Below are positions 1 through 52,432 of a stretch of 52,432 nucleotides of DNA, piece by piece. This DNA is from an uncultured Lachnoclostridium sp. GTDB taxonomy: Bacteria; Bacillota; Clostridia; Lachnospirales; Lachnospiraceae. Each line of letters starts with the position of its first letter. The first letter of the stretch is position 1. The notes under the pieces were generated by a model. The model worked only from the letters and a program-made list of their open reading frames with translations. It was not told the DNA's origin and did not search any database. The DNA lies in NCBI GenBank assembly GCA_947178155.1, contig CAMWXG010000003.1, forward strand, positions 1 to 52,432. Direction: 5' to 3'. The translations under genes were made by a program, and so were the position numbers.

Positions 1-8
1 AGCTTTTT

Positions 9-422
9 CTAAAATTCAAAGCCGGGACGCATATAATCACTATACTTTGCTTTCAATTCCTTAATAAGCGAAATTTTTAAATAATCAACTAAATTATCAA
101 TACCATCTGATTCGGCAATAATATTTTGTATCTCCCAAAATATAACATCATATTTATTTAAGTTCTTCTTAAATTCAGAATTTCTAGCAATCTTAAGGTC
201 TTTAAAAAGCAGCATTGAATCACAGCTTTTATCATAATATGCTGCAAGCATTTCTGCTGCCATTGATTTACCAAAACGCCTTGGACGACTTACACAAATA
301 TACCTGTCTCTTTTTCCTAAAACTTTATTTGTACATGCAATAAGCTCAGATTTATCAACATATATATCATCATTAACTGAAATTTCAAATAAATCATTTC
401 CTTTATTTAAATATAGGCCCAT
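9..422 (-). pseudogene. Truncated AAA-ATPase-like protein (N-terminal fragment)
   Basis: The 137-residue product begins MGLYLNKGNDLFEI and contains IYVDKSELI followed by CVSRPRRFGKSM. These match the N-terminus of the predicted AAA-ATPase family common in gut Firmicutes, where the RRFGKS stretch is the P-loop-like nucleotide site. Full-length members are normally over 500 residues, so this ends after roughly the first quarter, at a TAG codon eight bases from the window edge. Either a nonsense mutation broke the gene or it was cut by rearrangement; the remainder would lie to the left of the window. Family recognition is fairly sure. The pseudogene call is inference because the downstream DNA is not visible. 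Confidence 0.6.
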
Positions 423-1516
423 GATATCACCTCAATTCGCTTAAGCAAGCCACTTTATATATTATTAAACCGCAAATCATTTGATACCCTGCTTTTTAAA
501 TATAATATACAATATCTACTTTAGATTTACAACTAAAAACTGTTAATACCATAAATTATAAATATTTAAATTAATCCAAATACAGAGTATACTTGCATTA
601 ATGAAAATTTATGGCTTCGCGCTGTTTGCACAAACATTGCAATATGCACAAAAAGCAGCACAGATTGACATTATTATACTTCTGAAAACAGTAATGAAAT
701 ATATAAAATCGCATATGCCAAAACAATGAACAAATATTGGTTAGACTTTCACACAATGGATGTAAAAATGACCATTGATGACTTAAAAGAATTTCATCTT
801 CAAAATTCAATATACTAAAAATTCTCACAATTTTGTTGTAGATACAATGCGATATTGAAAAAATATGTTTCTATATCTATCATCTCTTTACATTTTTCTA
901 AGAATAATTTATTTTCTCTTGGTGAGTGACCTTTCCCACCTTATTGAAACTTCATTCTTTCACATTACCCAATCTTTTCCTTATATTAGAGTATTATAAC
1001 AGTTATTGTATAGGACATGCAACCAAAAAAATTCCAAATATTATTATTTAAAAAATACAAATAAGAATATGCATATACCAAAGCACAACTAAAAACAGCG
1101 GTTAACTTTTAAACCGCTGTTTATCTTAAAAACCATCAAACATAATTATAACCTATTCTTAATCAGTCACTAAACCTTTTTCCTATTACTCCTTCTTTAT
1201 TCAACATGCATTTCCTTTTTAATCTTTTCCTCTGTATTTAATACTGATTCCGCCACATCAATATAAACATATTTTAGCCTGTTATTAATAATGTATATAT
1301 ACTAATACCGCCAAAACGATAAAAGCTGTATTTGTGGAATATTATATCTACACTTAACTTGCAAAATGTATGATAAATTCAGCTGTGTCTTATGGATTGA
1401 AAGTACCTACGATGGCATTGGAACTTTCCAAAGTGGAACACAGGGACGGCAATTCTACATAACAAAATCTTTTATAAGTGACCTAATTGCTTTACATCAC
1501 TTTTACCTATTGCTTA
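423..1516. other. AT-rich region without a convincing gene
   Basis: About 1.1 kb with no credible intact gene. A plus-strand stretch ending at 818 reads as a short, low-complexity-free peptide containing KTMNKYWLDFHTMDV. It lacks a ribosome site and has a stop just upstream at 666-668, so it may be the decayed tail of a lost gene. The only strong structural signal is the hairpin at 1093-1122. The rest is AT-rich spacer between the broken ATPase gene and the RelA-like cassette. Confidence 0.5.
1093..1122. terminator. Perfect 11-bp hairpin, possible terminator
   Basis: The arms at 1093-1103 (AAACAGCGGTT) and 1112-1122 (AACCGCTGTTT) are perfectly complementary around an 8-nt loop. Short T or A runs lie on both sides, so it could stop transcription in either direction. 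It would protect the region downstream of the RelA-like cassette from read-through. The T tract is weak, so function is uncertain. Confidence 0.45.
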
Positions 1517-2056
1517 TTATTGGTCTTGTATATGTACTAATTGTCCTGCTTTAAATGCTAACAGCATCAATTCAATTGACTGTGCATCGCATCTCCGAAA
1601 CTTTAAGTAGTAATATAAAGTGTTTAAAAAATTCTTGAATGCAATACTTTTTTCTTTAACCATAGGCATATTAATTTCACTGTCAAGCATAAAGCTCGTT
1701 AACCGCGTTAACAAAAATTTTTCATTTACATAAAGGAGTCTGTCATCATCAATCTGTTCTTTTAATTGAATCGGTTTTCTCTTAAGCAGCCAAAAAGTTT
1801 CATATGCTTTTATCTTTATTTCATTAACATGCTCTATCTGCTGATAATCTTTTAATCGTTGCACATCAGAAAAATAATCCATTATAGCATGTGTTAACGC
1901 CATCTGATGTATATACGCCACATGTCCCAAGTTGTTTATTTTTAAAAAGTCCAGCATTTCCTGACTAATCTGTTGGATACGCCTTTCAATAACCTCTATT
2001 CCTACATCAGACACTAAATCATCATACTTGATATATGTGTTTTCAATATTATTCAT
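1517..2056 (-). CDS. Unrecognised 179-residue protein, third gene of RelA-like cassette
   Basis: I do not recognise a family. The product is predicted helical and soluble, with no signal peptide or membrane segment, and begins MNNIENTYIKYDDLV. A GTG lies three codons upstream, but the ATG at 2056 is preferred because GGGAAG sits 8 nt before it. The start codon overlaps the stop of the preceding 73-residue gene by 8 bp (ATGAATAA), so the two are translationally coupled. Position at the end of a three-gene cassette behind an alarmone-synthetase-like gene suggests a partner role, for example antidote or effector, but nothing in the sequence proves this. Confidence 0.6.
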   Translation of the reverse strand: MNNIENTYIKYDDLVSDVGIEVIERRIQQISQEMLDFLKINNLGHVAYIHQMALTHAIMDYFSDVQRLKDYQQIEHVNEIKIKAYETFWLLKRKPIQLKEQIDDDRLLYVNEKFLLTRLTSFMLDSEINMPMVKEKSIAFKNFLNTLYYYLKFRRCDAQSIELMLLAFKAGQLVHIQDQ

Positions 2057-2270
2057 AGTAATCACTTCCCGTTAATTCATAAACCATAGCACAATTCTTA
2101 CTTGGAAGAAAATCACGATAAATTTGATACTCCCTTTTTTCAGCCTCCCCTGTATGAATACGCGCGCTATTACCCAGCTTATGATTCCTAACCTTTCCAC
2201 TGCTAATTAACGCAATTCCATTTTTGGCTATCTCACTTGCAAAGCTTCCCTGTGCCTTGAGGGTGTCCAT
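2049..2270 (-). CDS. Unrecognised 73-residue protein, second gene of RelA-like cassette
   Basis: Small basic protein beginning MDTLKAQGSFASEIAKNG. No family is recognised and no membrane segment is seen. A strong AGGAGG (2279-2284) stands 8 nt before the ATG and directly abuts the stop of the RelA-like gene 15 bp upstream, which supports real translation. Its 3' end overlaps the next gene by 8 bp. The tight packing says all three are one transcript. Small proteins beside toxic small alarmone synthetases are often neutralisers, which is the best guess here but remains inference. Confidence 0.55.
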   Translation of the reverse strand: MDTLKAQGSFASEIAKNGIALISSGKVRNHKLGNSARIHTGEAEKREYQIYRDFLPSKNCAMVYELTGSDYYE

Positions 2271-2285
2271 TTGATTTTCCTCCTT

Positions 2286-3248
2286 TTACTCGTCAAGCAC
2301 TGATTGCAAACAACCATAAGGCGTATCTAGCGATACTTCCTTGTTCCTTGACACTTTTTCTTCTTTTTTGTTTACTGTTTCCAAAACCTCTGTTTCTTCA
2401 GCTCCATCCATATTATCTTTTTTTGATAGTGTATTTTCAAGAGCCATTATTTCAAGTTTTTTTAAACGATTAAAAAAACTACTCATTTCATCTGCCAAAC
2501 CAGACAATCTGTTCAGCAATTCTGTATATTCCTTTAAAACCTTATCATTTTGATAATAAGGATACACAACTGCATGATCGATCTCGCCCCATCCTTCCTC
2601 AAACAAAGTGCGAACTTGTATTTCTAAATATATACCTTTATACTTAATGATATAATGCACTGAACGGTATATTTTCCCATCTATAACACTATCCGGCGGA
2701 AGTACTTCATCATAAATATCGCGTGCATCACCATTTCTTATATGGACTTTTGGTTTCTCAGCAATATAAAAATGAGTATCATCGTTATCAAAGTCTGAAA
2801 TCGAATCTCTTATATAATATTCTACATCATTATCAAACTTAGATAAAATATAATAATGAAACCCTTGCCAGTCTGCTTTAAAAAGGACAAGACATCTTAT
2901 TCCTATTAAATCTGTTATAAATTTTTCATAATTTGACTTATCCAATTTTTTATATTTATGATGATTTTCTTGTTTCTTTCGCACTATTTTAGCAAGCAAA
3001 TGTTCCGGATTTTTTACCCTTGAATGTATAGAATGAATTCTTACTTTTTCCTCGTCTTCACTCTTGTCTTTATTCATATCTTTCAAATAAGCATCAAAAA
3101 AATCTTCCATTATTTTTTGATATTTCTCATCTTTTTTCAAAACGAAATCATCATATATATCACAGAGTTCCTCCCACGATATTCCTGCACTTTGAAACAA
3201 CTCTTTAGTGATGTTATACTTTTTCAAAAAAAGTTCCTTCGTAATCAC
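2286..3248 (-). CDS. RelA/SpoT-domain (alarmone synthetase-like) protein
   Basis: The 320-residue product carries a nucleotidyltransferase core of the RelA/SpoT synthetase type. It shows RVKNPEHLLAKI near residues 77-88, DLIGIR at 113-118, YRSVHY at 194-199, EIQVRT at 209-214 and EGWGEIDH at 218-225. These correspond to the substrate and pyrophosphate-transfer motifs of small alarmone synthetases. There is no HD hydrolase, TGS or ACT domain, so it is not the housekeeping Rel. The C-terminal 60 residues are charged and probably disordered. The start is GTG, with GGGG eight bases upstream. Context, first of three tightly packed genes with two unknown small ones, fits a toxSAS-like toxin-antitoxin cassette or an accessory stress synthetase. 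The domain call is fairly sure; the biological role is inferred. Confidence 0.75.
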   Translation of the reverse strand: MITKELFLKKYNITKELFQSAGISWEELCDIYDDFVLKKDEKYQKIMEDFFDAYLKDMNKDKSEDEEKVRIHSIHSRVKNPEHLLAKIVRKKQENHHKYKKLDKSNYEKFITDLIGIRCLVLFKADWQGFHYYILSKFDNDVEYYIRDSISDFDNDDTHFYIAEKPKVHIRNGDARDIYDEVLPPDSVIDGKIYRSVHYIIKYKGIYLEIQVRTLFEEGWGEIDHAVVYPYYQNDKVLKEYTELLNRLSGLADEMSSFFNRLKKLEIMALENTLSKKDNMDGAEETEVLETVNKKEEKVSRNKEVSLDTPYGCLQSVLDE

Positions 3249-4192
3249 TCTATCTACCCCTATATATAATGTACTTATAACTGTCTTTTCTATTTTTTCC
3301 TGCCACTATTATTGGTCTAATATAAACCTATCCTGATCTCAAGCATTCTTTGAAAATGTTCCCAATTATATCCATTTATCCAATAATTAATAATCTTCTT
3401 AAAGAAAAAAATAGTCACACAGTTTCTCCCTCTATTGCAATTCATAAAAACTTGCATAACACGATTAATGTATTTATCTTAATTGACTTTCCGCTTTCTG
3501 TCAAGTATTTTGCAGTTATAGAACACATCTGTTTCATAAATTTTTAATCACTTATAAAAGCCTGTTGTCATTTAACAAGCAGTTAAACATACTACTTTTA
3601 TAAGCTTTTCCTGGGCTTTTATAAGCTTTTTTATGGACTGTGATAAAACATTTTTTATGTGTCATCAATACAAACCCGCTTATTAATTAAATGATTTTAA
3701 ACCGTTTTCTGACAAAACAGCACTGTTGTCTTCTGAAAATACAATATCCAGTGCATACTTTCAGTTTTCCAGTCTTCCCTGCTTGTTTCCGGTAATTTTT
3801 CTGCACTTGTACATAGGCTTGTAATATGATAACCGTTTTCTTCTGATGTGCTATTTTTTACCTTGTGCTCTGCAGAAAAAATACTGCACAGCCATTCCCA
3901 TTCATTTTAATTTCTAATCCAGACTGTGTTTTTTGTTTTTCTGCATATCCTTTTTTCTGTCCTGCCATTATTTTTAATGAAACTCTCCGCAGCAAGCTGC
4001 GGAGTATCAGCCCAAGACTCACTTCGTTCGCCATTTGAATATGGTTGAAAATATTTTTATGAAACTGACGTGAGTTATAGATAATATATGCAGTCATTAA
4101 TCTTTCATGCATATTTCTCTGGTAATAGTAACAAAAGTTTATTACAAATATTACATTTCCTGAAAACTAATTGTTAACACAATTTCACTACT
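3249..4192. other. Non-coding stretch with a strong hairpin
   Basis: No supportable gene in about 940 bp. A GC-rich palindrome at 3985-4004 (arms CTCCGCAGC and GCTGCGGAG) stands out from AT-rich surroundings. The 84-codon frame across it has no ribosome site and an odd composition. GTAATAGTAAC near 4124 belongs to a family of GTTACT/AGTAAC repeats seen elsewhere in the window. The area downstream of metG shows no clear T-tailed terminator. Confidence 0.45.
3985..4004. repeat. GC-rich inverted repeat
   Basis: Arms CTCCGCAGC and GCTGCGGAG are perfectly complementary with a 2-nt centre (effective loop 4). The high GC is unlike the flanking sequence. It lies downstream of metG on that gene's strand but has no T-run, so it is more like a dispersed palindromic element than an intrinsic terminator. 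Confidence 0.4.
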
Positions 4193-5830
4193 TTATTTTT
4201 CAAGCAATTTCACTACTTTTTCTGTTTCCTGTTCAATTACCGCTTTATCTATTCTTTCATACAAAAGTTGTATTTCTGGAATGTGATATCCACACTTAAC
4301 CTGCTGTCTTTTCCAGTTATTCTGCAAATCAAGCCAGCTACAAACCTTTTTTGATGAAAATGGCAAAAACGGATATAACAAAACAGCAAGATTTGCAATA
4401 ATCTGAACACATTGAAAAAGAGTATTTTTGCAGGCTTTTTCATTAGTAGTTCTTGTAATCCACGGAGTTTTAGTATCAAAATACTTATTAGATTTTCTGA
4501 CAAAATCAAATATTATACTTAGTGCATCTTTAAATGCACCTTTTTCTATTAGTATCCCTGTTTTAATAAACAATTCATCAATCTGGTCTGCGATATCTTT
4601 ATCTAACTCCCCTACAGGCACAATTCCATCCCAATATTTAATAATAAATGATAAGGACCTGTTTACAAAATTGCCATATGCCCCCAAAAGCTCTCCGTTG
4701 TGACTATTTACAAACTCTCTCCACGAAAAATCTGCATCTTTTTTCTCTGGTCCGTTTGCAATAAAGAAATATCGAATTGAATCAGGATTATAATTTTCTA
4801 CAATATCTTTTACCCATATTGCATAATTTTGACTTGTTGATATTTTCCGTCCCTCAAGTGTCAAATATTCGCTTGAAACAATCCTATCCGGCAGATGGAA
4901 ACCTCCTCCGTTTGCAATCAGCAAAGCAGGAAGAATAATAGTATGAAATGGAATATTATCTTTTCCATGTACATAATAATGTTTGGAATTTGGTCCCCAT
5001 AATTCATCAAAATTTACTTTTCGCTCTTCACAAACCTGCTTACTTGCAGACAAATATCCTAACACATTCTCTGCCCAAATATAAATTGTTTTATCCTCAT
5101 ATCCATCTTTTGGAACATCAATTCCCCATTCCAAATCTCTAGTCAAAGCTCTGTCTCTTACACCTTCATCTAAATAGCGATTTGTAAATGAAACTGCATT
5201 TTTTCTCCATCCAACAGATTTATCAACCAATGCCCTTAATTCTTTTTCCAAACAGGATGTCGCTATATATAAATGCCTGGATTGCTTAAATGTTATTGGT
5301 CTGCCACATACTGCACAAATAGGATTAATCAGGCTTTCAGGTTCTAAAACTGTTCCACAGTTATCACACTGATCTCCTCTTGTATCCTTACCACACTTAG
5401 GACATATTCCTGTAACAAATCTATCTGCTAAGAAAGTCCTGCATTTTTCACAAAATACTTGTGGAGTTTCTTTTTCATATACATAATGACTTTGATATAA
5501 ACGTCTGTGAAATTCTCTTACAAATTTTTTATGATTTTCATCAGAAGTTTTTGTATATAAATCATAACTAAAACCTAATTTATCAAAACAATATTTAAAT
5601 TCCTCATGATAAAAATTACTGATTTCCTGCGGAGTTTTTCCTTCTTTCTTAGCCCTGATAGCAACTGGCGTTCCATGACAATCGCTTCCTGAAACAAAGA
5701 AAACACTATCTGAACATGCTCTATGATATCTTGCCAATATATCTCCTGGCAGTAATCCTGCTATATGACCTATATGCAGCGAACCATTAGCATATGGCCA
5801 TGCACCTCCAATTAAAATATTATTATTCAT
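4193..5830 (-). CDS. metG: Methionyl-tRNA synthetase, archaeal-like short form
   Basis: Class I synthetase that charges tRNA-Met in the cytoplasm. In its 545 residues, HIGH is at 19-22 and the KMSKS-loop equivalent is KISTS at 329-333, the variant seen in archaeal and MetRS2-type enzymes. The connective-peptide insert carries eight cysteines in four CxxC pairs (127/130, 143/146, 155/158, 172/175), a two-zinc-knuckle arrangement. The C-terminal EMAP-like tRNA-binding domain is absent. GAGG precedes the ATG. A T-box leader with a Met specifier lies upstream. Enzymes of this lineage are often second copies that tolerate MetRS inhibitors; whether this genome has another MetRS cannot be seen here. 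Enzyme identity is very sure. Confidence 0.93.
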   Translation of the reverse strand: MNNNILIGGAWPYANGSLHIGHIAGLLPGDILARYHRACSDSVFFVSGSDCHGTPVAIRAKKEGKTPQEISNFYHEEFKYCFDKLGFSYDLYTKTSDENHKKFVREFHRRLYQSHYVYEKETPQVFCEKCRTFLADRFVTGICPKCGKDTRGDQCDNCGTVLEPESLINPICAVCGRPITFKQSRHLYIATSCLEKELRALVDKSVGWRKNAVSFTNRYLDEGVRDRALTRDLEWGIDVPKDGYEDKTIYIWAENVLGYLSASKQVCEERKVNFDELWGPNSKHYYVHGKDNIPFHTIILPALLIANGGGFHLPDRIVSSEYLTLEGRKISTSQNYAIWVKDIVENYNPDSIRYFFIANGPEKKDADFSWREFVNSHNGELLGAYGNFVNRSLSFIIKYWDGIVPVGELDKDIADQIDELFIKTGILIEKGAFKDALSIIFDFVRKSNKYFDTKTPWITRTTNEKACKNTLFQCVQIIANLAVLLYPFLPFSSKKVCSWLDLQNNWKRQQVKCGYHIPEIQLLYERIDKAVIEQETEKVVKLLEK

Positions 5831-5977
5831 ATTTACCTCATTTCCACAATGCTATATACACATAATTCAATGTTTATGCATATAGCATTTGCTTATTTAT
5901 TGTGATAACAACTTGTGACACTTTAACTTTATCAGGTGATTCCATGTTTTTTAAAATATTAAAAAATTATCTGCATC

Positions 5978-6265
5978 ATAAAAAGCCCTCCTCTCTGAAA
6001 AATTTCTTTTTCAGGGACGAGAGCTTGTCGCTTCGTGTTACCACCCTAAATTCACATACACCTCACAATGTATGCCTTATCAACTACGGATGAGAAATGA
6101 TTCATCGATAGTCTATCACTGTAACGGGTGCACCCGTCGTAGCCTTGGCATATTGCTTCGGTACGCAGCTCCGAGACCATTTTCAACAATTCCTTCCATG
6201 CCTGCTCTCACCAACACAAGCTCTCTGTGATGTATCTAATTGCTTACTCTTCTCTTCATAGCCTT
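5978..6265 (-). ncRNA. T-box leader, methionine-specific
   Basis: Read on the minus strand, the transcript has the Stem I landmarks GAGAGCAGGCATGGAAGG and then AAAATGGTCTCGGAGC, whose specifier position reads ATG (Met). The T-box itself, AGGGTGGTAACACG, is at 6047-6034, and its TGGT can pair with the ACCA end of tRNA-Met. Downstream, the CTGAAAAA/TTTTTCAG hairpin, extended by CCTCC/GGAGG-type pairing, ends in a T-run near 5978 and forms the terminator. Uncharged tRNA-Met should stabilise the antiterminator and allow metG transcription. Specifier and target gene agree. Confidence 0.9.
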
Positions 6266-6272
6266 TCTATAA

Positions 6273-6301
6273 AATATAATATAAAAATCAGAAAAAGTCA
6301 A
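6273..6301 (-). promoter_or_regulatory. Sigma-A promoter of the metG T-box transcript
   Basis: TTGACT (6301-6296) and TATATT (6278-6273) are separated by 17 bp and point toward the T-box leader. Transcription should begin near 6265. Confidence 0.7.
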
Positions 6302-6338
6302 ATTAAATTCTGTCACTACAAGGTAAAGATTTTAATAC

Positions 6339-6404
6339 TTGTTACCATTCACTTCGTTACCAGTAACAAACAGTGCTTTCAGTAAAGAATACACACATTT
6401 TGCC
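6339..6404 (+). repeat. Direct repeat copy A flanking the ABC/two-component block
   Basis: About 66 nt beginning TTGTTACCATTCACTTCG. It aligns with copy B at 11736-11800 with roughly 56 of 66 positions identical and one gap, in the same orientation. The two copies bracket the ABC transporter and two-component genes. Copy B still shows clean internal inverted repeats; copy A is more decayed. Confidence 0.7.
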
Positions 6405-6464
6405 AAAATAAGATTTTGTTCCAAAATAAGATTTTGTTCCAAAATAAGATTTTGTTCCAAAATC
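6403..6464 (+). repeat. 18-bp tandem repeat, 3.4 copies
   Basis: The unit CCAAAATAAGATTTTGTT occurs three times in perfect tandem (6403-6420, 6421-6438, 6439-6456) plus CCAAAATC. Each unit is itself near-palindromic around AAAATAAGATTTT. It lies about 85 bp before the ABC ATPase start, so it may be an operator array or a slippage-prone spacer. Confidence 0.85.
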
Positions 6465-6479
6465 ACGCAAAATCTGCGT
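6465..6479. promoter_or_regulatory. Small inverted repeat upstream of the ABC transporter
   Basis: ACGCA and TGCGT separated by 5 nt (AAATC), directly after the tandem repeat and about 70 bp before the ATPase start. It is a candidate binding site for the adjacent response regulator. The evidence is position and symmetry only. Confidence 0.3.
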
Positions 6480-6549
6480 AATTTACTCATTCATTTTTAC
6501 AGCAAAAAAAATACAATACTGTTATCAAAAGCAAAGGAGAATTGAAAAT

Positions 6550-7299
6550 ATGCCTACATTATTAGAAGCGAAAAACGTAACAAAAGTTTATGCGAAATCA
6601 CAACACCCAAGCCTTAATAATGTATCATTCAGCGTAACAAAAGGCGAATTTATTGCCATTATGGGAGCTTCTGGATCAGGAAAGACTACATTGCTTAATG
6701 TTCTTTCTACTATTGATACACCCACTAGTGGCGATATCACAATAAATGGTGTCAATCTTAAAAACCTGACTGATTCCAAAGCAGCGGATTTCCGCCGGGA
6801 TAATCTGGGATTTATTTTCCAAGAGTACCTGCTGTTGGACAGTCTCACTATTTTTGAAAATATCGCTGTTCCCCTGACTTTACAGAAACTCCCACCCCAA
6901 AAAATAGAAAACATGATACGAAGTCTGGCAGAAACATTTGGCATTGACGCACAGTTAAATAAATATCCAAGTGAGCTTTCAGGCGGGCAAAGGCAACGTG
7001 CTTCTGCTCTAAGGGCTATTGTGAAACATCCAAACATTTTATTTGCTGATGAACCGACAGGAGCATTGGATTCAAGTTCCGCAACAGATTTACTGAATAC
7101 TTTAAAAAAGTCAAATGAGAGCCTCCATACTACGATACTAATGGTCACACATGATGCTTATGCTGCAAGTTTTGCTGATCGTATCATGATTTTTAAAGAC
7201 GGATGTATCATTAAGGAATTATTTAAGCAGAATGGCGACAGGCGTACATTCTATGAAGCCATTACACAAGAAATAGCAAAATTAGACACAGAAAGGTAG
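6550..7299 (+). CDS. ABC transporter ATPase, BceA-like
   Basis: The 249-residue ATP-binding subunit powers the adjacent FtsX-type permease. Visible motifs are Walker A GASGSGKTT (about residues 39-47), the Q-loop in FIFQEY, the ABC signature LSGGQRQR, Walker B ILFADEPTGALD and the switch histidine in MVTHD. The ALD after Walker B and the overall length fit the MacB/BceA subgroup. AAAGGAGA lies 9 nt before the ATG. The permease starts 10 bp after the stop, so the two are one transcription unit. Together with the downstream kinase and regulator the context suggests peptide-antibiotic sensing and detoxification, as in Bce modules. The ATPase call is certain; the substrate is inferred. Confidence 0.92.
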   Translation: MPTLLEAKNVTKVYAKSQHPSLNNVSFSVTKGEFIAIMGASGSGKTTLLNVLSTIDTPTSGDITINGVNLKNLTDSKAADFRRDNLGFIFQEYLLLDSLTIFENIAVPLTLQKLPPQKIENMIRSLAETFGIDAQLNKYPSELSGGQRQRASALRAIVKHPNILFADEPTGALDSSSATDLLNTLKKSNESLHTTILMVTHDAYAASFADRIMIFKDGCIIKELFKQNGDRRTFYEAITQEIAKLDTER

Positions 7300-7309
7300 G
7301 AAATTACAC

Positions 7310-9316
7310 ATGAACAATTTATCTATGGCTTTTAAGAATCTAAAAAATAATTTTTCCTTTTATGCCCTCTATTTATTATCCATTTCCTTTGTGATTACTA
7401 TTTTTTTTGCATTTACTTCATTTTCTATGAATAAAGTCATGCTTGAAAAAATATCAGGTGATGGGCGGGTGGAAACAATGTGCAACACGATTTCTCTATT
7501 CCTTATGGCATTTGTAATTTTTTATATGTCATATTCAAACCGTTTCTTCTTACGCCGCCGCACAAAGGAATTAGGTATTTATGCATTATTGGGATATCGG
7601 AAATCCACAATACTGTGCTTGCTGACAGTAGAGAATCTGCTCTCCTGTTTTGGGGCTTTTGTGATTGGAATACTTTTGGGTGGTCTGTTTCATAAAGGCA
7701 TTGTGTTTGGCATTACAAAATTACTGGACTTGACAGTCAACAATTCAGAGATTTTGTTTTTTAACCTGAATGCTATGATAAGGACAGCATGTTTTATATT
7801 TGCCATTATTATCATATTAGCACTGTCAAACAGCAGATTTCTTTTCAAATCTTCCCTTATGGATTTAGTGCGGTTTGAAAAAAATGCAGAAAAGCAGGCA
7901 AAGTTACATGTTATTCCCTCCATAATCGGGTTTGTATCTGTCATTTTGGGATATTGTATTGCTCTTGACATCTTACGAGGTGGAAAATCTGTCTGGTTTA
8001 CAGTCGGATTCTACTCTGTTGGAATGCTTACATTTATACTCATACTTTTAGGGACAGTGCTTTTTATTGCATCTTTTCTCCCTTATATGGTACAGATAAG
8101 CAAGAAAAACAGGAAGAAATTTTATACAGAAACAAGAATCATTACTTCACCAGGTTTTATATACCGGATGCGCTCCAATTCAAAAACGCTGATTATGCTC
8201 ACATTACTGTCAGCCGCAACTTTAACTGTTTCAAGTGTTATGGCTCTGTCCCTGTATTATCCGATTGCTGCAGTATCCCGCATTGCGCCATCGGAAATAG
8301 AGTGCCGGATCGAAAACGAAAGTGATATATCCGCAATCATGGAGATGATAAACAGATATTCATCTGGAGATGATATTTCATTCCTGCAGACCAATATTTA
8401 TAAAGTTACCTCTACTGCTAAGCAGCTTCCCATGGAATACAGCATCGGAACGTTCAAGGGAGATGCTGACAACGAAAAAATCCTACGGAATGCGGGTTTT
8501 GAATGCATCTCATATTCTGACTATACCGCCATTCTGAAAGCACAGGGACGACAAAAGGCTTTGGAACAATTTACAGCATTAAACAGCAATGAGTGTATTT
8601 TTGTAAGATACCAGCCTGCTTCTGGCAAAGATGAAACTGGCAGCACGTATCCACTGCTCATAAACAATACAGAAATACCTGTCATTGTGACTATGACCAC
8701 ATTAGATAATCCTATTTCATTTGCAAACAGTGTTGGTACTCTGATTGTAAGTGACAATTTATACCACATGATATCTGAAAACGCCGCTCCAGAAACGAAA
8801 GTCCTATGTGTAAATGGAAATTCCATAACAGGTAAAGAGGAGCTGTTTCAGGCTCTGCCTGCATATCTGGATGGAAGCCCCTATCTGCAGGGCAATTCCC
8901 ACAGAGTACATGAATTGATTTCTCTTAACAGTTCTACTTTCCTGCTGATAGGCTTTCTTGTAGTATTGTTCTTTATAGCAACTGGCAGCATACTGTATTT
9001 TAACAACATTTCAGCCATAGCCGATTCAAAATCCGATTACGATATCCTCACAAAAATGGGATATACGAACAAGAAGATTAAAAAGATCATCAGGAAACAG
9101 GCAATCACCTTTTTTAGCATTCCATTTCTGTTTGGCTTAGCAGACTGTATCTTTGCCACATTGATATACAAAACAGCACTTATGCAAAACCTTTTGGAGA
9201 ACAGCATTGTTTTATACGTTCCTACGATATTAGCCATTATAATAACACTGATAATTTATCTAATTTATTACTGTATGACTGTCCATACCTGCTGCAAAAT
9301 GGTTTTGAAAAAATAA
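7310..9316 (+). CDS. ABC transporter permease, BceB/FtsX-like
   Basis: The 668-residue membrane protein begins MNNLSMAFKNLKNN, the usual cytoplasmic lead-in of FtsX-family permeases. Hydrophobic segments are seen near residues 15-37, 58-76, 105-125 and 150-170, several more before residue 320, and three near the C-terminus after residue 550. A hydrophilic stretch of roughly 220 residues lies between the seventh and eighth segments. That ten-helix plan with one large extracellular domain is the hallmark of BceB-type exporters of peptide antibiotics such as bacitracin. AGGTAGGAAA precedes the ATG. BceB partners usually have an EnvZ-like kinase and OmpR-type regulator; here the neighbours are NarL-type, which is unusual. 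Confidence 0.85.
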   Translation: MNNLSMAFKNLKNNFSFYALYLLSISFVITIFFAFTSFSMNKVMLEKISGDGRVETMCNTISLFLMAFVIFYMSYSNRFFLRRRTKELGIYALLGYRKSTILCLLTVENLLSCFGAFVIGILLGGLFHKGIVFGITKLLDLTVNNSEILFFNLNAMIRTACFIFAIIIILALSNSRFLFKSSLMDLVRFEKNAEKQAKLHVIPSIIGFVSVILGYCIALDILRGGKSVWFTVGFYSVGMLTFILILLGTVLFIASFLPYMVQISKKNRKKFYTETRIITSPGFIYRMRSNSKTLIMLTLLSAATLTVSSVMALSLYYPIAAVSRIAPSEIECRIENESDISAIMEMINRYSSGDDISFLQTNIYKVTSTAKQLPMEYSIGTFKGDADNEKILRNAGFECISYSDYTAILKAQGRQKALEQFTALNSNECIFVRYQPASGKDETGSTYPLLINNTEIPVIVTMTTLDNPISFANSVGTLIVSDNLYHMISENAAPETKVLCVNGNSITGKEELFQALPAYLDGSPYLQGNSHRVHELISLNSSTFLLIGFLVVLFFIATGSILYFNNISAIADSKSDYDILTKMGYTNKKIKKIIRKQAITFFSIPFLFGLADCIFATLIYKTALMQNLLENSIVLYVPTILAIIITLIIYLIYYCMTVHTCCKMVLKK

Positions 9317-9342
9317 AGACTATATGCAAGACTACCGTAAAC

Positions 9343-9370
9343 ATGCAATTTTTGCATGAAAAAATTGCAT
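9343..9370. promoter_or_regulatory. TTGCAT inverted/direct repeats before the histidine kinase
   Basis: ATGCAA (9343-9348) and TTGCAT (9352-9357) form a dyad, and a further TTGCAT follows at 9365-9370. They lie in the 121-bp gap between permease and kinase, just upstream of the promoter at 9384-9411. The layout suggests a regulator operator, possibly for the encoded LuxR-type protein. Confidence 0.4.
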
Positions 9371-9383
9371 ACAAAAATTGGGG

Positions 9384-9411
9384 TTGTATGTGTACAGATA
9401 AATGATATAAT
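9384..9411 (+). promoter_or_regulatory. Promoter for the two-component genes
   Basis: TTGTAT (9384-9389) and a perfect TATAAT (9406-9411) with a 16-bp spacer lie 27 bp before the kinase start. The kinase and regulator can therefore be expressed apart from the transporter genes. Confidence 0.55.
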
Positions 9412-9437
9412 TTAGACATAGATAAGGGGGCAAAAAT

Positions 9438-11003
9438 ATGAAGCATATCGTATTTAAACTTTTGCTTTTTATAAACTCCACCCTGCTTATTATATATATG
9501 GGGCTGGAAATAAATATTCATACGCCTTGCAGCATCAGTAAAATCGTATCATTATTCCTGTCATCTCTGATGCTGATAGACTCTACTTATGTGAGTTCCT
9601 GCAACATCAGAGATAATAAAGCCATTTCTTTGTTTTGTGGTCTGTTAGCATTAGACAGTTGGTATATACTCCTTTCATTTTCGGACAATGCTATAACAGG
9701 TATAGTTTTTTATGCCTTAAATCCAGTTATATGGTATGTTTTCATAAATTTCATACTAATGTTTTTATTTCAGGGTAGTACGTATAAATTCAAAAAAGCA
9801 ACAAACATTTGCCTGACTGGAACCTGTATCTGTTCTCTTATTGGAATTTTAGTGTCAGACAATGTATTTGCATTATTTTACGGCATCCAGTTTTTGGTAA
9901 GCTGGCTTTGTTTTATTTTTATCGTTGTATACCATAGAAAAAGAACTGCTTTTGTTCTTAAATCAGAATGGAAATGTATTCTGTTCTCTCTTGTGGTGAT
10001 AATGATTTTATTCATTGCATACTGTCTTGCCACAATGGGAATAAAAGAAAATATTTCAAATTTTGGAGTGTATATCCCTGTCCTGCTGTTCTCCATGAGT
10101 ATTCATGGTATTATAATGAAAGAGCATTGCAATTTTCCATTGTCAGCCATATTTAGCAGGTGTCAGTTAATATTAATCCTGCTTTTCGGAATTATCATTT
10201 GTGATCTGATTACAATAACTTTGGGTATTGGCTGGTCATCTTTCTTACTTATGCTGGATGCTATGTTTGTGTTTATATATGTCTTAAATATCATACTGGA
10301 TTTTAATTTAAAGCAAGACAATAACAATATGGTTATGGAAAGCAAATATAACGTTGCATTAGCGCAGTTACAGCAAGAAGAGCAGCTAAATCTTGAATTT
10401 GCAAACTTTCTTCATGACAATATACTCCAAGACCTGCTTTCCATAAAAAATATGATGCATAAATCAACAAAACCAGATATACAGAAAATTATCACAGAAA
10501 CTCTTGATAATATGAATATCTATATTCGTGAACAGATGCAGGATTATCATCCTGTATTACTGCCAAAACTTACTATAAAAGAAAATTATCAAAATTTACT
10601 TGCATATATTTCGCAATCATTTCCCGGACGCAATGTCCGCATTGTTTTTGATTGTTCGGACTCTTTATTTTTAGTTCCACCATATGATATTTTCATATAT
10701 AGGCTTCTGAAAGAACTCGTAACGAATGTTTATAAACACTCAACAGGAGAAAAAGCATGGATCACACTTACACAGAATAACGGAATGATAGTATTATGTG
10801 TAAAAGATAATGGGAGTGCTGATGCCGACAGCCTCATCTTAGTAGACACGTCAAAACACAGAGGTCTTGCATTAATCACTGACCGTGTATATAACATGGA
10901 TGGCACTGTAAGGATAATCAATAATTTCCCACATGGAATCTGTGTCTGTATCAATTTGCCAATGAAAGGAGATGCTTCTTATCAATATTTTATTAGTCGA
11001 TGA
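9438..11003 (+). CDS. Sensor histidine kinase, NarL/ComP class
   Basis: The 521-residue kinase has about eight hydrophobic helices in its first 285 residues and no obvious extracellular domain, so it probably senses within the membrane. A short coiled segment leads to the phospho-acceptor region, where FLHDNILQDLL places the histidine at residue 326. The HATPase domain shows the N-box LLKELVTNVYKHS (N430) and the G-box VKDNGSA followed by HRGLALI. This HDxxxQ-type box is that of the NarX/DesK/ComP group. GGGGG precedes the ATG. It overlaps the response regulator by 32 bp, so they are coupled. It likely controls the neighbouring exporter in response to a peptide or envelope stress. Confidence 0.85.
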   Translation: MKHIVFKLLLFINSTLLIIYMGLEINIHTPCSISKIVSLFLSSLMLIDSTYVSSCNIRDNKAISLFCGLLALDSWYILLSFSDNAITGIVFYALNPVIWYVFINFILMFLFQGSTYKFKKATNICLTGTCICSLIGILVSDNVFALFYGIQFLVSWLCFIFIVVYHRKRTAFVLKSEWKCILFSLVVIMILFIAYCLATMGIKENISNFGVYIPVLLFSMSIHGIIMKEHCNFPLSAIFSRCQLILILLFGIIICDLITITLGIGWSSFLLMLDAMFVFIYVLNIILDFNLKQDNNNMVMESKYNVALAQLQQEEQLNLEFANFLHDNILQDLLSIKNMMHKSTKPDIQKIITETLDNMNIYIREQMQDYHPVLLPKLTIKENYQNLLAYISQSFPGRNVRIVFDCSDSLFLVPPYDIFIYRLLKELVTNVYKHSTGEKAWITLTQNNGMIVLCVKDNGSADADSLILVDTSKHRGLALITDRVYNMDGTVRIINNFPHGICVCINLPMKGDASYQYFISR

Positions 11004-11586
11004 CCACGTTCTATTTTCCAAAAGTCTGGAAATTGCATTATCAGACTACCCGGAAATAAAAACCTTTAAAAGTATCAATGATATTTCCCTGTTGGATAAA
11101 TTCATTGAAGAAGATGCCCCAGACATCCTTCTTATGGATATCAATTTAAAAAATATAACATCTGAAGACGGTCTGGAATTAGCAAAGCAGATATTATACC
11201 ATCATCCAAAGCAAAAAATTGTAATCCTGTCTGGATACGATCTTCCGGTATACCACAACGAAGCCAAAAAAATCGGGGCAAAAGGATTTATCAGCAAAAA
11301 TACAGAACCTAAAAAACTAATAGCTATCCTTTCGCAGATAGTAAAGGGGAAAATTGTCTTTAATCATGCAATTCCGTTTTTAGAAGAATTAACTGCCTGT
11401 GAAAAACAGATTTTACAGCTTATAGCAGATGGCAGAAAACGGAAAGAGATTGCAGGCATACTTTATATTAGTGAGCGTACCCTCTCCAATCATTTACAGC
11501 ATATATTTGAAAAACTTGATGTTTCCTCATCTGTAGAGGCTGTAACCAAAGCTATTCAATTAGGTTATATCCCTCCGATTTGCTAA
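10972..11586 (+). CDS. Response regulator, NarL/LuxR family
   Basis: The 204-residue regulator has a receiver domain with acidic pocket VDDH, phospho-acceptor D56 in LLMDINL, and the conserved K in FISKNTEP. The C-terminal LuxR-type HTH has LTACEKQILQLIADG, then KEIAGILYISERTLSNHL. The ATG at 10972 overlaps the kinase end by 32 bp; AAAGGAG abuts it with almost no spacing, so the exact start is uncertain by a few codons. It should be phosphorylated by the upstream kinase and probably acts on the transporter promoter region. The family call is certain; the target genes are inferred. Confidence 0.9.
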   Translation: MLLINILLVDDHVLFSKSLEIALSDYPEIKTFKSINDISLLDKFIEEDAPDILLMDINLKNITSEDGLELAKQILYHHPKQKIVILSGYDLPVYHNEAKKIGAKGFISKNTEPKKLIAILSQIVKGKIVFNHAIPFLEELTACEKQILQLIADGRKRKEIAGILYISERTLSNHLQHIFEKLDVSSSVEAVTKAIQLGYIPPIC

Positions 11587-11856
11587 TTTCCAACTTTCCA
11601 TTTTTTGCTTATTCCTACAAATTCATAATTTTGGGTTGAAAATGCTTCTTTCACATATCTATGAATAAATCATCTCACTTTTATGATATATCTGTGATAA
11701 CTCTATAATACATTATTGTACAATAAAGTCAACTGTTGTTACTGTTCACTTCGTACCAGTAACAAGCAGTGCTTTCAGCACTGAATGCACACATTTGGCA
11801 TGAGTGTGAAAAGTAACCAAGGGCATAAATGTGTCAAATCCCAAGCATAATTTTTG
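11587..11856. other. Spacer carrying direct repeat copy B
   Basis: Non-coding DNA between the response regulator and the aspS promoter. No T-tailed terminator is obvious after the regulator. It holds repeat copy B and further symmetric pieces (CACAC ... GTGTG, AAATGTGT) that look like decayed or folded repeat DNA. Confidence 0.4.
11736..11800 (+). repeat. Direct repeat copy B with two internal hairpins
   Basis: Partner of copy A at 6339-6404. Here two inverted repeats are intact: GTTACTG ... CAGTAAC (26 bp overall) and CAGTGCT-TTC-AGCACTG at 11768-11784. A fragment of the same sequence (GTTACTGTTCACTT) recurs near 30387, and AGTAAC pieces recur near 4127, 14644 and 36215, so this is an interspersed family. 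Confidence 0.7.
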
Positions 11857-11885
11857 TTGACTTTTATAAAATGTTATGCTAATAT
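11857..11885 (+). promoter_or_regulatory. Sigma-A promoter of the aspS T-box transcript
   Basis: TTGACT (11857-11862) and TAATAT (11880-11885) with a 17-bp spacer. Transcription should begin near 11892, just ahead of the T-box leader. Confidence 0.7.
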
Positions 11886-11891
11886 CTCTTT

Positions 11892-12136
11892 AGATAAATG
11901 CTATGAAAGAAAGAGTAACCAGTGTAGTTTTATCTAATCAACAGCGAGTTGCGTATGGTGAGAGGCAATGTTAAGACTCTGGTGAAAGACATTCTGGAGC
12001 TAATGGAAGAAAGCTTAAGTTAGTAGAACCATTCGCATACGAAGCGTTATTCGTTTAAAGTGAGTTGTCATCTGACACCTAATATGGGTGGTACCGCGGT
12101 TTGCCCCGTCCCATAGAAGTTGTTAGATGATTTTTT
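11892..12136 (+). ncRNA. T-box leader, aspartate specifier
   Basis: Stem I includes GGTGAGAGGCAATG and then GAAAGACATTCTGGAGC. Aligned with the metG leader in this window, the specifier position reads GAC (Asp). The T-box GGGTGGTACCGCGG is at 12086-12099, with CGTCCCATA supplying the antiterminator 3' strand. A T-run at 12131-12136 follows TGTTAGATGA, which pairs (one G-U) with TCATCTGACA at 12068-12077 on the other side of the T-box. Usually the terminator shares the antiterminator 3' strand; here it encloses the T-box instead. The TGGT bulge would match A73 exactly but G73 only by wobble. Confidence 0.85.
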
Positions 12137-12304
12137 ATTTTGTAGGAAAGTATTTATATGTAATACAGGACTCTCTTTTGTGAGATTCTTTCTTATTGGA
12201 AATAAAAAATACAAGTAAAATCTGCGCAGAATACATTTATAACCTTAAGGCAATTAGAAAATAAAATTTAAGCCGTCTTAAAATACGGCAGAAAGAAGGT
12301 TAAA
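12137..12304 (+). other. aspS 5' leader with a small hairpin
   Basis: Untranslated stretch between the T-box terminator and aspS. A GCCGT/ACGGC hairpin (12272-12276 with 12285-12289) sits about 8 nt before AGAAGG, the ribosome site. It is too short to block translation strongly and no further regulatory element is recognised. Confidence 0.35.
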
Positions 12305-13678
12305 ATGGAATTTATTGATTTTCAGAAACAAAAAGATATGTCTGATATTGAAAATATTATTGAAGCTTTTAATTCTGGAGAAATTAAAGATGGTCATTCA
12401 GTAAAAATTAAAGGTTCAATTAATAAAATCAGAAAGATGAGTGGCTTTGCTTTTGTCAATATTCGTGGCCCAAGATCAGTAGTTCAATGTATTTGGAATG
12501 CTGAAAAATCCAAGTGTGTTCTAAAAGATTTTTCAGTTGAAGAATGTGTTATAGTCCATGGCATAATTGTTGCAGAAAATCGCAGCAAACTTGGTTTTGA
12601 TATACAAATAACTGATATGACAAGGATTTCCGGCAAAGCAGCACCACTCCCGCTTGAAATTAGTAACAATAAAAAAATCGATGATTTAAATTTAAATAAA
12701 TTACTTGACAATCGTATAATTACGCTACGTAATCCAAAAGTGCGTGCAATTATTAGAATCTCAGATGGTATCATGTACGCATTTAGAGATTTTTTGAGGC
12801 AAGAAGGATTTGTTGAATTTGTTCCACCCAAAATAGTTCAAACCGGAGCCGAAGGCGGGGCCGATGTGTTTGAAGTTGATTATTTTGGCAAAAAAGCATA
12901 TTTAAATCAAAGTCCACAAATGTATAAACAGATAATGGTAGATGTATTCACTAAAGTATTTACAGTTGGTCCTGTTTTTCGTGCTGAAAAATATAGTACC
13001 AACAGGCATACTAATGAGTTTCAGGGATTAGACCTTGAGATGGGATTTATTGATTCTTTTAAGGATTTAATAAAACTTGAAACTCGAATGATTAGGCATA
13101 TGTGCAAAATAATAAATGAACAATATACCAGGGAATTAGAGTTAATACTTGGATATGGCAAAACATTGCCTGAAATAGCACGAGTTCCTGTAATTAAATT
13201 TATTGAAGCCAAGAAATTATATGCTGATGCACATTCTGATATATTGGACAAACAATCTATATTAGAAACAGATTTTTCTCCAGATGAAGAAAAATGGCTG
13301 GGTGAATATTTCAATAACGAATACAATTCTCCTCTGGTTTTTGTTACACATTATCCTTCTGCAAAAAGACCATTTTATACAATGGATGATCCAGATAATC
13401 CAAAATATACATTAAGTTATGACTTATTACTAAATGGACTGGAAATTACTACCGGAGGGCAAAGAATACATGATTATGAGGAACAAGTTGCAAAAATGAA
13501 AAAGCTTGGAATGAACATTGAACATTTCAAGGATTACCTCACAATGCATAAATATGGAATGCCTCCCCATGGAGGAATGGGACTAGGTCTTGAAAGAATT
13601 GTAAGTAATTTCTTAGGACTTGCAAATATTAAGCAGGCAACTGCATTTCCAAGAGACAGAGATAGACTAACACCATAA
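12305..13678 (+). CDS. aspS: Aspartyl-tRNA synthetase, archaeal type
   Basis: Class IIb synthetase of 457 residues. An N-terminal OB-fold anticodon domain (about residues 30-110) is followed by the catalytic core. Core motifs are NQSPQMYKQ (201-209), motif 2 FRAEKYSTNRHTNEF (225-239), PFYTMDDPDNPKYTLSYD, then EITTGGQRIH, and motif 3 PPHGGMGLGLERIV. The lack of the large bacterial GAD insertion and the FYTM and GGQRIHD signatures mark the archaeal/eukaryal AspRS group, not bacterial AspRS or AsnRS. The T-box specifier GAC supports aspartate. AGAAGG precedes the ATG. It may be a second copy, and it may charge only tRNA-Asp or both tRNA-Asp and tRNA-Asn. The family call is sure; the tRNA range is not visible. 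Confidence 0.88.
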   Translation: MEFIDFQKQKDMSDIENIIEAFNSGEIKDGHSVKIKGSINKIRKMSGFAFVNIRGPRSVVQCIWNAEKSKCVLKDFSVEECVIVHGIIVAENRSKLGFDIQITDMTRISGKAAPLPLEISNNKKIDDLNLNKLLDNRIITLRNPKVRAIIRISDGIMYAFRDFLRQEGFVEFVPPKIVQTGAEGGADVFEVDYFGKKAYLNQSPQMYKQIMVDVFTKVFTVGPVFRAEKYSTNRHTNEFQGLDLEMGFIDSFKDLIKLETRMIRHMCKIINEQYTRELELILGYGKTLPEIARVPVIKFIEAKKLYADAHSDILDKQSILETDFSPDEEKWLGEYFNNEYNSPLVFVTHYPSAKRPFYTMDDPDNPKYTLSYDLLLNGLEITTGGQRIHDYEEQVAKMKKLGMNIEHFKDYLTMHKYGMPPHGGMGLGLERIVSNFLGLANIKQATAFPRDRDRLTP

Positions 13679-13717
13679 TAAATAATGGCAAGTATGCATT
13701 CTCAAAGAGTATTTTTT

Positions 13718-13744
13718 ATCGAATAAACAAATTTCCTATTCGAT
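13718..13744. repeat. Hairpin downstream of aspS
   Basis: ATCGAATA (13718-13725) pairs with TATTCGAT (13737-13744), and flanking T and A runs extend the pairing. It forms a first, weaker hairpin before the main terminator. Confidence 0.5.
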
Positions 13745-13745
13745 T

Positions 13746-13786
13746 AAAAAATGCCCGTCTTGATTATAACAAGACGGGCATTTTTT
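13746..13786. terminator. Bidirectional intrinsic terminator between aspS and cheR
   Basis: A 17-bp perfect stem: AAAAAATGCCCGTCTTG pairs with CAAGACGGGCATTTTTT around a 7-nt loop. The A-run and T-run on the two sides let it end both the plus-strand aspS transcript and the minus-strand cheR transcript. Confidence 0.92.
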
Positions 13787-13824
13787 GTTTAAACATCTCA
13801 TTTATTTTAACTATATAAACATAT

Positions 13825-14604
13825 TCACATCTTTTTATAAAAAAATGATTTAAATGTAGTAAATCCTGAATCTCCTGGTGATATTATCTGTTCTGTACTT
13901 CCAACAAATAAAATACCATCTTTTTTAAGTGAACTATTAAATTTCTTATAGATGTCTCCTTTTGCCTCTTCTGTAAAGTAAATCATTACATTACGACAAA
14001 CTATCATATTGCAGCCTGTTGGATATGTATCTTTTAATAGATTATGCTGTTTAAACTCTACACATTTCTTTACTTCGTCAGATATCTGATAGCTTTTACC
14101 ACCGACCTTTGTAAAATACTTTGTAATATATTCTTTAGGAAGTCCCTTAACACTCTTTTCATCATAAATACCCATTTGTGCTTTTTCCAGCACCTGTTTA
14201 TCTATATCTGTTGCAATAATTTTAATCTTATTCATAGGTATAAATTTTGCAAGAAGCATTACAAGCGTATATGGTTCATCACCTGTTGAGCATGCCGCAC
14301 TCCATATCTTTATACTGGTACTGCCAAACTTTTCAAAAAGATATGGAAGCATCTCGCTTTCTAACAGCTTCCACTGATCAGGATTACGATAAAACTCTGA
14401 TACATTGATAGTAAGATATGCAACAAATTCCTCAAGAAGCTCCTTATCTTTTGAAATGGCATTTACATATTCGTCATATGAACTAATCTTTCTCTTTGCA
14501 ATAAGTGAATCAATACGACGCTTCATCTGCCGTTCTTTATAACAGCTTAAATCAATTTTGGTTAACTGATAAACTTTTGTTTTGAACTTTTCATAATCTC
14601 CCAT
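13825..14604 (-). CDS. cheR: Chemotaxis protein methyltransferase CheR
   Basis: SAM-dependent methyltransferase that methylates glutamates on chemoreceptors, setting adaptation. In its 259 residues the N-terminal helical domain (to about residue 75) is followed by EFYRNPDQW, then the SAM-binding WSAACSTGDEPYTL and the late motif CRNVMIYF, all standard CheR signatures. No TPR or other fusion is present. AGGAGG lies 9 nt before the ATG. It stands alone between two terminators, away from other che genes, but a chemoreceptor gene lies further on in the window. Confidence 0.92.
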   Translation of the reverse strand: MGDYEKFKTKVYQLTKIDLSCYKERQMKRRIDSLIAKRKISSYDEYVNAISKDKELLEEFVAYLTINVSEFYRNPDQWKLLESEMLPYLFEKFGSTSIKIWSAACSTGDEPYTLVMLLAKFIPMNKIKIIATDIDKQVLEKAQMGIYDEKSVKGLPKEYITKYFTKVGGKSYQISDEVKKCVEFKQHNLLKDTYPTGCNMIVCRNVMIYFTEEAKGDIYKKFNSSLKKDGILFVGSTEQIISPGDSGFTTFKSFFYKKM

Positions 14605-14675
14605 TTATACATACCTCCTTTTATGTTACTACTAAAAACTGTTAATAGTAACCTTTTTATTCCTCACCCATTATT

Positions 14676-14715
14676 AGAAAAAAACGCCAATCCGCCGAAA
14701 AAATAACGGATTGGC
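14676..14715 (-). terminator. Terminator after rpsA
   Basis: On the minus strand, GCCAATCCG pairs with CGGATTGGC across a 12-nt loop and is followed at once by GTTTTTTT. It ends the long housekeeping operon just after rpsA. Confidence 0.85.
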
Positions 14716-14727
14716 AAACACTAAAAA

Positions 14728-15837
14728 TTACTCGGCTGTTTCTTCACTGGCAGCTTCTTCCTCCGTCTGTGAATCATTTAGTAATGCTTTAATACTTAAA
14801 CTTATTTTATGGTCATCACTGTTAAAATCTACAACTTTTGCCTCTATCTCCTGGCCAATCTTTAATACATCAGAAGGCTTATCAACATGCTCTTTTGAAA
14901 TCTGAGATACATGCAGGAGTGCATCAACACCTGGTTCAAGTTCAATAAATGCTCCAAAATCAGCCATTCTTGCAACAGTTCCTTTAATAACTGTACCTAC
15001 ACCATACTTCTCATCAGCCTTTAACCATGGATTCTGATCCTCAAACTTAAGGCTCAATGCTATCTTATAATCTTTAATATCCTTAATAAGTACTTTTGTC
15101 TTGTCACCTACGCTGAATACCTTCTTAGGATTTTCAACGCGTCCCCATGACATCTCTGATATATGAAGCAGACCATCTGCACCACCTAAATCTATAAAAG
15201 CACCAAAATCTGTAAGATTTTTAACAGTACCTTCTACAACATCACCTACACTAATCTTTGCAAATAACTCTTCCTGAAGTTTCTTCTTCCTTTCAACAAG
15301 AAGCTGCTTTCTGTCACCAATAATCCTTCTCTTTTTAGGATTAAACTCACTGATAACAAATTCTATCTCCTGACCTGCATACTTTGATAAATCCTTTTCA
15401 TAAGTATCTGATACAAGGCTTGCAGGGATAAACACCTTTGTTTCTTCTACTACTACACTTAATCCACCTGTCAATACAGCTGATACAGTAGCAGTAAGTA
15501 CTTCTTTATTTTCAAATGCTTCCTTGATGCGCTCATTGCTTTTTTCCATGGCAAGACGCTTATAAGTAAGAAGAACCTGCCCATCACCATCATTTACCTT
15601 GAGTACTTTGGCCTTCATTGTATCGCCTTCTTTTACAACCTCTCTAAGGTCTATGCCTGACTGGTTGCTGTACTCATTTCTGGTAATGATGCCATCAGCT
15701 TTATAACCGATATTTAAAACTATTTCATCTTCCTTAACGCTGATAACTGTCCCTTCTACAATCTCCCCACTGTGGATTGTTACTAATGATTCTTCCAATA
15801 ATTGTTCAAATTCATTGTTAGCTGTTGTTTCTGACAT
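14728..15837 (-). CDS. rpsA: S1-domain protein (ribosomal protein S1-like)
   Basis: The 369-residue RNA-binding protein has four S1 OB-folds, at about residues 17-85, 100-170, 190-255 and 275-345. The third and fourth carry the strong FGAFIDLG/FGAFIELE and GLLHISEM/ALLHVSQI signatures; the first two are more divergent. A short acidic tail ends the protein. Firmicute S1 homologues are shorter than the six-domain E. coli S1. AGGAGG lies 9 nt before the ATG, inside the ispH coding end. The two genes overlap by 20 bp, echoing the ispH-rpsA fusion found in some clostridia. Confidence 0.9.
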   Translation of the reverse strand: MSETTANNEFEQLLEESLVTIHSGEIVEGTVISVKEDEIVLNIGYKADGIITRNEYSNQSGIDLREVVKEGDTMKAKVLKVNDGDGQVLLTYKRLAMEKSNERIKEAFENKEVLTATVSAVLTGGLSVVVEETKVFIPASLVSDTYEKDLSKYAGQEIEFVISEFNPKKRRIIGDRKQLLVERKKKLQEELFAKISVGDVVEGTVKNLTDFGAFIDLGGADGLLHISEMSWGRVENPKKVFSVGDKTKVLIKDIKDYKIALSLKFEDQNPWLKADEKYGVGTVIKGTVARMADFGAFIELEPGVDALLHVSQISKEHVDKPSDVLKIGQEIEAKVVDFNSDDHKISLSIKALLNDSQTEEEAASEETAE

Positions 15838-16669
15838 ATGATTGAACCTCCTTAATAATATTATTTGGGGTTGACGCCCCGGCAGTAATACCCACGCTAC
15901 GAAAAGATTGAAATTGTTTCAAATCCAAGTCATCAAGTGTCTGTATAAAATACGTGTTCGGACATTCTCTCTTACATATTTCAAACAGTTTTTGAGTGTT
16001 CGAACTATGTTTTCCACCTATCACCAACATCGCGTCGGATTGGCTCGCAATAGTACCCGCTTCTGTCTGACGCTCTTCGGTAGCGTTGCAAATTGTATTC
16101 ATAATATATATATCATAACTCTTTTTCAATAAAATATCAACTATATCTTGAAATTTCTTGTAATTAAATGTCGTCTGTGAGACAAGACATACCTTTTTTT
16201 TGTTATCCAGCTCCAAATTCTGTGCCTCTTTAATATCTTCTATAACATATGCATCATTATTACACCAGCCACAGATACCCTCAACCTCAGGATGCTTTGC
16301 ATTACCTACAACTATAATAGCATACCCTTCAGAATATTTTTCATTCACAATATGGTGTATTTTTGCTACAAATGGGCAAGTTGCATCGACAATTCTTACT
16401 TTTTTCTCTTTCAACTTGTCTATAATGTCTTTTGAAACCCCATGCGAGCGTATAATAACAGTAGTATTTTCGAAGCTTTCAAGCTCATCTATGCCTTCAA
16501 CTGCCCTTACACCTTTTTTTGCCATATCAGCCACAACCTGCTCATTATGTATAATAGGTCCAAGCGTGCATACACTGCCTCCCTTTAAAACCTCATCATA
16601 CACCATATCAACAGCTCTTTTCACGCCAAAACAAAATCCTGCGCTTTTTGCTACTGTAACTTCCCGCAT
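15818..16669 (-). CDS. ispH: 4-hydroxy-3-methylbut-2-enyl diphosphate reductase
   Basis: Iron-sulfur enzyme of the last MEP-pathway step, giving IPP and DMAPP. In 283 residues the three cluster cysteines lie in AGFCFGVKRAV (C13), DATCPFV and NTICNATEERQ. Substrate-binding histidines appear in IIHNEQV, RSHGV and GNAKHPEVEG. The TAGASTP motif ends the catalytic core. GGAG precedes the ATG. It follows cmk closely (15 bp) and overlaps rpsA by 20 bp, so all three are cotranscribed. Confidence 0.95.
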   Translation of the reverse strand: MREVTVAKSAGFCFGVKRAVDMVYDEVLKGGSVCTLGPIIHNEQVVADMAKKGVRAVEGIDELESFENTTVIIRSHGVSKDIIDKLKEKKVRIVDATCPFVAKIHHIVNEKYSEGYAIIVVGNAKHPEVEGICGWCNNDAYVIEDIKEAQNLELDNKKKVCLVSQTTFNYKKFQDIVDILLKKSYDIYIMNTICNATEERQTEAGTIASQSDAMLVIGGKHSSNTQKLFEICKRECPNTYFIQTLDDLDLKQFQSFRSVGITAGASTPNNIIKEVQSYVRNNS

Positions 16670-16684
16670 ATTCTCTCACTCCTC

Positions 16685-17344
16685 TCAACGCAAATGTATC
16701 TTAATAATCTCCTTAACCACTTCATCTATTGTCATATCTGAAGTATCAAGATACACTGCATCTTCTGCCTGTCTTAACGGCGCTATCGCCCTATTCATAT
16801 CCTGTTCATCTCTTGCAATTATATCTTTCTTTATCTGGTCAATTTCACAGCTTACGCCTTTTTCGCTAAGCTCTTTATACCTTCTCTCTGCCCTTTTTTC
16901 AGCACTTGCGGTAAGATATATCTTTGTCTTTGCATCAGGAAGTACACATGTTCCTATATCCCTTCCATCCATTATAACATTATTTCTTACAGCAAGTCCT
17001 CTCTGTATATCCAGAAGTTTCTTTCTTACTGTTTTATATTTTGATGTATCAGAAGTCATCTTTCCTATCTGTTCAGTCCTTATAAGACTATTTACATTTT
17101 CGCCGTTAAGTAGTACAACCTGTTCTCCATCTACATACTCAATTGATATATCTATATATTCACATGCCTCAGAAACAGCCTGTTCATCATCACCGCTTAT
17201 TCCATCTCTGACAAAATAAAGCGCCATTGCCCTGTACATTGAACCTGTATCCACATATATATATCCGAGTTCTTTGGCTGCTCTTTTGGCTATTGTACTT
17301 TTTCCGGCACCTGCCGGACCATCTATTGCTATATTATTATTCAT
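16685..17344 (-). CDS. cmk: Cytidylate kinase
   Basis: Phosphorylates CMP and dCMP. The 219-residue product starts MNNNIAIDGPAGAGKST, where the P-loop is GPAGAGKS, then YVDTGSMYRA, and later MDGRDIGTCVLPDA, RAERRYKEL and the D-S-D triad region LDTSDMT. The ATG at 17344 is chosen over one four codons upstream because GAGGGG sits just before it. The gene lies 19 bp after the YhiN-type gene in the same operon. Length and motifs are those of bacterial Cmk. Confidence 0.95.
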   Translation of the reverse strand: MNNNIAIDGPAGAGKSTIAKRAAKELGYIYVDTGSMYRAMALYFVRDGISGDDEQAVSEACEYIDISIEYVDGEQVVLLNGENVNSLIRTEQIGKMTSDTSKYKTVRKKLLDIQRGLAVRNNVIMDGRDIGTCVLPDAKTKIYLTASAEKRAERRYKELSEKGVSCEIDQIKKDIIARDEQDMNRAIAPLRQAEDAVYLDTSDMTIDEVVKEIIKIHLR

Positions 17345-17363
17345 GATTCCCCTCATTTCTTTA

Positions 17364-18656
17364 CTATGTCTGCCTGCTTCGTTCTAAAGCCGATTTTCCC
17401 GCAAGATATCCGGTTGACCATGCTATCTGCAGATTATATCCTCCTGTCAGTGCATCCACATCAGCAACCTCACCTGCAAAATATATACCTGCTGTCTTTT
17501 TCGACTCCATTGTGGCAGGATTAATATCCTTTACAGATACTCCTCCTTTCGTTATTATAGCTTCATTATAATCTCTAAAACTTATAGGAGTCATTTCAAA
17601 GCCTTTAATAAGAGTCGTAAGCCTGTCTCTTTCATTTCTTGTAATGCTGTTTACTTTCTTATCTGCATCAATGCCCGAAAGTTTTACTATAATTGGAATC
17701 ATCTTTGCAGGAAGAAGTTTGCCTAAACTATTCTTAAAATTATAGTTCTTACACTCTGAAAAATCTCTAAGTATTCTCTCATCTAATTGTTCTTTTGTCA
17801 ATGCCGGTTTTAAATCAACCAGAATTTTCATGTATTGTAAATCTTTTTCAACAAGATAACAGCCCGCCGAAAGCACCAATGGTCCGCTTATCCCAAAATG
17901 TGTAAAAAGCATCTCGCCCTGTTCATCATACAATATCTTCTTACCTTTAATAACTTGTAGATTTATGTTGCGAAGAGATAACCCCTGAAGCTCTTTTACA
18001 TATTCTTCTTTAATATTTATTGGTACAAGTGAAGGTCTGCATTCCTTTATTGTATGCCCTGTATCTATTGCAAATCTATACCCGTCACCTGTAGAACCTG
18101 TAGAGGGATATGACAATCCTCCTGTTGCTATTATTACTGCATCGGCATCTAAAACAATACTTTCCTTCTTTTTGTGGCAGACACCCTTAATGTCTGAACC
18201 ATTATAATTGCAGACTGCTTTGATTCCCTTACAAATACCAGCTTCCGTAATTATATCAGTAACACATGTATTAAGACATATTTTTACATTTCTTTTCTTA
18301 AGCACTTTTTCCATTGTCTTTATCACATCAGACGACTTGTCCGATGCAGGAAAAACCCTGCCACCACGCTCTGTCTTAAGCCTTAATCCATTATCTTCAA
18401 AAAACTGCATTAACATATGGCTGTCAAAGGTATAAAATGCACTATATAAAAACTTTGGATTGGAAATCACATTAAGAAGCAGGTTTTCTGTGTCACTGTC
18501 ATTAGTGACATTACACCTGCCTTTACCTGTTATATAGAGTTTCTTGCCTAATTTTTCATTTTTCTCAAGAAGCGTAACTGCTGCATCTGACTGTGCTGCC
18601 GCTGCTGCCGCCATCATTCCGGCGGCACCTCCGCCGACTACTATAATATTTTTCAA
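17364..18656 (-). CDS. YhiN/HI0933-type flavoprotein
   Basis: Predicted NAD(P)/FAD-dependent oxidoreductase of 430 residues. The N-terminus has the FAD dinucleotide fold VVGGGAAGMMAA, followed by GKKLYITGKGRCNVTN, the family signature. Later come ATGGLSYPSTGSTGDGY and a C-terminal FAD-binding end with GEVADVDALTGGYNLQ. The reaction is not established for most members. The start is TTG, overlapping the cinA stop (TTGA) by 4 bp, with GAGAGG upstream. It lies between cinA and cmk in the long operon. Confidence 0.88.
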   Translation of the reverse strand: MKNIIVVGGGAAGMMAAAAAAQSDAAVTLLEKNEKLGKKLYITGKGRCNVTNDSDTENLLLNVISNPKFLYSAFYTFDSHMLMQFFEDNGLRLKTERGGRVFPASDKSSDVIKTMEKVLKKRNVKICLNTCVTDIITEAGICKGIKAVCNYNGSDIKGVCHKKKESIVLDADAVIIATGGLSYPSTGSTGDGYRFAIDTGHTIKECRPSLVPINIKEEYVKELQGLSLRNINLQVIKGKKILYDEQGEMLFTHFGISGPLVLSAGCYLVEKDLQYMKILVDLKPALTKEQLDERILRDFSECKNYNFKNSLGKLLPAKMIPIIVKLSGIDADKKVNSITRNERDRLTTLIKGFEMTPISFRDYNEAIITKGGVSVKDINPATMESKKTAGIYFAGEVADVDALTGGYNLQIAWSTGYLAGKSALERSRQT

Positions 18657-19129
18657 TTTTCTTTTAACCTCTCAAGCACAAGTTCTAGTGCCTTACTTAC
18701 TGACTGTTCGCGTACAGCCAGCCTGCCGCCCTTAAATAAAAACTTATCAGCCCTGCTTGTACCTTTGTAAAATGTGCCAATATAAACTGTACCTGCTTTA
18801 GTTCCGTCATCTCCATCATAAGGGCCTGCATAACCTGTCACTGATACAGCAATATCAACCCCAGATACATGTGCAGCTCCTTCTGCCATCTTTATGGCCG
18901 CTTCACTGCTTACAGCAGTATACTTTTCAAGCAAATCGGTATCAACTCCAAGTACCTTGTGCTTAACCCTGTCTGAATAGGTGATATATCCCTCCTCAAA
19001 TACATCAGAAGCACCTGACACATCTACAATAGCTGCTGCCACCATACCTCCTGTGCAGGATTCGGCAGTTGAAATGTGAAGTTCTTTTAATCTTAGCTCA
19101 TCTATAACCTGTTTTGCAATGTCTTTCAT
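18653..19129 (-). CDS. CinA C-terminal domain protein (NMN deamidase-like)
   Basis: The 158-residue stand-alone CinA-C domain probably hydrolyses nicotinamide mononucleotide to NaMN (PncC activity). Motifs are STAESCTGGMVAAAI, YSDRVKHKVLGV and SVTGYAGP. The TAESCTGG serine/threonine cluster forms the active site. The N-terminal MoCF-like half of full CinA is absent. The ATG at 19129 is chosen because GGAGG lies 5 nt before it; an ATG 13 codons upstream has no such site. It overlaps the next gene by 4 bp. Confidence 0.88.
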   Translation of the reverse strand: MKDIAKQVIDELRLKELHISTAESCTGGMVAAAIVDVSGASDVFEEGYITYSDRVKHKVLGVDTDLLEKYTAVSSEAAIKMAEGAAHVSGVDIAVSVTGYAGPYDGDDGTKAGTVYIGTFYKGTSRADKFLFKGGRLAVREQSVSKALELVLERLKEN

Positions 19130-19196
19130 CCTATCCTCCAATAATTTTATGTCATAAAATTGCTGCATCTATAAAATATGTGACTTTCAGATGCAT

Positions 19197-19736
19197 TCAC
19201 ATATCCATAACATCCCAATTTCTCACAAGATAATCTACAAGCGATATTATTGTAAGCACTATTGCAGCATAAATAAATACAAGCTCAACAATATCAATTA
19301 TTTTTCCATTAAAATTGATAATAAGAAGTATTGACATAAGCATCTGTACTACTGTTTTTATCTTGCCCCACCATCCTGCTGCAATCACCTTACCTGCATC
19401 TGATGCTACAAGCCTGAAACCACTAATTATAAATTCCCTGCTTATAATAATTATAACTCCCCAGACTGGCATAGGATTATCAGGTATTGATACAAAACAT
19501 ATAAGCGCTGAACACACTAAAAGCTTATCTGCCAAAGGATCCATAAACTTGCCAAAATTAGATACAAGGTCATACTTTCTGGCTATATATCCATCTAAGG
19601 TATCAGTTAAGCTTGCCACTATAAATATTGCCACTGCTATATAATTGGAACAATCCACAAAATCAGTCAGCATAAAAAAAACAAAAAACGGTATCATAAT
19701 TACACGAAGTATTGTAATTTTATTAGGTAAATTCAT
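19197..19736 (-). CDS. pgsA: CDP-diacylglycerol-glycerol-3-phosphate phosphatidyltransferase
   Basis: Makes phosphatidylglycerol phosphate in the membrane. The 179-residue product starts MNLPNKITILRVIMIPFF. The CDP-alcohol phosphotransferase motif reads DTLDGYIARKYDLVSNFG, then KFMDPLADK, giving D-x2-DG-x2-AR-x8-G-x3-D-x3-D intact. Four to six hydrophobic helices surround it. The start at 19736 is supported by GAGGGG upstream; an earlier ATG lacks one. It sits between rimO and cinA. Confidence 0.94.
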   Translation of the reverse strand: MNLPNKITILRVIMIPFFVFFMLTDFVDCSNYIAVAIFIVASLTDTLDGYIARKYDLVSNFGKFMDPLADKLLVCSALICFVSIPDNPMPVWGVIIIISREFIISGFRLVASDAGKVIAAGWWGKIKTVVQMLMSILLIINFNGKIIDIVELVFIYAAIVLTIISLVDYLVRNWDVMDM

Positions 19737-19781
19737 ATAATCCCCTCTCTGCTGCAAAACTCATACCTGATGATAATCAAG

Positions 19782-21110
19782 TCAATCAACAATTTCACCT
19801 ATCAGGTCATACTCATTTGAACCAGTTATTTCTACTATGACATAGTCACCTGACATAAGTTCATTGTCTGATTTTACAAAGACATATCCATCAACCTCTG
19901 GTGCATCCATATATGTCCTGCCTATATATATATCATCTTCTGGGAGATATCCTTCTATCATAACATGCATATCCACTCCTGTATAAGATTCACTTTTCTC
20001 AAATGCAATCTCCTGCTGGATAGTCATTATCTCATCACGCCGTTCTTCCTTCAGCTTATCATCTATCTGATTTTCCATATCAGCAGCAGGTGTATCCTCT
20101 TCCTGCGAATATGTAAATACACCAAGTCTGTCAAATCTAAGCTCTTTTACAAACTCTTTAAGCTCATTAAAATCCTGCTCTGTTTCTCCCGGAAAACCAG
20201 TAATAAGTGTTGTTCTAAGTATTATATCAGGAATCTGGCTGCGCAGCTTTTCTACTATTGCCATTATCTCTTCTTTAGTTGTACGTCTGCCCATACGTTT
20301 TAATATATCATCAGAACCATGCTGCACAGGAATATCAAGATAATTGCATACCTTTGGCAGCCTTTTTATCGTTTCTATGAGCTCATCATTAATTTCCTCC
20401 GGATAACAGTATAAAAGTCTTATCCATAAAATACCTTCTATTTCTGAAAGTTTAGAAAGCAGCTCTGGCAGCGCCTTATGACCATATAAATCAGTACCAT
20501 AAAGCGTAGTTTCCTGTGCTACTAAAATAATCTCCTTAATTCCATTTTCTGCAAGATGCTCTGCCTGTGCCACAAGGTTTTCCATAGGCACACTTCTATA
20601 CTTTCCCCTTACTTTTGGTATAATACAGTAAGTGCAACATTTATTACAGCCTTCTGCAATTTTAAGATAAGCATAACATCCCCCAGTCAGGCTGTCCCTA
20701 TCTGTAAGCGGCATAGGAAGATAGTCTATACTTTTAAGGTTTTCAACAGTAAATTCTTCCAAAATAGCTTTTTTAATATCATCTGCCAATTCTTCATAAC
20801 TGGTTGTGCCAATTATTAAATCAACCTCTGGGATTTCCTGCTTTATCTCTTCATGATAACGCTGAGCAAGACAACCTGCTGCGGCAAGCATAATGCACTT
20901 ACCACTTATTTTATATTCAGCCATGCTAAGAAGTGTATTAATACTCTCCTCCTTTGCATCACCAATAAAACAGCATGTATTTACCACTATTACATCTGCA
21001 TCGTCCGCTTCATCTATTATAGTAAAACCAGCCTTTTTAAGAGATGCTATCATCATCTCGCTATCAACCAGATTTTTATCACAACCTAGTGAAACAAAAT
21101 AAATATTCAA
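19782..21110 (-). CDS. rimO: Ribosomal protein S12 methylthiotransferase RimO
   Basis: Radical-SAM enzyme that adds a methylthio group to the S12 aspartate. The N-terminal UPF0004 domain has YFVSLGCDKNLVDSE, VVNTCCFIGDAKEES and AAAGCLAQRY. The SAM cluster motif is EGCNKCCTYCIIP, and a TRAM domain ends the protein. GCDKNLVDSE separates it from MiaB. The likely start is TTG at 21110, with GAGG 8 nt upstream; it gives 442 residues and the usual RimO N-terminus. The alternative TTG nine codons earlier has no good site. Confidence 0.93.
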   Translation of the reverse strand: MNIYFVSLGCDKNLVDSEMMIASLKKAGFTIIDEADDADVIVVNTCCFIGDAKEESINTLLSMAEYKISGKCIMLAAAGCLAQRYHEEIKQEIPEVDLIIGTTSYEELADDIKKAILEEFTVENLKSIDYLPMPLTDRDSLTGGCYAYLKIAEGCNKCCTYCIIPKVRGKYRSVPMENLVAQAEHLAENGIKEIILVAQETTLYGTDLYGHKALPELLSKLSEIEGILWIRLLYCYPEEINDELIETIKRLPKVCNYLDIPVQHGSDDILKRMGRRTTKEEIMAIVEKLRSQIPDIILRTTLITGFPGETEQDFNELKEFVKELRFDRLGVFTYSQEEDTPAADMENQIDDKLKEERRDEIMTIQQEIAFEKSESYTGVDMHVMIEGYLPEDDIYIGRTYMDAPEVDGYVFVKSDNELMSGDYVIVEITGSNEYDLIGEIVD

Positions 21111-21148
21111 ATCTAATACCTCACATAAAAGCCCCAAATTTATATGCT

Positions 21149-21176
21149 AGAGCGTATTTGAAAATTGCTTTTTATG
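21149..21176 (+). repeat. Terminal fragment of a dispersed element
   Basis: AGAGCGTATTTGAAAATTGC followed by TTTTTATGG closely matches the left end of the 215-bp element at 50400-50614. It lies in the 76-bp rimO-folD gap. Confidence 0.7.
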
Positions 21177-21186
21177 GTGTGTGCTG

Positions 21187-22029
21187 CTACCTGTTCATAA
21201 CTGACATAACACAATTATTCATAAGCATTGCTATAGTCATAGGCCCTACACCTCCCGGAACCGGAGTAATCGCTCCTGCAACATTTTTTACATCTTCAAA
21301 GTCAACATCACCACATAATTTGCCGTTCTCATCTCTGTCCATTCCAACATCAATAACAGCAGCACCCTCTTTAACATACTCCGATGTAATAAATTTCGCC
21401 TTGCCAATAGCCACAATAAGTATATCAGCCCGTTTTGCAACTGTTTTAAGGTCAGCAGTATGCGAATGGCATATTGTAACAGTACCATTTTCACGAAGGA
21501 GAAGCGTCGCAACAGGCTTTCCTACAATATTGCTCCTGCCTATTACTACACACTCTTTACCATCAATTTCAATATTATAGCGCTTTAAAAGCTCAATAAT
21601 TCCCGCAGGCGTACATGAAACAAAACCCGGCTGCCCAATGCTTAAAGCTCCTGTGCTTTGTGGATGAAACCCATCTACATCCTTTTTAGGCGAAATAGTA
21701 TTAATAACTTTATTTTCATCAATATGTTCCGGGAGTGGAAGCTGTACCAAAATACCATTGACATCTTCTCTGTCATTAAGCGAACGCACAAGGTCTAAAA
21801 GCTCCTCTTCTGATACTTCATTTGGCAGTTCATATGCAAGGGAGCGTATTCCAACATATTCACAAGCCTTTTTCTTATTTCCTACATATACCGTAGAAGC
21901 CGAATCATTACCTACCTGTATAACAGCAAGTGTAACTTCTGTTCCATTGTCCTTAAGCTTTGCAATCTTTGCTTTAAGCTCATCTTTTATATCATTAGAA
22001 ACTTTTTTGCCATCTATAATAACAGCCAT
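21187..22029 (-). CDS. folD: Methylenetetrahydrofolate dehydrogenase/cyclohydrolase
   Basis: Bifunctional one-carbon enzyme interconverting 5,10-methylene- and 10-formyl-tetrahydrofolate. The 280-residue product has the catalytic lysine in [13 protein letters not shown], the QLPLPEHI motif, [10 protein letters not shown], the cofactor motif [11 protein letters not shown] and the C-terminal [10 protein letters not shown]. The ATG at 22029 follows GGAGG; an in-frame ATG five codons earlier is less likely. It lies 46 bp after the kinase-like gene in the same direction. Confidence 0.95.
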
Positions 22030-22074
22030 ATAAAATTCCTCCATTCTTATTTCGCCATAAACAATAACACAAGT

Positions 22075-23724
22075 CTAAACATTAAATATACTTCCACCAA
22101 CAAATTCACGCAGTATTGAATTTTTTGGTATGTCCTCTGTACTTATGCCTATAAAATAGTCAAGAAATTTAAGAAGCCTTTTCGCCTCAACATATTCAGG
22201 TGCATCTTTGGGAATTCCAAAAAGGAGTGACTCAGCATAAGGCTTTAATACAGCCAGCTCATATATAAGCGCAGAGTTAAACATTATATCTGCTTCCTCC
22301 TGAAACGGAAATATATACAAATCCTCTCCACGCCTTACAGAATCCCACATTCCTATAGTATGTGCTGCTGATGAACCTCTTGTACGTGCATCTCTCACCA
22401 TTCTTCTTATCAGTCTGCCATCTGTTGTGGATATCCTGTTGTGCTCATCTATATTTATCTGTGTTAAAGCACTTATGTATATCTTAAACTTACTTTCCTT
22501 TGGAAGTGTATAGGAAAGCTTATCATTAAGCCCATGTATTCCCTCGATAACAAGTATGTCATCTTTTTTAAGTTTCTGCCAGTCCCCTCTGTACTCTCTC
22601 TGTCCTATAAGAAAATTAAATCTTGGAATCTCTACTATATCACCTTTTAAAAGTCTTGTCATGTCTGAATTAAACAAATTTATGTCTATTGCCTCAAGAC
22701 ATTCAAAATCATAGTTCCCATTTTCATCAAGCGGTGTATCTTCCCTGTTTACAAAATAATTATCAAGAGCTATAGTATGTGGCTTTAGTCCAAGTGTACG
22801 AAGCTGTATTGACAGCCTATGTGAAAATGATGTTTTGCCAGAAGAAGAAGGGCCTGATATCATTATAAACTTTTTACTTCTGTCTGCTGCTATTGTCTCT
22901 GCAATCTGTGCTACCTTCTTTTCCTGAAGCGCTTCCTGAACAAGTATAAGATTTTGCATACCTTCATGCGAAATTACATCATTTAATGCGCCTATTGTAT
23001 CAACATATACCATTTTGCCCCACTCACTCGCCTCCTGAAGCGTATGAAAAAGCTTTGGGCTTGGTTTATATTCAAGCAGTTTGTCAGGCTGCTTTTTATT
23101 AGGCATATTTATAATAAATCCCCTGTCATATAGTTTCAACTCAAAATATTTTAATATTCCGGTTGATGCAGGCATATAACCATAATAGTAATCTTCAAAT
23201 CCATCCAGTGAATAAATATTTACTTTTGATACACGCCTGTATTCAAAAAGCTTTTTCTTATCATTCATCTGATATTTTTCAAACATCTCTATCGCTTCTG
23301 ATGTATCTACAGAACGTTTTACAAATGGAATATCCTCCTTTACGAGACTGTGCATTCTATCCTCAACTCTTTTTAATATACCCTCTGTAAGTGTTATCCC
23401 CTTGACTTCGCAATATCTACTGTCACCTATAGCATGTTTCACAAAAATATTTTCTACTGCATCTTTTGCAATATCATAAAACGCCTTAAGCATAAGAAGT
23501 GTAATGCCCCTTACATAAGTCTTATGCCCACTGTCTGTAGAAATATCAAAAAATTCAACTGTACAATCACTTTTTACTTTTTTGTTCAGTTCTATTAATT
23601 TACCGCCTTTATGTGCAAGAATTATATCATATTTGCATACATCCTTATTATCCTCTGCCACCGCTTTATATGTAACACTGTCATTATATTCTTTGACAAT
23701 CCCATTTACAGTAACTTTAACCAT
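22075..23724 (-). CDS. TGS-domain nucleoside (uridine) kinase family protein
   Basis: The 549-residue protein combines an N-terminal TGS/ThrRS-like region (to about residue 220, with LAHKGGKLIELNK and RYCEVKG) and a C-terminal uridine kinase/phosphoribulokinase fold. The kinase P-loop is ISGPSSSGKTSF, followed by LDNYFVNREDTP and VIEGIHGLND. Such fusions are common in clostridia and are annotated as nucleoside kinases; the true substrate is not settled. GGGGAGG precedes two possible starts, TTG at 23730 and ATG at 23724. The ATG is used here, with 11-nt spacing. It lies 8 bp after trmK. Confidence 0.85.
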   Translation of the reverse strand: MVKVTVNGIVKEYNDSVTYKAVAEDNKDVCKYDIILAHKGGKLIELNKKVKSDCTVEFFDISTDSGHKTYVRGITLLMLKAFYDIAKDAVENIFVKHAIGDSRYCEVKGITLTEGILKRVEDRMHSLVKEDIPFVKRSVDTSEAIEMFEKYQMNDKKKLFEYRRVSKVNIYSLDGFEDYYYGYMPASTGILKYFELKLYDRGFIINMPNKKQPDKLLEYKPSPKLFHTLQEASEWGKMVYVDTIGALNDVISHEGMQNLILVQEALQEKKVAQIAETIAADRSKKFIMISGPSSSGKTSFSHRLSIQLRTLGLKPHTIALDNYFVNREDTPLDENGNYDFECLEAIDINLFNSDMTRLLKGDIVEIPRFNFLIGQREYRGDWQKLKKDDILVIEGIHGLNDKLSYTLPKESKFKIYISALTQINIDEHNRISTTDGRLIRRMVRDARTRGSSAAHTIGMWDSVRRGEDLYIFPFQEEADIMFNSALIYELAVLKPYAESLLFGIPKDAPEYVEAKRLLKFLDYFIGISTEDIPKNSILREFVGGSIFNV

Positions 23725-23732
23725 AAGCAATC

Positions 23733-24446
23733 TTACCTCCCCATATTTCCAAGTACCTTTGTAATCATATTATATTCATCTTCAAGTAATAGTTTACGTT
23801 CTAATGCCTTCCCTGAAAGATTTTCTGATGTTAAGCAAGGCAAAATTTTTTCTATTCTCTTCTTTTCTTTTAAAAGATATCTTTTAAATATCTCATCTTT
23901 TCTGTCTGCCAAAAGTTTTCCATATATATACTCACACTCTGAATATGCCTCTTCAAAGCCCTTTACTGCTCTGATTATTACATAATACTTATTTTTATCA
24001 TACACCATAGCCTCATCTGTAATTTTAAACCCCTGTCTATGCAAAAACCTGCGCACAAGATGTACCTCAGACTGTGGTGATAATACAAGCTCATAAGAAG
24101 AATTAACTACCTCTAAACTTTCACCTAAAATCTTTGTAATTAAAGCTCCGCCCATGCCGCTTATTAATATAGTATCAATTTCGCCTTCTTTTAAACCTTT
24201 TGCACCATCTGACAACCTCACACTTATTTTTTCTGAAAGCCCATATTCCCTTATATTCTTCTCTGCTTTTGCAAGTGGCTTCTTATTGATATCAGCAGCT
24301 ACCGCGCCTCTTGCAAGTCCGTTTTGTACTAGGTAAATAGATGTAAAACCATGGTCACACCCTATATCTGCTACAATACCTTTTGATTTTACATATGATG
24401 CTACACGCAAAAGCCTGTCCGAAATTTTAACGCCTGTACTACTCAA
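23733..24446 (-). CDS. trmK: tRNA (adenine22-N1)-methyltransferase TrmK
   Basis: SAM-dependent enzyme that makes m1A22 in tRNA. The 237-residue product has the class I methyltransferase motif [28 protein letters not shown], then LISGMGG and the family's [13 protein letters not shown]. The C-terminal coiled-coil helix pair (from about residue 165) is typical. The start is TTG at 24446, inside the last codons of rpoD (8-bp overlap), with AAAGGA 5 nt upstream. The rpoD-trmK order is conserved in Firmicutes. Confidence 0.9.
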
Positions 24447-25719
24447 GATAATCCTTTAACTTACGGCTGCGGCTTGGGTGTCTTAATTTACGCAGTGCCT
24501 TTGCTTCTATCTGACGTATGCGCTCACGTGTTACTTTAAATTCCTTACCAACTTCTTCAAGAGTCCTTGCTCGACCATCTTCAAGTCCAAATCTTAATTT
24601 AAGCACTTTTTGTTCTCTCTCAGTAAGTGTGCCAAGAACTTCATCAAGCTGTTCACGAAGAAGAGTAAATGCTGCTGCTTCTGCTGGTACAGGTACATTA
24701 TCATCCTGAATAAAGTCTCCAAGATGACTATCCTCTTCTTCTCCTATAGGCGTTTCAAGAGAAACAGGCTCAAGAGAGATTTTTTGTATTTCACGAACCC
24801 GCTCAACAGGCAGATTCATATATTTTGCAATTTCCTCAGGATATGGCTCACGCCCAAGCTCCTGTAAAAGCTGTCTCTGTACTCTTACAAATTTATTAAT
24901 TGTTTCAACCATATGAACAGGAATACGTATTGTCCTCGCCTGATCTGCTATCGCCCTGGTAATTGCCTGACGTATCCACCATGTCGCATACGTGCTGAAT
25001 TTATACCCCTTCTTATAATCAAACTTTTCAACTGCCTTAATAAGTCCCAAATTTCCTTCCTGAATCAAGTCAAGAAAAAGCATACCGCGCCCAACATATC
25101 TCTTAGCTATACTTACTACAAGCCTTAAATTTGCCTCTGCAAGCTTTTTCTTTGCCTCCATATCCCCTGTTTCCATTTTTCTTGCAAGTTCTACTTCCTC
25201 ATCTGCTGAAAGCAGTGGTACCTTGCCTATCTCTTTAAGGTACATACGCACCGGATCTTCAATACTTACACCATCAGGCACTGATAAGTCAATATTTTCT
25301 ATCTCTTCTTCATCAGGCACTTCCCCGCTTGACTCAAGCTCAAGTATCATATCATCATCTGTATCTCTGTCATCAGATATTCTAAGAACATCTACACCGC
25401 TTGCTTCAAGAAATTCTATAACTCTTTCCGTCTTTTCCTCATCAAGTTCTACATCACTTAAAAAATTATTTATCTCTGCAAGTTCCAGCACATTCTTCTT
25501 ACTTTTGGCAAGTTCCTTTAATGCAATAAGTTTTCTCTGAAACCTCTTTTTCTCTTCTTCAATAGTATCTGCATTCTTCTTTGCGGCTGCTTTTGTGCCT
25601 CTGGCTGTACCTCTGGCAGATCCGCCAGCACCTTTTCCTGCCGCCTTCTTTTTTGTACGGGCAGCAGTTTTTTCTATAGTACTATTCTCCTCTGCCATAA
25701 ATTCATTTTCTGTTGCCAT
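24439..25719 (-). CDS. rpoD: Primary sigma factor SigA/RpoD
   Basis: The vegetative sigma factor, 426 residues. The N-terminus is a basic Lys/Ala-rich extension, then acidic. Region 1.2 is [19 protein letters not shown]. Region 2 includes [19 protein letters not shown] and then [19 protein letters not shown]. Region 3 and region 4, with [19 protein letters not shown], complete the set. The promoters noted in this window fit its consensus. GGAAGGA precedes the ATG. It lies 43 bp after dnaG and overlaps trmK. Confidence 0.97.
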
Positions 25720-25762
25720 AGTGTTCCTTCCTTTCTGATGTTACACTTCCATATGCTATACT

Positions 25763-27598
25763 TTAACCATCTTTCAGATAAATATGCAATTTTGCCTGTG
25801 TTTGCAGTGCTTTCTTATCATTAATCAGTTTTTTTAGCTCTCCCATATCCTTAAGTTCTCTGATTCTTTTGTCAATACTGTACTCTTTTATACGTACAAT
25901 AAGCTCATTTAATGCCTTTTCCTTTTCTTCTTTATTCATCTCTGTCTTAAAATTTGTTTGAAACATATCTGCCACAATATTTTGCTGCGCTGAATCAGTA
26001 AAATGACTAATTATCTTAGCCGGGACAAGCTCTCCATTATCAAGCTGCTCATACAGCATGGCTGCAGCATGTCCATATGGTTCTCCCAAATAATCTTCTG
26101 GTTTTATAATCTCACTTACCTGCCTGTACAATTCGGGCATTTCTATAAGCCACGACAAAAGAAGCCTATATGAATAGTCAATCCCTTCATTATTTTTTTT
26201 CAAGCCCTTGTTATAGTTTTTATTATAACTATTGTTATTACTATTGTTATTACTATAAGTATTGCTATTGCCACCTTTATTGTATGACAATTTGTGTAAG
26301 CTTTCTGTCATAGTATTTCCATAATGCAGTACAAGCTGTTTAAGGTCATCACGTCTAATCGCATACTTTGCGGCAACAGCTTCAAGATAATTTTCACGCT
26401 GCACCTTTTCTTCAAACCCTAACAGCAACTTTGCAATCTCATGGTAAAACTTTGTATTCTGCTCCGGATCACTTAAATCATAGCTTTTTCTAACGACCTC
26501 TGCTTCAAAAAAGAAACTATTCTCTGCATTTTCGATTCTCTTTTGAAACTCTTCTGTCCCAAGCCCTTTTATAAATTCATCAGGATCCTTATATGGTTCC
26601 ATATGTATAATACGGCTTCCTATACCTGCCGCCCTAAGCATAGGTATGGCTCTTCTCGCTGCTTTTATACCTGCTGCGTCACTGTCATATGTAAGAAGTA
26701 CATTATCAGTGTACCTTTTTAGAAGCATTGCCTGATACTCAGTAAATGCAGTACCCAATGATGCAACTGCATTGGTAAAACCAGCCTGATTAAGCGCTAT
26801 TACATCCATATAGCCCTCACATAAGATAATACTATCATGTCTGCCTGTCCTTGCATGATTCATACTGAACAGATTCCTGCTCTTGTCAAAAATCTTTGTT
26901 TCAGGGGAATTAAGGTACTTTGGTTTAGCATCTCCCATTACACGTCCACCAAAACCTATTACTTTATTATTGACATCCTGAATAGGAAACATTACTCTGT
27001 TCCAGAATTTGTCATAGACACCACGCTCATCCATCTTAAACAATCCTGTTTCCTTAAGAATATTGTCATTGTATCCTTCATGCCTAAGATACTGATATAA
27101 CTCGTCCCCTCCCTGACCGGCATATCCAAGTCCAAAATATCTGATAGTCTCATCTGTAAGACCTCTTGATTTAAAATATTCATAGCCTGTGCTGCCTCTA
27201 GGAGATTTAAGCTTTGCGTAATAGTAATTTGCCGCCTTTGCATTTATCTCGTAAAGTATAGTCTTTATACTTTCCTCTGCCCTTCTTTCAGAACTTAAAA
27301 GCTCCTTTTCCAGTGTGATGCCAACACGCTCTGCTAAAACCTCTACAGCCTCAGTAAAAGTATAGCTCTCATAATCCATTAAAAATGTAAAAACATTACC
27401 ACTGACACCACAGCCAAAACATTTGTACATCTGTTTTGACTGACTTACTGAAAATGAGGGAGATTTCTCGCTATGAAACGGACAAAGTCCCATATAATTG
27501 CTTCCAGTACGTTTAAGCTTCACATAATCACCTATTACATTAATTATATCATTGGCAGTTCTGACTTCTTCAATCTGCCCGGAACTATACCATGGCAT
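25763..27598 (-). CDS. dnaG: DNA primase
   Basis: Makes RNA primers at the replication fork. From the start MPWYSSGQIEEVR the protein has 611 residues. The CHC2 zinc finger is C39, H42, C60, C63. The Toprim core has LCEGYMDVIALNQAG and LTYDSDAAG. An asparagine/serine-rich low-complexity linker (about 30 residues, encoded near 26210-26275) separates the polymerase core from the C-terminal DnaB-binding domain. A longer in-frame N-terminal reading exists, but GGGGAGG lies just before 27598 and the family begins there. It sits between dgt and rpoD. Confidence 0.95.
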   Translation of the reverse strand: MPWYSSGQIEEVRTANDIINVIGDYVKLKRTGSNYMGLCPFHSEKSPSFSVSQSKQMYKCFGCGVSGNVFTFLMDYESYTFTEAVEVLAERVGITLEKELLSSERRAEESIKTILYEINAKAANYYYAKLKSPRGSTGYEYFKSRGLTDETIRYFGLGYAGQGGDELYQYLRHEGYNDNILKETGLFKMDERGVYDKFWNRVMFPIQDVNNKVIGFGGRVMGDAKPKYLNSPETKIFDKSRNLFSMNHARTGRHDSIILCEGYMDVIALNQAGFTNAVASLGTAFTEYQAMLLKRYTDNVLLTYDSDAAGIKAARRAIPMLRAAGIGSRIIHMEPYKDPDEFIKGLGTEEFQKRIENAENSFFFEAEVVRKSYDLSDPEQNTKFYHEIAKLLLGFEEKVQRENYLEAVAAKYAIRRDDLKQLVLHYGNTMTESLHKLSYNKGGNSNTYSNNNSNNNSYNKNYNKGLKKNNEGIDYSYRLLLSWLIEMPELYRQVSEIIKPEDYLGEPYGHAAAMLYEQLDNGELVPAKIISHFTDSAQQNIVADMFQTNFKTEMNKEEKEKALNELIVRIKEYSIDKRIRELKDMGELKKLINDKKALQTQAKLHIYLKDG

Positions 27599-27705
27599 AA
27601 AGTCCTCCCCTTTCTGCACAAACTCTTTCTTAATATAATATTCGACGCTAAATTCAAATTTCCTTTTTATTATATAAAATTTTATTTTCAAAAAATTCCA
27701 ACTTC

Positions 27706-28752
27706 TTACCTGTGTTCTATACTTTTCACGCTCCATGATTTTGGTATCATTATATCCTTGTACAGATTAATAGCATATCTGTCACTCATACATGCAATAA
27801 AGTCGCACACTGTCCGTTCAATCGACTCTCCTTCTCTTATGAAACCAATAAATTCATCAGTAAGCTTTTCTGTGTGATGTATAAAATAGTCATATAGCTG
27901 CTCCACCAAATGCTCAACCTTACGCTCCTCTCCCTTTGCAGTTGGATTAGTATATACATTGGCAAAAAGATAATTTCTTAACCCCTTCATGCTCTGCTCT
28001 ACATCTTCTGACATACATATATCATTCTTTCCTTCACTATTATGTACTATATCGTGTACAATATTATTAAGTCTTCTTTTGGTACTGTCACCAAGCACAT
28101 CAGTAAGTTCTTTTGGTATATCGCTCTCCGAAATAATTCCTGCCCGTATTGCATCATCTATATCTGAATTTACATAAGCAATTTTATCTGACAGGCGCAC
28201 TATTTTTCCCTCAAGTGTATCTGGCATAAGCGCAGACTTGTGATTTAGTATTCCATCTCTGACCTCTCTTGTAAGATTAAGTCCCCTGCCTCCCTTCTCC
28301 AAAATCTCAACAACTCTTACACTCTGCTCATTATGGCTAAAACCTCCTCTGTCTTTAGTAATTTTATTTAATGCTCTTTCACCTGCATGACCAAATGGAG
28401 TATGTCCCAAGTCATGACCAAGCGATATTGCTTCTGTTAAATCCTCATTTAAATACAGAGCTCTTGCAATAGTCCTTGCATTTTGAGCTACCTCAAGCGT
28501 ATGTGTAAGTCTCGTCCTGTAATGGTCACCCTCTGGAGAAAGAAATACCTGTGTCTTATCCTTTAAGCGCCTGAAAGCCTTGCAATGTAAAATTCTGTCT
28601 CTGTCCCGCTGAAAGTCTGTCCTTATGTCACATTGTATATCATCTTTATCTCTTCCAAGAGTCCTATCTGCAAATGAAGCATATTTACTAAGCATCATAT
28701 GCTCTCTTTCTTCCTGCCGTTGTCTTAAATTTGCACTGTTATCATTCCCCAT
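27706..28752 (-). CDS. dgt: dGTP triphosphohydrolase-like HD protein
   Basis: HD-superfamily enzyme that cleaves dNTPs, usually dGTP, to nucleoside and tripolyphosphate. The 348-residue product has CKAFRRLKDKTQVF, then YRTRLTHTLEVAQ (first H), SLGHDLGHTPFGHAGE (HD pair), FSHNEQSVR and the later aspartate in LSDKIAYVNSDIDD. The start at 28752 is supported by GGAGGG 6 nt upstream; it overlaps the miaB end by 11 bp. The miaB-dgt-dnaG-rpoD order is typical of clostridia. Confidence 0.92.
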   Translation of the reverse strand: MGNDNSANLRQRQEEREHMMLSKYASFADRTLGRDKDDIQCDIRTDFQRDRDRILHCKAFRRLKDKTQVFLSPEGDHYRTRLTHTLEVAQNARTIARALYLNEDLTEAISLGHDLGHTPFGHAGERALNKITKDRGGFSHNEQSVRVVEILEKGGRGLNLTREVRDGILNHKSALMPDTLEGKIVRLSDKIAYVNSDIDDAIRAGIISESDIPKELTDVLGDSTKRRLNNIVHDIVHNSEGKNDICMSEDVEQSMKGLRNYLFANVYTNPTAKGEERKVEHLVEQLYDYFIHHTEKLTDEFIGFIREGESIERTVCDFIACMSDRYAINLYKDIMIPKSWSVKSIEHR

Positions 28753-30208
28753 ACAAAGCCCTCCCATAAAAATAAAATCCCCTGCTTTCACAAAGCTTTA
28801 CTTTTACAATTTTTCCAATAAGCGACTCATCACCTTTAAAGTGCACCATATAATTTCCACTTGTCCGGCCTGTCACAAGTGAGGCATCCTGTCCATTTCT
28901 TTCTTCGACAAGTACTTCTTCAATGTTTCCTACATGGCTCTCTGCTCTTTTAGCCGCCTTTTTCTGAACAAGCTTTAGTAATGTGTCAAATCTTTCCTTT
29001 ACAACCTCCTCTGGCACCTGATTTTCCATTTCCGATGCGGGAGTACCTGTTCGCTTACTATATATAAAAGTAAATGCGCTGTCATATCCTACACTTTCAA
29101 CCACATCGATTGTTTCCTGAAAATCTTTATCAGTTTCACCTGGAAACCCTACTATAATATCAGTCGAAATTGCAATATCAGGCACTGCCCTTCTTATTTT
29201 TTCAACTAGAAGCAGATATTCCTCTTTTGTATAATGACGATTCATTATTTTAAGAAGCCTGCTGCTGCCTGATTGAAGCGGAAGATGTATGTGCTTGCAA
29301 ATTTTCTTTGACTTCCCCATATATTCAATTAATTCATCACTTAAGTCCTTTGGATGTGATGTCATAAATCTGATGCGTTTAAGTCCTTCTATCTCCTCAA
29401 CCATTTCCAAAAGTCTGGTAAAACTTATAGGATTCTCAAGATTTTTCCCATATGAATTAACATTCTGACCAAGCAGCATAACTTCTGATACACCATCTTC
29501 TACAAGGCATTTAATTTCATCAATAATCTCCTGCGGTTTACGGCTTCTCTCTCTTCCACGTACATATGGGACTATACAATAGCTGCAAAAATTATCACAG
29601 CCAAACATAATATTTACACCGCTTTTAAATGAATATTTCCTGTCTGATGGAAGCTGTTCCACAATTTCTGATGAATTTTCCCATATATCTATAATCATTC
29701 TGTGCTTTTCAGATGTATCAGACAGCCTCATATAAAGAAGCTCTGCAAATTTATAAATATTATATGTTCCAAATATTACATCTACATTTCTATAGCTCTT
29801 TTTAATCTTTTCAACAACTTCTTTTTCCTGCATCATACATCCGCACAACATAGTAATCATTTCAGGATTCTTATTTTTATACTTTTTAAGCTGCCCAAGC
29901 CTTCCATAAACTTTTAGATTTGCATTTTCACGTACTGTACATGTATTGAAAATCACAATATCTGCTTCCTCATTTTCAGTTTCCTCATAACCTGCTGTTT
30001 TAAGTATTCCAAGTATCTTTTCTGAATCCCTTGCATTCATCTGGCAACCGAAAGTCTTTACACACGCTTTTGGTGCTCGTCCATTTTTATTTATAAAATC
30101 CCCTACCCATTGTTTACATTTTGCAATAAAATAATATTGTCTTAAAGACTCCTCTGTAGGTGGATCTAAATTTAAATCTATTTTATCTAAACTAATTTCA
30201 TTATACAT
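28742..30208 (-). CDS. miaB: tRNA-2-methylthio-N6-dimethylallyladenosine synthase MiaB
   Basis: Radical-SAM methylthiotransferase acting on A37 of tRNAs. The UPF0004 domain has VKTFGCQMNARDSEK, FNTCTVRENA and CGCMMQEKE. The SAM motif is GCDNFCSYCIVPYVRGRERS, and a TRAM domain lies near the end. The start is uncertain: ATG at 30208 (488 residues) has AAAGGA somewhat far upstream, and a further 25 codons could be read from 30283, which lacks any site. It is the first gene of the long minus-strand operon. Confidence 0.93.
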   Translation of the reverse strand: MYNEISLDKIDLNLDPPTEESLRQYYFIAKCKQWVGDFINKNGRAPKACVKTFGCQMNARDSEKILGILKTAGYEETENEEADIVIFNTCTVRENANLKVYGRLGQLKKYKNKNPEMITMLCGCMMQEKEVVEKIKKSYRNVDVIFGTYNIYKFAELLYMRLSDTSEKHRMIIDIWENSSEIVEQLPSDRKYSFKSGVNIMFGCDNFCSYCIVPYVRGRERSRKPQEIIDEIKCLVEDGVSEVMLLGQNVNSYGKNLENPISFTRLLEMVEEIEGLKRIRFMTSHPKDLSDELIEYMGKSKKICKHIHLPLQSGSSRLLKIMNRHYTKEEYLLLVEKIRRAVPDIAISTDIIVGFPGETDKDFQETIDVVESVGYDSAFTFIYSKRTGTPASEMENQVPEEVVKERFDTLLKLVQKKAAKRAESHVGNIEEVLVEERNGQDASLVTGRTSGNYMVHFKGDESLIGKIVKVKLCESRGFYFYGRALYGE

Positions 30209-30635
30209 TTTTCTAAGCTTTTTCCTTTCTATTATATAATTATTAAGAATTTTAAAATCTTGTTTACTCACATAAATAAACATTACTTATATTTAATTAT
30301 AATATACTCTCTGCAAAATCCTATCACATTTTTTCATTTATTACAACTAATATATTAATTCTGTACAAATTATTATCATTACTGGTGTTACTGTTCACTT
30401 TTATCCATATTGCCAAAACTCCTGCAATAAGTTATAATATGCTTAACATATAAGCAACGGAAACTGTATTATTTATTATTGAGTTACTATTCATAGTTAT
30501 ATAGGAAAGTCAGGCAAATTTATAAAACTTGCTCATAAGAATTTGCATATACTATTTATATGACTGCAAAAACTGTCGCTCTACCACATAAGTACAACAG
30601 TAACACATTACTATTTGAAAAGGAGGAATGCCTTT
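30209..30635. other. Divergent intergenic region, miaB and chemoreceptor
   Basis: About 430 bp of AT-rich DNA. On the minus side a TATAAT-like box about 90 bp before miaB is a plausible -10 without a clear -35. A fragment of the GTTACTGTTCACTT repeat lies near 30387. No convincing flagellar sigma-D promoter is seen before the chemoreceptor, and no small gene is supported. Confidence 0.4.
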
Positions 30636-32321
30636 ATGAAAAAAACTTTAAAAAATTCAGTAGTTATTTCTATAATGAGTACCATATCCATTATTTTTTT
30701 ATTGGGAACGGCATTTTCATTCATTATTAACTCTTATTACAACCAAAAAATCAGCAATGCCCGAATCAAGCGTTTTGATTTAACTTCTAATGCTAATCTT
30801 TTTATGTCTGGTTCTGCCAATCTTACAAATGAAGTTCGCGCCTTTGCTGCTACATGTGATGAAGAACATTATAACAATTATTGGGATGAAGTTAATACCA
30901 TACAATCCCGTGAAAAAGGAATTACTGCAATGCAGGAAATAGGAATTACAGATGATGAACAGAATATGATTAATCAGATGTCCGAAATTTCTAATGATCT
31001 TATACCTCTGGAAGAACAGGCTATGCAGCTTGCCAAAGCAGGAGATAAAGAAGCCGCAATAAGCTATGTTTATGGTGAACAATATAATTCAAGCATTACC
31101 CAAATAAACCAACTAAAAAATGATTTTCTGACTAAACTTAATACCAGAACTGCCAATGAAATTTCAGAGTTAAATGAAACATGTAAAATGTTAGGTCAAC
31201 TAGTTTGGATAATAATTTGCATCTCAATTGTACTTCAAATTATTTATACGGCTTATAATCTTAGAAGAGTAATTAAACCTGTCCGTGCTATTGAAAAAGA
31301 AATGAGCAAAATTGCCGCCGGAAATCTTAATTCTGAATTCAGTCTTGTACCGGATACATCAGAAATAGGTATGCTTGTGAATTCTATTCACAATACAAAA
31401 AGCTCCTTAAAACAATATATCGGAGATATTTCAGATAAACTTTCAAAGATGGCAACTGGGAATATGAATCAATCTATTGATATAGAATATATTGGAGATT
31501 TTAAACCAATACAAGAATCACTTACTACTATACTTGATTCATTAAACACTATATTATCAGAAATTATTAACTCTTCTGATTTAGTTACAAACAGGGCTGA
31601 TCAAGTAGCTACCGGTGCACAAAACCTTGCACAAGGCGCAACTGAACAGGCAGCTTCTGTTGAAGAATTGTCTGCTACTATCAATGATTTATCTGAACGT
31701 ATGACTCAAATGGCTCAAAATGCTCAAAACGCCAGAAGCATTACAAATGAAGCTTCTGATGTATTACATTTATGTAACCAACAAATGTCCGAACTTGTTA
31801 AAGCAATGCAGCTGATTTCCGACAGCTCATCTCAAATCAGCAAAATTATAGACACTATTGAGAATATAGCATTCCAGACAAATATCTTAGCCTTAAATGC
31901 TGCTGTAGAATCTGCCAGAGTTGGTGAAGCTGGCAAAGGTTTTGCAGTTGTAGCAGATGAAATACGTTCTTTGGCCAATAAAAGTCAGATAGCATCACAA
32001 AATACTGCACAACTTATCTCATGTGCTTTAGAGGCAGTAAGCAATGGAACAAAAATTGTAGACGATACTGCTAAAACTCTCATACAAGTTGTGGCTGGTG
32101 CAAAACAATCTACAGATTATGTTGATAAAATTGCAGATGATTCAAAAGAACAATCCAGTGCATTACAGCAGCTTAACATAGGAATAAGCCAAATATCAGA
32201 TGTAGTTCAAAACACCTCTGCAACATCAGAGGAAAGTGCTGCTGCTTCCACAGAACTTAATGAACAGGCAATTACAATGCAGCAGCTTATGAATTCTTTT
32301 CAGCTTATTAGAAATATATAG
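30636..32321 (+). CDS. Methyl-accepting chemotaxis protein
   Basis: Transmembrane chemoreceptor of 561 residues. TM1 is at about residues 9-31, a four-helix-bundle-like sensory domain follows to about 185, and TM2 is at about 190-210. A HAMP linker ([16 protein letters not shown]) leads to the long coiled-coil signalling domain. Its hairpin tip reads [20 protein letters not shown], then [15 protein letters not shown], the invariant CheA/CheW-binding region. AAGGAGG precedes the ATG at 30636. The ligand is not predictable. It is a likely substrate of the CheR in this window. Confidence 0.93.
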
Positions 32322-32358
32322 CAAAACTTTAAACTTTGTAATATCTTAATCACTTTAA

Positions 32359-32398
32359 AACACGCTCTGGTATATCTAACCAGAGCGTGTTACACATT
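32359..32398 (+). terminator. Terminator after the chemoreceptor
   Basis: AACACGCTCTGGT (32359-32371) pairs perfectly with ACCAGAGCGTGTT (32379-32391) around a 7-nt loop, followed by ACACATTTTTT. It also sits at the 3' end of the converging minus-strand gene. Confidence 0.88.
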
Positions 32399-32400
32399 TT

Positions 32401-33552
32401 TTATGGTTCACAATTCCCACAGGCACTATAGCCTGCATCCTTTGCCTCTTTTTTTGATTTAAAATATATTCGATTCGCTTCATCCGGAAGTGAACCACAG
32501 TCTTCTAAGTGATATTTCTTTGATTTTACATTTCCTATGTATTTTCCCTTTGTATTATTGGTACTGTCAGTATCATTACTGTTGTCATTTATTGTCTTTT
32601 TATCATTTATATTTCTTTTTTTAGATGCTCTAAATGTTATATTCCTGCCATCACTTTCTGCTATAATATCGCCACATTCATCTGTCCTGTAAACTGTACA
32701 CCCCATTGCTGCAAACCTCGCCAGCGCCTCTTCTGCCGGATGTCCATATTTATTATCTTTACCAACACTTATTACAACATATTCAGGCTTAGTTGCCTGC
32801 ATAAATGCCTGCGATGATGAATATTTGCTCCCATGATGACCTGCAAGATACACATTACAAGACACATCAATACCATTTTCCAGCATTTCATATTCACTCT
32901 CTGTTTCAGCATCACCTGTAAATACAAATGAAGTATCACCATATTCAAGCTTTATTGCAATAGAATAATCATTAGCATCACTATAATGCGTATCATTTGG
33001 TGCAAGTATTGTAAACTCAGCATCACCAATTTCATACTTTGCACCAACTACCGGATTTAGAGGCTCTATTCCTTTTTTCTTAATCAGCTCCTTAAAGGAA
33101 GCATATATCTTGCTGTCTGCCTCATAATCAGGTGCAAAAAGTACATCCGCATCATATACGTTGAGTGCACCAACAACACCATTTAAATGGTCGGCATCAT
33201 AATGTGTGACAATCACATAATCAAGCTTTTGAATCTTAAGATTTTTAAGATATGTGACAACTGTAGATGAATACGCTCTGTCACCTCCATCAATAAGCAT
33301 ATAATGACTGTCAATTTCTATCAGTGTACTGCTGCCCTGACCAACATCAATATAATGCACAATAAGCTTATCTTCTAAATCCTCACTCTTTTTATTTTCA
33401 TTTTCGAGGGTATATGCATCTGAAAAAGCCTTGTATGCATCACCTGTAGCATCTGAAACATTACAGCCGGTTAATGTACATATAATGATAAAAATCACTA
33501 AAAGACGCATTATACAATTATTATACAATTTTTTCAAATAACTTTTTTTCAT
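32401..33552 (-). CDS. ComEC-like metallo-beta-lactamase-fold lipoprotein
   Basis: The 383-residue protein begins with a lipoprotein signal peptide; the lipobox is TLTGC at about residues 24-28, so it is anchored outside the membrane. The MBL domain shows HYIDVGQGSSTLI, THYDADHLNG (metal ligands), FTGDAE and LAGHHGSKYSS, as in the C-terminal domain of ComEC/Rec2. A Ser/Asn/Thr-rich linker leads to a short C-terminal domain with YHLEDCGSL and GYSACGNC, an Ada-like cysteine motif probably binding zinc. GGAGG precedes the ATG. Family members may be nucleases or phosphodiesterases; the substrate is unknown. Confidence 0.85.
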   Translation of the reverse strand: MKKSYLKKLYNNCIMRLLVIFIIICTLTGCNVSDATGDAYKAFSDAYTLENENKKSEDLEDKLIVHYIDVGQGSSTLIEIDSHYMLIDGGDRAYSSTVVTYLKNLKIQKLDYVIVTHYDADHLNGVVGALNVYDADVLFAPDYEADSKIYASFKELIKKKGIEPLNPVVGAKYEIGDAEFTILAPNDTHYSDANDYSIAIKLEYGDTSFVFTGDAETESEYEMLENGIDVSCNVYLAGHHGSKYSSSQAFMQATKPEYVVISVGKDNKYGHPAEEALARFAAMGCTVYRTDECGDIIAESDGRNITFRASKKRNINDKKTINDNSNDTDSTNNTKGKYIGNVKSKKYHLEDCGSLPDEANRIYFKSKKEAKDAGYSACGNCEP

Positions 33553-33604
33553 TGAAACCTCCATAATACCTATCAATTATAACTGTCAAAATAATCTATG
33601 CTTT

Positions 33605-35287
33605 TTATATAAATAGATTTGACTTTCCAAGATAGTTTTCTTCAAATTCCGTACTACTTACAGGTCTTGCAAAATAATAGCCCTGTATATAATCTGGTTT
33701 AAGCTCCCTTACACAATTAAAATCTTCTTCTGTCTCAACTCCCTCGTAGCAGACTTTAAGATTAAGGCTATGTGCAAGTTCTGTAAACTGCTTTACCACC
33801 ATATAATCATACTTACTATCTCTTATCCCTCTTATAAATGCCTGATCAATCTTTACAAGATTAAACATCATGTCCTTAATATACCTTAAATTAGAATAAC
33901 CTGTACCAAAATCATCTATTGCAAGATTAAGGCTTCTCCTATGAAAAGCTTCAAGAACATTTTTTGTCATAAATCCCACCTCAAGCTCTCCGCTTTCAGT
34001 AATTTCAAAAAGAACATTGCGGCTTTGAAAACCAAGCCTCTCAATACATGAATCTATATCATGCAAAACATCACTCTTTTTAATCTGTACAAAAGAAAGA
34101 TTTATGCTCACCCTGAAATCAGGGCATACCTTCTGCCACTTTATACACTGTTTCATAGCCGTTTCTATCACCCATTTTCCAACAGGTATGATAAGTCCGC
34201 TCTCCTCAAGCAATGGTATAAAATCTCCAGGAGAAACTATATCTCCTGCTATACGCCACCTAAGAAGCGCCTCTGCACCAAGTATACTTTTTTCCTCAAT
34301 ATTTACTATTGGCTGATAATAAAGCTCAAATCCCTCAAAATCATTTTCTACAGCTTTCCTTAAATGCTCCTGCATATCAAGTTTTATAACATAATCAACA
34401 TAATCTTTCTGCAGATATTTAACATACATATTTTTACCACGTACTTTTGCAAGGCGAAGTGCAAACTCTGCCTGATCTAAAAGATTAAGGTCACCGGCAT
34501 CATTTTCCGTAAAATATGCTGCTCCAGCAGATATTGTATAAAAGAGTTCATATGCATTCTCTCTTATCATATCATCTACTGCACTTCTTATTTTCTTATA
34601 CAACTCTTTTGCTGGTTCATTAAATGTTGTATTGATATCATCATAAAATATCATAATCTCATCACCACTCATACGGTATATCTTAGCTGTACTTTTAATA
34701 CATTTCCGTATGCATCCTGCAAGACTATGCAAAATCTTATTCCCTCTCTCCTTGCCATAGTGTTCATTTATATCTTTAAAATTATCTATCCCTATAAGAA
34801 GCAAAAACCCGCTGTATACCATATCGCGCCTCATATTGACAATATCATTTCTAAGAACAACCTCCCTGTAAAGTCCTGTAATATTATCAATCTTATTTTT
34901 TCTGCCAAGTTCTGCTATCCTTCCGACCAGATAATGTACATTTCTGTCATTGTCATAGATAATTTTTCCTCTACAGCTAATCCAAATCGGATTATCACTT
35001 TTATCAATCCATCTGTACTCAAGATCATGTTTATCTGTTTCACCTGACTTTAACATTTCTATGCTTGTTTTAAACATCAGCCTGTCCTCAATATATACAC
35101 ATTCATGAAGAACTTCTGAAGCATTGTAAAAATCTGCCTCATCAAACTTAAATACATCTACAGCCCTTTTTGTAATCTTATAATGGTCCTCCTTTAAATC
35201 ATATATAAATAAATAATCATCTGTACATTGGGCTAATATTGACAAAACATTATCAAATTGCTCATAATCCGCTATCATGTTTCCCAT
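33605..35287 (-). CDS. PAS-GGDEF-EAL protein, probable c-di-GMP phosphodiesterase
   Basis: The 560-residue cytoplasmic protein has an N-terminal PAS-like sensor (to about 130), a GGDEF domain whose signature is degenerate (RMSGDEI), and a complete EAL domain. The latter has GAEALLRWR, SINLS, LFEITESGE, DDFGTGYSNL, VKIDQAF, YEGVETEED and QGYYFARP, covering the metal and catalytic residues. It should therefore hydrolyse c-di-GMP, with the GGDEF domain perhaps serving as a GTP sensor. It lies 52 bp before the lipoprotein gene and 15 bp after the protease gene in reading direction. Confidence 0.9.
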   Translation of the reverse strand: MGNMIADYEQFDNVLSILAQCTDDYLFIYDLKEDHYKITKRAVDVFKFDEADFYNASEVLHECVYIEDRLMFKTSIEMLKSGETDKHDLEYRWIDKSDNPIWISCRGKIIYDNDRNVHYLVGRIAELGRKNKIDNITGLYREVVLRNDIVNMRRDMVYSGFLLLIGIDNFKDINEHYGKERGNKILHSLAGCIRKCIKSTAKIYRMSGDEIMIFYDDINTTFNEPAKELYKKIRSAVDDMIRENAYELFYTISAGAAYFTENDAGDLNLLDQAEFALRLAKVRGKNMYVKYLQKDYVDYVIKLDMQEHLRKAVENDFEGFELYYQPIVNIEEKSILGAEALLRWRIAGDIVSPGDFIPLLEESGLIIPVGKWVIETAMKQCIKWQKVCPDFRVSINLSFVQIKKSDVLHDIDSCIERLGFQSRNVLFEITESGELEVGFMTKNVLEAFHRRSLNLAIDDFGTGYSNLRYIKDMMFNLVKIDQAFIRGIRDSKYDYMVVKQFTELAHSLNLKVCYEGVETEEDFNCVRELKPDYIQGYYFARPVSSTEFEENYLGKSNLFI

Positions 35288-35302
35288 AAAAATCCCCCTG
35301 TC

Positions 35303-36184
35303 TTATAATTCAGCTTCTTTTTCAAGTTTCTTTAAACACATATTTATATAATAACGGACACCTAAAAACAGAACAATAATTGATATTAATAGCAATACAA
35401 AAAACACTATACCCCCATTTAAAGCAGCAGCCTGCAGTAAATATGTTGTAGCATTAAATATTATATGTGTTGCGATTGATGCAAGTATACTGCCTGTCGC
35501 ATACGCAATCATTCCAAGAAGCATACCCAGCAGAAAAGCGTATAAACCCTGAATTAAATTCATATGATATACCCCAAAAAGCAATGCCTGAAGTGCATTG
35601 GCAATCCAAAAAGGATATGCAGTCCGAAATCTGTCAAATATCGCTCCCCTGAATATTAATTCCTCTGATATAGGTCCAATAATAATTACATATAATATAG
35701 TCAATACTCCTTTGCTCATATCAAGGTTTTCCATTACCTGATTATAATTCGTAAATATAGACGGATTAAGACTCATAAGTATGGAAAGCAGTGTTGTAAG
35801 CACTACACACCCTCCTATGCCTGATGCAAATATAAATGCCGTATTATTTACCGAAAATACTTTATGGTAATCAATACTGTCATCACGCCAGCTTGAACGT
35901 CTGTACAATATTGCACACCATATAAAAGAAATTGATGCACTAATTACTGATAGTATCATTAAAAATGTGCTTCCATTTTCTGTCATATAATAAAGTTTTC
36001 TTATTGTATCTACATATGCTTCTCCTGACACTGCATTAACCAAATAATATCCTAATACGCACAATGTTGCTGATGCAACCTGTACTAAGATAACACCAAA
36101 AAATATAAGCAGCGCCTTAATAGTTATCATAATTTGTAATCTATACTTGTTAATAATAATCATTATTGTACTAAACCGCTTCAT
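35303..36184 (-). CDS. CPBP family intramembrane protease
   Basis: The 293-residue polytopic protein has about eight hydrophobic segments. The CPBP (Abi) motifs are present: EELIFRG (motif 1), FGVYHMNLIQG (motif 2) and HIIFNAT (motif 3). These supply the glutamate and histidines of this glutamic-type intramembrane protease family. Members act on CAAX-like or bacteriocin-related substrates; the target here is unknown. GGAGG precedes the ATG at 36184, and an ATG four codons earlier is less likely. It heads the small operon with the EAL gene. Confidence 0.88.
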   Translation of the reverse strand: MKRFSTIMIIINKYRLQIMITIKALLIFFGVILVQVASATLCVLGYYLVNAVSGEAYVDTIRKLYYMTENGSTFLMILSVISASISFIWCAILYRRSSWRDDSIDYHKVFSVNNTAFIFASGIGGCVVLTTLLSILMSLNPSIFTNYNQVMENLDMSKGVLTILYVIIIGPISEELIFRGAIFDRFRTAYPFWIANALQALLFGVYHMNLIQGLYAFLLGMLLGMIAYATGSILASIATHIIFNATTYLLQAAALNGGIVFFVLLLISIIVLFLGVRYYINMCLKKLEKEAEL

Positions 36185-36212
36185 ATAAACCTCCATGTTG
36201 CTTTGTCATGTG

Positions 36213-36262
36213 AATAGTAACAAAGTCCTGACATATACCTACTGTCAGGACTAAAAACTATT
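36213..36262 (-). terminator. Terminator after ftsZ
   Basis: AGTCCTGACA (36224-36233) and TGTCAGGACT (36243-36252) form a perfect 10-bp stem, with outer AATAGT/ACTATT pairing. On the minus strand it is followed by TTTGTTACT, closing the dcw transcript. Confidence 0.75.
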
Positions 36263-36278
36263 ATGTATATTTTACATT

Positions 36279-37499
36279 TTATTTATTTCTGTTCTTATTT
36301 TTCTGCAAAAACTCTGGAATCTTAATTCCACCATCATCTCCAGGTCTGTTATAATATATAGGATCAGAAATTGGTGGCATCTGATTCTGACCGCCGACAG
36401 GCTGCTGTATAATTGTAGGCTGTACAGTAACTCCTGAAGGCTGCTGTGTATTTTGTGAAGACATCTGTCCATCATTTGTAGGGAAATTAGTACGCGTCCT
36501 GAGATTGTTTGTAAATGACGTCTGCGTCTGTGTATTTGGTTTTGCATTACTTTTCTCAAGCCCTGTAGCAATTACTGTAATTTTTACCACATCAGGTTCT
36601 GAACCATCACTGGTACCAAATATAATTGTACTGTCCTCACCTGCAAGCTCTTCCACATAAGAAGCTGCTTCGCCTGCTTCCTGCAATCCTACATCCATAC
36701 CTGAAATATTTATAAGAAGGTGTGATGCACCTTCAATCGTTGTTTCAAGCAAAGGACTTGATATAGCCTGCTTAACAGCGTCAAGACATTTTTCATCTCC
36801 GCTTCCAACACCTATACCTATATGTGCAATTCCCTTGTCCTTCATGACTGTCTGTACATCTGCAAAGTCCAGATTAATAAGTCCCGGCATATTAATAAGG
36901 TCAGTTATTCCCTGCACACTCTGTTGCAATACCTCATCAGCCTTCCTAAGCGCATCAGGCATTGTAGTACGCCTGTCTACAATTTCAAGAAGCTTGTCAT
37001 TAGGAATTACAATAAGTGTATCTACGTTTTCTTTTAGTTTATCTATTCCGGAGAGAGCATTGTTCATACGATTCTTTGCCTCAAAACGGAATGGCTTAGT
37101 CACAATGCCTACGGTAAGTATTCCAAGCTGTTTAGATATCTCAGCTACTACAGGAGCTGCACCTGTTCCTGTACCGCCGCCCATACCACATGTTACAAAT
37201 ACCATTTCAGCACCTTTTATAAGTTCTGTAATCTCTTCTCTGTTCTCCTCAGCAGCAGCCCTTCCAACTTCTGGATCTGCCCCTGCTCCAAGTCCTTTAG
37301 TAAGTTTCTCACCTATTTGAAGACATGTAGGTGACTTACAAGTTAAAAGATGCTGTTTATCAGTATTAATACATATAAATTCTACACCTAGTATACCTTC
37401 CTCTATCATTCTGTTGACGGCATTGTTTCCACCGCCGCCAACGCCTATAACCAATATTTTTGCGGCAAAATCTGCCTCATTCGTCTTTATCTCTAACAA
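36279..37499 (-). CDS. ftsZ: Cell division protein FtsZ
   Basis: Tubulin-like GTPase that forms the division ring. The 406-residue product has [13 protein letters not shown], the tubulin signature [10 protein letters not shown], the T7 loop region [11 protein letters not shown], a variable Gln/Pro/Asn linker and the C-terminal peptide [10 protein letters not shown] that binds membrane anchors. The start is best placed at TTG 37499: AAGGAGG lies 8 nt upstream and the N-terminus then reads [19 protein letters not shown], as in relatives. A TTG six codons upstream is also in frame. There is no ftsA beside it, as in many Lachnospiraceae. Confidence 0.97.
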
Positions 37500-37599
37500 A
37501 GCGGGCTCCTCCTTCAATCATACAATCTCATATTCCCCCATATTTTATATAATACTAATTCAGAGTAAAATAATCAAGAGAAATTTTGTTCTTTTTTAT

Positions 37600-38316
37600 T
37601 TAATTCTTTTTTAATACTATTTTGTCACCTGATTTATAATTTTCCATATCTATAACTCCACTAAGTTTCATCTTATTCGCAGTCTTAAGTACACTTGACA
37701 AAGCTGCAAGCTGGTCATCATAAAAAGCTCTTTTACCAAGATGTATCTGTACATTTCCTGAATAAATCATAATATCACCTTTATTAACATGAACTCTCTT
37801 CACATCTATATTATAGTGGCTTATAAGCTGTGAAACATTCATTATTGCCTTAAAAAGTGTATCATCATCAACATCAAACTGTTCACCCAGTGTAAAGTCG
37901 CAAAACTCAATACCTGTAACTATAGGTACTCCCTGTTTATGTTCAGAAAGACTTTCAAGCACTCTGCCATCTTTATCAAAATATACAAAATGTCCCATAT
38001 ATTTTATACAGCCACTTAAAGTCTTTTCATATACATTGATTTCAATACTGTTATGACTTACATATTTTACATCAATATCCTCTATAAACGGAAGCTTATC
38101 TATTCCAAATAACTTGCTGTATATCCAAAACACCAGTTCATTATCTGACAATTCTCTTGCAAAAACCAATTCATTAATTTCTTCCTCAGTATATATATCT
38201 ATACCTGTTATCTTAACACTATCAATGTGAAACCAATAATATATAATAAACAAACTGAAAGATATTATTATAATTATAGTTAATAAAAATGTAAATATCC
38301 TCTTTATGCGCCTCAT
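37600..38316 (-). CDS. ftsQ: Cell division protein FtsQ/DivIB
   Basis: The 238-residue bitopic protein has a short basic cytoplasmic tail, one TM helix (about residues 8-27), and an extracytoplasmic POTRA domain with VKITGIDIYTEEEI. A beta domain follows, with VYFDKDGRVLE and VPIVTG. It stabilises the FtsL-FtsB-PBP complex. The start is 3 bp after the ftsW stop; AGGTG precedes it. FtsQ proteins diverge widely, so position between ftsW and ftsZ adds weight. Confidence 0.88.
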   Translation of the reverse strand: MRRIKRIFTFLLTIIIIISFSLFIIYYWFHIDSVKITGIDIYTEEEINELVFARELSDNELVFWIYSKLFGIDKLPFIEDIDVKYVSHNSIEINVYEKTLSGCIKYMGHFVYFDKDGRVLESLSEHKQGVPIVTGIEFCDFTLGEQFDVDDDTLFKAIMNVSQLISHYNIDVKRVHVNKGDIMIYSGNVQIHLGKRAFYDDQLAALSSVLKTANKMKLSGVIDMENYKSGDKIVLKKN

Positions 38317-38319
38317 ATA

Positions 38320-39462
38320 CTACACCTGTCTTATTTGTCTTGACACACCCAATACCAAACCCATCTCAGCAAGCATAATTATCTCTGACGTACCTCCATA
38401 ACTTATGAAAGGAAGTGGTATTCCTGTAGAAGGTATTGAATTGGTAACTACAGCCACATTTATTACAACCTGTATGGCAAGCTGAACCATTACTCCTACA
38501 CATAACATTGTACCAAATATATCTGGTGCATGGCAGGCTATTACAACTATTCTCCAAAAAAGCACCAAAAATGCGATTATAACAAGAACTGCACCAACTA
38601 TTCCAAGTTCCTCACATATTACAGCAAATATCATATCATTATATGCTTCTGGAATGTACCCCAGTTTTTGCATACTCTGCCCAAGACCTTTTCCAAAAAG
38701 ACCTCCTGATGCAATAGCATAAAGTCCCTGCTTAATCTGATGAGCCTTTGGATGTGTTTCTACATTCAGCCAAATTTGTATACGCTGCATACGAAATGCA
38801 TCACCAAATATAATATACAAACATATCAGACCTGCAAACAGCAACACACATGCTATAAAATAGCCGTTTTTATTGCTTGCAATAAAGCACATTCCTACCG
38901 AAATCCCTGCCACTATTATGGCAGAACTCAAGTTTTCCTTAGCAATAAGGGCAATTAGCGGCAGCATATATATCATGATACATATAAACCCCATAAACCG
39001 ATCTAATGCCTTTCTGTTTCTATATACCGCATATGCTATAAAAAGTATTGCAGCTACTTTAGTAATCTCTGATGGCTGTAACTGTAGTGGGCCAATCTTA
39101 ATCCACCTTTTCGCACCATTATACTCTTCTCCGATAAAGAGCACTGCTATTTGAAGTACAAGAGCAGCTATATAAGTAATATGTACCAATGTTATCGTAT
39201 ATTTTCCCCTGACAACAGGCTGCAAAAATATCTGATAATCAATTCTTGATATTATAAACATAACAACCGCACCCATACCAAGTGCTGTAAGCTGTGACTT
39301 TACAAAACGAAATGGATTATTAAATACCGATGCTGTGTAATATCCTGCACTGTATATCATTATTACTCCAAACAGGGCTATACCTGCTGTCATAAAAAGA
39401 AGCATATAATCATATTGGGTGAATGATTTCAAATAACTTTTTTTTCGTCTTTTTCCTGACAC
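38320..39462 (-). CDS. ftsW: SEDS glycosyltransferase FtsW/SpoVE
   Basis: Peptidoglycan polymerase of the divisome, 380 residues with about ten TM helices. Signatures are ALFGVIMIYSAG near the start, GAKRWIKIGPLQLQPSEITK, and the late GIPLPFISYGGTSEI. The start is GTG; an in-frame TGA lies just two codons upstream and GAGGGG stands 8 nt before it, so no earlier start is possible. It works with the class B PBPs encoded upstream. Confidence 0.94.
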   Translation of the reverse strand: MSGKRRKKSYLKSFTQYDYMLLFMTAGIALFGVIMIYSAGYYTASVFNNPFRFVKSQLTALGMGAVVMFIISRIDYQIFLQPVVRGKYTITLVHITYIAALVLQIAVLFIGEEYNGAKRWIKIGPLQLQPSEITKVAAILFIAYAVYRNRKALDRFMGFICIMIYMLPLIALIAKENLSSAIIVAGISVGMCFIASNKNGYFIACVLLFAGLICLYIIFGDAFRMQRIQIWLNVETHPKAHQIKQGLYAIASGGLFGKGLGQSMQKLGYIPEAYNDMIFAVICEELGIVGAVLVIIAFLVLFWRIVVIACHAPDIFGTMLCVGVMVQLAIQVVINVAVVTNSIPSTGIPLPFISYGGTSEIIMLAEMGLVLGVSRQIRQV

Positions 39463-39508
39463 TGCTCATTCCCCTCTCTTTAAATTTTAATCACACTCAA
39501 AAACTTTT

Positions 39509-40864
39509 TCAAAGTTTACCTACATATTCCTTAAAAAGTCTGCCTCTTTCTTCATAATTTTTAAACATATCCCAACTTGCACATGCTGGCGAAAGAAGCA
39601 CTGCATCACCTGGTACTGCCTGCTCGCTGCTTATCTTTACTGCCTCTTCAAGTGAAGATGTTTTGATAATGTCAGCAAATCCCTTATCTAATGCTGCTCT
39701 TTCTATCTTATCTGCTGTATCTCCAAGAAGTACAAGACATTTAACCTTATCCTTAAATGAATCAATCCATTCGCCATAATCAGATTGTTTATCATATCCG
39801 CCTCCAATTACAACAGTAGGCGTAATCATTGCCTCAACAGCCTTTATTGCGGCATCAGGATTAGTACCTTTTGAATCATTATAATACTTCACGCCATTTA
39901 CTTCACACACAAATTCAATACGATGTTCAACAGCATTAAAATCCTTTACAGCTTTCCTTATACACTCTACAGGAACTCCCGCATGCATTGCTATAGCAAC
40001 TGCTGCCATCACATTTTCGTAATTATGCTTTCCCAAAAGCTTCATGTCATGTATTGTACATATTTTTATACGTTTGTCATCTTTATAAATAATATCTTCA
40101 CCCTCAAGCCATATTCCACGTTCTAATATATGCCTGCTGCTAAACCAAAATACCTTTGCTCCAACATCTGCTCCTTTTAAATTCTCATCATCATAATTAA
40201 GCACACATATATTGTCTTGTGTCTGGTTCTTTGCAATGTCAAGCTTTGTATTAATATAACATTCCATAGTATGATGCCGATTTAAATGGTCAGGGGTAAT
40301 ATTTAATACTGCACTGATATCAGGCTTAAACTGATGTATAGTTTCTAACTGAAAACTGCTTATCTCTGCAACTGTCACACTATTTTCATCTGTTTTAAGT
40401 GCATAATCTGTATAAGGCATACCTATATTGCCAACCACATATACATCTTTATAAAATGTTTTCATTATCTCGCCTGTAAGTGCTGTAGTTGTAGTCTTGC
40501 CATTGGTTCCTGTTATTGCATACAGTGAGCCTTTTGAACATATATATGCAAGCTCAATCTCGCCCCATACAGGTATTTCTCTTTTTTTAAGCTTTGATAC
40601 AAGCAGACTGTCTATTGGAACACCAGGACTGATAACAGCAATATCAATACATGACAATGTATCTTCATCAATATCACCAAGTACAATCCTTAAATCCTTA
40701 TTTAACTCTTTTGAACCAAAGTTTGACCTTATCTCTTCTTTGTCAAGCTTATCATTGCTGTCTTGAACGATTATGTCTGCTCCCATCTTTGTAAGAAGAT
40801 TTACAGCAGAAATTCCGCTTTTTCCTGTACCAACGACAAGAAACGTTTTATCATTAAACCGCAT
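39509..40864 (-). CDS. murD: UDP-N-acetylmuramoylalanine-D-glutamate ligase
   Basis: Adds D-glutamate to UDP-MurNAc-L-Ala in the cytoplasm. The 451-residue product has an N-terminal Rossmann domain VVGTGKSGISAVNLL, the ATP-binding ITGTNGKTTTTAL, the middle-domain NITPDHLNRHHTME, VEHRIEFV, YNDSKGTNPDA and the C-terminal LLSPACASWDMF. GGAGGA precedes the ATG at 40864. It follows mraY by 61 bp. Confidence 0.96.
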   Translation of the reverse strand: MRFNDKTFLVVGTGKSGISAVNLLTKMGADIIVQDSNDKLDKEEIRSNFGSKELNKDLRIVLGDIDEDTLSCIDIAVISPGVPIDSLLVSKLKKREIPVWGEIELAYICSKGSLYAITGTNGKTTTTALTGEIMKTFYKDVYVVGNIGMPYTDYALKTDENSVTVAEISSFQLETIHQFKPDISAVLNITPDHLNRHHTMECYINTKLDIAKNQTQDNICVLNYDDENLKGADVGAKVFWFSSRHILERGIWLEGEDIIYKDDKRIKICTIHDMKLLGKHNYENVMAAVAIAMHAGVPVECIRKAVKDFNAVEHRIEFVCEVNGVKYYNDSKGTNPDAAIKAVEAMITPTVVIGGGYDKQSDYGEWIDSFKDKVKCLVLLGDTADKIERAALDKGFADIIKTSSLEEAVKISSEQAVPGDAVLLSPACASWDMFKNYEERGRLFKEYVGKL

Positions 40865-40925
40865 ACAAATTCCTCCAAAATTATTACTCACTTAAAATAT
40901 CAAAGCCACAAATAACAATCCTCAC

Positions 40926-41900
40926 CTACATAGCAGCAAATGCCACAAGACACATTATTGCTGTTATAATCGAAAATACAGTTACAATCTTTACCTCCGA
41001 CCAGCCACATTGTTCAAAATGATGATGAAGCGGAGCCATCTTAAAAATTCTTTTTCCTCCGCTTATCTTAAAATAACCAACCTGTATTATAACAGATAAT
41101 ACTTCTATAAGATAAACAGCACCTGCTATAACTATAAATAAAGGCATCTTAATCATTATAGCTGCAGATGACACAAATCCACCAAGCGCAAGTGAACCCG
41201 TGTCTCCCATAAATACGCTTGCAGGATATACATTATAAAGCAGAAAACCCATAAGTGAACCGATGGCTGCAGCAGTAACCGGCACAGTACCACTCTCTGC
41301 CGATGCTGCAGCTATTGTAAAAAATACAGCTACAAGAAGAGTTACACTGGATGCAAGACCATCAAGCCCATCTGTAAAATTAGTTCCATTTACAGTTCCA
41401 AGCATTACAAAATAGACAAAAACAACAAACAATGGTACCGGCATTGAAATATATACCCCGGCATGTATCCCACCTGTAAATGGCAGAAGAAATTCTGGTT
41501 TATAATCAAGCTTTACAAAATAATAATATACAAATATTCCTGCAACAACAGCCTGAAGCGTCAGCTTTTGCATTGGTGTAAGCCCTAATGAACGCTTCAT
41601 TACCACCTTTATATAGTCATCAAGAAAACCTATCATTCCAAAGCCGACTGTTGAAAAAAGAACTGGTAATATTTCTCTGTTTCCATTTATATACATCAAA
41701 GAGGTTGCTGTTATGGAAACAAGAATTATAATTCCCCCCATAGTAGGAGTACCAGCCTTTTTCAAATGCGATGCCGGTCCATCTTCTCTTACGTATTGTC
41801 CAAACTTCATTTTTCTTAAGAAAGGTATTATAATGGGACACAACACAACACTTATGGCAAATGCCATAAGTACGGGTATCACTGCACTCATGTAATTCAT
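40926..41900 (-). CDS. mraY: Phospho-MurNAc-pentapeptide transferase MraY
   Basis: Makes lipid I on the inner membrane face. The 324-residue product has about ten TM helices. Signatures are GTPTMGGIIIL, FLDDYIKV (aspartate pair), NFTDGLDGLA, FMGDTGSLALGG and the histidine cluster APLHHHFEQCGW. GAGG lies 10 nt before the ATG. It follows the second PBP gene by 20 bp, where murE and murF would often be found. Confidence 0.97.
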   Translation of the reverse strand: MNYMSAVIPVLMAFAISVVLCPIIIPFLRKMKFGQYVREDGPASHLKKAGTPTMGGIIILVSITATSLMYINGNREILPVLFSTVGFGMIGFLDDYIKVVMKRSLGLTPMQKLTLQAVVAGIFVYYYFVKLDYKPEFLLPFTGGIHAGVYISMPVPLFVVFVYFVMLGTVNGTNFTDGLDGLASSVTLLVAVFFTIAAASAESGTVPVTAAAIGSLMGFLLYNVYPASVFMGDTGSLALGGFVSSAAIMIKMPLFIVIAGAVYLIEVLSVIIQVGYFKISGGKRIFKMAPLHHHFEQCGWSEVKIVTVFSIITAIMCLVAFAAM

Positions 41901-41920
41901 AGCTATCTAACCTCATTGCA

Positions 41921-43666
41921 TTACTCTTCTTTATCTTCCTCCTCTGTAGGCTGCCTCTCGATTCCAAGATATGGCAATGCATCGTCCAAAAGCTTTGATA
42001 TAATCGGAGCTGCTATTGTACCTCCATAATATATCCCTTCTGGCTCATCTATAAGTACAAGTGCAAGCACCACTGGATTATCAGCAGGTGCAAACCCTAA
42101 GCATGAGGCTATATATTTATTACTGCTCCTTGGAAGCTTCTCAGAAGTACCTGTTTTGCCTCCAACTTTGTATCCTTCAACAGCCGCCTTTTTACCGCCG
42201 CCTTCGGATACCACTGTTTCAAGTATTGCCTTCATGCGATCTGATGTATCTTTTGATATTGCTTCTTCTTTCTCATTATAAGTTAGGTTCTTTACATCTT
42301 CGCCATCACTGCTTACAAGTTTTACACCAAAATGAGGCGTAATAAGAGTTCCCCCATTAATTACAGCACTGACAGTTGTAAGCAGTCTGACAGGCGTAAG
42401 CTGAAATGACTGTCCAAAAGACATTGTTGCAAGCTCTACTGCTCCAACATTTTCTTTTTTGTGCATAATAGTAGCCGCCTCCCCTGGTACATCTATTCCT
42501 GTCTTTTCTAGTATACCCAACTTAGCAAGGTATTCAAACACTTTATCTACACCAAGTCTGGCACCAACTTCCATAAACACAGGATTACATGAATTTTGCA
42601 CTCCCTGAACAAAATTCTCAGCACCATGACCTGTTGTCTTATGACACCTTATCCTTCTGTCCTCAACCACCTTAAACCCCGGACAGTTAAATGAATCTGA
42701 CTCTTTTACTACCCCCTCTTCAAGCGCTGATGTAGCTGTAAAAACCTTAAATGTTGAACCCGGCTCATATGTATCACTGATACAATTATTTCTCCACATT
42801 GTATTAAGCACTTCATTTAGCTGCTCTTGTGTCATACTTTCTGAGCCTTTGACTTTGTATGGTTCATTCAAATCAAATTCAGGCGCATTTACCATTGCAT
42901 AAATTTCACCATTTTGTGGATTCATCATTATTATACGTACACTTTTAGCCTGTTTGGCTTCTAAAGCATCTTCTGCTGCCTGCTGCGCAAATTTCTGTAT
43001 ATTTATATCAAGGCTTGTATAAAAACTACTCCCTGCAATAGGTTCTATTCTATCCTCTGCTGCGCCTTCAATCTCTATGCCCCTTGCATTAGTCATTGTA
43101 AGTATGCAGCCGTCCTCCCCCTGCAAATATTTGTCATAACTTACTTCAAGCCCGATAATCCCCTGATTGTCTGCACCTGTAAATCCTATAACCTTTGACG
43201 CAAGATTTCCGTATGGGTAATATCTCTTATAATCTTCATCTACCATAACCCCATCAAGCCCCAAATCCCGTATTTTATCAGATGTTTCTTTATCTACATT
43301 TGACTTAATTCTCTCTATCGATGATACCTTTTCAACTCTTTTCCTGACTTTTTCCTCATCAATTGACAGCATCTTTGACAAAACTGATATAACCCTTTCA
43401 GGTTCCTTAATCTGATTGTGTATTACTGAAATAGTAGATACAGGCTTGTTGCCTGCTAAGACAACACCATTTCTGTCATATATAATTCCCCTCTGTGCCT
43501 TTATACTTCTCTCTCTTTGCTGTACATCTTTTGCCTTTGAGCCATAATAATCTGCCTTACATAACATTAAATAAGCAAGTCTGCATAATAACATAACAGT
43601 TAATATACAGACTACCATATAGGCAAATATAAATCTCTGCTTCTGCGCTGTTTTGCATGTTTTCAT
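41921..43666 (-). CDS. Class B penicillin-binding protein, SpoVD-like
   Basis: Peptidoglycan transpeptidase of 581 residues. TM anchor at about residues 10-30, dimerisation domain, then transpeptidase motifs STFK (in YEPGSTFKVFT), SCN (in NSCNPVFM) and KTG (in GGKTGTSEK). The second of two tandem class B PBPs and the absence of PASTA repeats fit a SpoVD- or FtsI-like role. In Bacillus the order is pbpB then spoVD, which this mirrors. The upstream ribosome site is weak (GTGGGA). Which paralogue acts in sporulation cannot be told from sequence alone. Confidence 0.88.
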   Translation of the reverse strand: MKTCKTAQKQRFIFAYMVVCILTVMLLCRLAYLMLCKADYYGSKAKDVQQRERSIKAQRGIIYDRNGVVLAGNKPVSTISVIHNQIKEPERVISVLSKMLSIDEEKVRKRVEKVSSIERIKSNVDKETSDKIRDLGLDGVMVDEDYKRYYPYGNLASKVIGFTGADNQGIIGLEVSYDKYLQGEDGCILTMTNARGIEIEGAAEDRIEPIAGSSFYTSLDINIQKFAQQAAEDALEAKQAKSVRIIMMNPQNGEIYAMVNAPEFDLNEPYKVKGSESMTQEQLNEVLNTMWRNNCISDTYEPGSTFKVFTATSALEEGVVKESDSFNCPGFKVVEDRRIRCHKTTGHGAENFVQGVQNSCNPVFMEVGARLGVDKVFEYLAKLGILEKTGIDVPGEAATIMHKKENVGAVELATMSFGQSFQLTPVRLLTTVSAVINGGTLITPHFGVKLVSSDGEDVKNLTYNEKEEAISKDTSDRMKAILETVVSEGGGKKAAVEGYKVGGKTGTSEKLPRSSNKYIASCLGFAPADNPVVLALVLIDEPEGIYYGGTIAAPIISKLLDDALPYLGIERQPTEEEDKEE

Positions 43667-43743
43667 ATTTTAATTCCCACTATCAATTTTAATGAAAAAT
43701 ATGCGCAAAAAAGCCAAAATATGCTCTTTATTAGTTATATGCC

Positions 43744-43762
43744 AGAGTGTGTCTGAAAATTG
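43744..43762 (+). repeat. Terminal fragment of a dispersed element
   Basis: AGAGTGTGTCTGAAAATTG resembles the left end of the element at 50400-50614 with two or three changes. It lies between the two PBP genes, just past the stop of the first. Confidence 0.5.
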
Positions 43763-43769
43763 TTTTATA

Positions 43770-45734
43770 CTACTGTGCTACATCATAACCCCCAACAACA
43801 TATCCGCCGTTAGGCATTTCTATAAGCCTTCCATCTTTTGTAGAAGGAAGTTTAACTTTAGATGCTTTATTTTTTGTTTTGCTCTTTTTGCTTGAATTAG
43901 ATGGATAATTACCTAAGAAAGGCAGAATATCTTTCATAACACCACTTGCAAACTCTGTAGCATAGGTACTATGTCCTTGATCTTCTACATGAGGCTCATC
44001 TACAACAACATAAATCATAACCTCAGGATCATCCTCAGGTGTAAATCCAATAAATGAAACAAGGTTTTTGCCTTTTCCTGCAAGCTGTTTTTGGGCAGTA
44101 CCTGTTTTGCCACCTATTTCATACCCTTTTACCCTTGCCGGACTTGCAGTACCATCTTCATCTGCAACTGTCTTATATAAGTATTCTCTTATAAGCTTAC
44201 TTGTATCCTCAGTAATAACCCTTCTTACAAGCATGTCATCATTTGAGCTTACTACTGCACCTGATTCTGTACTAATCTCTTTTACTATATGTGGCTGGTA
44301 ATAATTTCCTCCATTTATAACTGCACAAAACGCTGCTGCCATCTGTACCATTGTAGCAGTCTGGCTTTGACCGAAACTTGATGTTGCAAGCTGCACAGGC
44401 CCCATCGTACTTTCATCAAATACGGCACCAGAAGCCTCACCTGGTAAATCTATTCCTGTTTTACTTCCATACCCAAATTCTTTCATGTAACTTAAAAATG
44501 ATGTTTTACCAAGTCTTTCCCCAAGTTTCATAAGTACGTCATTGCATGACCACTTAAGTGACTGACACAAAGAAGTCATCCCATGCCCGCCACTTGCATT
44601 TGCAACACATCTAATATATCTGTCTGCAACCTGCTGTCCTCCATCACAATTAAATAACTCCCCATCATATGAAACACCTTCATCAAGCGCTGCTGCAACA
44701 ACCATAGGTTTAAGAGTGGAGCCTGGTTCATATGAATCACTTACGCAATAATTGCGCCACAATGCATTAAGTTTTTCATGCTTTTCCTTATCACTCATCT
44801 TTTTAAGAGTACTTTTTGAATAAAATGCTGACAAATCACTTGGATTATTCAAATCAAATGTGGGATATGATGCCATAGCATAAATTTCTCCATTGTTTGG
44901 ATTCATTATTATGCAGCCTATATGTTCAGAACCTATTCTGCTTTCAAAACTGTCAATATGCTGCTCAAGTATTCCCTGAACATTAACATCAATAGTAGAA
45001 ACTACTGTATTGCCATTCACAGCTGGCTTTACCTTTTGCACAAGATTAAGCCCGGAATCATAATAGCCATATTTGCGTCCATATGAACCGCTAAGTGATG
45101 AATTATACTGCATCTCGATTCCGCATGCGCCGCTCTCATCTGATGCACAAAAACCAATAACATCACAGGCAACTGTTGAATATGGATAATTTCTTATATA
45201 CTCCTCTTCAAACCATACACCCTTTATATACTTATAACTGTCATCATCTTTTTTATCGCTCTTTTCCAAAAGCTTCTCAAACTCAGCAACCTTATTATAT
45301 GAAAGACTCTTATAATCCTCCATTACATAATAATGAGATGTAGGTCTGTCCTCAAGTATCTTTTTAACCTTTTTATTAGATATTCCAAATACATCTTTAA
45401 GTGCTTTCATCGTAGGCTCTAAAAATTTCTCATCTGATAATATTATCTGTGGATCAAGTATAAGATTGTATACCTTTACACTTGTCGCAAGCTTATTTCC
45501 ATTTCTGTCAGTTATATCACCTCTTTTATATTTTATTACATTACTTACATAACTCTGCTGAGCAAGCACTTTTTTTTCATATGTATTTCCCTTTGTTTCA
45601 TTTAAATATGCAATACGCACTACAAGACATATACTTACAATAAGGACAATGCCAAATACACACAAAAGCCTTGCAAACATAAACTTTTTAGCAACTCTTA
45701 CCTTCTTCCTTGTATCAACTGCTTTTCTACTCAT
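43770..45734 (-). CDS. Class B penicillin-binding protein, PBP2B/FtsI-like
   Basis: Division transpeptidase of 654 residues, first of the tandem pair. TM anchor at about residues 18-40, then YVSNVIKYKRGDITDRNG (dimerisation domain) and transpeptidase motifs STLK (in YEPGSTLKPMV), SCN (in WSCNDVLM) and KTG (in GGKTGTAQK). After the catalytic domain is a basic Lys/Ser linker and about 30 more residues too short for a PASTA domain. GGAGG precedes the ATG. It follows the FtsL-like gene by 24 bp. Confidence 0.9.
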   Translation of the reverse strand: MSRKAVDTRKKVRVAKKFMFARLLCVFGIVLIVSICLVVRIAYLNETKGNTYEKKVLAQQSYVSNVIKYKRGDITDRNGNKLATSVKVYNLILDPQIILSDEKFLEPTMKALKDVFGISNKKVKKILEDRPTSHYYVMEDYKSLSYNKVAEFEKLLEKSDKKDDDSYKYIKGVWFEEEYIRNYPYSTVACDVIGFCASDESGACGIEMQYNSSLSGSYGRKYGYYDSGLNLVQKVKPAVNGNTVVSTIDVNVQGILEQHIDSFESRIGSEHIGCIIMNPNNGEIYAMASYPTFDLNNPSDLSAFYSKSTLKKMSDKEKHEKLNALWRNYCVSDSYEPGSTLKPMVVAAALDEGVSYDGELFNCDGGQQVADRYIRCVANASGGHGMTSLCQSLKWSCNDVLMKLGERLGKTSFLSYMKEFGYGSKTGIDLPGEASGAVFDESTMGPVQLATSSFGQSQTATMVQMAAAFCAVINGGNYYQPHIVKEISTESGAVVSSNDDMLVRRVITEDTSKLIREYLYKTVADEDGTASPARVKGYEIGGKTGTAQKQLAGKGKNLVSFIGFTPEDDPEVMIYVVVDEPHVEDQGHSTYATEFASGVMKDILPFLGNYPSNSSKKSKTKNKASKVKLPSTKDGRLIEMPNGGYVVGGYDVAQ

Positions 45735-45758
45735 ATTAAGCCTCCAGAATATACATTT

Positions 45759-46289
45759 CTAATCATCTGCTTCTGGTATATCTGCATGTTGTTTGACCAT
45801 ATTACTCTTTTTATTGCGATATTTATAAACTTTATTACCATCTGCCATTACCATATTCAACTTTTTTGTTGCCCGCCTGTATATTTCTGACAAATCAACA
45901 CTTGCTACAATTTCATTATACTTTATATCATTTTTCTCCTTCTGTTCTTCTATATCAGACTGTAATGAAACAATCTCCTTTTTCATATCACGCACATTAT
46001 TTTGTATTTGGACATATGAAAGAGAAACCAAAATTACAACAGACAATGCCAAAAACATAAACATAAATGATGCACCATCAATTCCAGCTAAACTCACTGG
46101 ATTTCTTACTGGATTTTTCTGTGAACGCCTTTTTGGTGCTTTTCTTGTAGTTTCTTCACGCCTTCGCTCTGGAACAGTATTTAATTTTCTTACAGTATTT
46201 CCATCAACATAAGAATTTCTTCTGTAATCTGCTGCTTGTCTATGTTGTCTGCTCCGATTATTCATACGTCGATTTGATACGTTAGCCAT
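45759..46289 (-). CDS. FtsL-like septum protein
   Basis: The 176-residue bitopic protein has a long basic, Arg/Asn-rich cytoplasmic N-terminus (about 75 residues). One TM helix FMFMFLALSVVILVSLSYV is followed by a leucine-zipper-like coiled coil (QIQNNVRDMKKEIVSLQSDI). Size and position between rsmH and the PBPs are those of FtsL, which bridges FtsQ and the PBP. Sequence conservation in this family is low, so the call rests on topology and order. GGAAGGA precedes the ATG at 46289. Confidence 0.8.
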   Translation of the reverse strand: MANVSNRRMNNRSRQHRQAADYRRNSYVDGNTVRKLNTVPERRREETTRKAPKRRSQKNPVRNPVSLAGIDGASFMFMFLALSVVILVSLSYVQIQNNVRDMKKEIVSLQSDIEEQKEKNDIKYNEIVASVDLSEIYRRATKKLNMVMADGNKVYKYRNKKSNMVKQHADIPEADD

Positions 46290-46390
46290 TTTATTCTTCC
46301 TTTCCTGCAAATACAATCTTTTGCATTTACATATTAGTTCTCAGATTTTTCTGATAGTTTTTCTTTTGTTTCACATAAAAGGATATAAAA

Positions 46391-47326
46391 TTAATTATGC
46401 TTAAATATCCGAAGCTTTGAACTTTTTGAACGTGGATTTAATTTAACCTCGTCCTCCCCTGGAATAATAGGCTTTCTTCCTACCACTTCCCCTTTAGATA
46501 CATTGCCACATACACATACTGGAAAATTTGGCGGACATGTACATGGATTTTGTGCTTTTTTAAATGCACGTTTTACTATTCTGTCTTCAAGCGAATGAAA
46601 TGTGATTATGCAAAATCTTCCATTAGGATTAAGTAAATCGATCATTTCGTTAATACTTTGTTCTAGTATATCAAGCTCCTGATTCACTTCTATCCTTATA
46701 GCCTGAAATGTCCGCTTTGCTGGGTGTCCTCCCCGTCTTTTCATCTTCATAGGTATAGAATAATCAATAATCCTGACAAGCTGTGATGTTGTAAGTATAG
46801 GTTCTTTAGCACGTTCCTTAACTATATTTCCCGCTATCCTTCCCGCAAACTTATCCTCTCCATAATCCCTGATAATACGAAACAATTCACTTTCAGAATA
46901 TTCATTAACAACATCTCTTGCAGTAAGTTCCTGCCTGTCATCCATACGCATGTCAAGCGGCGCATCCATACGATATGAAAATCCTCTCTCTGCAGTGTCA
47001 AGCTGAAACGATGATACACCCAAATCAAGAAGTATACCATCAACTTTATCAACACCAAGACTTTTAATGACTGATGCCATATCTAAATAATTGCTCCGCA
47101 CCACATCTGCTGTACTTTCAAATCTTTTAAGCCTTTCTGCACCTGTACGTACAGCATCTGCATCTCTATCAATGCCAATGAAATGTCCGTTTTCCCCAAG
47201 CTTTTCACAGACACGCTCTGCATGTCCTGCTCCGCCCAGTGTCCCATCTACATAAATCCCATCAGGCTTAACCTGTAGCCCCTCAATGACTTCCTCCAAC
47301 AGTACGGGTTTGTGTACAAATTCCAT
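46391..47326 (-). CDS. rsmH: 16S rRNA (cytosine1402-N4)-methyltransferase
   Basis: Methylates C1402 of 16S rRNA. The 311-residue product starts [17 protein letters not shown]. Motifs are [12 protein letters not shown] (SAM site), [39 protein letters not shown] and [22 protein letters not shown] precedes the ATG. It follows mraZ by 17 bp. Confidence 0.97.
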
Positions 47327-47343
47327 ATCTCCTCCAATTCCAT

Positions 47344-47772
47344 TTATAATGAAATATCAAGCTCATCCATAGCCTCATCAAGCGATAAATCATCTTCCTG
47401 TGACTCTTCTTTAGCCAAAAGCGACTTATCCCACACTTCCACACGGTTCATCATACCCACAAACACAATATCTTTTTCAAGACCTGCCTGTTCACGCAAC
47501 ATCGCTGGTATAAGTATCCTTCCCTGCTTATCAAGTGTAACCTCCATTGCTTTGGAAAGAAACTGCCTTTGTATTTTTCTTGTCTTTTGGCTTGAAGGAA
47601 GCTTCTGAAGCTTGTCCACAAACTCCTGCCACTCTAATGAAGGGTAAAGAAAAAGACAGCCATCAAGCCCTCTTGTTACTACAAATGTTTCTCCAAGCCC
47701 CTCACGGTATTTTGCTGGAATAATTGTCCTGCCTTTTGAGTCAATAGTATGTTCATACTGGCCCATAAACAT
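47344..47772 (-). CDS. mraZ: Transcriptional regulator MraZ
   Basis: The 142-residue AbrB-like DNA-binding protein begins [15 protein letters not shown]. It has the two tandem SpoVT-AbrB halves with [13 protein letters not shown] and [14 protein letters not shown]. It represses or tunes its own dcw operon. The ATG at 47772 is supported by GGGG upstream. The 5' leader carries four AAGTGG boxes, its own operator. Confidence 0.95.
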
Positions 47773-47780
47773 TACAATCA

Positions 47781-47830
47781 CCCCACTTTCTACCACTTTA
47801 TATAATTTTGCCACCACTTTTTCCCACTTA
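47781..47830 (-). promoter_or_regulatory. MraZ operator: four GTGG boxes
   Basis: On the minus strand AAGTGGG, AAAGTGG, AAAGTGG and AAAGTGG occur with starts 10, 21 and 10 nt apart (CCAC on the plus strand at 47824, 47814, 47793 and 47783). The 10-nt phasing is one helical turn and matches known MraZ boxes. They lie between the promoter and mraZ, so MraZ probably autoregulates. Confidence 0.75.
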
Positions 47831-47837
47831 TAAGATA

Positions 47838-47866
47838 ATAATATAACTTTTATGGGAATTTAGCAA
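47838..47866 (-). promoter_or_regulatory. dcw cluster promoter
   Basis: TTGCTA (47866-47861) and TATTAT (47843-47838) with a 17-bp spacer, about 65 bp before the mraZ ATG and just upstream of the GTGG boxes. Confidence 0.6.
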
Positions 47867-48024
47867 GTGCTTTTTCATTACTAAAACTGACAGTCTTTTA
47901 TTATTTCCCTTCTAAATTCCAGTTTTCTTCCTATTTCTGTTTTATTTAACCCCGACAAAGACTCTATATGGGAATTTTTTCCATATAAAATTAAATGAAT
48001 TTTCAAACATGCTCTAACAAAACA
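47867..48024. other. Spacer between lgt terminators and the dcw promoter
   Basis: AT-rich, non-coding. It contains the element fragment at 47998-48015. No gene or additional regulatory signal is recognised. Confidence 0.4.
47998..48015 (-). repeat. Terminal fragment identical to the element's right end
   Basis: AATTTTCAAACATGCTCT is identical over 18 nt to the right terminus at 50597-50614, and the preceding ATG and following AA are also shared. Confidence 0.7.
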
Positions 48025-48062
48025 TTTTTATCAAATAAGAGAATTTTTCTATTTGATAAAAA
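48025..48062 (-). terminator. Second hairpin downstream of lgt
   Basis: TTTTTATCAAATA pairs perfectly with TATTTGATAAAAA around a 12-nt loop. Lying just after the first terminator, it forms a tandem stop. Confidence 0.55.
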
Positions 48063-48065
48063 AGA

Positions 48066-48094
48066 AACCTGTGTACTATTTATGTACACAAGTT
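48066..48094 (-). terminator. Terminator overlapping the lgt stop codon
   Basis: AACCTGTGTAC (48066-48076) pairs with GTACACAAGTT (48084-48094), one G-U, 7-nt loop. On the minus strand TCTTTTTT follows. The stem contains the last codons and stop of lgt. Confidence 0.75.
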
Positions 48095-48939
48095 CCTTTT
48101 TTATAATTATATATTAGAAGTCCTGCGGATGCTATTGCAACTAATGCCGAAAGTATCTGAGATACTGCTATGCCTGTTCCAAACAATATTAGCTGGTCTG
48201 TCCTAAGTCCTTCTATCCATACTCTTCCAAGACCGTAGCCAAGTAAGTATATTAAAAATAACTGTCCATTATACTTCCTTCGCTCTGTAAAAATAAGTAT
48301 TATTATCAAAATTATAATGTTCCACATACTCTCATATAAAAATGTTGGATGAACCTGTATATATCTAACACCATCAACCGTTGCAATATGCTCTAAAAGT
48401 TCTGCATTAATATATGATGTATTTACGTCAGCTTCCTTTAACTGCATCGCTAAAAAGCTATCTGTATAGCCTCCAAATGCTTCTCTATTAAAAAAGTTTC
48501 CCCAGCGACCTATTATTTGACCTACTAGAAGACCCGCACATGCTGTATCTACGAGACGTAGAAAAGATACTTTTCTCACTTTTGAAAATACAAATGTTGT
48601 AATAACGCCTGCAATAATACCTCCATATATTGCCATACCGCCTCCGCGTGTATTTACTATCTCTGCAGGATTTTTACTGTAATAATCCCAGCTAAATATA
48701 ACATAATAAGTCCTTGCACCTACTACTGCAAATACTATATCCCACAATGCAAGGTCAAGATACATCTCTGCACTTTGATTCGTTCTTTTTGCCTGATAAG
48801 CTGCCATTAGATATCCAAATATCATTCCCAATGATATGATTATCCCATAGTACGCAATCGAAAATCCGCCTATATCAATACTTTTGCCTAAATTTTCAAT
48901 TTCAATCCCCAAATGTGGAAATCTGACATCAGCACCCAT
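48076..48939 (-). CDS. lgt: Prolipoprotein diacylglyceryl transferase
   Basis: Transfers diacylglycerol to lipobox cysteines in the membrane. The 287-residue product has about seven TM helices. Signatures are IAYYGIIISLGMI, RGGGMAIYGGIIAG, the Lgt box GRWGNFFNREAFGG, and the late HPTFLYESMWN. AGGAGG precedes the ATG. The lipoprotein hydrolase elsewhere in this window would be a substrate. The stop codon lies inside its terminator stem. Confidence 0.96.
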   Translation of the reverse strand: MGADVRFPHLGIEIENLGKSIDIGGFSIAYYGIIISLGMIFGYLMAAYQAKRTNQSAEMYLDLALWDIVFAVVGARTYYVIFSWDYYSKNPAEIVNTRGGGMAIYGGIIAGVITTFVFSKVRKVSFLRLVDTACAGLLVGQIIGRWGNFFNREAFGGYTDSFLAMQLKEADVNTSYINAELLEHIATVDGVRYIQVHPTFLYESMWNIIILIIILIFTERRKYNGQLFLIYLLGYGLGRVWIEGLRTDQLILFGTGIAVSQILSALVAIASAGLLIYNYKKGTCVHK

Positions 48940-49007
48940 ACTGCCTCCTTACTTGCCAATGTTGTAATTACACTACCAGTCATACCCCTGCATCGGCACA
49001 AACAATC

Positions 49008-50105
49008 TTATACATTAAAACGGAATAATACTACATCACCATCCTGTACAACATATTCCTTTCCCTCTGAGCGCACAAGTCCTTTTTCTTTTGCTTTAAC
49101 CATGCTGCCCAAATCCACAAGATTATCATAACTTACAACTTCTGCACGAATAAAACCTCTTTCAAAATCAGAATGAATCTTTCCTGCTGCCTGTGGCGCC
49201 TTTGTTCCCATCTGTATAGTCCAGGCCTTTGTTTCCATCTCTCCTGATGTAATAAAACTGATAAGTCCAAGCAGAGTATAACTTGCACGTATCATCTTTT
49301 CAAGTCCTGATTCTTTAAGCCCAAGGTCATCAAGAAATTCCCTGCGCTCATCATCATCAAGCTCTGCAATTTCCTGTTCAATCTGTGCACAAATTACAAA
49401 TACTTCTGAACCTTCCTTTTCTGCATAATCACGTACCGATTTTACATATTCATTATCTGATGCATCTTCTGCAAGCTCATCTTCTGAAACATTTGCAGCA
49501 TAAATTGTAGGCTTATATGTCAATAGATTAAAAGATTCAAGAATATCCCTTTCATCATCATCTACAGGCTCATAACTTTTGGCCATTTTGCCTTCCTCAA
49601 GATGAACTTTAAGTTTTTCAACCAGCTCTGTCTCTTTTACAAGAGTTTTGTCATTTTTAACACTTTTAACAAGTTTAGCATAACGTCTTTCAAGTACCTC
49701 CATATCTGAAAAAAGCAGCTCAAGATTAATAGTTTCTATATCGCGCAATGGATTTATACTTCCATCCACATGAACTATATTGCTGTCCTCAAAACAACGC
49801 ACTACATGTACAATAGCATCAACTTCACGTATATTAGACAAAAACTGATTCCCAAGCCCTTCACCCTTGGAAGCACCTTTTACAAGTCCGGCTATATCTA
49901 CAAATTCAATAACAGCCGGCACAATCTTTGCAGAGTTATGCATCTTAGCAAGCACTTCAAGACGTTCATCAGGCACTGCAACTATTCCCACATTAGGATC
50001 TATTGTACAAAAGGGGTAATTTGCAGATTCTGCTCCTGCTTTTGTAAGTGAATTAAATAATGTACTCTTGCCAACATTGGGCAAGCCGACAATTCCTAGT
50101 TTCAT
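49008..50105 (-). CDS. ychF: Redox-responsive ATPase YchF (OLA1 family)
   Basis: The 365-residue TRAFAC P-loop protein binds ATP in preference to GTP. Motifs are G1 GLPNVGKSTLFN (residues 7-18), NYPFCTIDPNVG, and DIAGLVKGASKGEGLGNQF. A coiled-coil insert (about 130-200) and a C-terminal TGS domain with GFIRAEVVSYDNL follow. It associates with ribosomes and stress responses. GGAG precedes the ATG. It is followed by lgt 68 bp on. Confidence 0.96.
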   Translation of the reverse strand: MKLGIVGLPNVGKSTLFNSLTKAGAESANYPFCTIDPNVGIVAVPDERLEVLAKMHNSAKIVPAVIEFVDIAGLVKGASKGEGLGNQFLSNIREVDAIVHVVRCFEDSNIVHVDGSINPLRDIETINLELLFSDMEVLERRYAKLVKSVKNDKTLVKETELVEKLKVHLEEGKMAKSYEPVDDDERDILESFNLLTYKPTIYAANVSEDELAEDASDNEYVKSVRDYAEKEGSEVFVICAQIEQEIAELDDDERREFLDDLGLKESGLEKMIRASYTLLGLISFITSGEMETKAWTIQMGTKAPQAAGKIHSDFERGFIRAEVVSYDNLVDLGSMVKAKEKGLVRSEGKEYVVQDGDVVLFRFNV

Positions 50106-50399
50106 TTCTCTATTCTCCTTCTAAAATTCCTTTATTTTATGGGTTTTCTGATATACTCTTATCTGCAGATGCATCATTTTCAAACTACATTAAGGGCATC
50201 CGCTACCAATTCGATTCCCTTTATCTTTTTCTCCTCGGTAATGTAAACATATAAATTTATGGTAATTCCAATATTCAAACCATACATCTACAAAATTTAC
50301 CCAATATAACCTATTTTTCTGTTTGGTTATTTCAACATACAGCGTCTTCACTTTTAGGTCTTTTCCATATTTTATAACTCCTTTCAGCAAAAAAGCCAT
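50106..50399. other. Upstream region of ychF with a doubtful small frame
   Basis: A 69-codon minus-strand frame (50399 to 50190) begins MAFLLKGVIKYGKDLKV. It is aromatic-rich, resembles no known protein to me, and has no ribosome site. Its start abuts the element at 50400, so it may be the cut remains of a gene. No promoter is clear. Confidence 0.35.
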
Positions 50400-50614
50400 A
50401 AAGCGTGTTTGAAAATTGCTTTTTATGGGATGTACTCCACAATTTATGGGAGATTTGTACCAAATGAAGGAGGCAATGCGCTGACAAAAATATCAAGCAC
50501 TAAGTATATGGGGATTAAGGAAACGTTGTACTAGCTTAAGTTGCCTGAATTTGGTACAAATATAGCACAAAGTGCGGAGTGAAAACCGTGAGAATGAATT
50601 TTCAAACATGCTCT
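50400..50614. mobile_element. 215-bp MITE-like element with terminal inverted repeats and a long internal hairpin
   Basis: The ends AAAGCGTGTTTGAAAATT (50400-50417) and the complement of AATTTTCAAACATGCTCT (50597-50614) match at 16 of 18 positions in inverted orientation. Inside, ATTTGTACCAAAT (50453-50465) pairs perfectly with ATTTGGTACAAAT (50549-50561), and AGGCAA pairs with TTGCCT (50471-50476 with 50541-50546). It encodes no protein. Fragments of its ends lie at 21149, 43744 and 47998. It may be a small non-autonomous mobile element or a structured RNA unit; no transposase is present in the window. Confidence 0.65.
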
Positions 50615-50676
50615 AATACAGTGACTTATATATTACCATATAACAACTCATAAGTCTATATTCTCTTACCAATTCA

Positions 50677-50705
50677 TTGACATAAGCAACTAAAAACTGT
50701 ATAAT
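50677..50705 (+). promoter_or_regulatory. Perfect consensus sigma-A promoter of the HipA-HD gene
   Basis: TTGACA (50677-50682) and TATAAT (50700-50705) with a 17-bp spacer, 57 bp before the start codon. It is the only fully consensus promoter noticed in the window, so strong expression is expected unless repressed. A search by eye found no clear operator. Confidence 0.8.
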
Positions 50706-50762
50706 AAATCTATCTTATAAAAACGATATCGCATAAACAAAAGGAAAAAGCGAGGTGAAACG

Positions 50763-52432
50763 ATGAGATATACGCTCATGCACAAACAAATCGCCGTAGC
50801 AGACATAGAACTTAACGAAGATACAGGTCTTATACAAAAAATTAATACAGTATATGCACATAAACATCTGCCTGTTGGTGTTACCATACATAAAAACATT
50901 ACAAGCAGAGCGGCTTTAAATGAATGGTGGGAGGATCGTTCAATTCCGTTAAGTCGTTTTGGCATTAACGAAGTTCTTAAGAGCTTAGATATTTCTAATA
51001 CAAAAGTTCTTCTCCCACGCTGTTATGGTCTAAGTCTTTCAGATCAATACTGGATCTGCCCTAAAGAAGCAAATCTCACATGGAAACAAATCAACTTTTT
51101 TGATAATACCTTTTCCAATGATATTGGTGATATATTGTTTGGTGAACAAAAAAAAGCAAAACTTTTTGATTTTAAATCACCGGACATTACCACAAACGGT
51201 GATTTAAAAAAGAGATGGAAAAGCATTAATGGAAAACTGTGTCTTATAAAGGGCGGCTCAGGTCCGTTTCAGCAACAGCCCTTTAATGAATCAATTGCTA
51301 CAGGAATTATGGAACGTCTTGCAATACCACATGTGCCGTATACAGTGATATGGAACAATAAAATTCCTTATTGTGTATGTGAAGACTTTGTAAAACCAAA
51401 TACTGAGCTTGTCAGTGCATGGCACATCATGAAGATGCAAAAAAAGGCCAATGATACCTCTATCTATCAGCATTTTATAAACTGCTGTGAAATGCTTGGT
51501 GTAAAAGATGTAATATCTTTTCTTGACCACATGATTGTGTTAGATTATATCATTGCCAATGAAGACAGACACTTAAACAATTTTGGACTTCTTCGCAATT
51601 CTGAAACACTAGAATGGCTTGGCATGGCTCCAATATATGACAGTGGCAGTTCATTGGGATATGACAAAACTACAGCACAGATTCATGCCACACATAATGA
51701 GACATGCAAGCCATTTAAAAAATACCATACTGAGCAATTAAAACTTGTATCCTCCTTTGATTGGATTGACTTTGACCGCCTTTCAGATGTAGCAGATTTA
51801 ATTAATGAAACATTATCCCAAAATAATGCAAAAGACTATATAGATGAATCCCGCATTAATGCTATATCCTATACAACACAAAAGCGAATACAAAACCTAT
51901 ATAATCTTGTCATGGCACATAAACCATATAAGAAAATGCCTGGCACAGATGATACAGAAAGTAAAACCTTATACTTTATGCATCGCCATAATAGTATAGA
52001 AAACATGAACTTTTGCAGTAAAGAATTCATTGCTCATATCCGAAAAGACAAAGATATTAATTCAAAAGAAATCAATGTAATACAAACAATATCCGAGCAT
52101 TGCAAAAATACCGCCAAATATTGCAGTACTACAGCCAAAACTCTGGGACTTGAAAATTTTGGCTATTATATTGGAATAATGCATGATGCCGGAAAATTTT
52201 CAGACGAATTTCAAGAGTATATTTTAAAAGCAACAAATGGTGAAAATGTACACAGAGGTTCAGTAAATCATACTTTTGCAGCAGCCGCATACACACTTAA
52301 AAAATTTCATGTTGAAGATATATACCAAAAATTAGCGGCAGAGTTTGCAGCCTTTACTATAGGAAGCCATCATGGACTTTTTGATATAAACAGCCTTGAA
52401 AAAAAGAATGGTTTTGAACACAGACTTAATTA
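50763..52432 (+). CDS. HipA-like kinase fused to Cas3''-type HD nuclease (partial, runs off the window)
   Basis: At least 556 residues in one uninterrupted frame, with no stop before the window end. GAGGTG lies 5 nt before the ATG. Residues 1-400 look like the HipA-family kinase of Firmicutes: LIKGGSGPFQQQPFNES (K163), the catalytic loop NEDRHLNNFG (D268, N273), and APIYDSGSSLG (D293). Residues 430-556 look like the Cas3'' HD domain: H446, then GIMHDAGKFSDEFQEYI (H474, D475), NHTFAAAAY (H503) and IGSHHGLFD (H536, H537). HipA kinases phosphorylate proteins such as GltX; Cas3 HD domains cut single-stranded DNA. A Cas3 helicase may follow beyond the edge. No cas gene or repeat array is in view. 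The fusion is seen directly; its function is inference. Confidence 0.85.
   Translation, partial: MRYTLMHKQIAVADIELNEDTGLIQKINTVYAHKHLPVGVTIHKNITSRAALNEWWEDRSIPLSRFGINEVLKSLDISNTKVLLPRCYGLSLSDQYWICPKEANLTWKQINFFDNTFSNDIGDILFGEQKKAKLFDFKSPDITTNGDLKKRWKSINGKLCLIKGGSGPFQQQPFNESIATGIMERLAIPHVPYTVIWNNKIPYCVCEDFVKPNTELVSAWHIMKMQKKANDTSIYQHFINCCEMLGVKDVISFLDHMIVLDYIIANEDRHLNNFGLLRNSETLEWLGMAPIYDSGSSLGYDKTTAQIHATHNETCKPFKKYHTEQLKLVSSFDWIDFDRLSDVADLINETLSQNNAKDYIDESRINAISYTTQKRIQNLYNLVMAHKPYKKMPGTDDTESKTLYFMHRHNSIENMNFCSKEFIAHIRKDKDINSKEINVIQTISEHCKNTAKYCSTTAKTLGLENFGYYIGIMHDAGKFSDEFQEYILKATNGENVHRGSVNHTFAAAAYTLKKFHVEDIYQKLAAEFAAFTIGSHHGLFDINSLEKKNGFEHRLN

Follow-up and report, generated by a model that had tools for sequence, protein, structure and literature searches.

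Do a HipA-family kinase and a CRISPR nuclease share one polypeptide at the edge of a Lachnoclostridium contig, and if they do, is the protein a new defence system or a known one with a part added? The DNA analysed here, called the window, is the entire contig C3 (52,432 bases) of the draft assembly G000, which comprises 2.76 Mb in 228 contigs, is 85.9% complete and is probably metagenome-derived. A sequence-only reading of the window had proposed that a persistence-type kinase is joined in frame to a Cas3''-type HD nuclease domain, an architecture for which it knew of no described system and which could couple phosphorylation to DNA cleavage in an abortive or persistence-type defence.

A kinase and the start of Cas3 in one reading frame

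We found that an open frame starts with an ATG at position 50763 on the forward strand and runs stop-free through 556 residues to beyond position 52430, where it leaves the contig. The kinase half and the start of Cas3 lie in this one frame, and the proposal of a kinase and a Cas3 HD domain on one polypeptide is confirmed to this extent. Residues 1-397 (50763..51953, forward strand) constitute a HipA-family, CtkA-like kinase, assigned by profile matches and colinear with kinases encoded apart from Cas3. Residues 398-414 (51954..52004, forward strand), with the sequence TESKTLYFMHRHNSIEN, constitute the junction, which is delimited by the alignment of kinase tails, by frame comparison and by ribosome-site energies. 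The Cas3 N-terminus and the first part of the HD nuclease domain follow from Met415 (52005..52432, forward strand), recognized by TIGR01596 and cut at the contig end.

Searched separately, as had been advised, both halves score above their curated cut-offs: Pfam HipA_C at residues 127-338 with 40.3 bits (cut-off 30.5, E 3.6e-10) and NCBIfam cas3_HD (TIGR01596) at residues 444-549 with 66.2 bits (cut-off 43.45, E 3.8e-18). On the same frame, HDIG, a model for HD domains in general, reaches an E value of only 0.026; the HD half is therefore closer to Cas3 than to general HD enzymes, as first suspected, and an ordinary HD phosphohydrolase is ruled out. PADLOC assigns the second half to Cas3c (2.7e-20) and the kinase half to PDC-M03A (1.5e-23), a label whose prefix we take to stand for 'phage defence candidate'. 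By sequence, the nearest solved structure for the kinase is CtkA (3akj, E 5.2e-7, aligned over residues 174-298), with weak matches to 7ab4 (E 0.06) and 8ezr (E 0.3). These nearest solved kinases, CtkA and HipT, possess no nuclease part, unlike the window protein. For the HD part, the nearest structures are two Cas3 entries, 8zns (E 8e-6) and 8g9u (2.5e-5); glutaredoxin structures also matched (E 0.001-0.003), more weakly than the Cas3 entries, and were taken as chance.

State of the two enzymes and the DNA upstream

The kinase carries the motifs K163-GGS, Q172-PFNE (N175-E176), N266-EDRHLNN (D268) and D293, and the Cas3 part carries the HD motifs H446, H474-D475, H503 and H536-H537. From family knowledge, we take these residues, together with those of the helicase motifs given below, to be the catalytic ones, and the claim that key residues are intact holds for both domains (K163, D268 and D293 in the kinase; all of the HD residues named). 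For comparison, we took from the fetched loci those kinases that aligned over 330 or more residues at 40% identity or higher; weaker or shorter ones had been dropped beforehand, and 19 remained once duplicates were removed. The window kinase retains 65 of the 66 columns that are invariant in these 19 relatives, the sole departure being N145 in place of D, and in leave-one-out comparisons the relatives themselves show 0 to 12 departures at such columns. Its GC3 of 0.289 is close to that of the host open reading frames (0.269, sd 0.037, n=33), and four relatives have values of 0.51-0.66. From this host-like GC3, the kinase has probably resided for long in AT-rich DNA, here or elsewhere, without decay, a statement that dates the kinase and not the fusion.

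In the list of open reading frames, no antitoxin gene was seen upstream, and no forward-strand frame of at least 60 aa is listed between 50255 and 50762; the small frames around this interval have 64 aa on the forward strand and 69 and 91 aa on the reverse strand. The mobile-type element said to lie beside the gene is a MITE-like dispersed repeat at about 50399..50615 (no strand assigned), which we delimited by self-comparison within G000. Its ends, 50399-50465 and 50549-50615, match each other inverted, and a nested inner piece of 55-59 bases (~50477-50535) has copies with 98-100% identity on five other contigs. With the 533 bases of window 50230-50762 as query, 65 matches were obtained in G000, the query's own place included. 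This host-wide repeat ends 147 bases upstream of the fusion ORF; together with the base composition it suggests that the kinase side is host DNA, as the match to contig C89 does for the Cas3 side.

Probable continuation into a type I-C operon on a second contig

With residues 1-633 of the 806-residue Cas3 of a same-genus genome, G018, as query, we obtained exactly two matches in G000, one at the window end and one at the end of contig C89. Thus cas3 is present once in G000, as two pieces. C3 covers residues 6-134 of the G018 Cas3 with 64% identity, C89 covers residues 134-806 with 75% identity, and the six bases TAATTA, common to both contig ends, fit in frame. From the Cas3 alignment we infer that C3 and C89 join, a join based on homology and the 6-base overlap, with no sequence spanning both contigs; the predicted fusion protein would then have ~1,230 residues (556 + 672).

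The remainder of cas3, helicase included, leads the gene order cas3-cas5c-cas8c-cas7-cas4-cas1-cas2 on C89. All of these were recognized above their cut-offs: cas3_core (136.5 versus 102.45), Cas5c (244.3 versus 85), Cas8c or Csd1 (318.6 versus 218.65), Cas7/Csd2 (326.6 versus 182.25), Cas4 (118.5 versus 65), Cas1c (440.8 versus 385) and Cas2 (76.4 versus 24.5). The helicase motifs read GAGKT, DEVQ, SATQ and QAAGRCNR. The array on C89 consists of 23 repeat copies at a spacing of 66-69 bases, and a separate count gave 22 exact repeat cores. The gene set on C89 is a complete type I-C set, and the helicase motifs, other cas genes and repeat array for which a search had been recommended are all present there. 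The nuclease, described earlier as of the Cas3'' type, corresponds to the opening ~140 residues of a complete Cas3, which extends onto C89, and a lone HipA-Cas3'' system is ruled out on this ground. The notion of a new kinase-nuclease system gives way likewise: by the C89 match, this is an ordinary type I-C system whose Cas3 has an added N-terminal kinase. The array spacers gave no match in the phage collection. Two CRISPR units at one locus (L046:2067-2125 and L046:2470-2528) contain nearly the same spacer, with 97% identity over 59 bases.

The junction and the signals for its expression

The 19 kinase relatives, all separate from Cas3 and 41-67% identical to the window kinase, align with it to about D397. 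A related C-terminal tail, such as DDVEENIAQDY, DDEVEKNIAADY or DVRENIAYHG, was counted by eye in 16 of them; the kinase ends at 402-412 residues in 16 of the 19, and at 379, 386 and 422 in the other three. In place of this tail, the window has TESKTLYFMHRHNSIEN, followed by Met415-NFCSKEFIAHIR. Met415 is the probable natural start of Cas3, because the Cas3 proteins of G018 and of a further relative, G037, begin with MHKEIKQFVAHIR and MDGMNIADQSFPAHIR, respectively. On these alignments, two nearly complete proteins follow each other in the frame, and the kinase tail is all that has been lost.

The alternative frames across the junction stop at about residue 412 (frame +1) and at about residues 396 and 400 (frame +2), near the natural kinase end. 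Neither gives back the conserved kinase tail, an argument against a simple one-base error, and a candidate error of this kind that would restore the tail was rejected as unsupported. Codons 401-420, which are 20 codons only, have a GC1 (0.20) below the GC3 (0.40), without coding-like composition, and the junction is probably former cas3 leader DNA that now lies in frame. Since the junction stands in the place of a conserved kinase tail and resembles former leader DNA, the fusion is probably recent; such leader-like codons would also be expected if an undetected one-base error joined two separate genes. Among the repeats listed elsewhere in G000, the 131-base junction stretch shares no exact one longer than 15 bases, and its longest homopolymer has four bases. 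The fusion, known from one draft assembly in which the Cas3 start lies 428 bases from the contig end, is likely real.

A sigma-70-type promoter match, TTGACA-N17-TATAAT, is situated at 50677..50705 on the forward strand, agrees with the consensus at 12 of 12 positions and is the sole exact match in all 52,432 bases, in line with the earlier statement that the best promoter of the window precedes the fusion gene. Promoter matches with at most one mismatch number four in the window, where 1.35 are expected by chance on average (four are reached in 5 of 100 shuffles), and the promoter-like sites in 50100-52432 overall (9 versus 10.9 expected) are not above chance. No terminator-like site was found in 50100-52432, which says little with 1.2 expected by chance. 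The predicted pairing energy of the ribosome site with the anti-Shine-Dalgarno sequence is -13.7 kcal/mol at M1, -0.4 kcal/mol at M406 and -0.1 kcal/mol at M415, compared with a median of -0.6 kcal/mol over 402 randomly drawn forward-strand ATGs of the window. The unfused Cas3 genes of G018 and G037 have ribosome sites of -4.0 and -6.2 kcal/mol, respectively. For cas2 of C89, the value at the listed start is only -0.2 kcal/mol, and this start is perhaps wrong. Because the ribosome site is strong at M1 and absent at M406 and M415, and the sole perfect promoter stands before the kinase, Cas3 most likely relies on the promoter and start codon of the kinase and is produced fused to it.

Survey of other genomes

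We searched with the 556-residue query in six genome sets, which overlap and each of which includes G000. Matches occur in 48 of 99 genomes among the relatives, 18 of 28 in the genus, 116 of 397 in the family, 86 of 392 in the order, 36 of 391 in the class and 15 of 398 in the phylum; in the family, order, class and phylum surveys, at most three candidates per genome were scored, with E limits of 1e-10, 1e-12, 1e-15 and 1e-15, respectively. Among the matches listed in all six sets, only the window's own covers both the kinase and the HD domain. The matches listed for the Cas3 half lie in open frames of at most 863 aa, compared with the length of ~1,230 expected of a fusion, and the open-frame lengths reported around other kinases are upper bounds only. 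A scan with short exact peptides of the contigs of 84,980 species yielded three kinase loci, all of them separate genes. Viral contigs contained no relative by exact short peptides and nothing by the junction 27-mer, and no plasmid (18 records) or phage (9) covered 80% of the query, nor does any match listed for them span kinase and HD domain together. Eight kinase regions read by eye (L031, L032, L033, L035, L036, L037, L038 and L041) show no cas genes beside the kinase, and a conserved kinase-cas neighbourhood was discarded for these eight.

Several candidates for a second fusion were rejected. Long frames at G014:C184 (778) and G553:C40 (1128) resolve into separate genes of 361 and 382 aa. 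Kinase alignments continue past the kinase end in G403 (to residue 432), G1107 (421), G333 (417), G284 (415) and G635 (409), but each crosses a stop codon and none reaches the HD domain. A tblastn alignment at L036 extends to residue 512 by crossing a stop into a neighbouring sigma-factor-like gene; with 13 of 48 residues alike and E 0.003 in a single comparison, it was taken as chance. The suggested survey for recurrence thus returned the same architecture in no other genome among the matches listed. That homologues might always be two separate proteins, named beforehand as grounds for rejecting the fusion, held for every listed match; this counts against a conserved architecture and leaves the fusion in this genome standing.

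Comparison with known systems

HipA-family kinases are known in phage defence: the HipAD/DS-6 system defends against phage, and mutation of the predicted catalytic residue abolishes the defence, according to the excerpted text of PMC13092281. The window kinase is likewise of the HipA family, whereas HipAD/DS-6 consists of two proteins, the partner containing DUF3037/DUF1829, and no CRISPR part is mentioned in that excerpt (PMC13092281). An orphan CRISPR upstream of hipAB is described for Bacteroides fragilis in the available part of PMC5704556. In a word search of the available text of PMC8262856, CRISPR, Cas3, fusion and CtkA all had no occurrence.

Cas3 is also found fused to other proteins, and Cas2-3 of type I-F is a natural example. 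A Cas5-Cas3 fusion occurs in a I-B variant (PMC10910872, in the portion available), and a type I-E Cas3 with APOBEC1 engineered onto its N-terminus works, the C-terminal CDA1 version being weaker (PMC10256805, in the portion available). In Cas5-Cas3, Cas2-3 and APOBEC1-Cas3, a second domain is present on the Cas3 polypeptide too, but none of these domains is a protein kinase. Surveys of CRISPR variants, as far as their accessible text goes, describe nucleases fused to Cas5, Cas8, Cas11 or DinG (PMC12669027, PMC10910872), and a kinase-Cas3 fusion is absent from the variants described there, supplements aside. In the accessible portions of the open-licence full-text literature, no description of a HipA-Cas3 fusion was found. 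What appears to be new here is a kinase domain on the Cas3 of an otherwise known type I-C system.

Interpretation of the fusion

We consider it probable that the locus holds a genuine and probably recent in-frame fusion of a HipA-family kinase with the Cas3 that heads a complete type I-C operon. A HipA-family kinase gene would have arrived directly upstream of the type I-C cas3, and the kinase C-terminal tail and stop, together with the promoter and ribosome site of cas3, would have been lost, presumably via a deletion or insertion at the cas3 start. One protein of ~1,230 residues would then be made from the kinase promoter and start and would stay uncleaved, and its Cas3 half would still perform normal type I-C interference, in which Cascade locates the target, the fusion protein is then brought in, the HD domain nicks, the helicase unwinds and the DNA is degraded. 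The intact kinase would be carried along, tethered to Cascade-bound target DNA, either as a passenger or as a backup for growth arrest. An N-terminal enzyme need not harm Cas3, since the N-terminal APOBEC1-Cas3 works, as reported in the available part of PMC10256805.

The fusion could instead be an artefact, kinase and cas3 being adjacent separate genes that an assembly or base-call error has united by removing a stop or frame change, or that were wrongly joined. The assembly is fragmented and the contig ends 428 bases past the Cas3 start, the junction codons look non-coding, both alternative frames run into stops close to where such kinases usually end, and the fusion occurs in no other genome among the matches listed, all of which fits such an error. 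It is nevertheless unlikely, given that the conserved kinase tail is restored by neither other frame, the junction homopolymers have at most four bases, a separate ribosome site is missing at the start of Cas3, and cas3 is single in G000 and split in two pieces. Within G000 there is also no junction repeat to mislead an assembler, a comparison outside which the other organisms of a mixed sample lie.

If the fusion is real, what the kinase contributes can be read in three ways. There is a good possibility that it is an accidental N-terminal appendage, inactive or harmless, that lends cas3 a promoter and ribosome site and will decay; the single occurrence among the matches listed in the surveys, the loss of the conserved kinase tail at the junction and the leader-like junction all agree with this. 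The absence of decay, with no stop and 65 of 66 invariant columns kept, runs counter to it, as does the host-like composition that suggests a long stay in AT-rich DNA, which dates the kinase and not the fusion. A kinase triggered by CRISPR is rather doubtful: Cas3 would bring or cluster the kinase at invader DNA and thereby activate it, and a translation factor or similar would be phosphorylated to slow the cell, a second line of defence when shredding is too slow. Cas3 is recruited to target-bound Cascade, which counts in its favour, as do the motifs of both enzymes, a Cas3 without another ribosome site and the match of the kinase half to PDC-M03A of the PADLOC defence library. The HipAD/DS-6 kinase system is, moreover, anti-phage in the excerpt of PMC13092281. 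However, the architecture does not recur among the matches listed in any genome set, the junction appears recent, and no antitoxin gene was seen upstream even though production of Cas3 would always entail that of the kinase. We rate the accidental appendage above this coupling because of the single case and the young-looking junction. It is improbable that Cascade binding holds the tethered kinase off and that loss of Cascade frees it, so that cells which lose or block CRISPR are arrested, as with the toxin guards of type I systems. The missing separate antitoxin gene beside the fused kinase would suit such an addiction, but several other kinase relatives are also without an obvious partner gene (by eye), and the absence is not special to this locus.

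In type III CRISPR, target recognition is coupled to cell arrest via second messengers, and we know of no enzymatic arrest arm on Cas3 in type I systems. If the kinase is active, the protein would be a natural case of coupling recognition to arrest by simple fusion, and recruitment of the tethered kinase with Cas3 could add growth arrest. It is a long way from likely that this nuclease-helicase, on recognition of an invader, both shreds the DNA and, in the same place, activates a kinase that arrests growth, as a persistence switch guided by adaptive immunity in one protein. If the kinase is a passenger, the locus would be a snapshot of a cas operon captured by the promoter and start of a neighbouring gene.

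Related type I-C and kinase loci

The type I-C locus on contig C51 of G018 resembles that of G000. Its Cas3 is 64-75% identical to the window and C89 Cas3, the cas5c-, cas8c-, cas7- and cas4-like genes have the same order as on C89 (by reading against the C89 proteins), and both arrays have repeats of the same kind. Unlike the fusion, the 806-residue G018 Cas3 has its own leader and no kinase upstream. Next to its array, G018 contains a cas1-like remnant of 123 codons (L034:6184-6555) that runs into the CRISPR repeats. No cas2 frame is listed for the G018 locus, and its adaptation module looks broken. The neighbour of cas3 in G018 (L034:13493-14920) is a divergent gene reading like a DNA cytosine methyltransferase; a search of G000 with this gene gave no match, an empty result that shows little by itself.

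The separate kinases of other Bacillota, G404 (67%), MT835596.1 (64%), G100 (62%) and JAFSSK010000128.1 (57%), are colinear with the window kinase and carry the same motifs. Unlike it, they end in tails such as DDVEENIAxDY followed by a stop, without cas genes beside them (by eye), and in some of them additional residues are read in frame at the N-terminus instead. The two closest kinase relatives (L064:1207-2739 and L072:5689-7239) lie in frames of 510 and 516 codons with an N-terminal extra of ~100 residues (YYYHQWSEKG...) that has no Pfam match; in L064, despite this in-frame extra, the kinase proper is equipped with an ATG and a strong ribosome site of its own. L072 belongs to MT835596.1, which is labelled Bacteriophage sp., and the genes around its 64%-identical kinase look conjugative by eye (a VirB4-like ATPase and a sortase-like gene) and not phage.

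The kinases of G367 (600 aa; L089:1100-2902) and G547 (566 aa; L088:1544-3244) contain extra stretches without a Pfam match, their HipA_C scores lying below the cut-off; the extension is C-terminal and of ~190 residues in G367 and N-terminal in G547. Fusions may arise readily in this kinase family. On a Selenomonas plasmid (L074:3642-5155), a HicB-family gene shares four bases with the start of a HipA-family kinase gene whose product is 35% identical, and the two resemble a mixed-type toxin-antitoxin pair.
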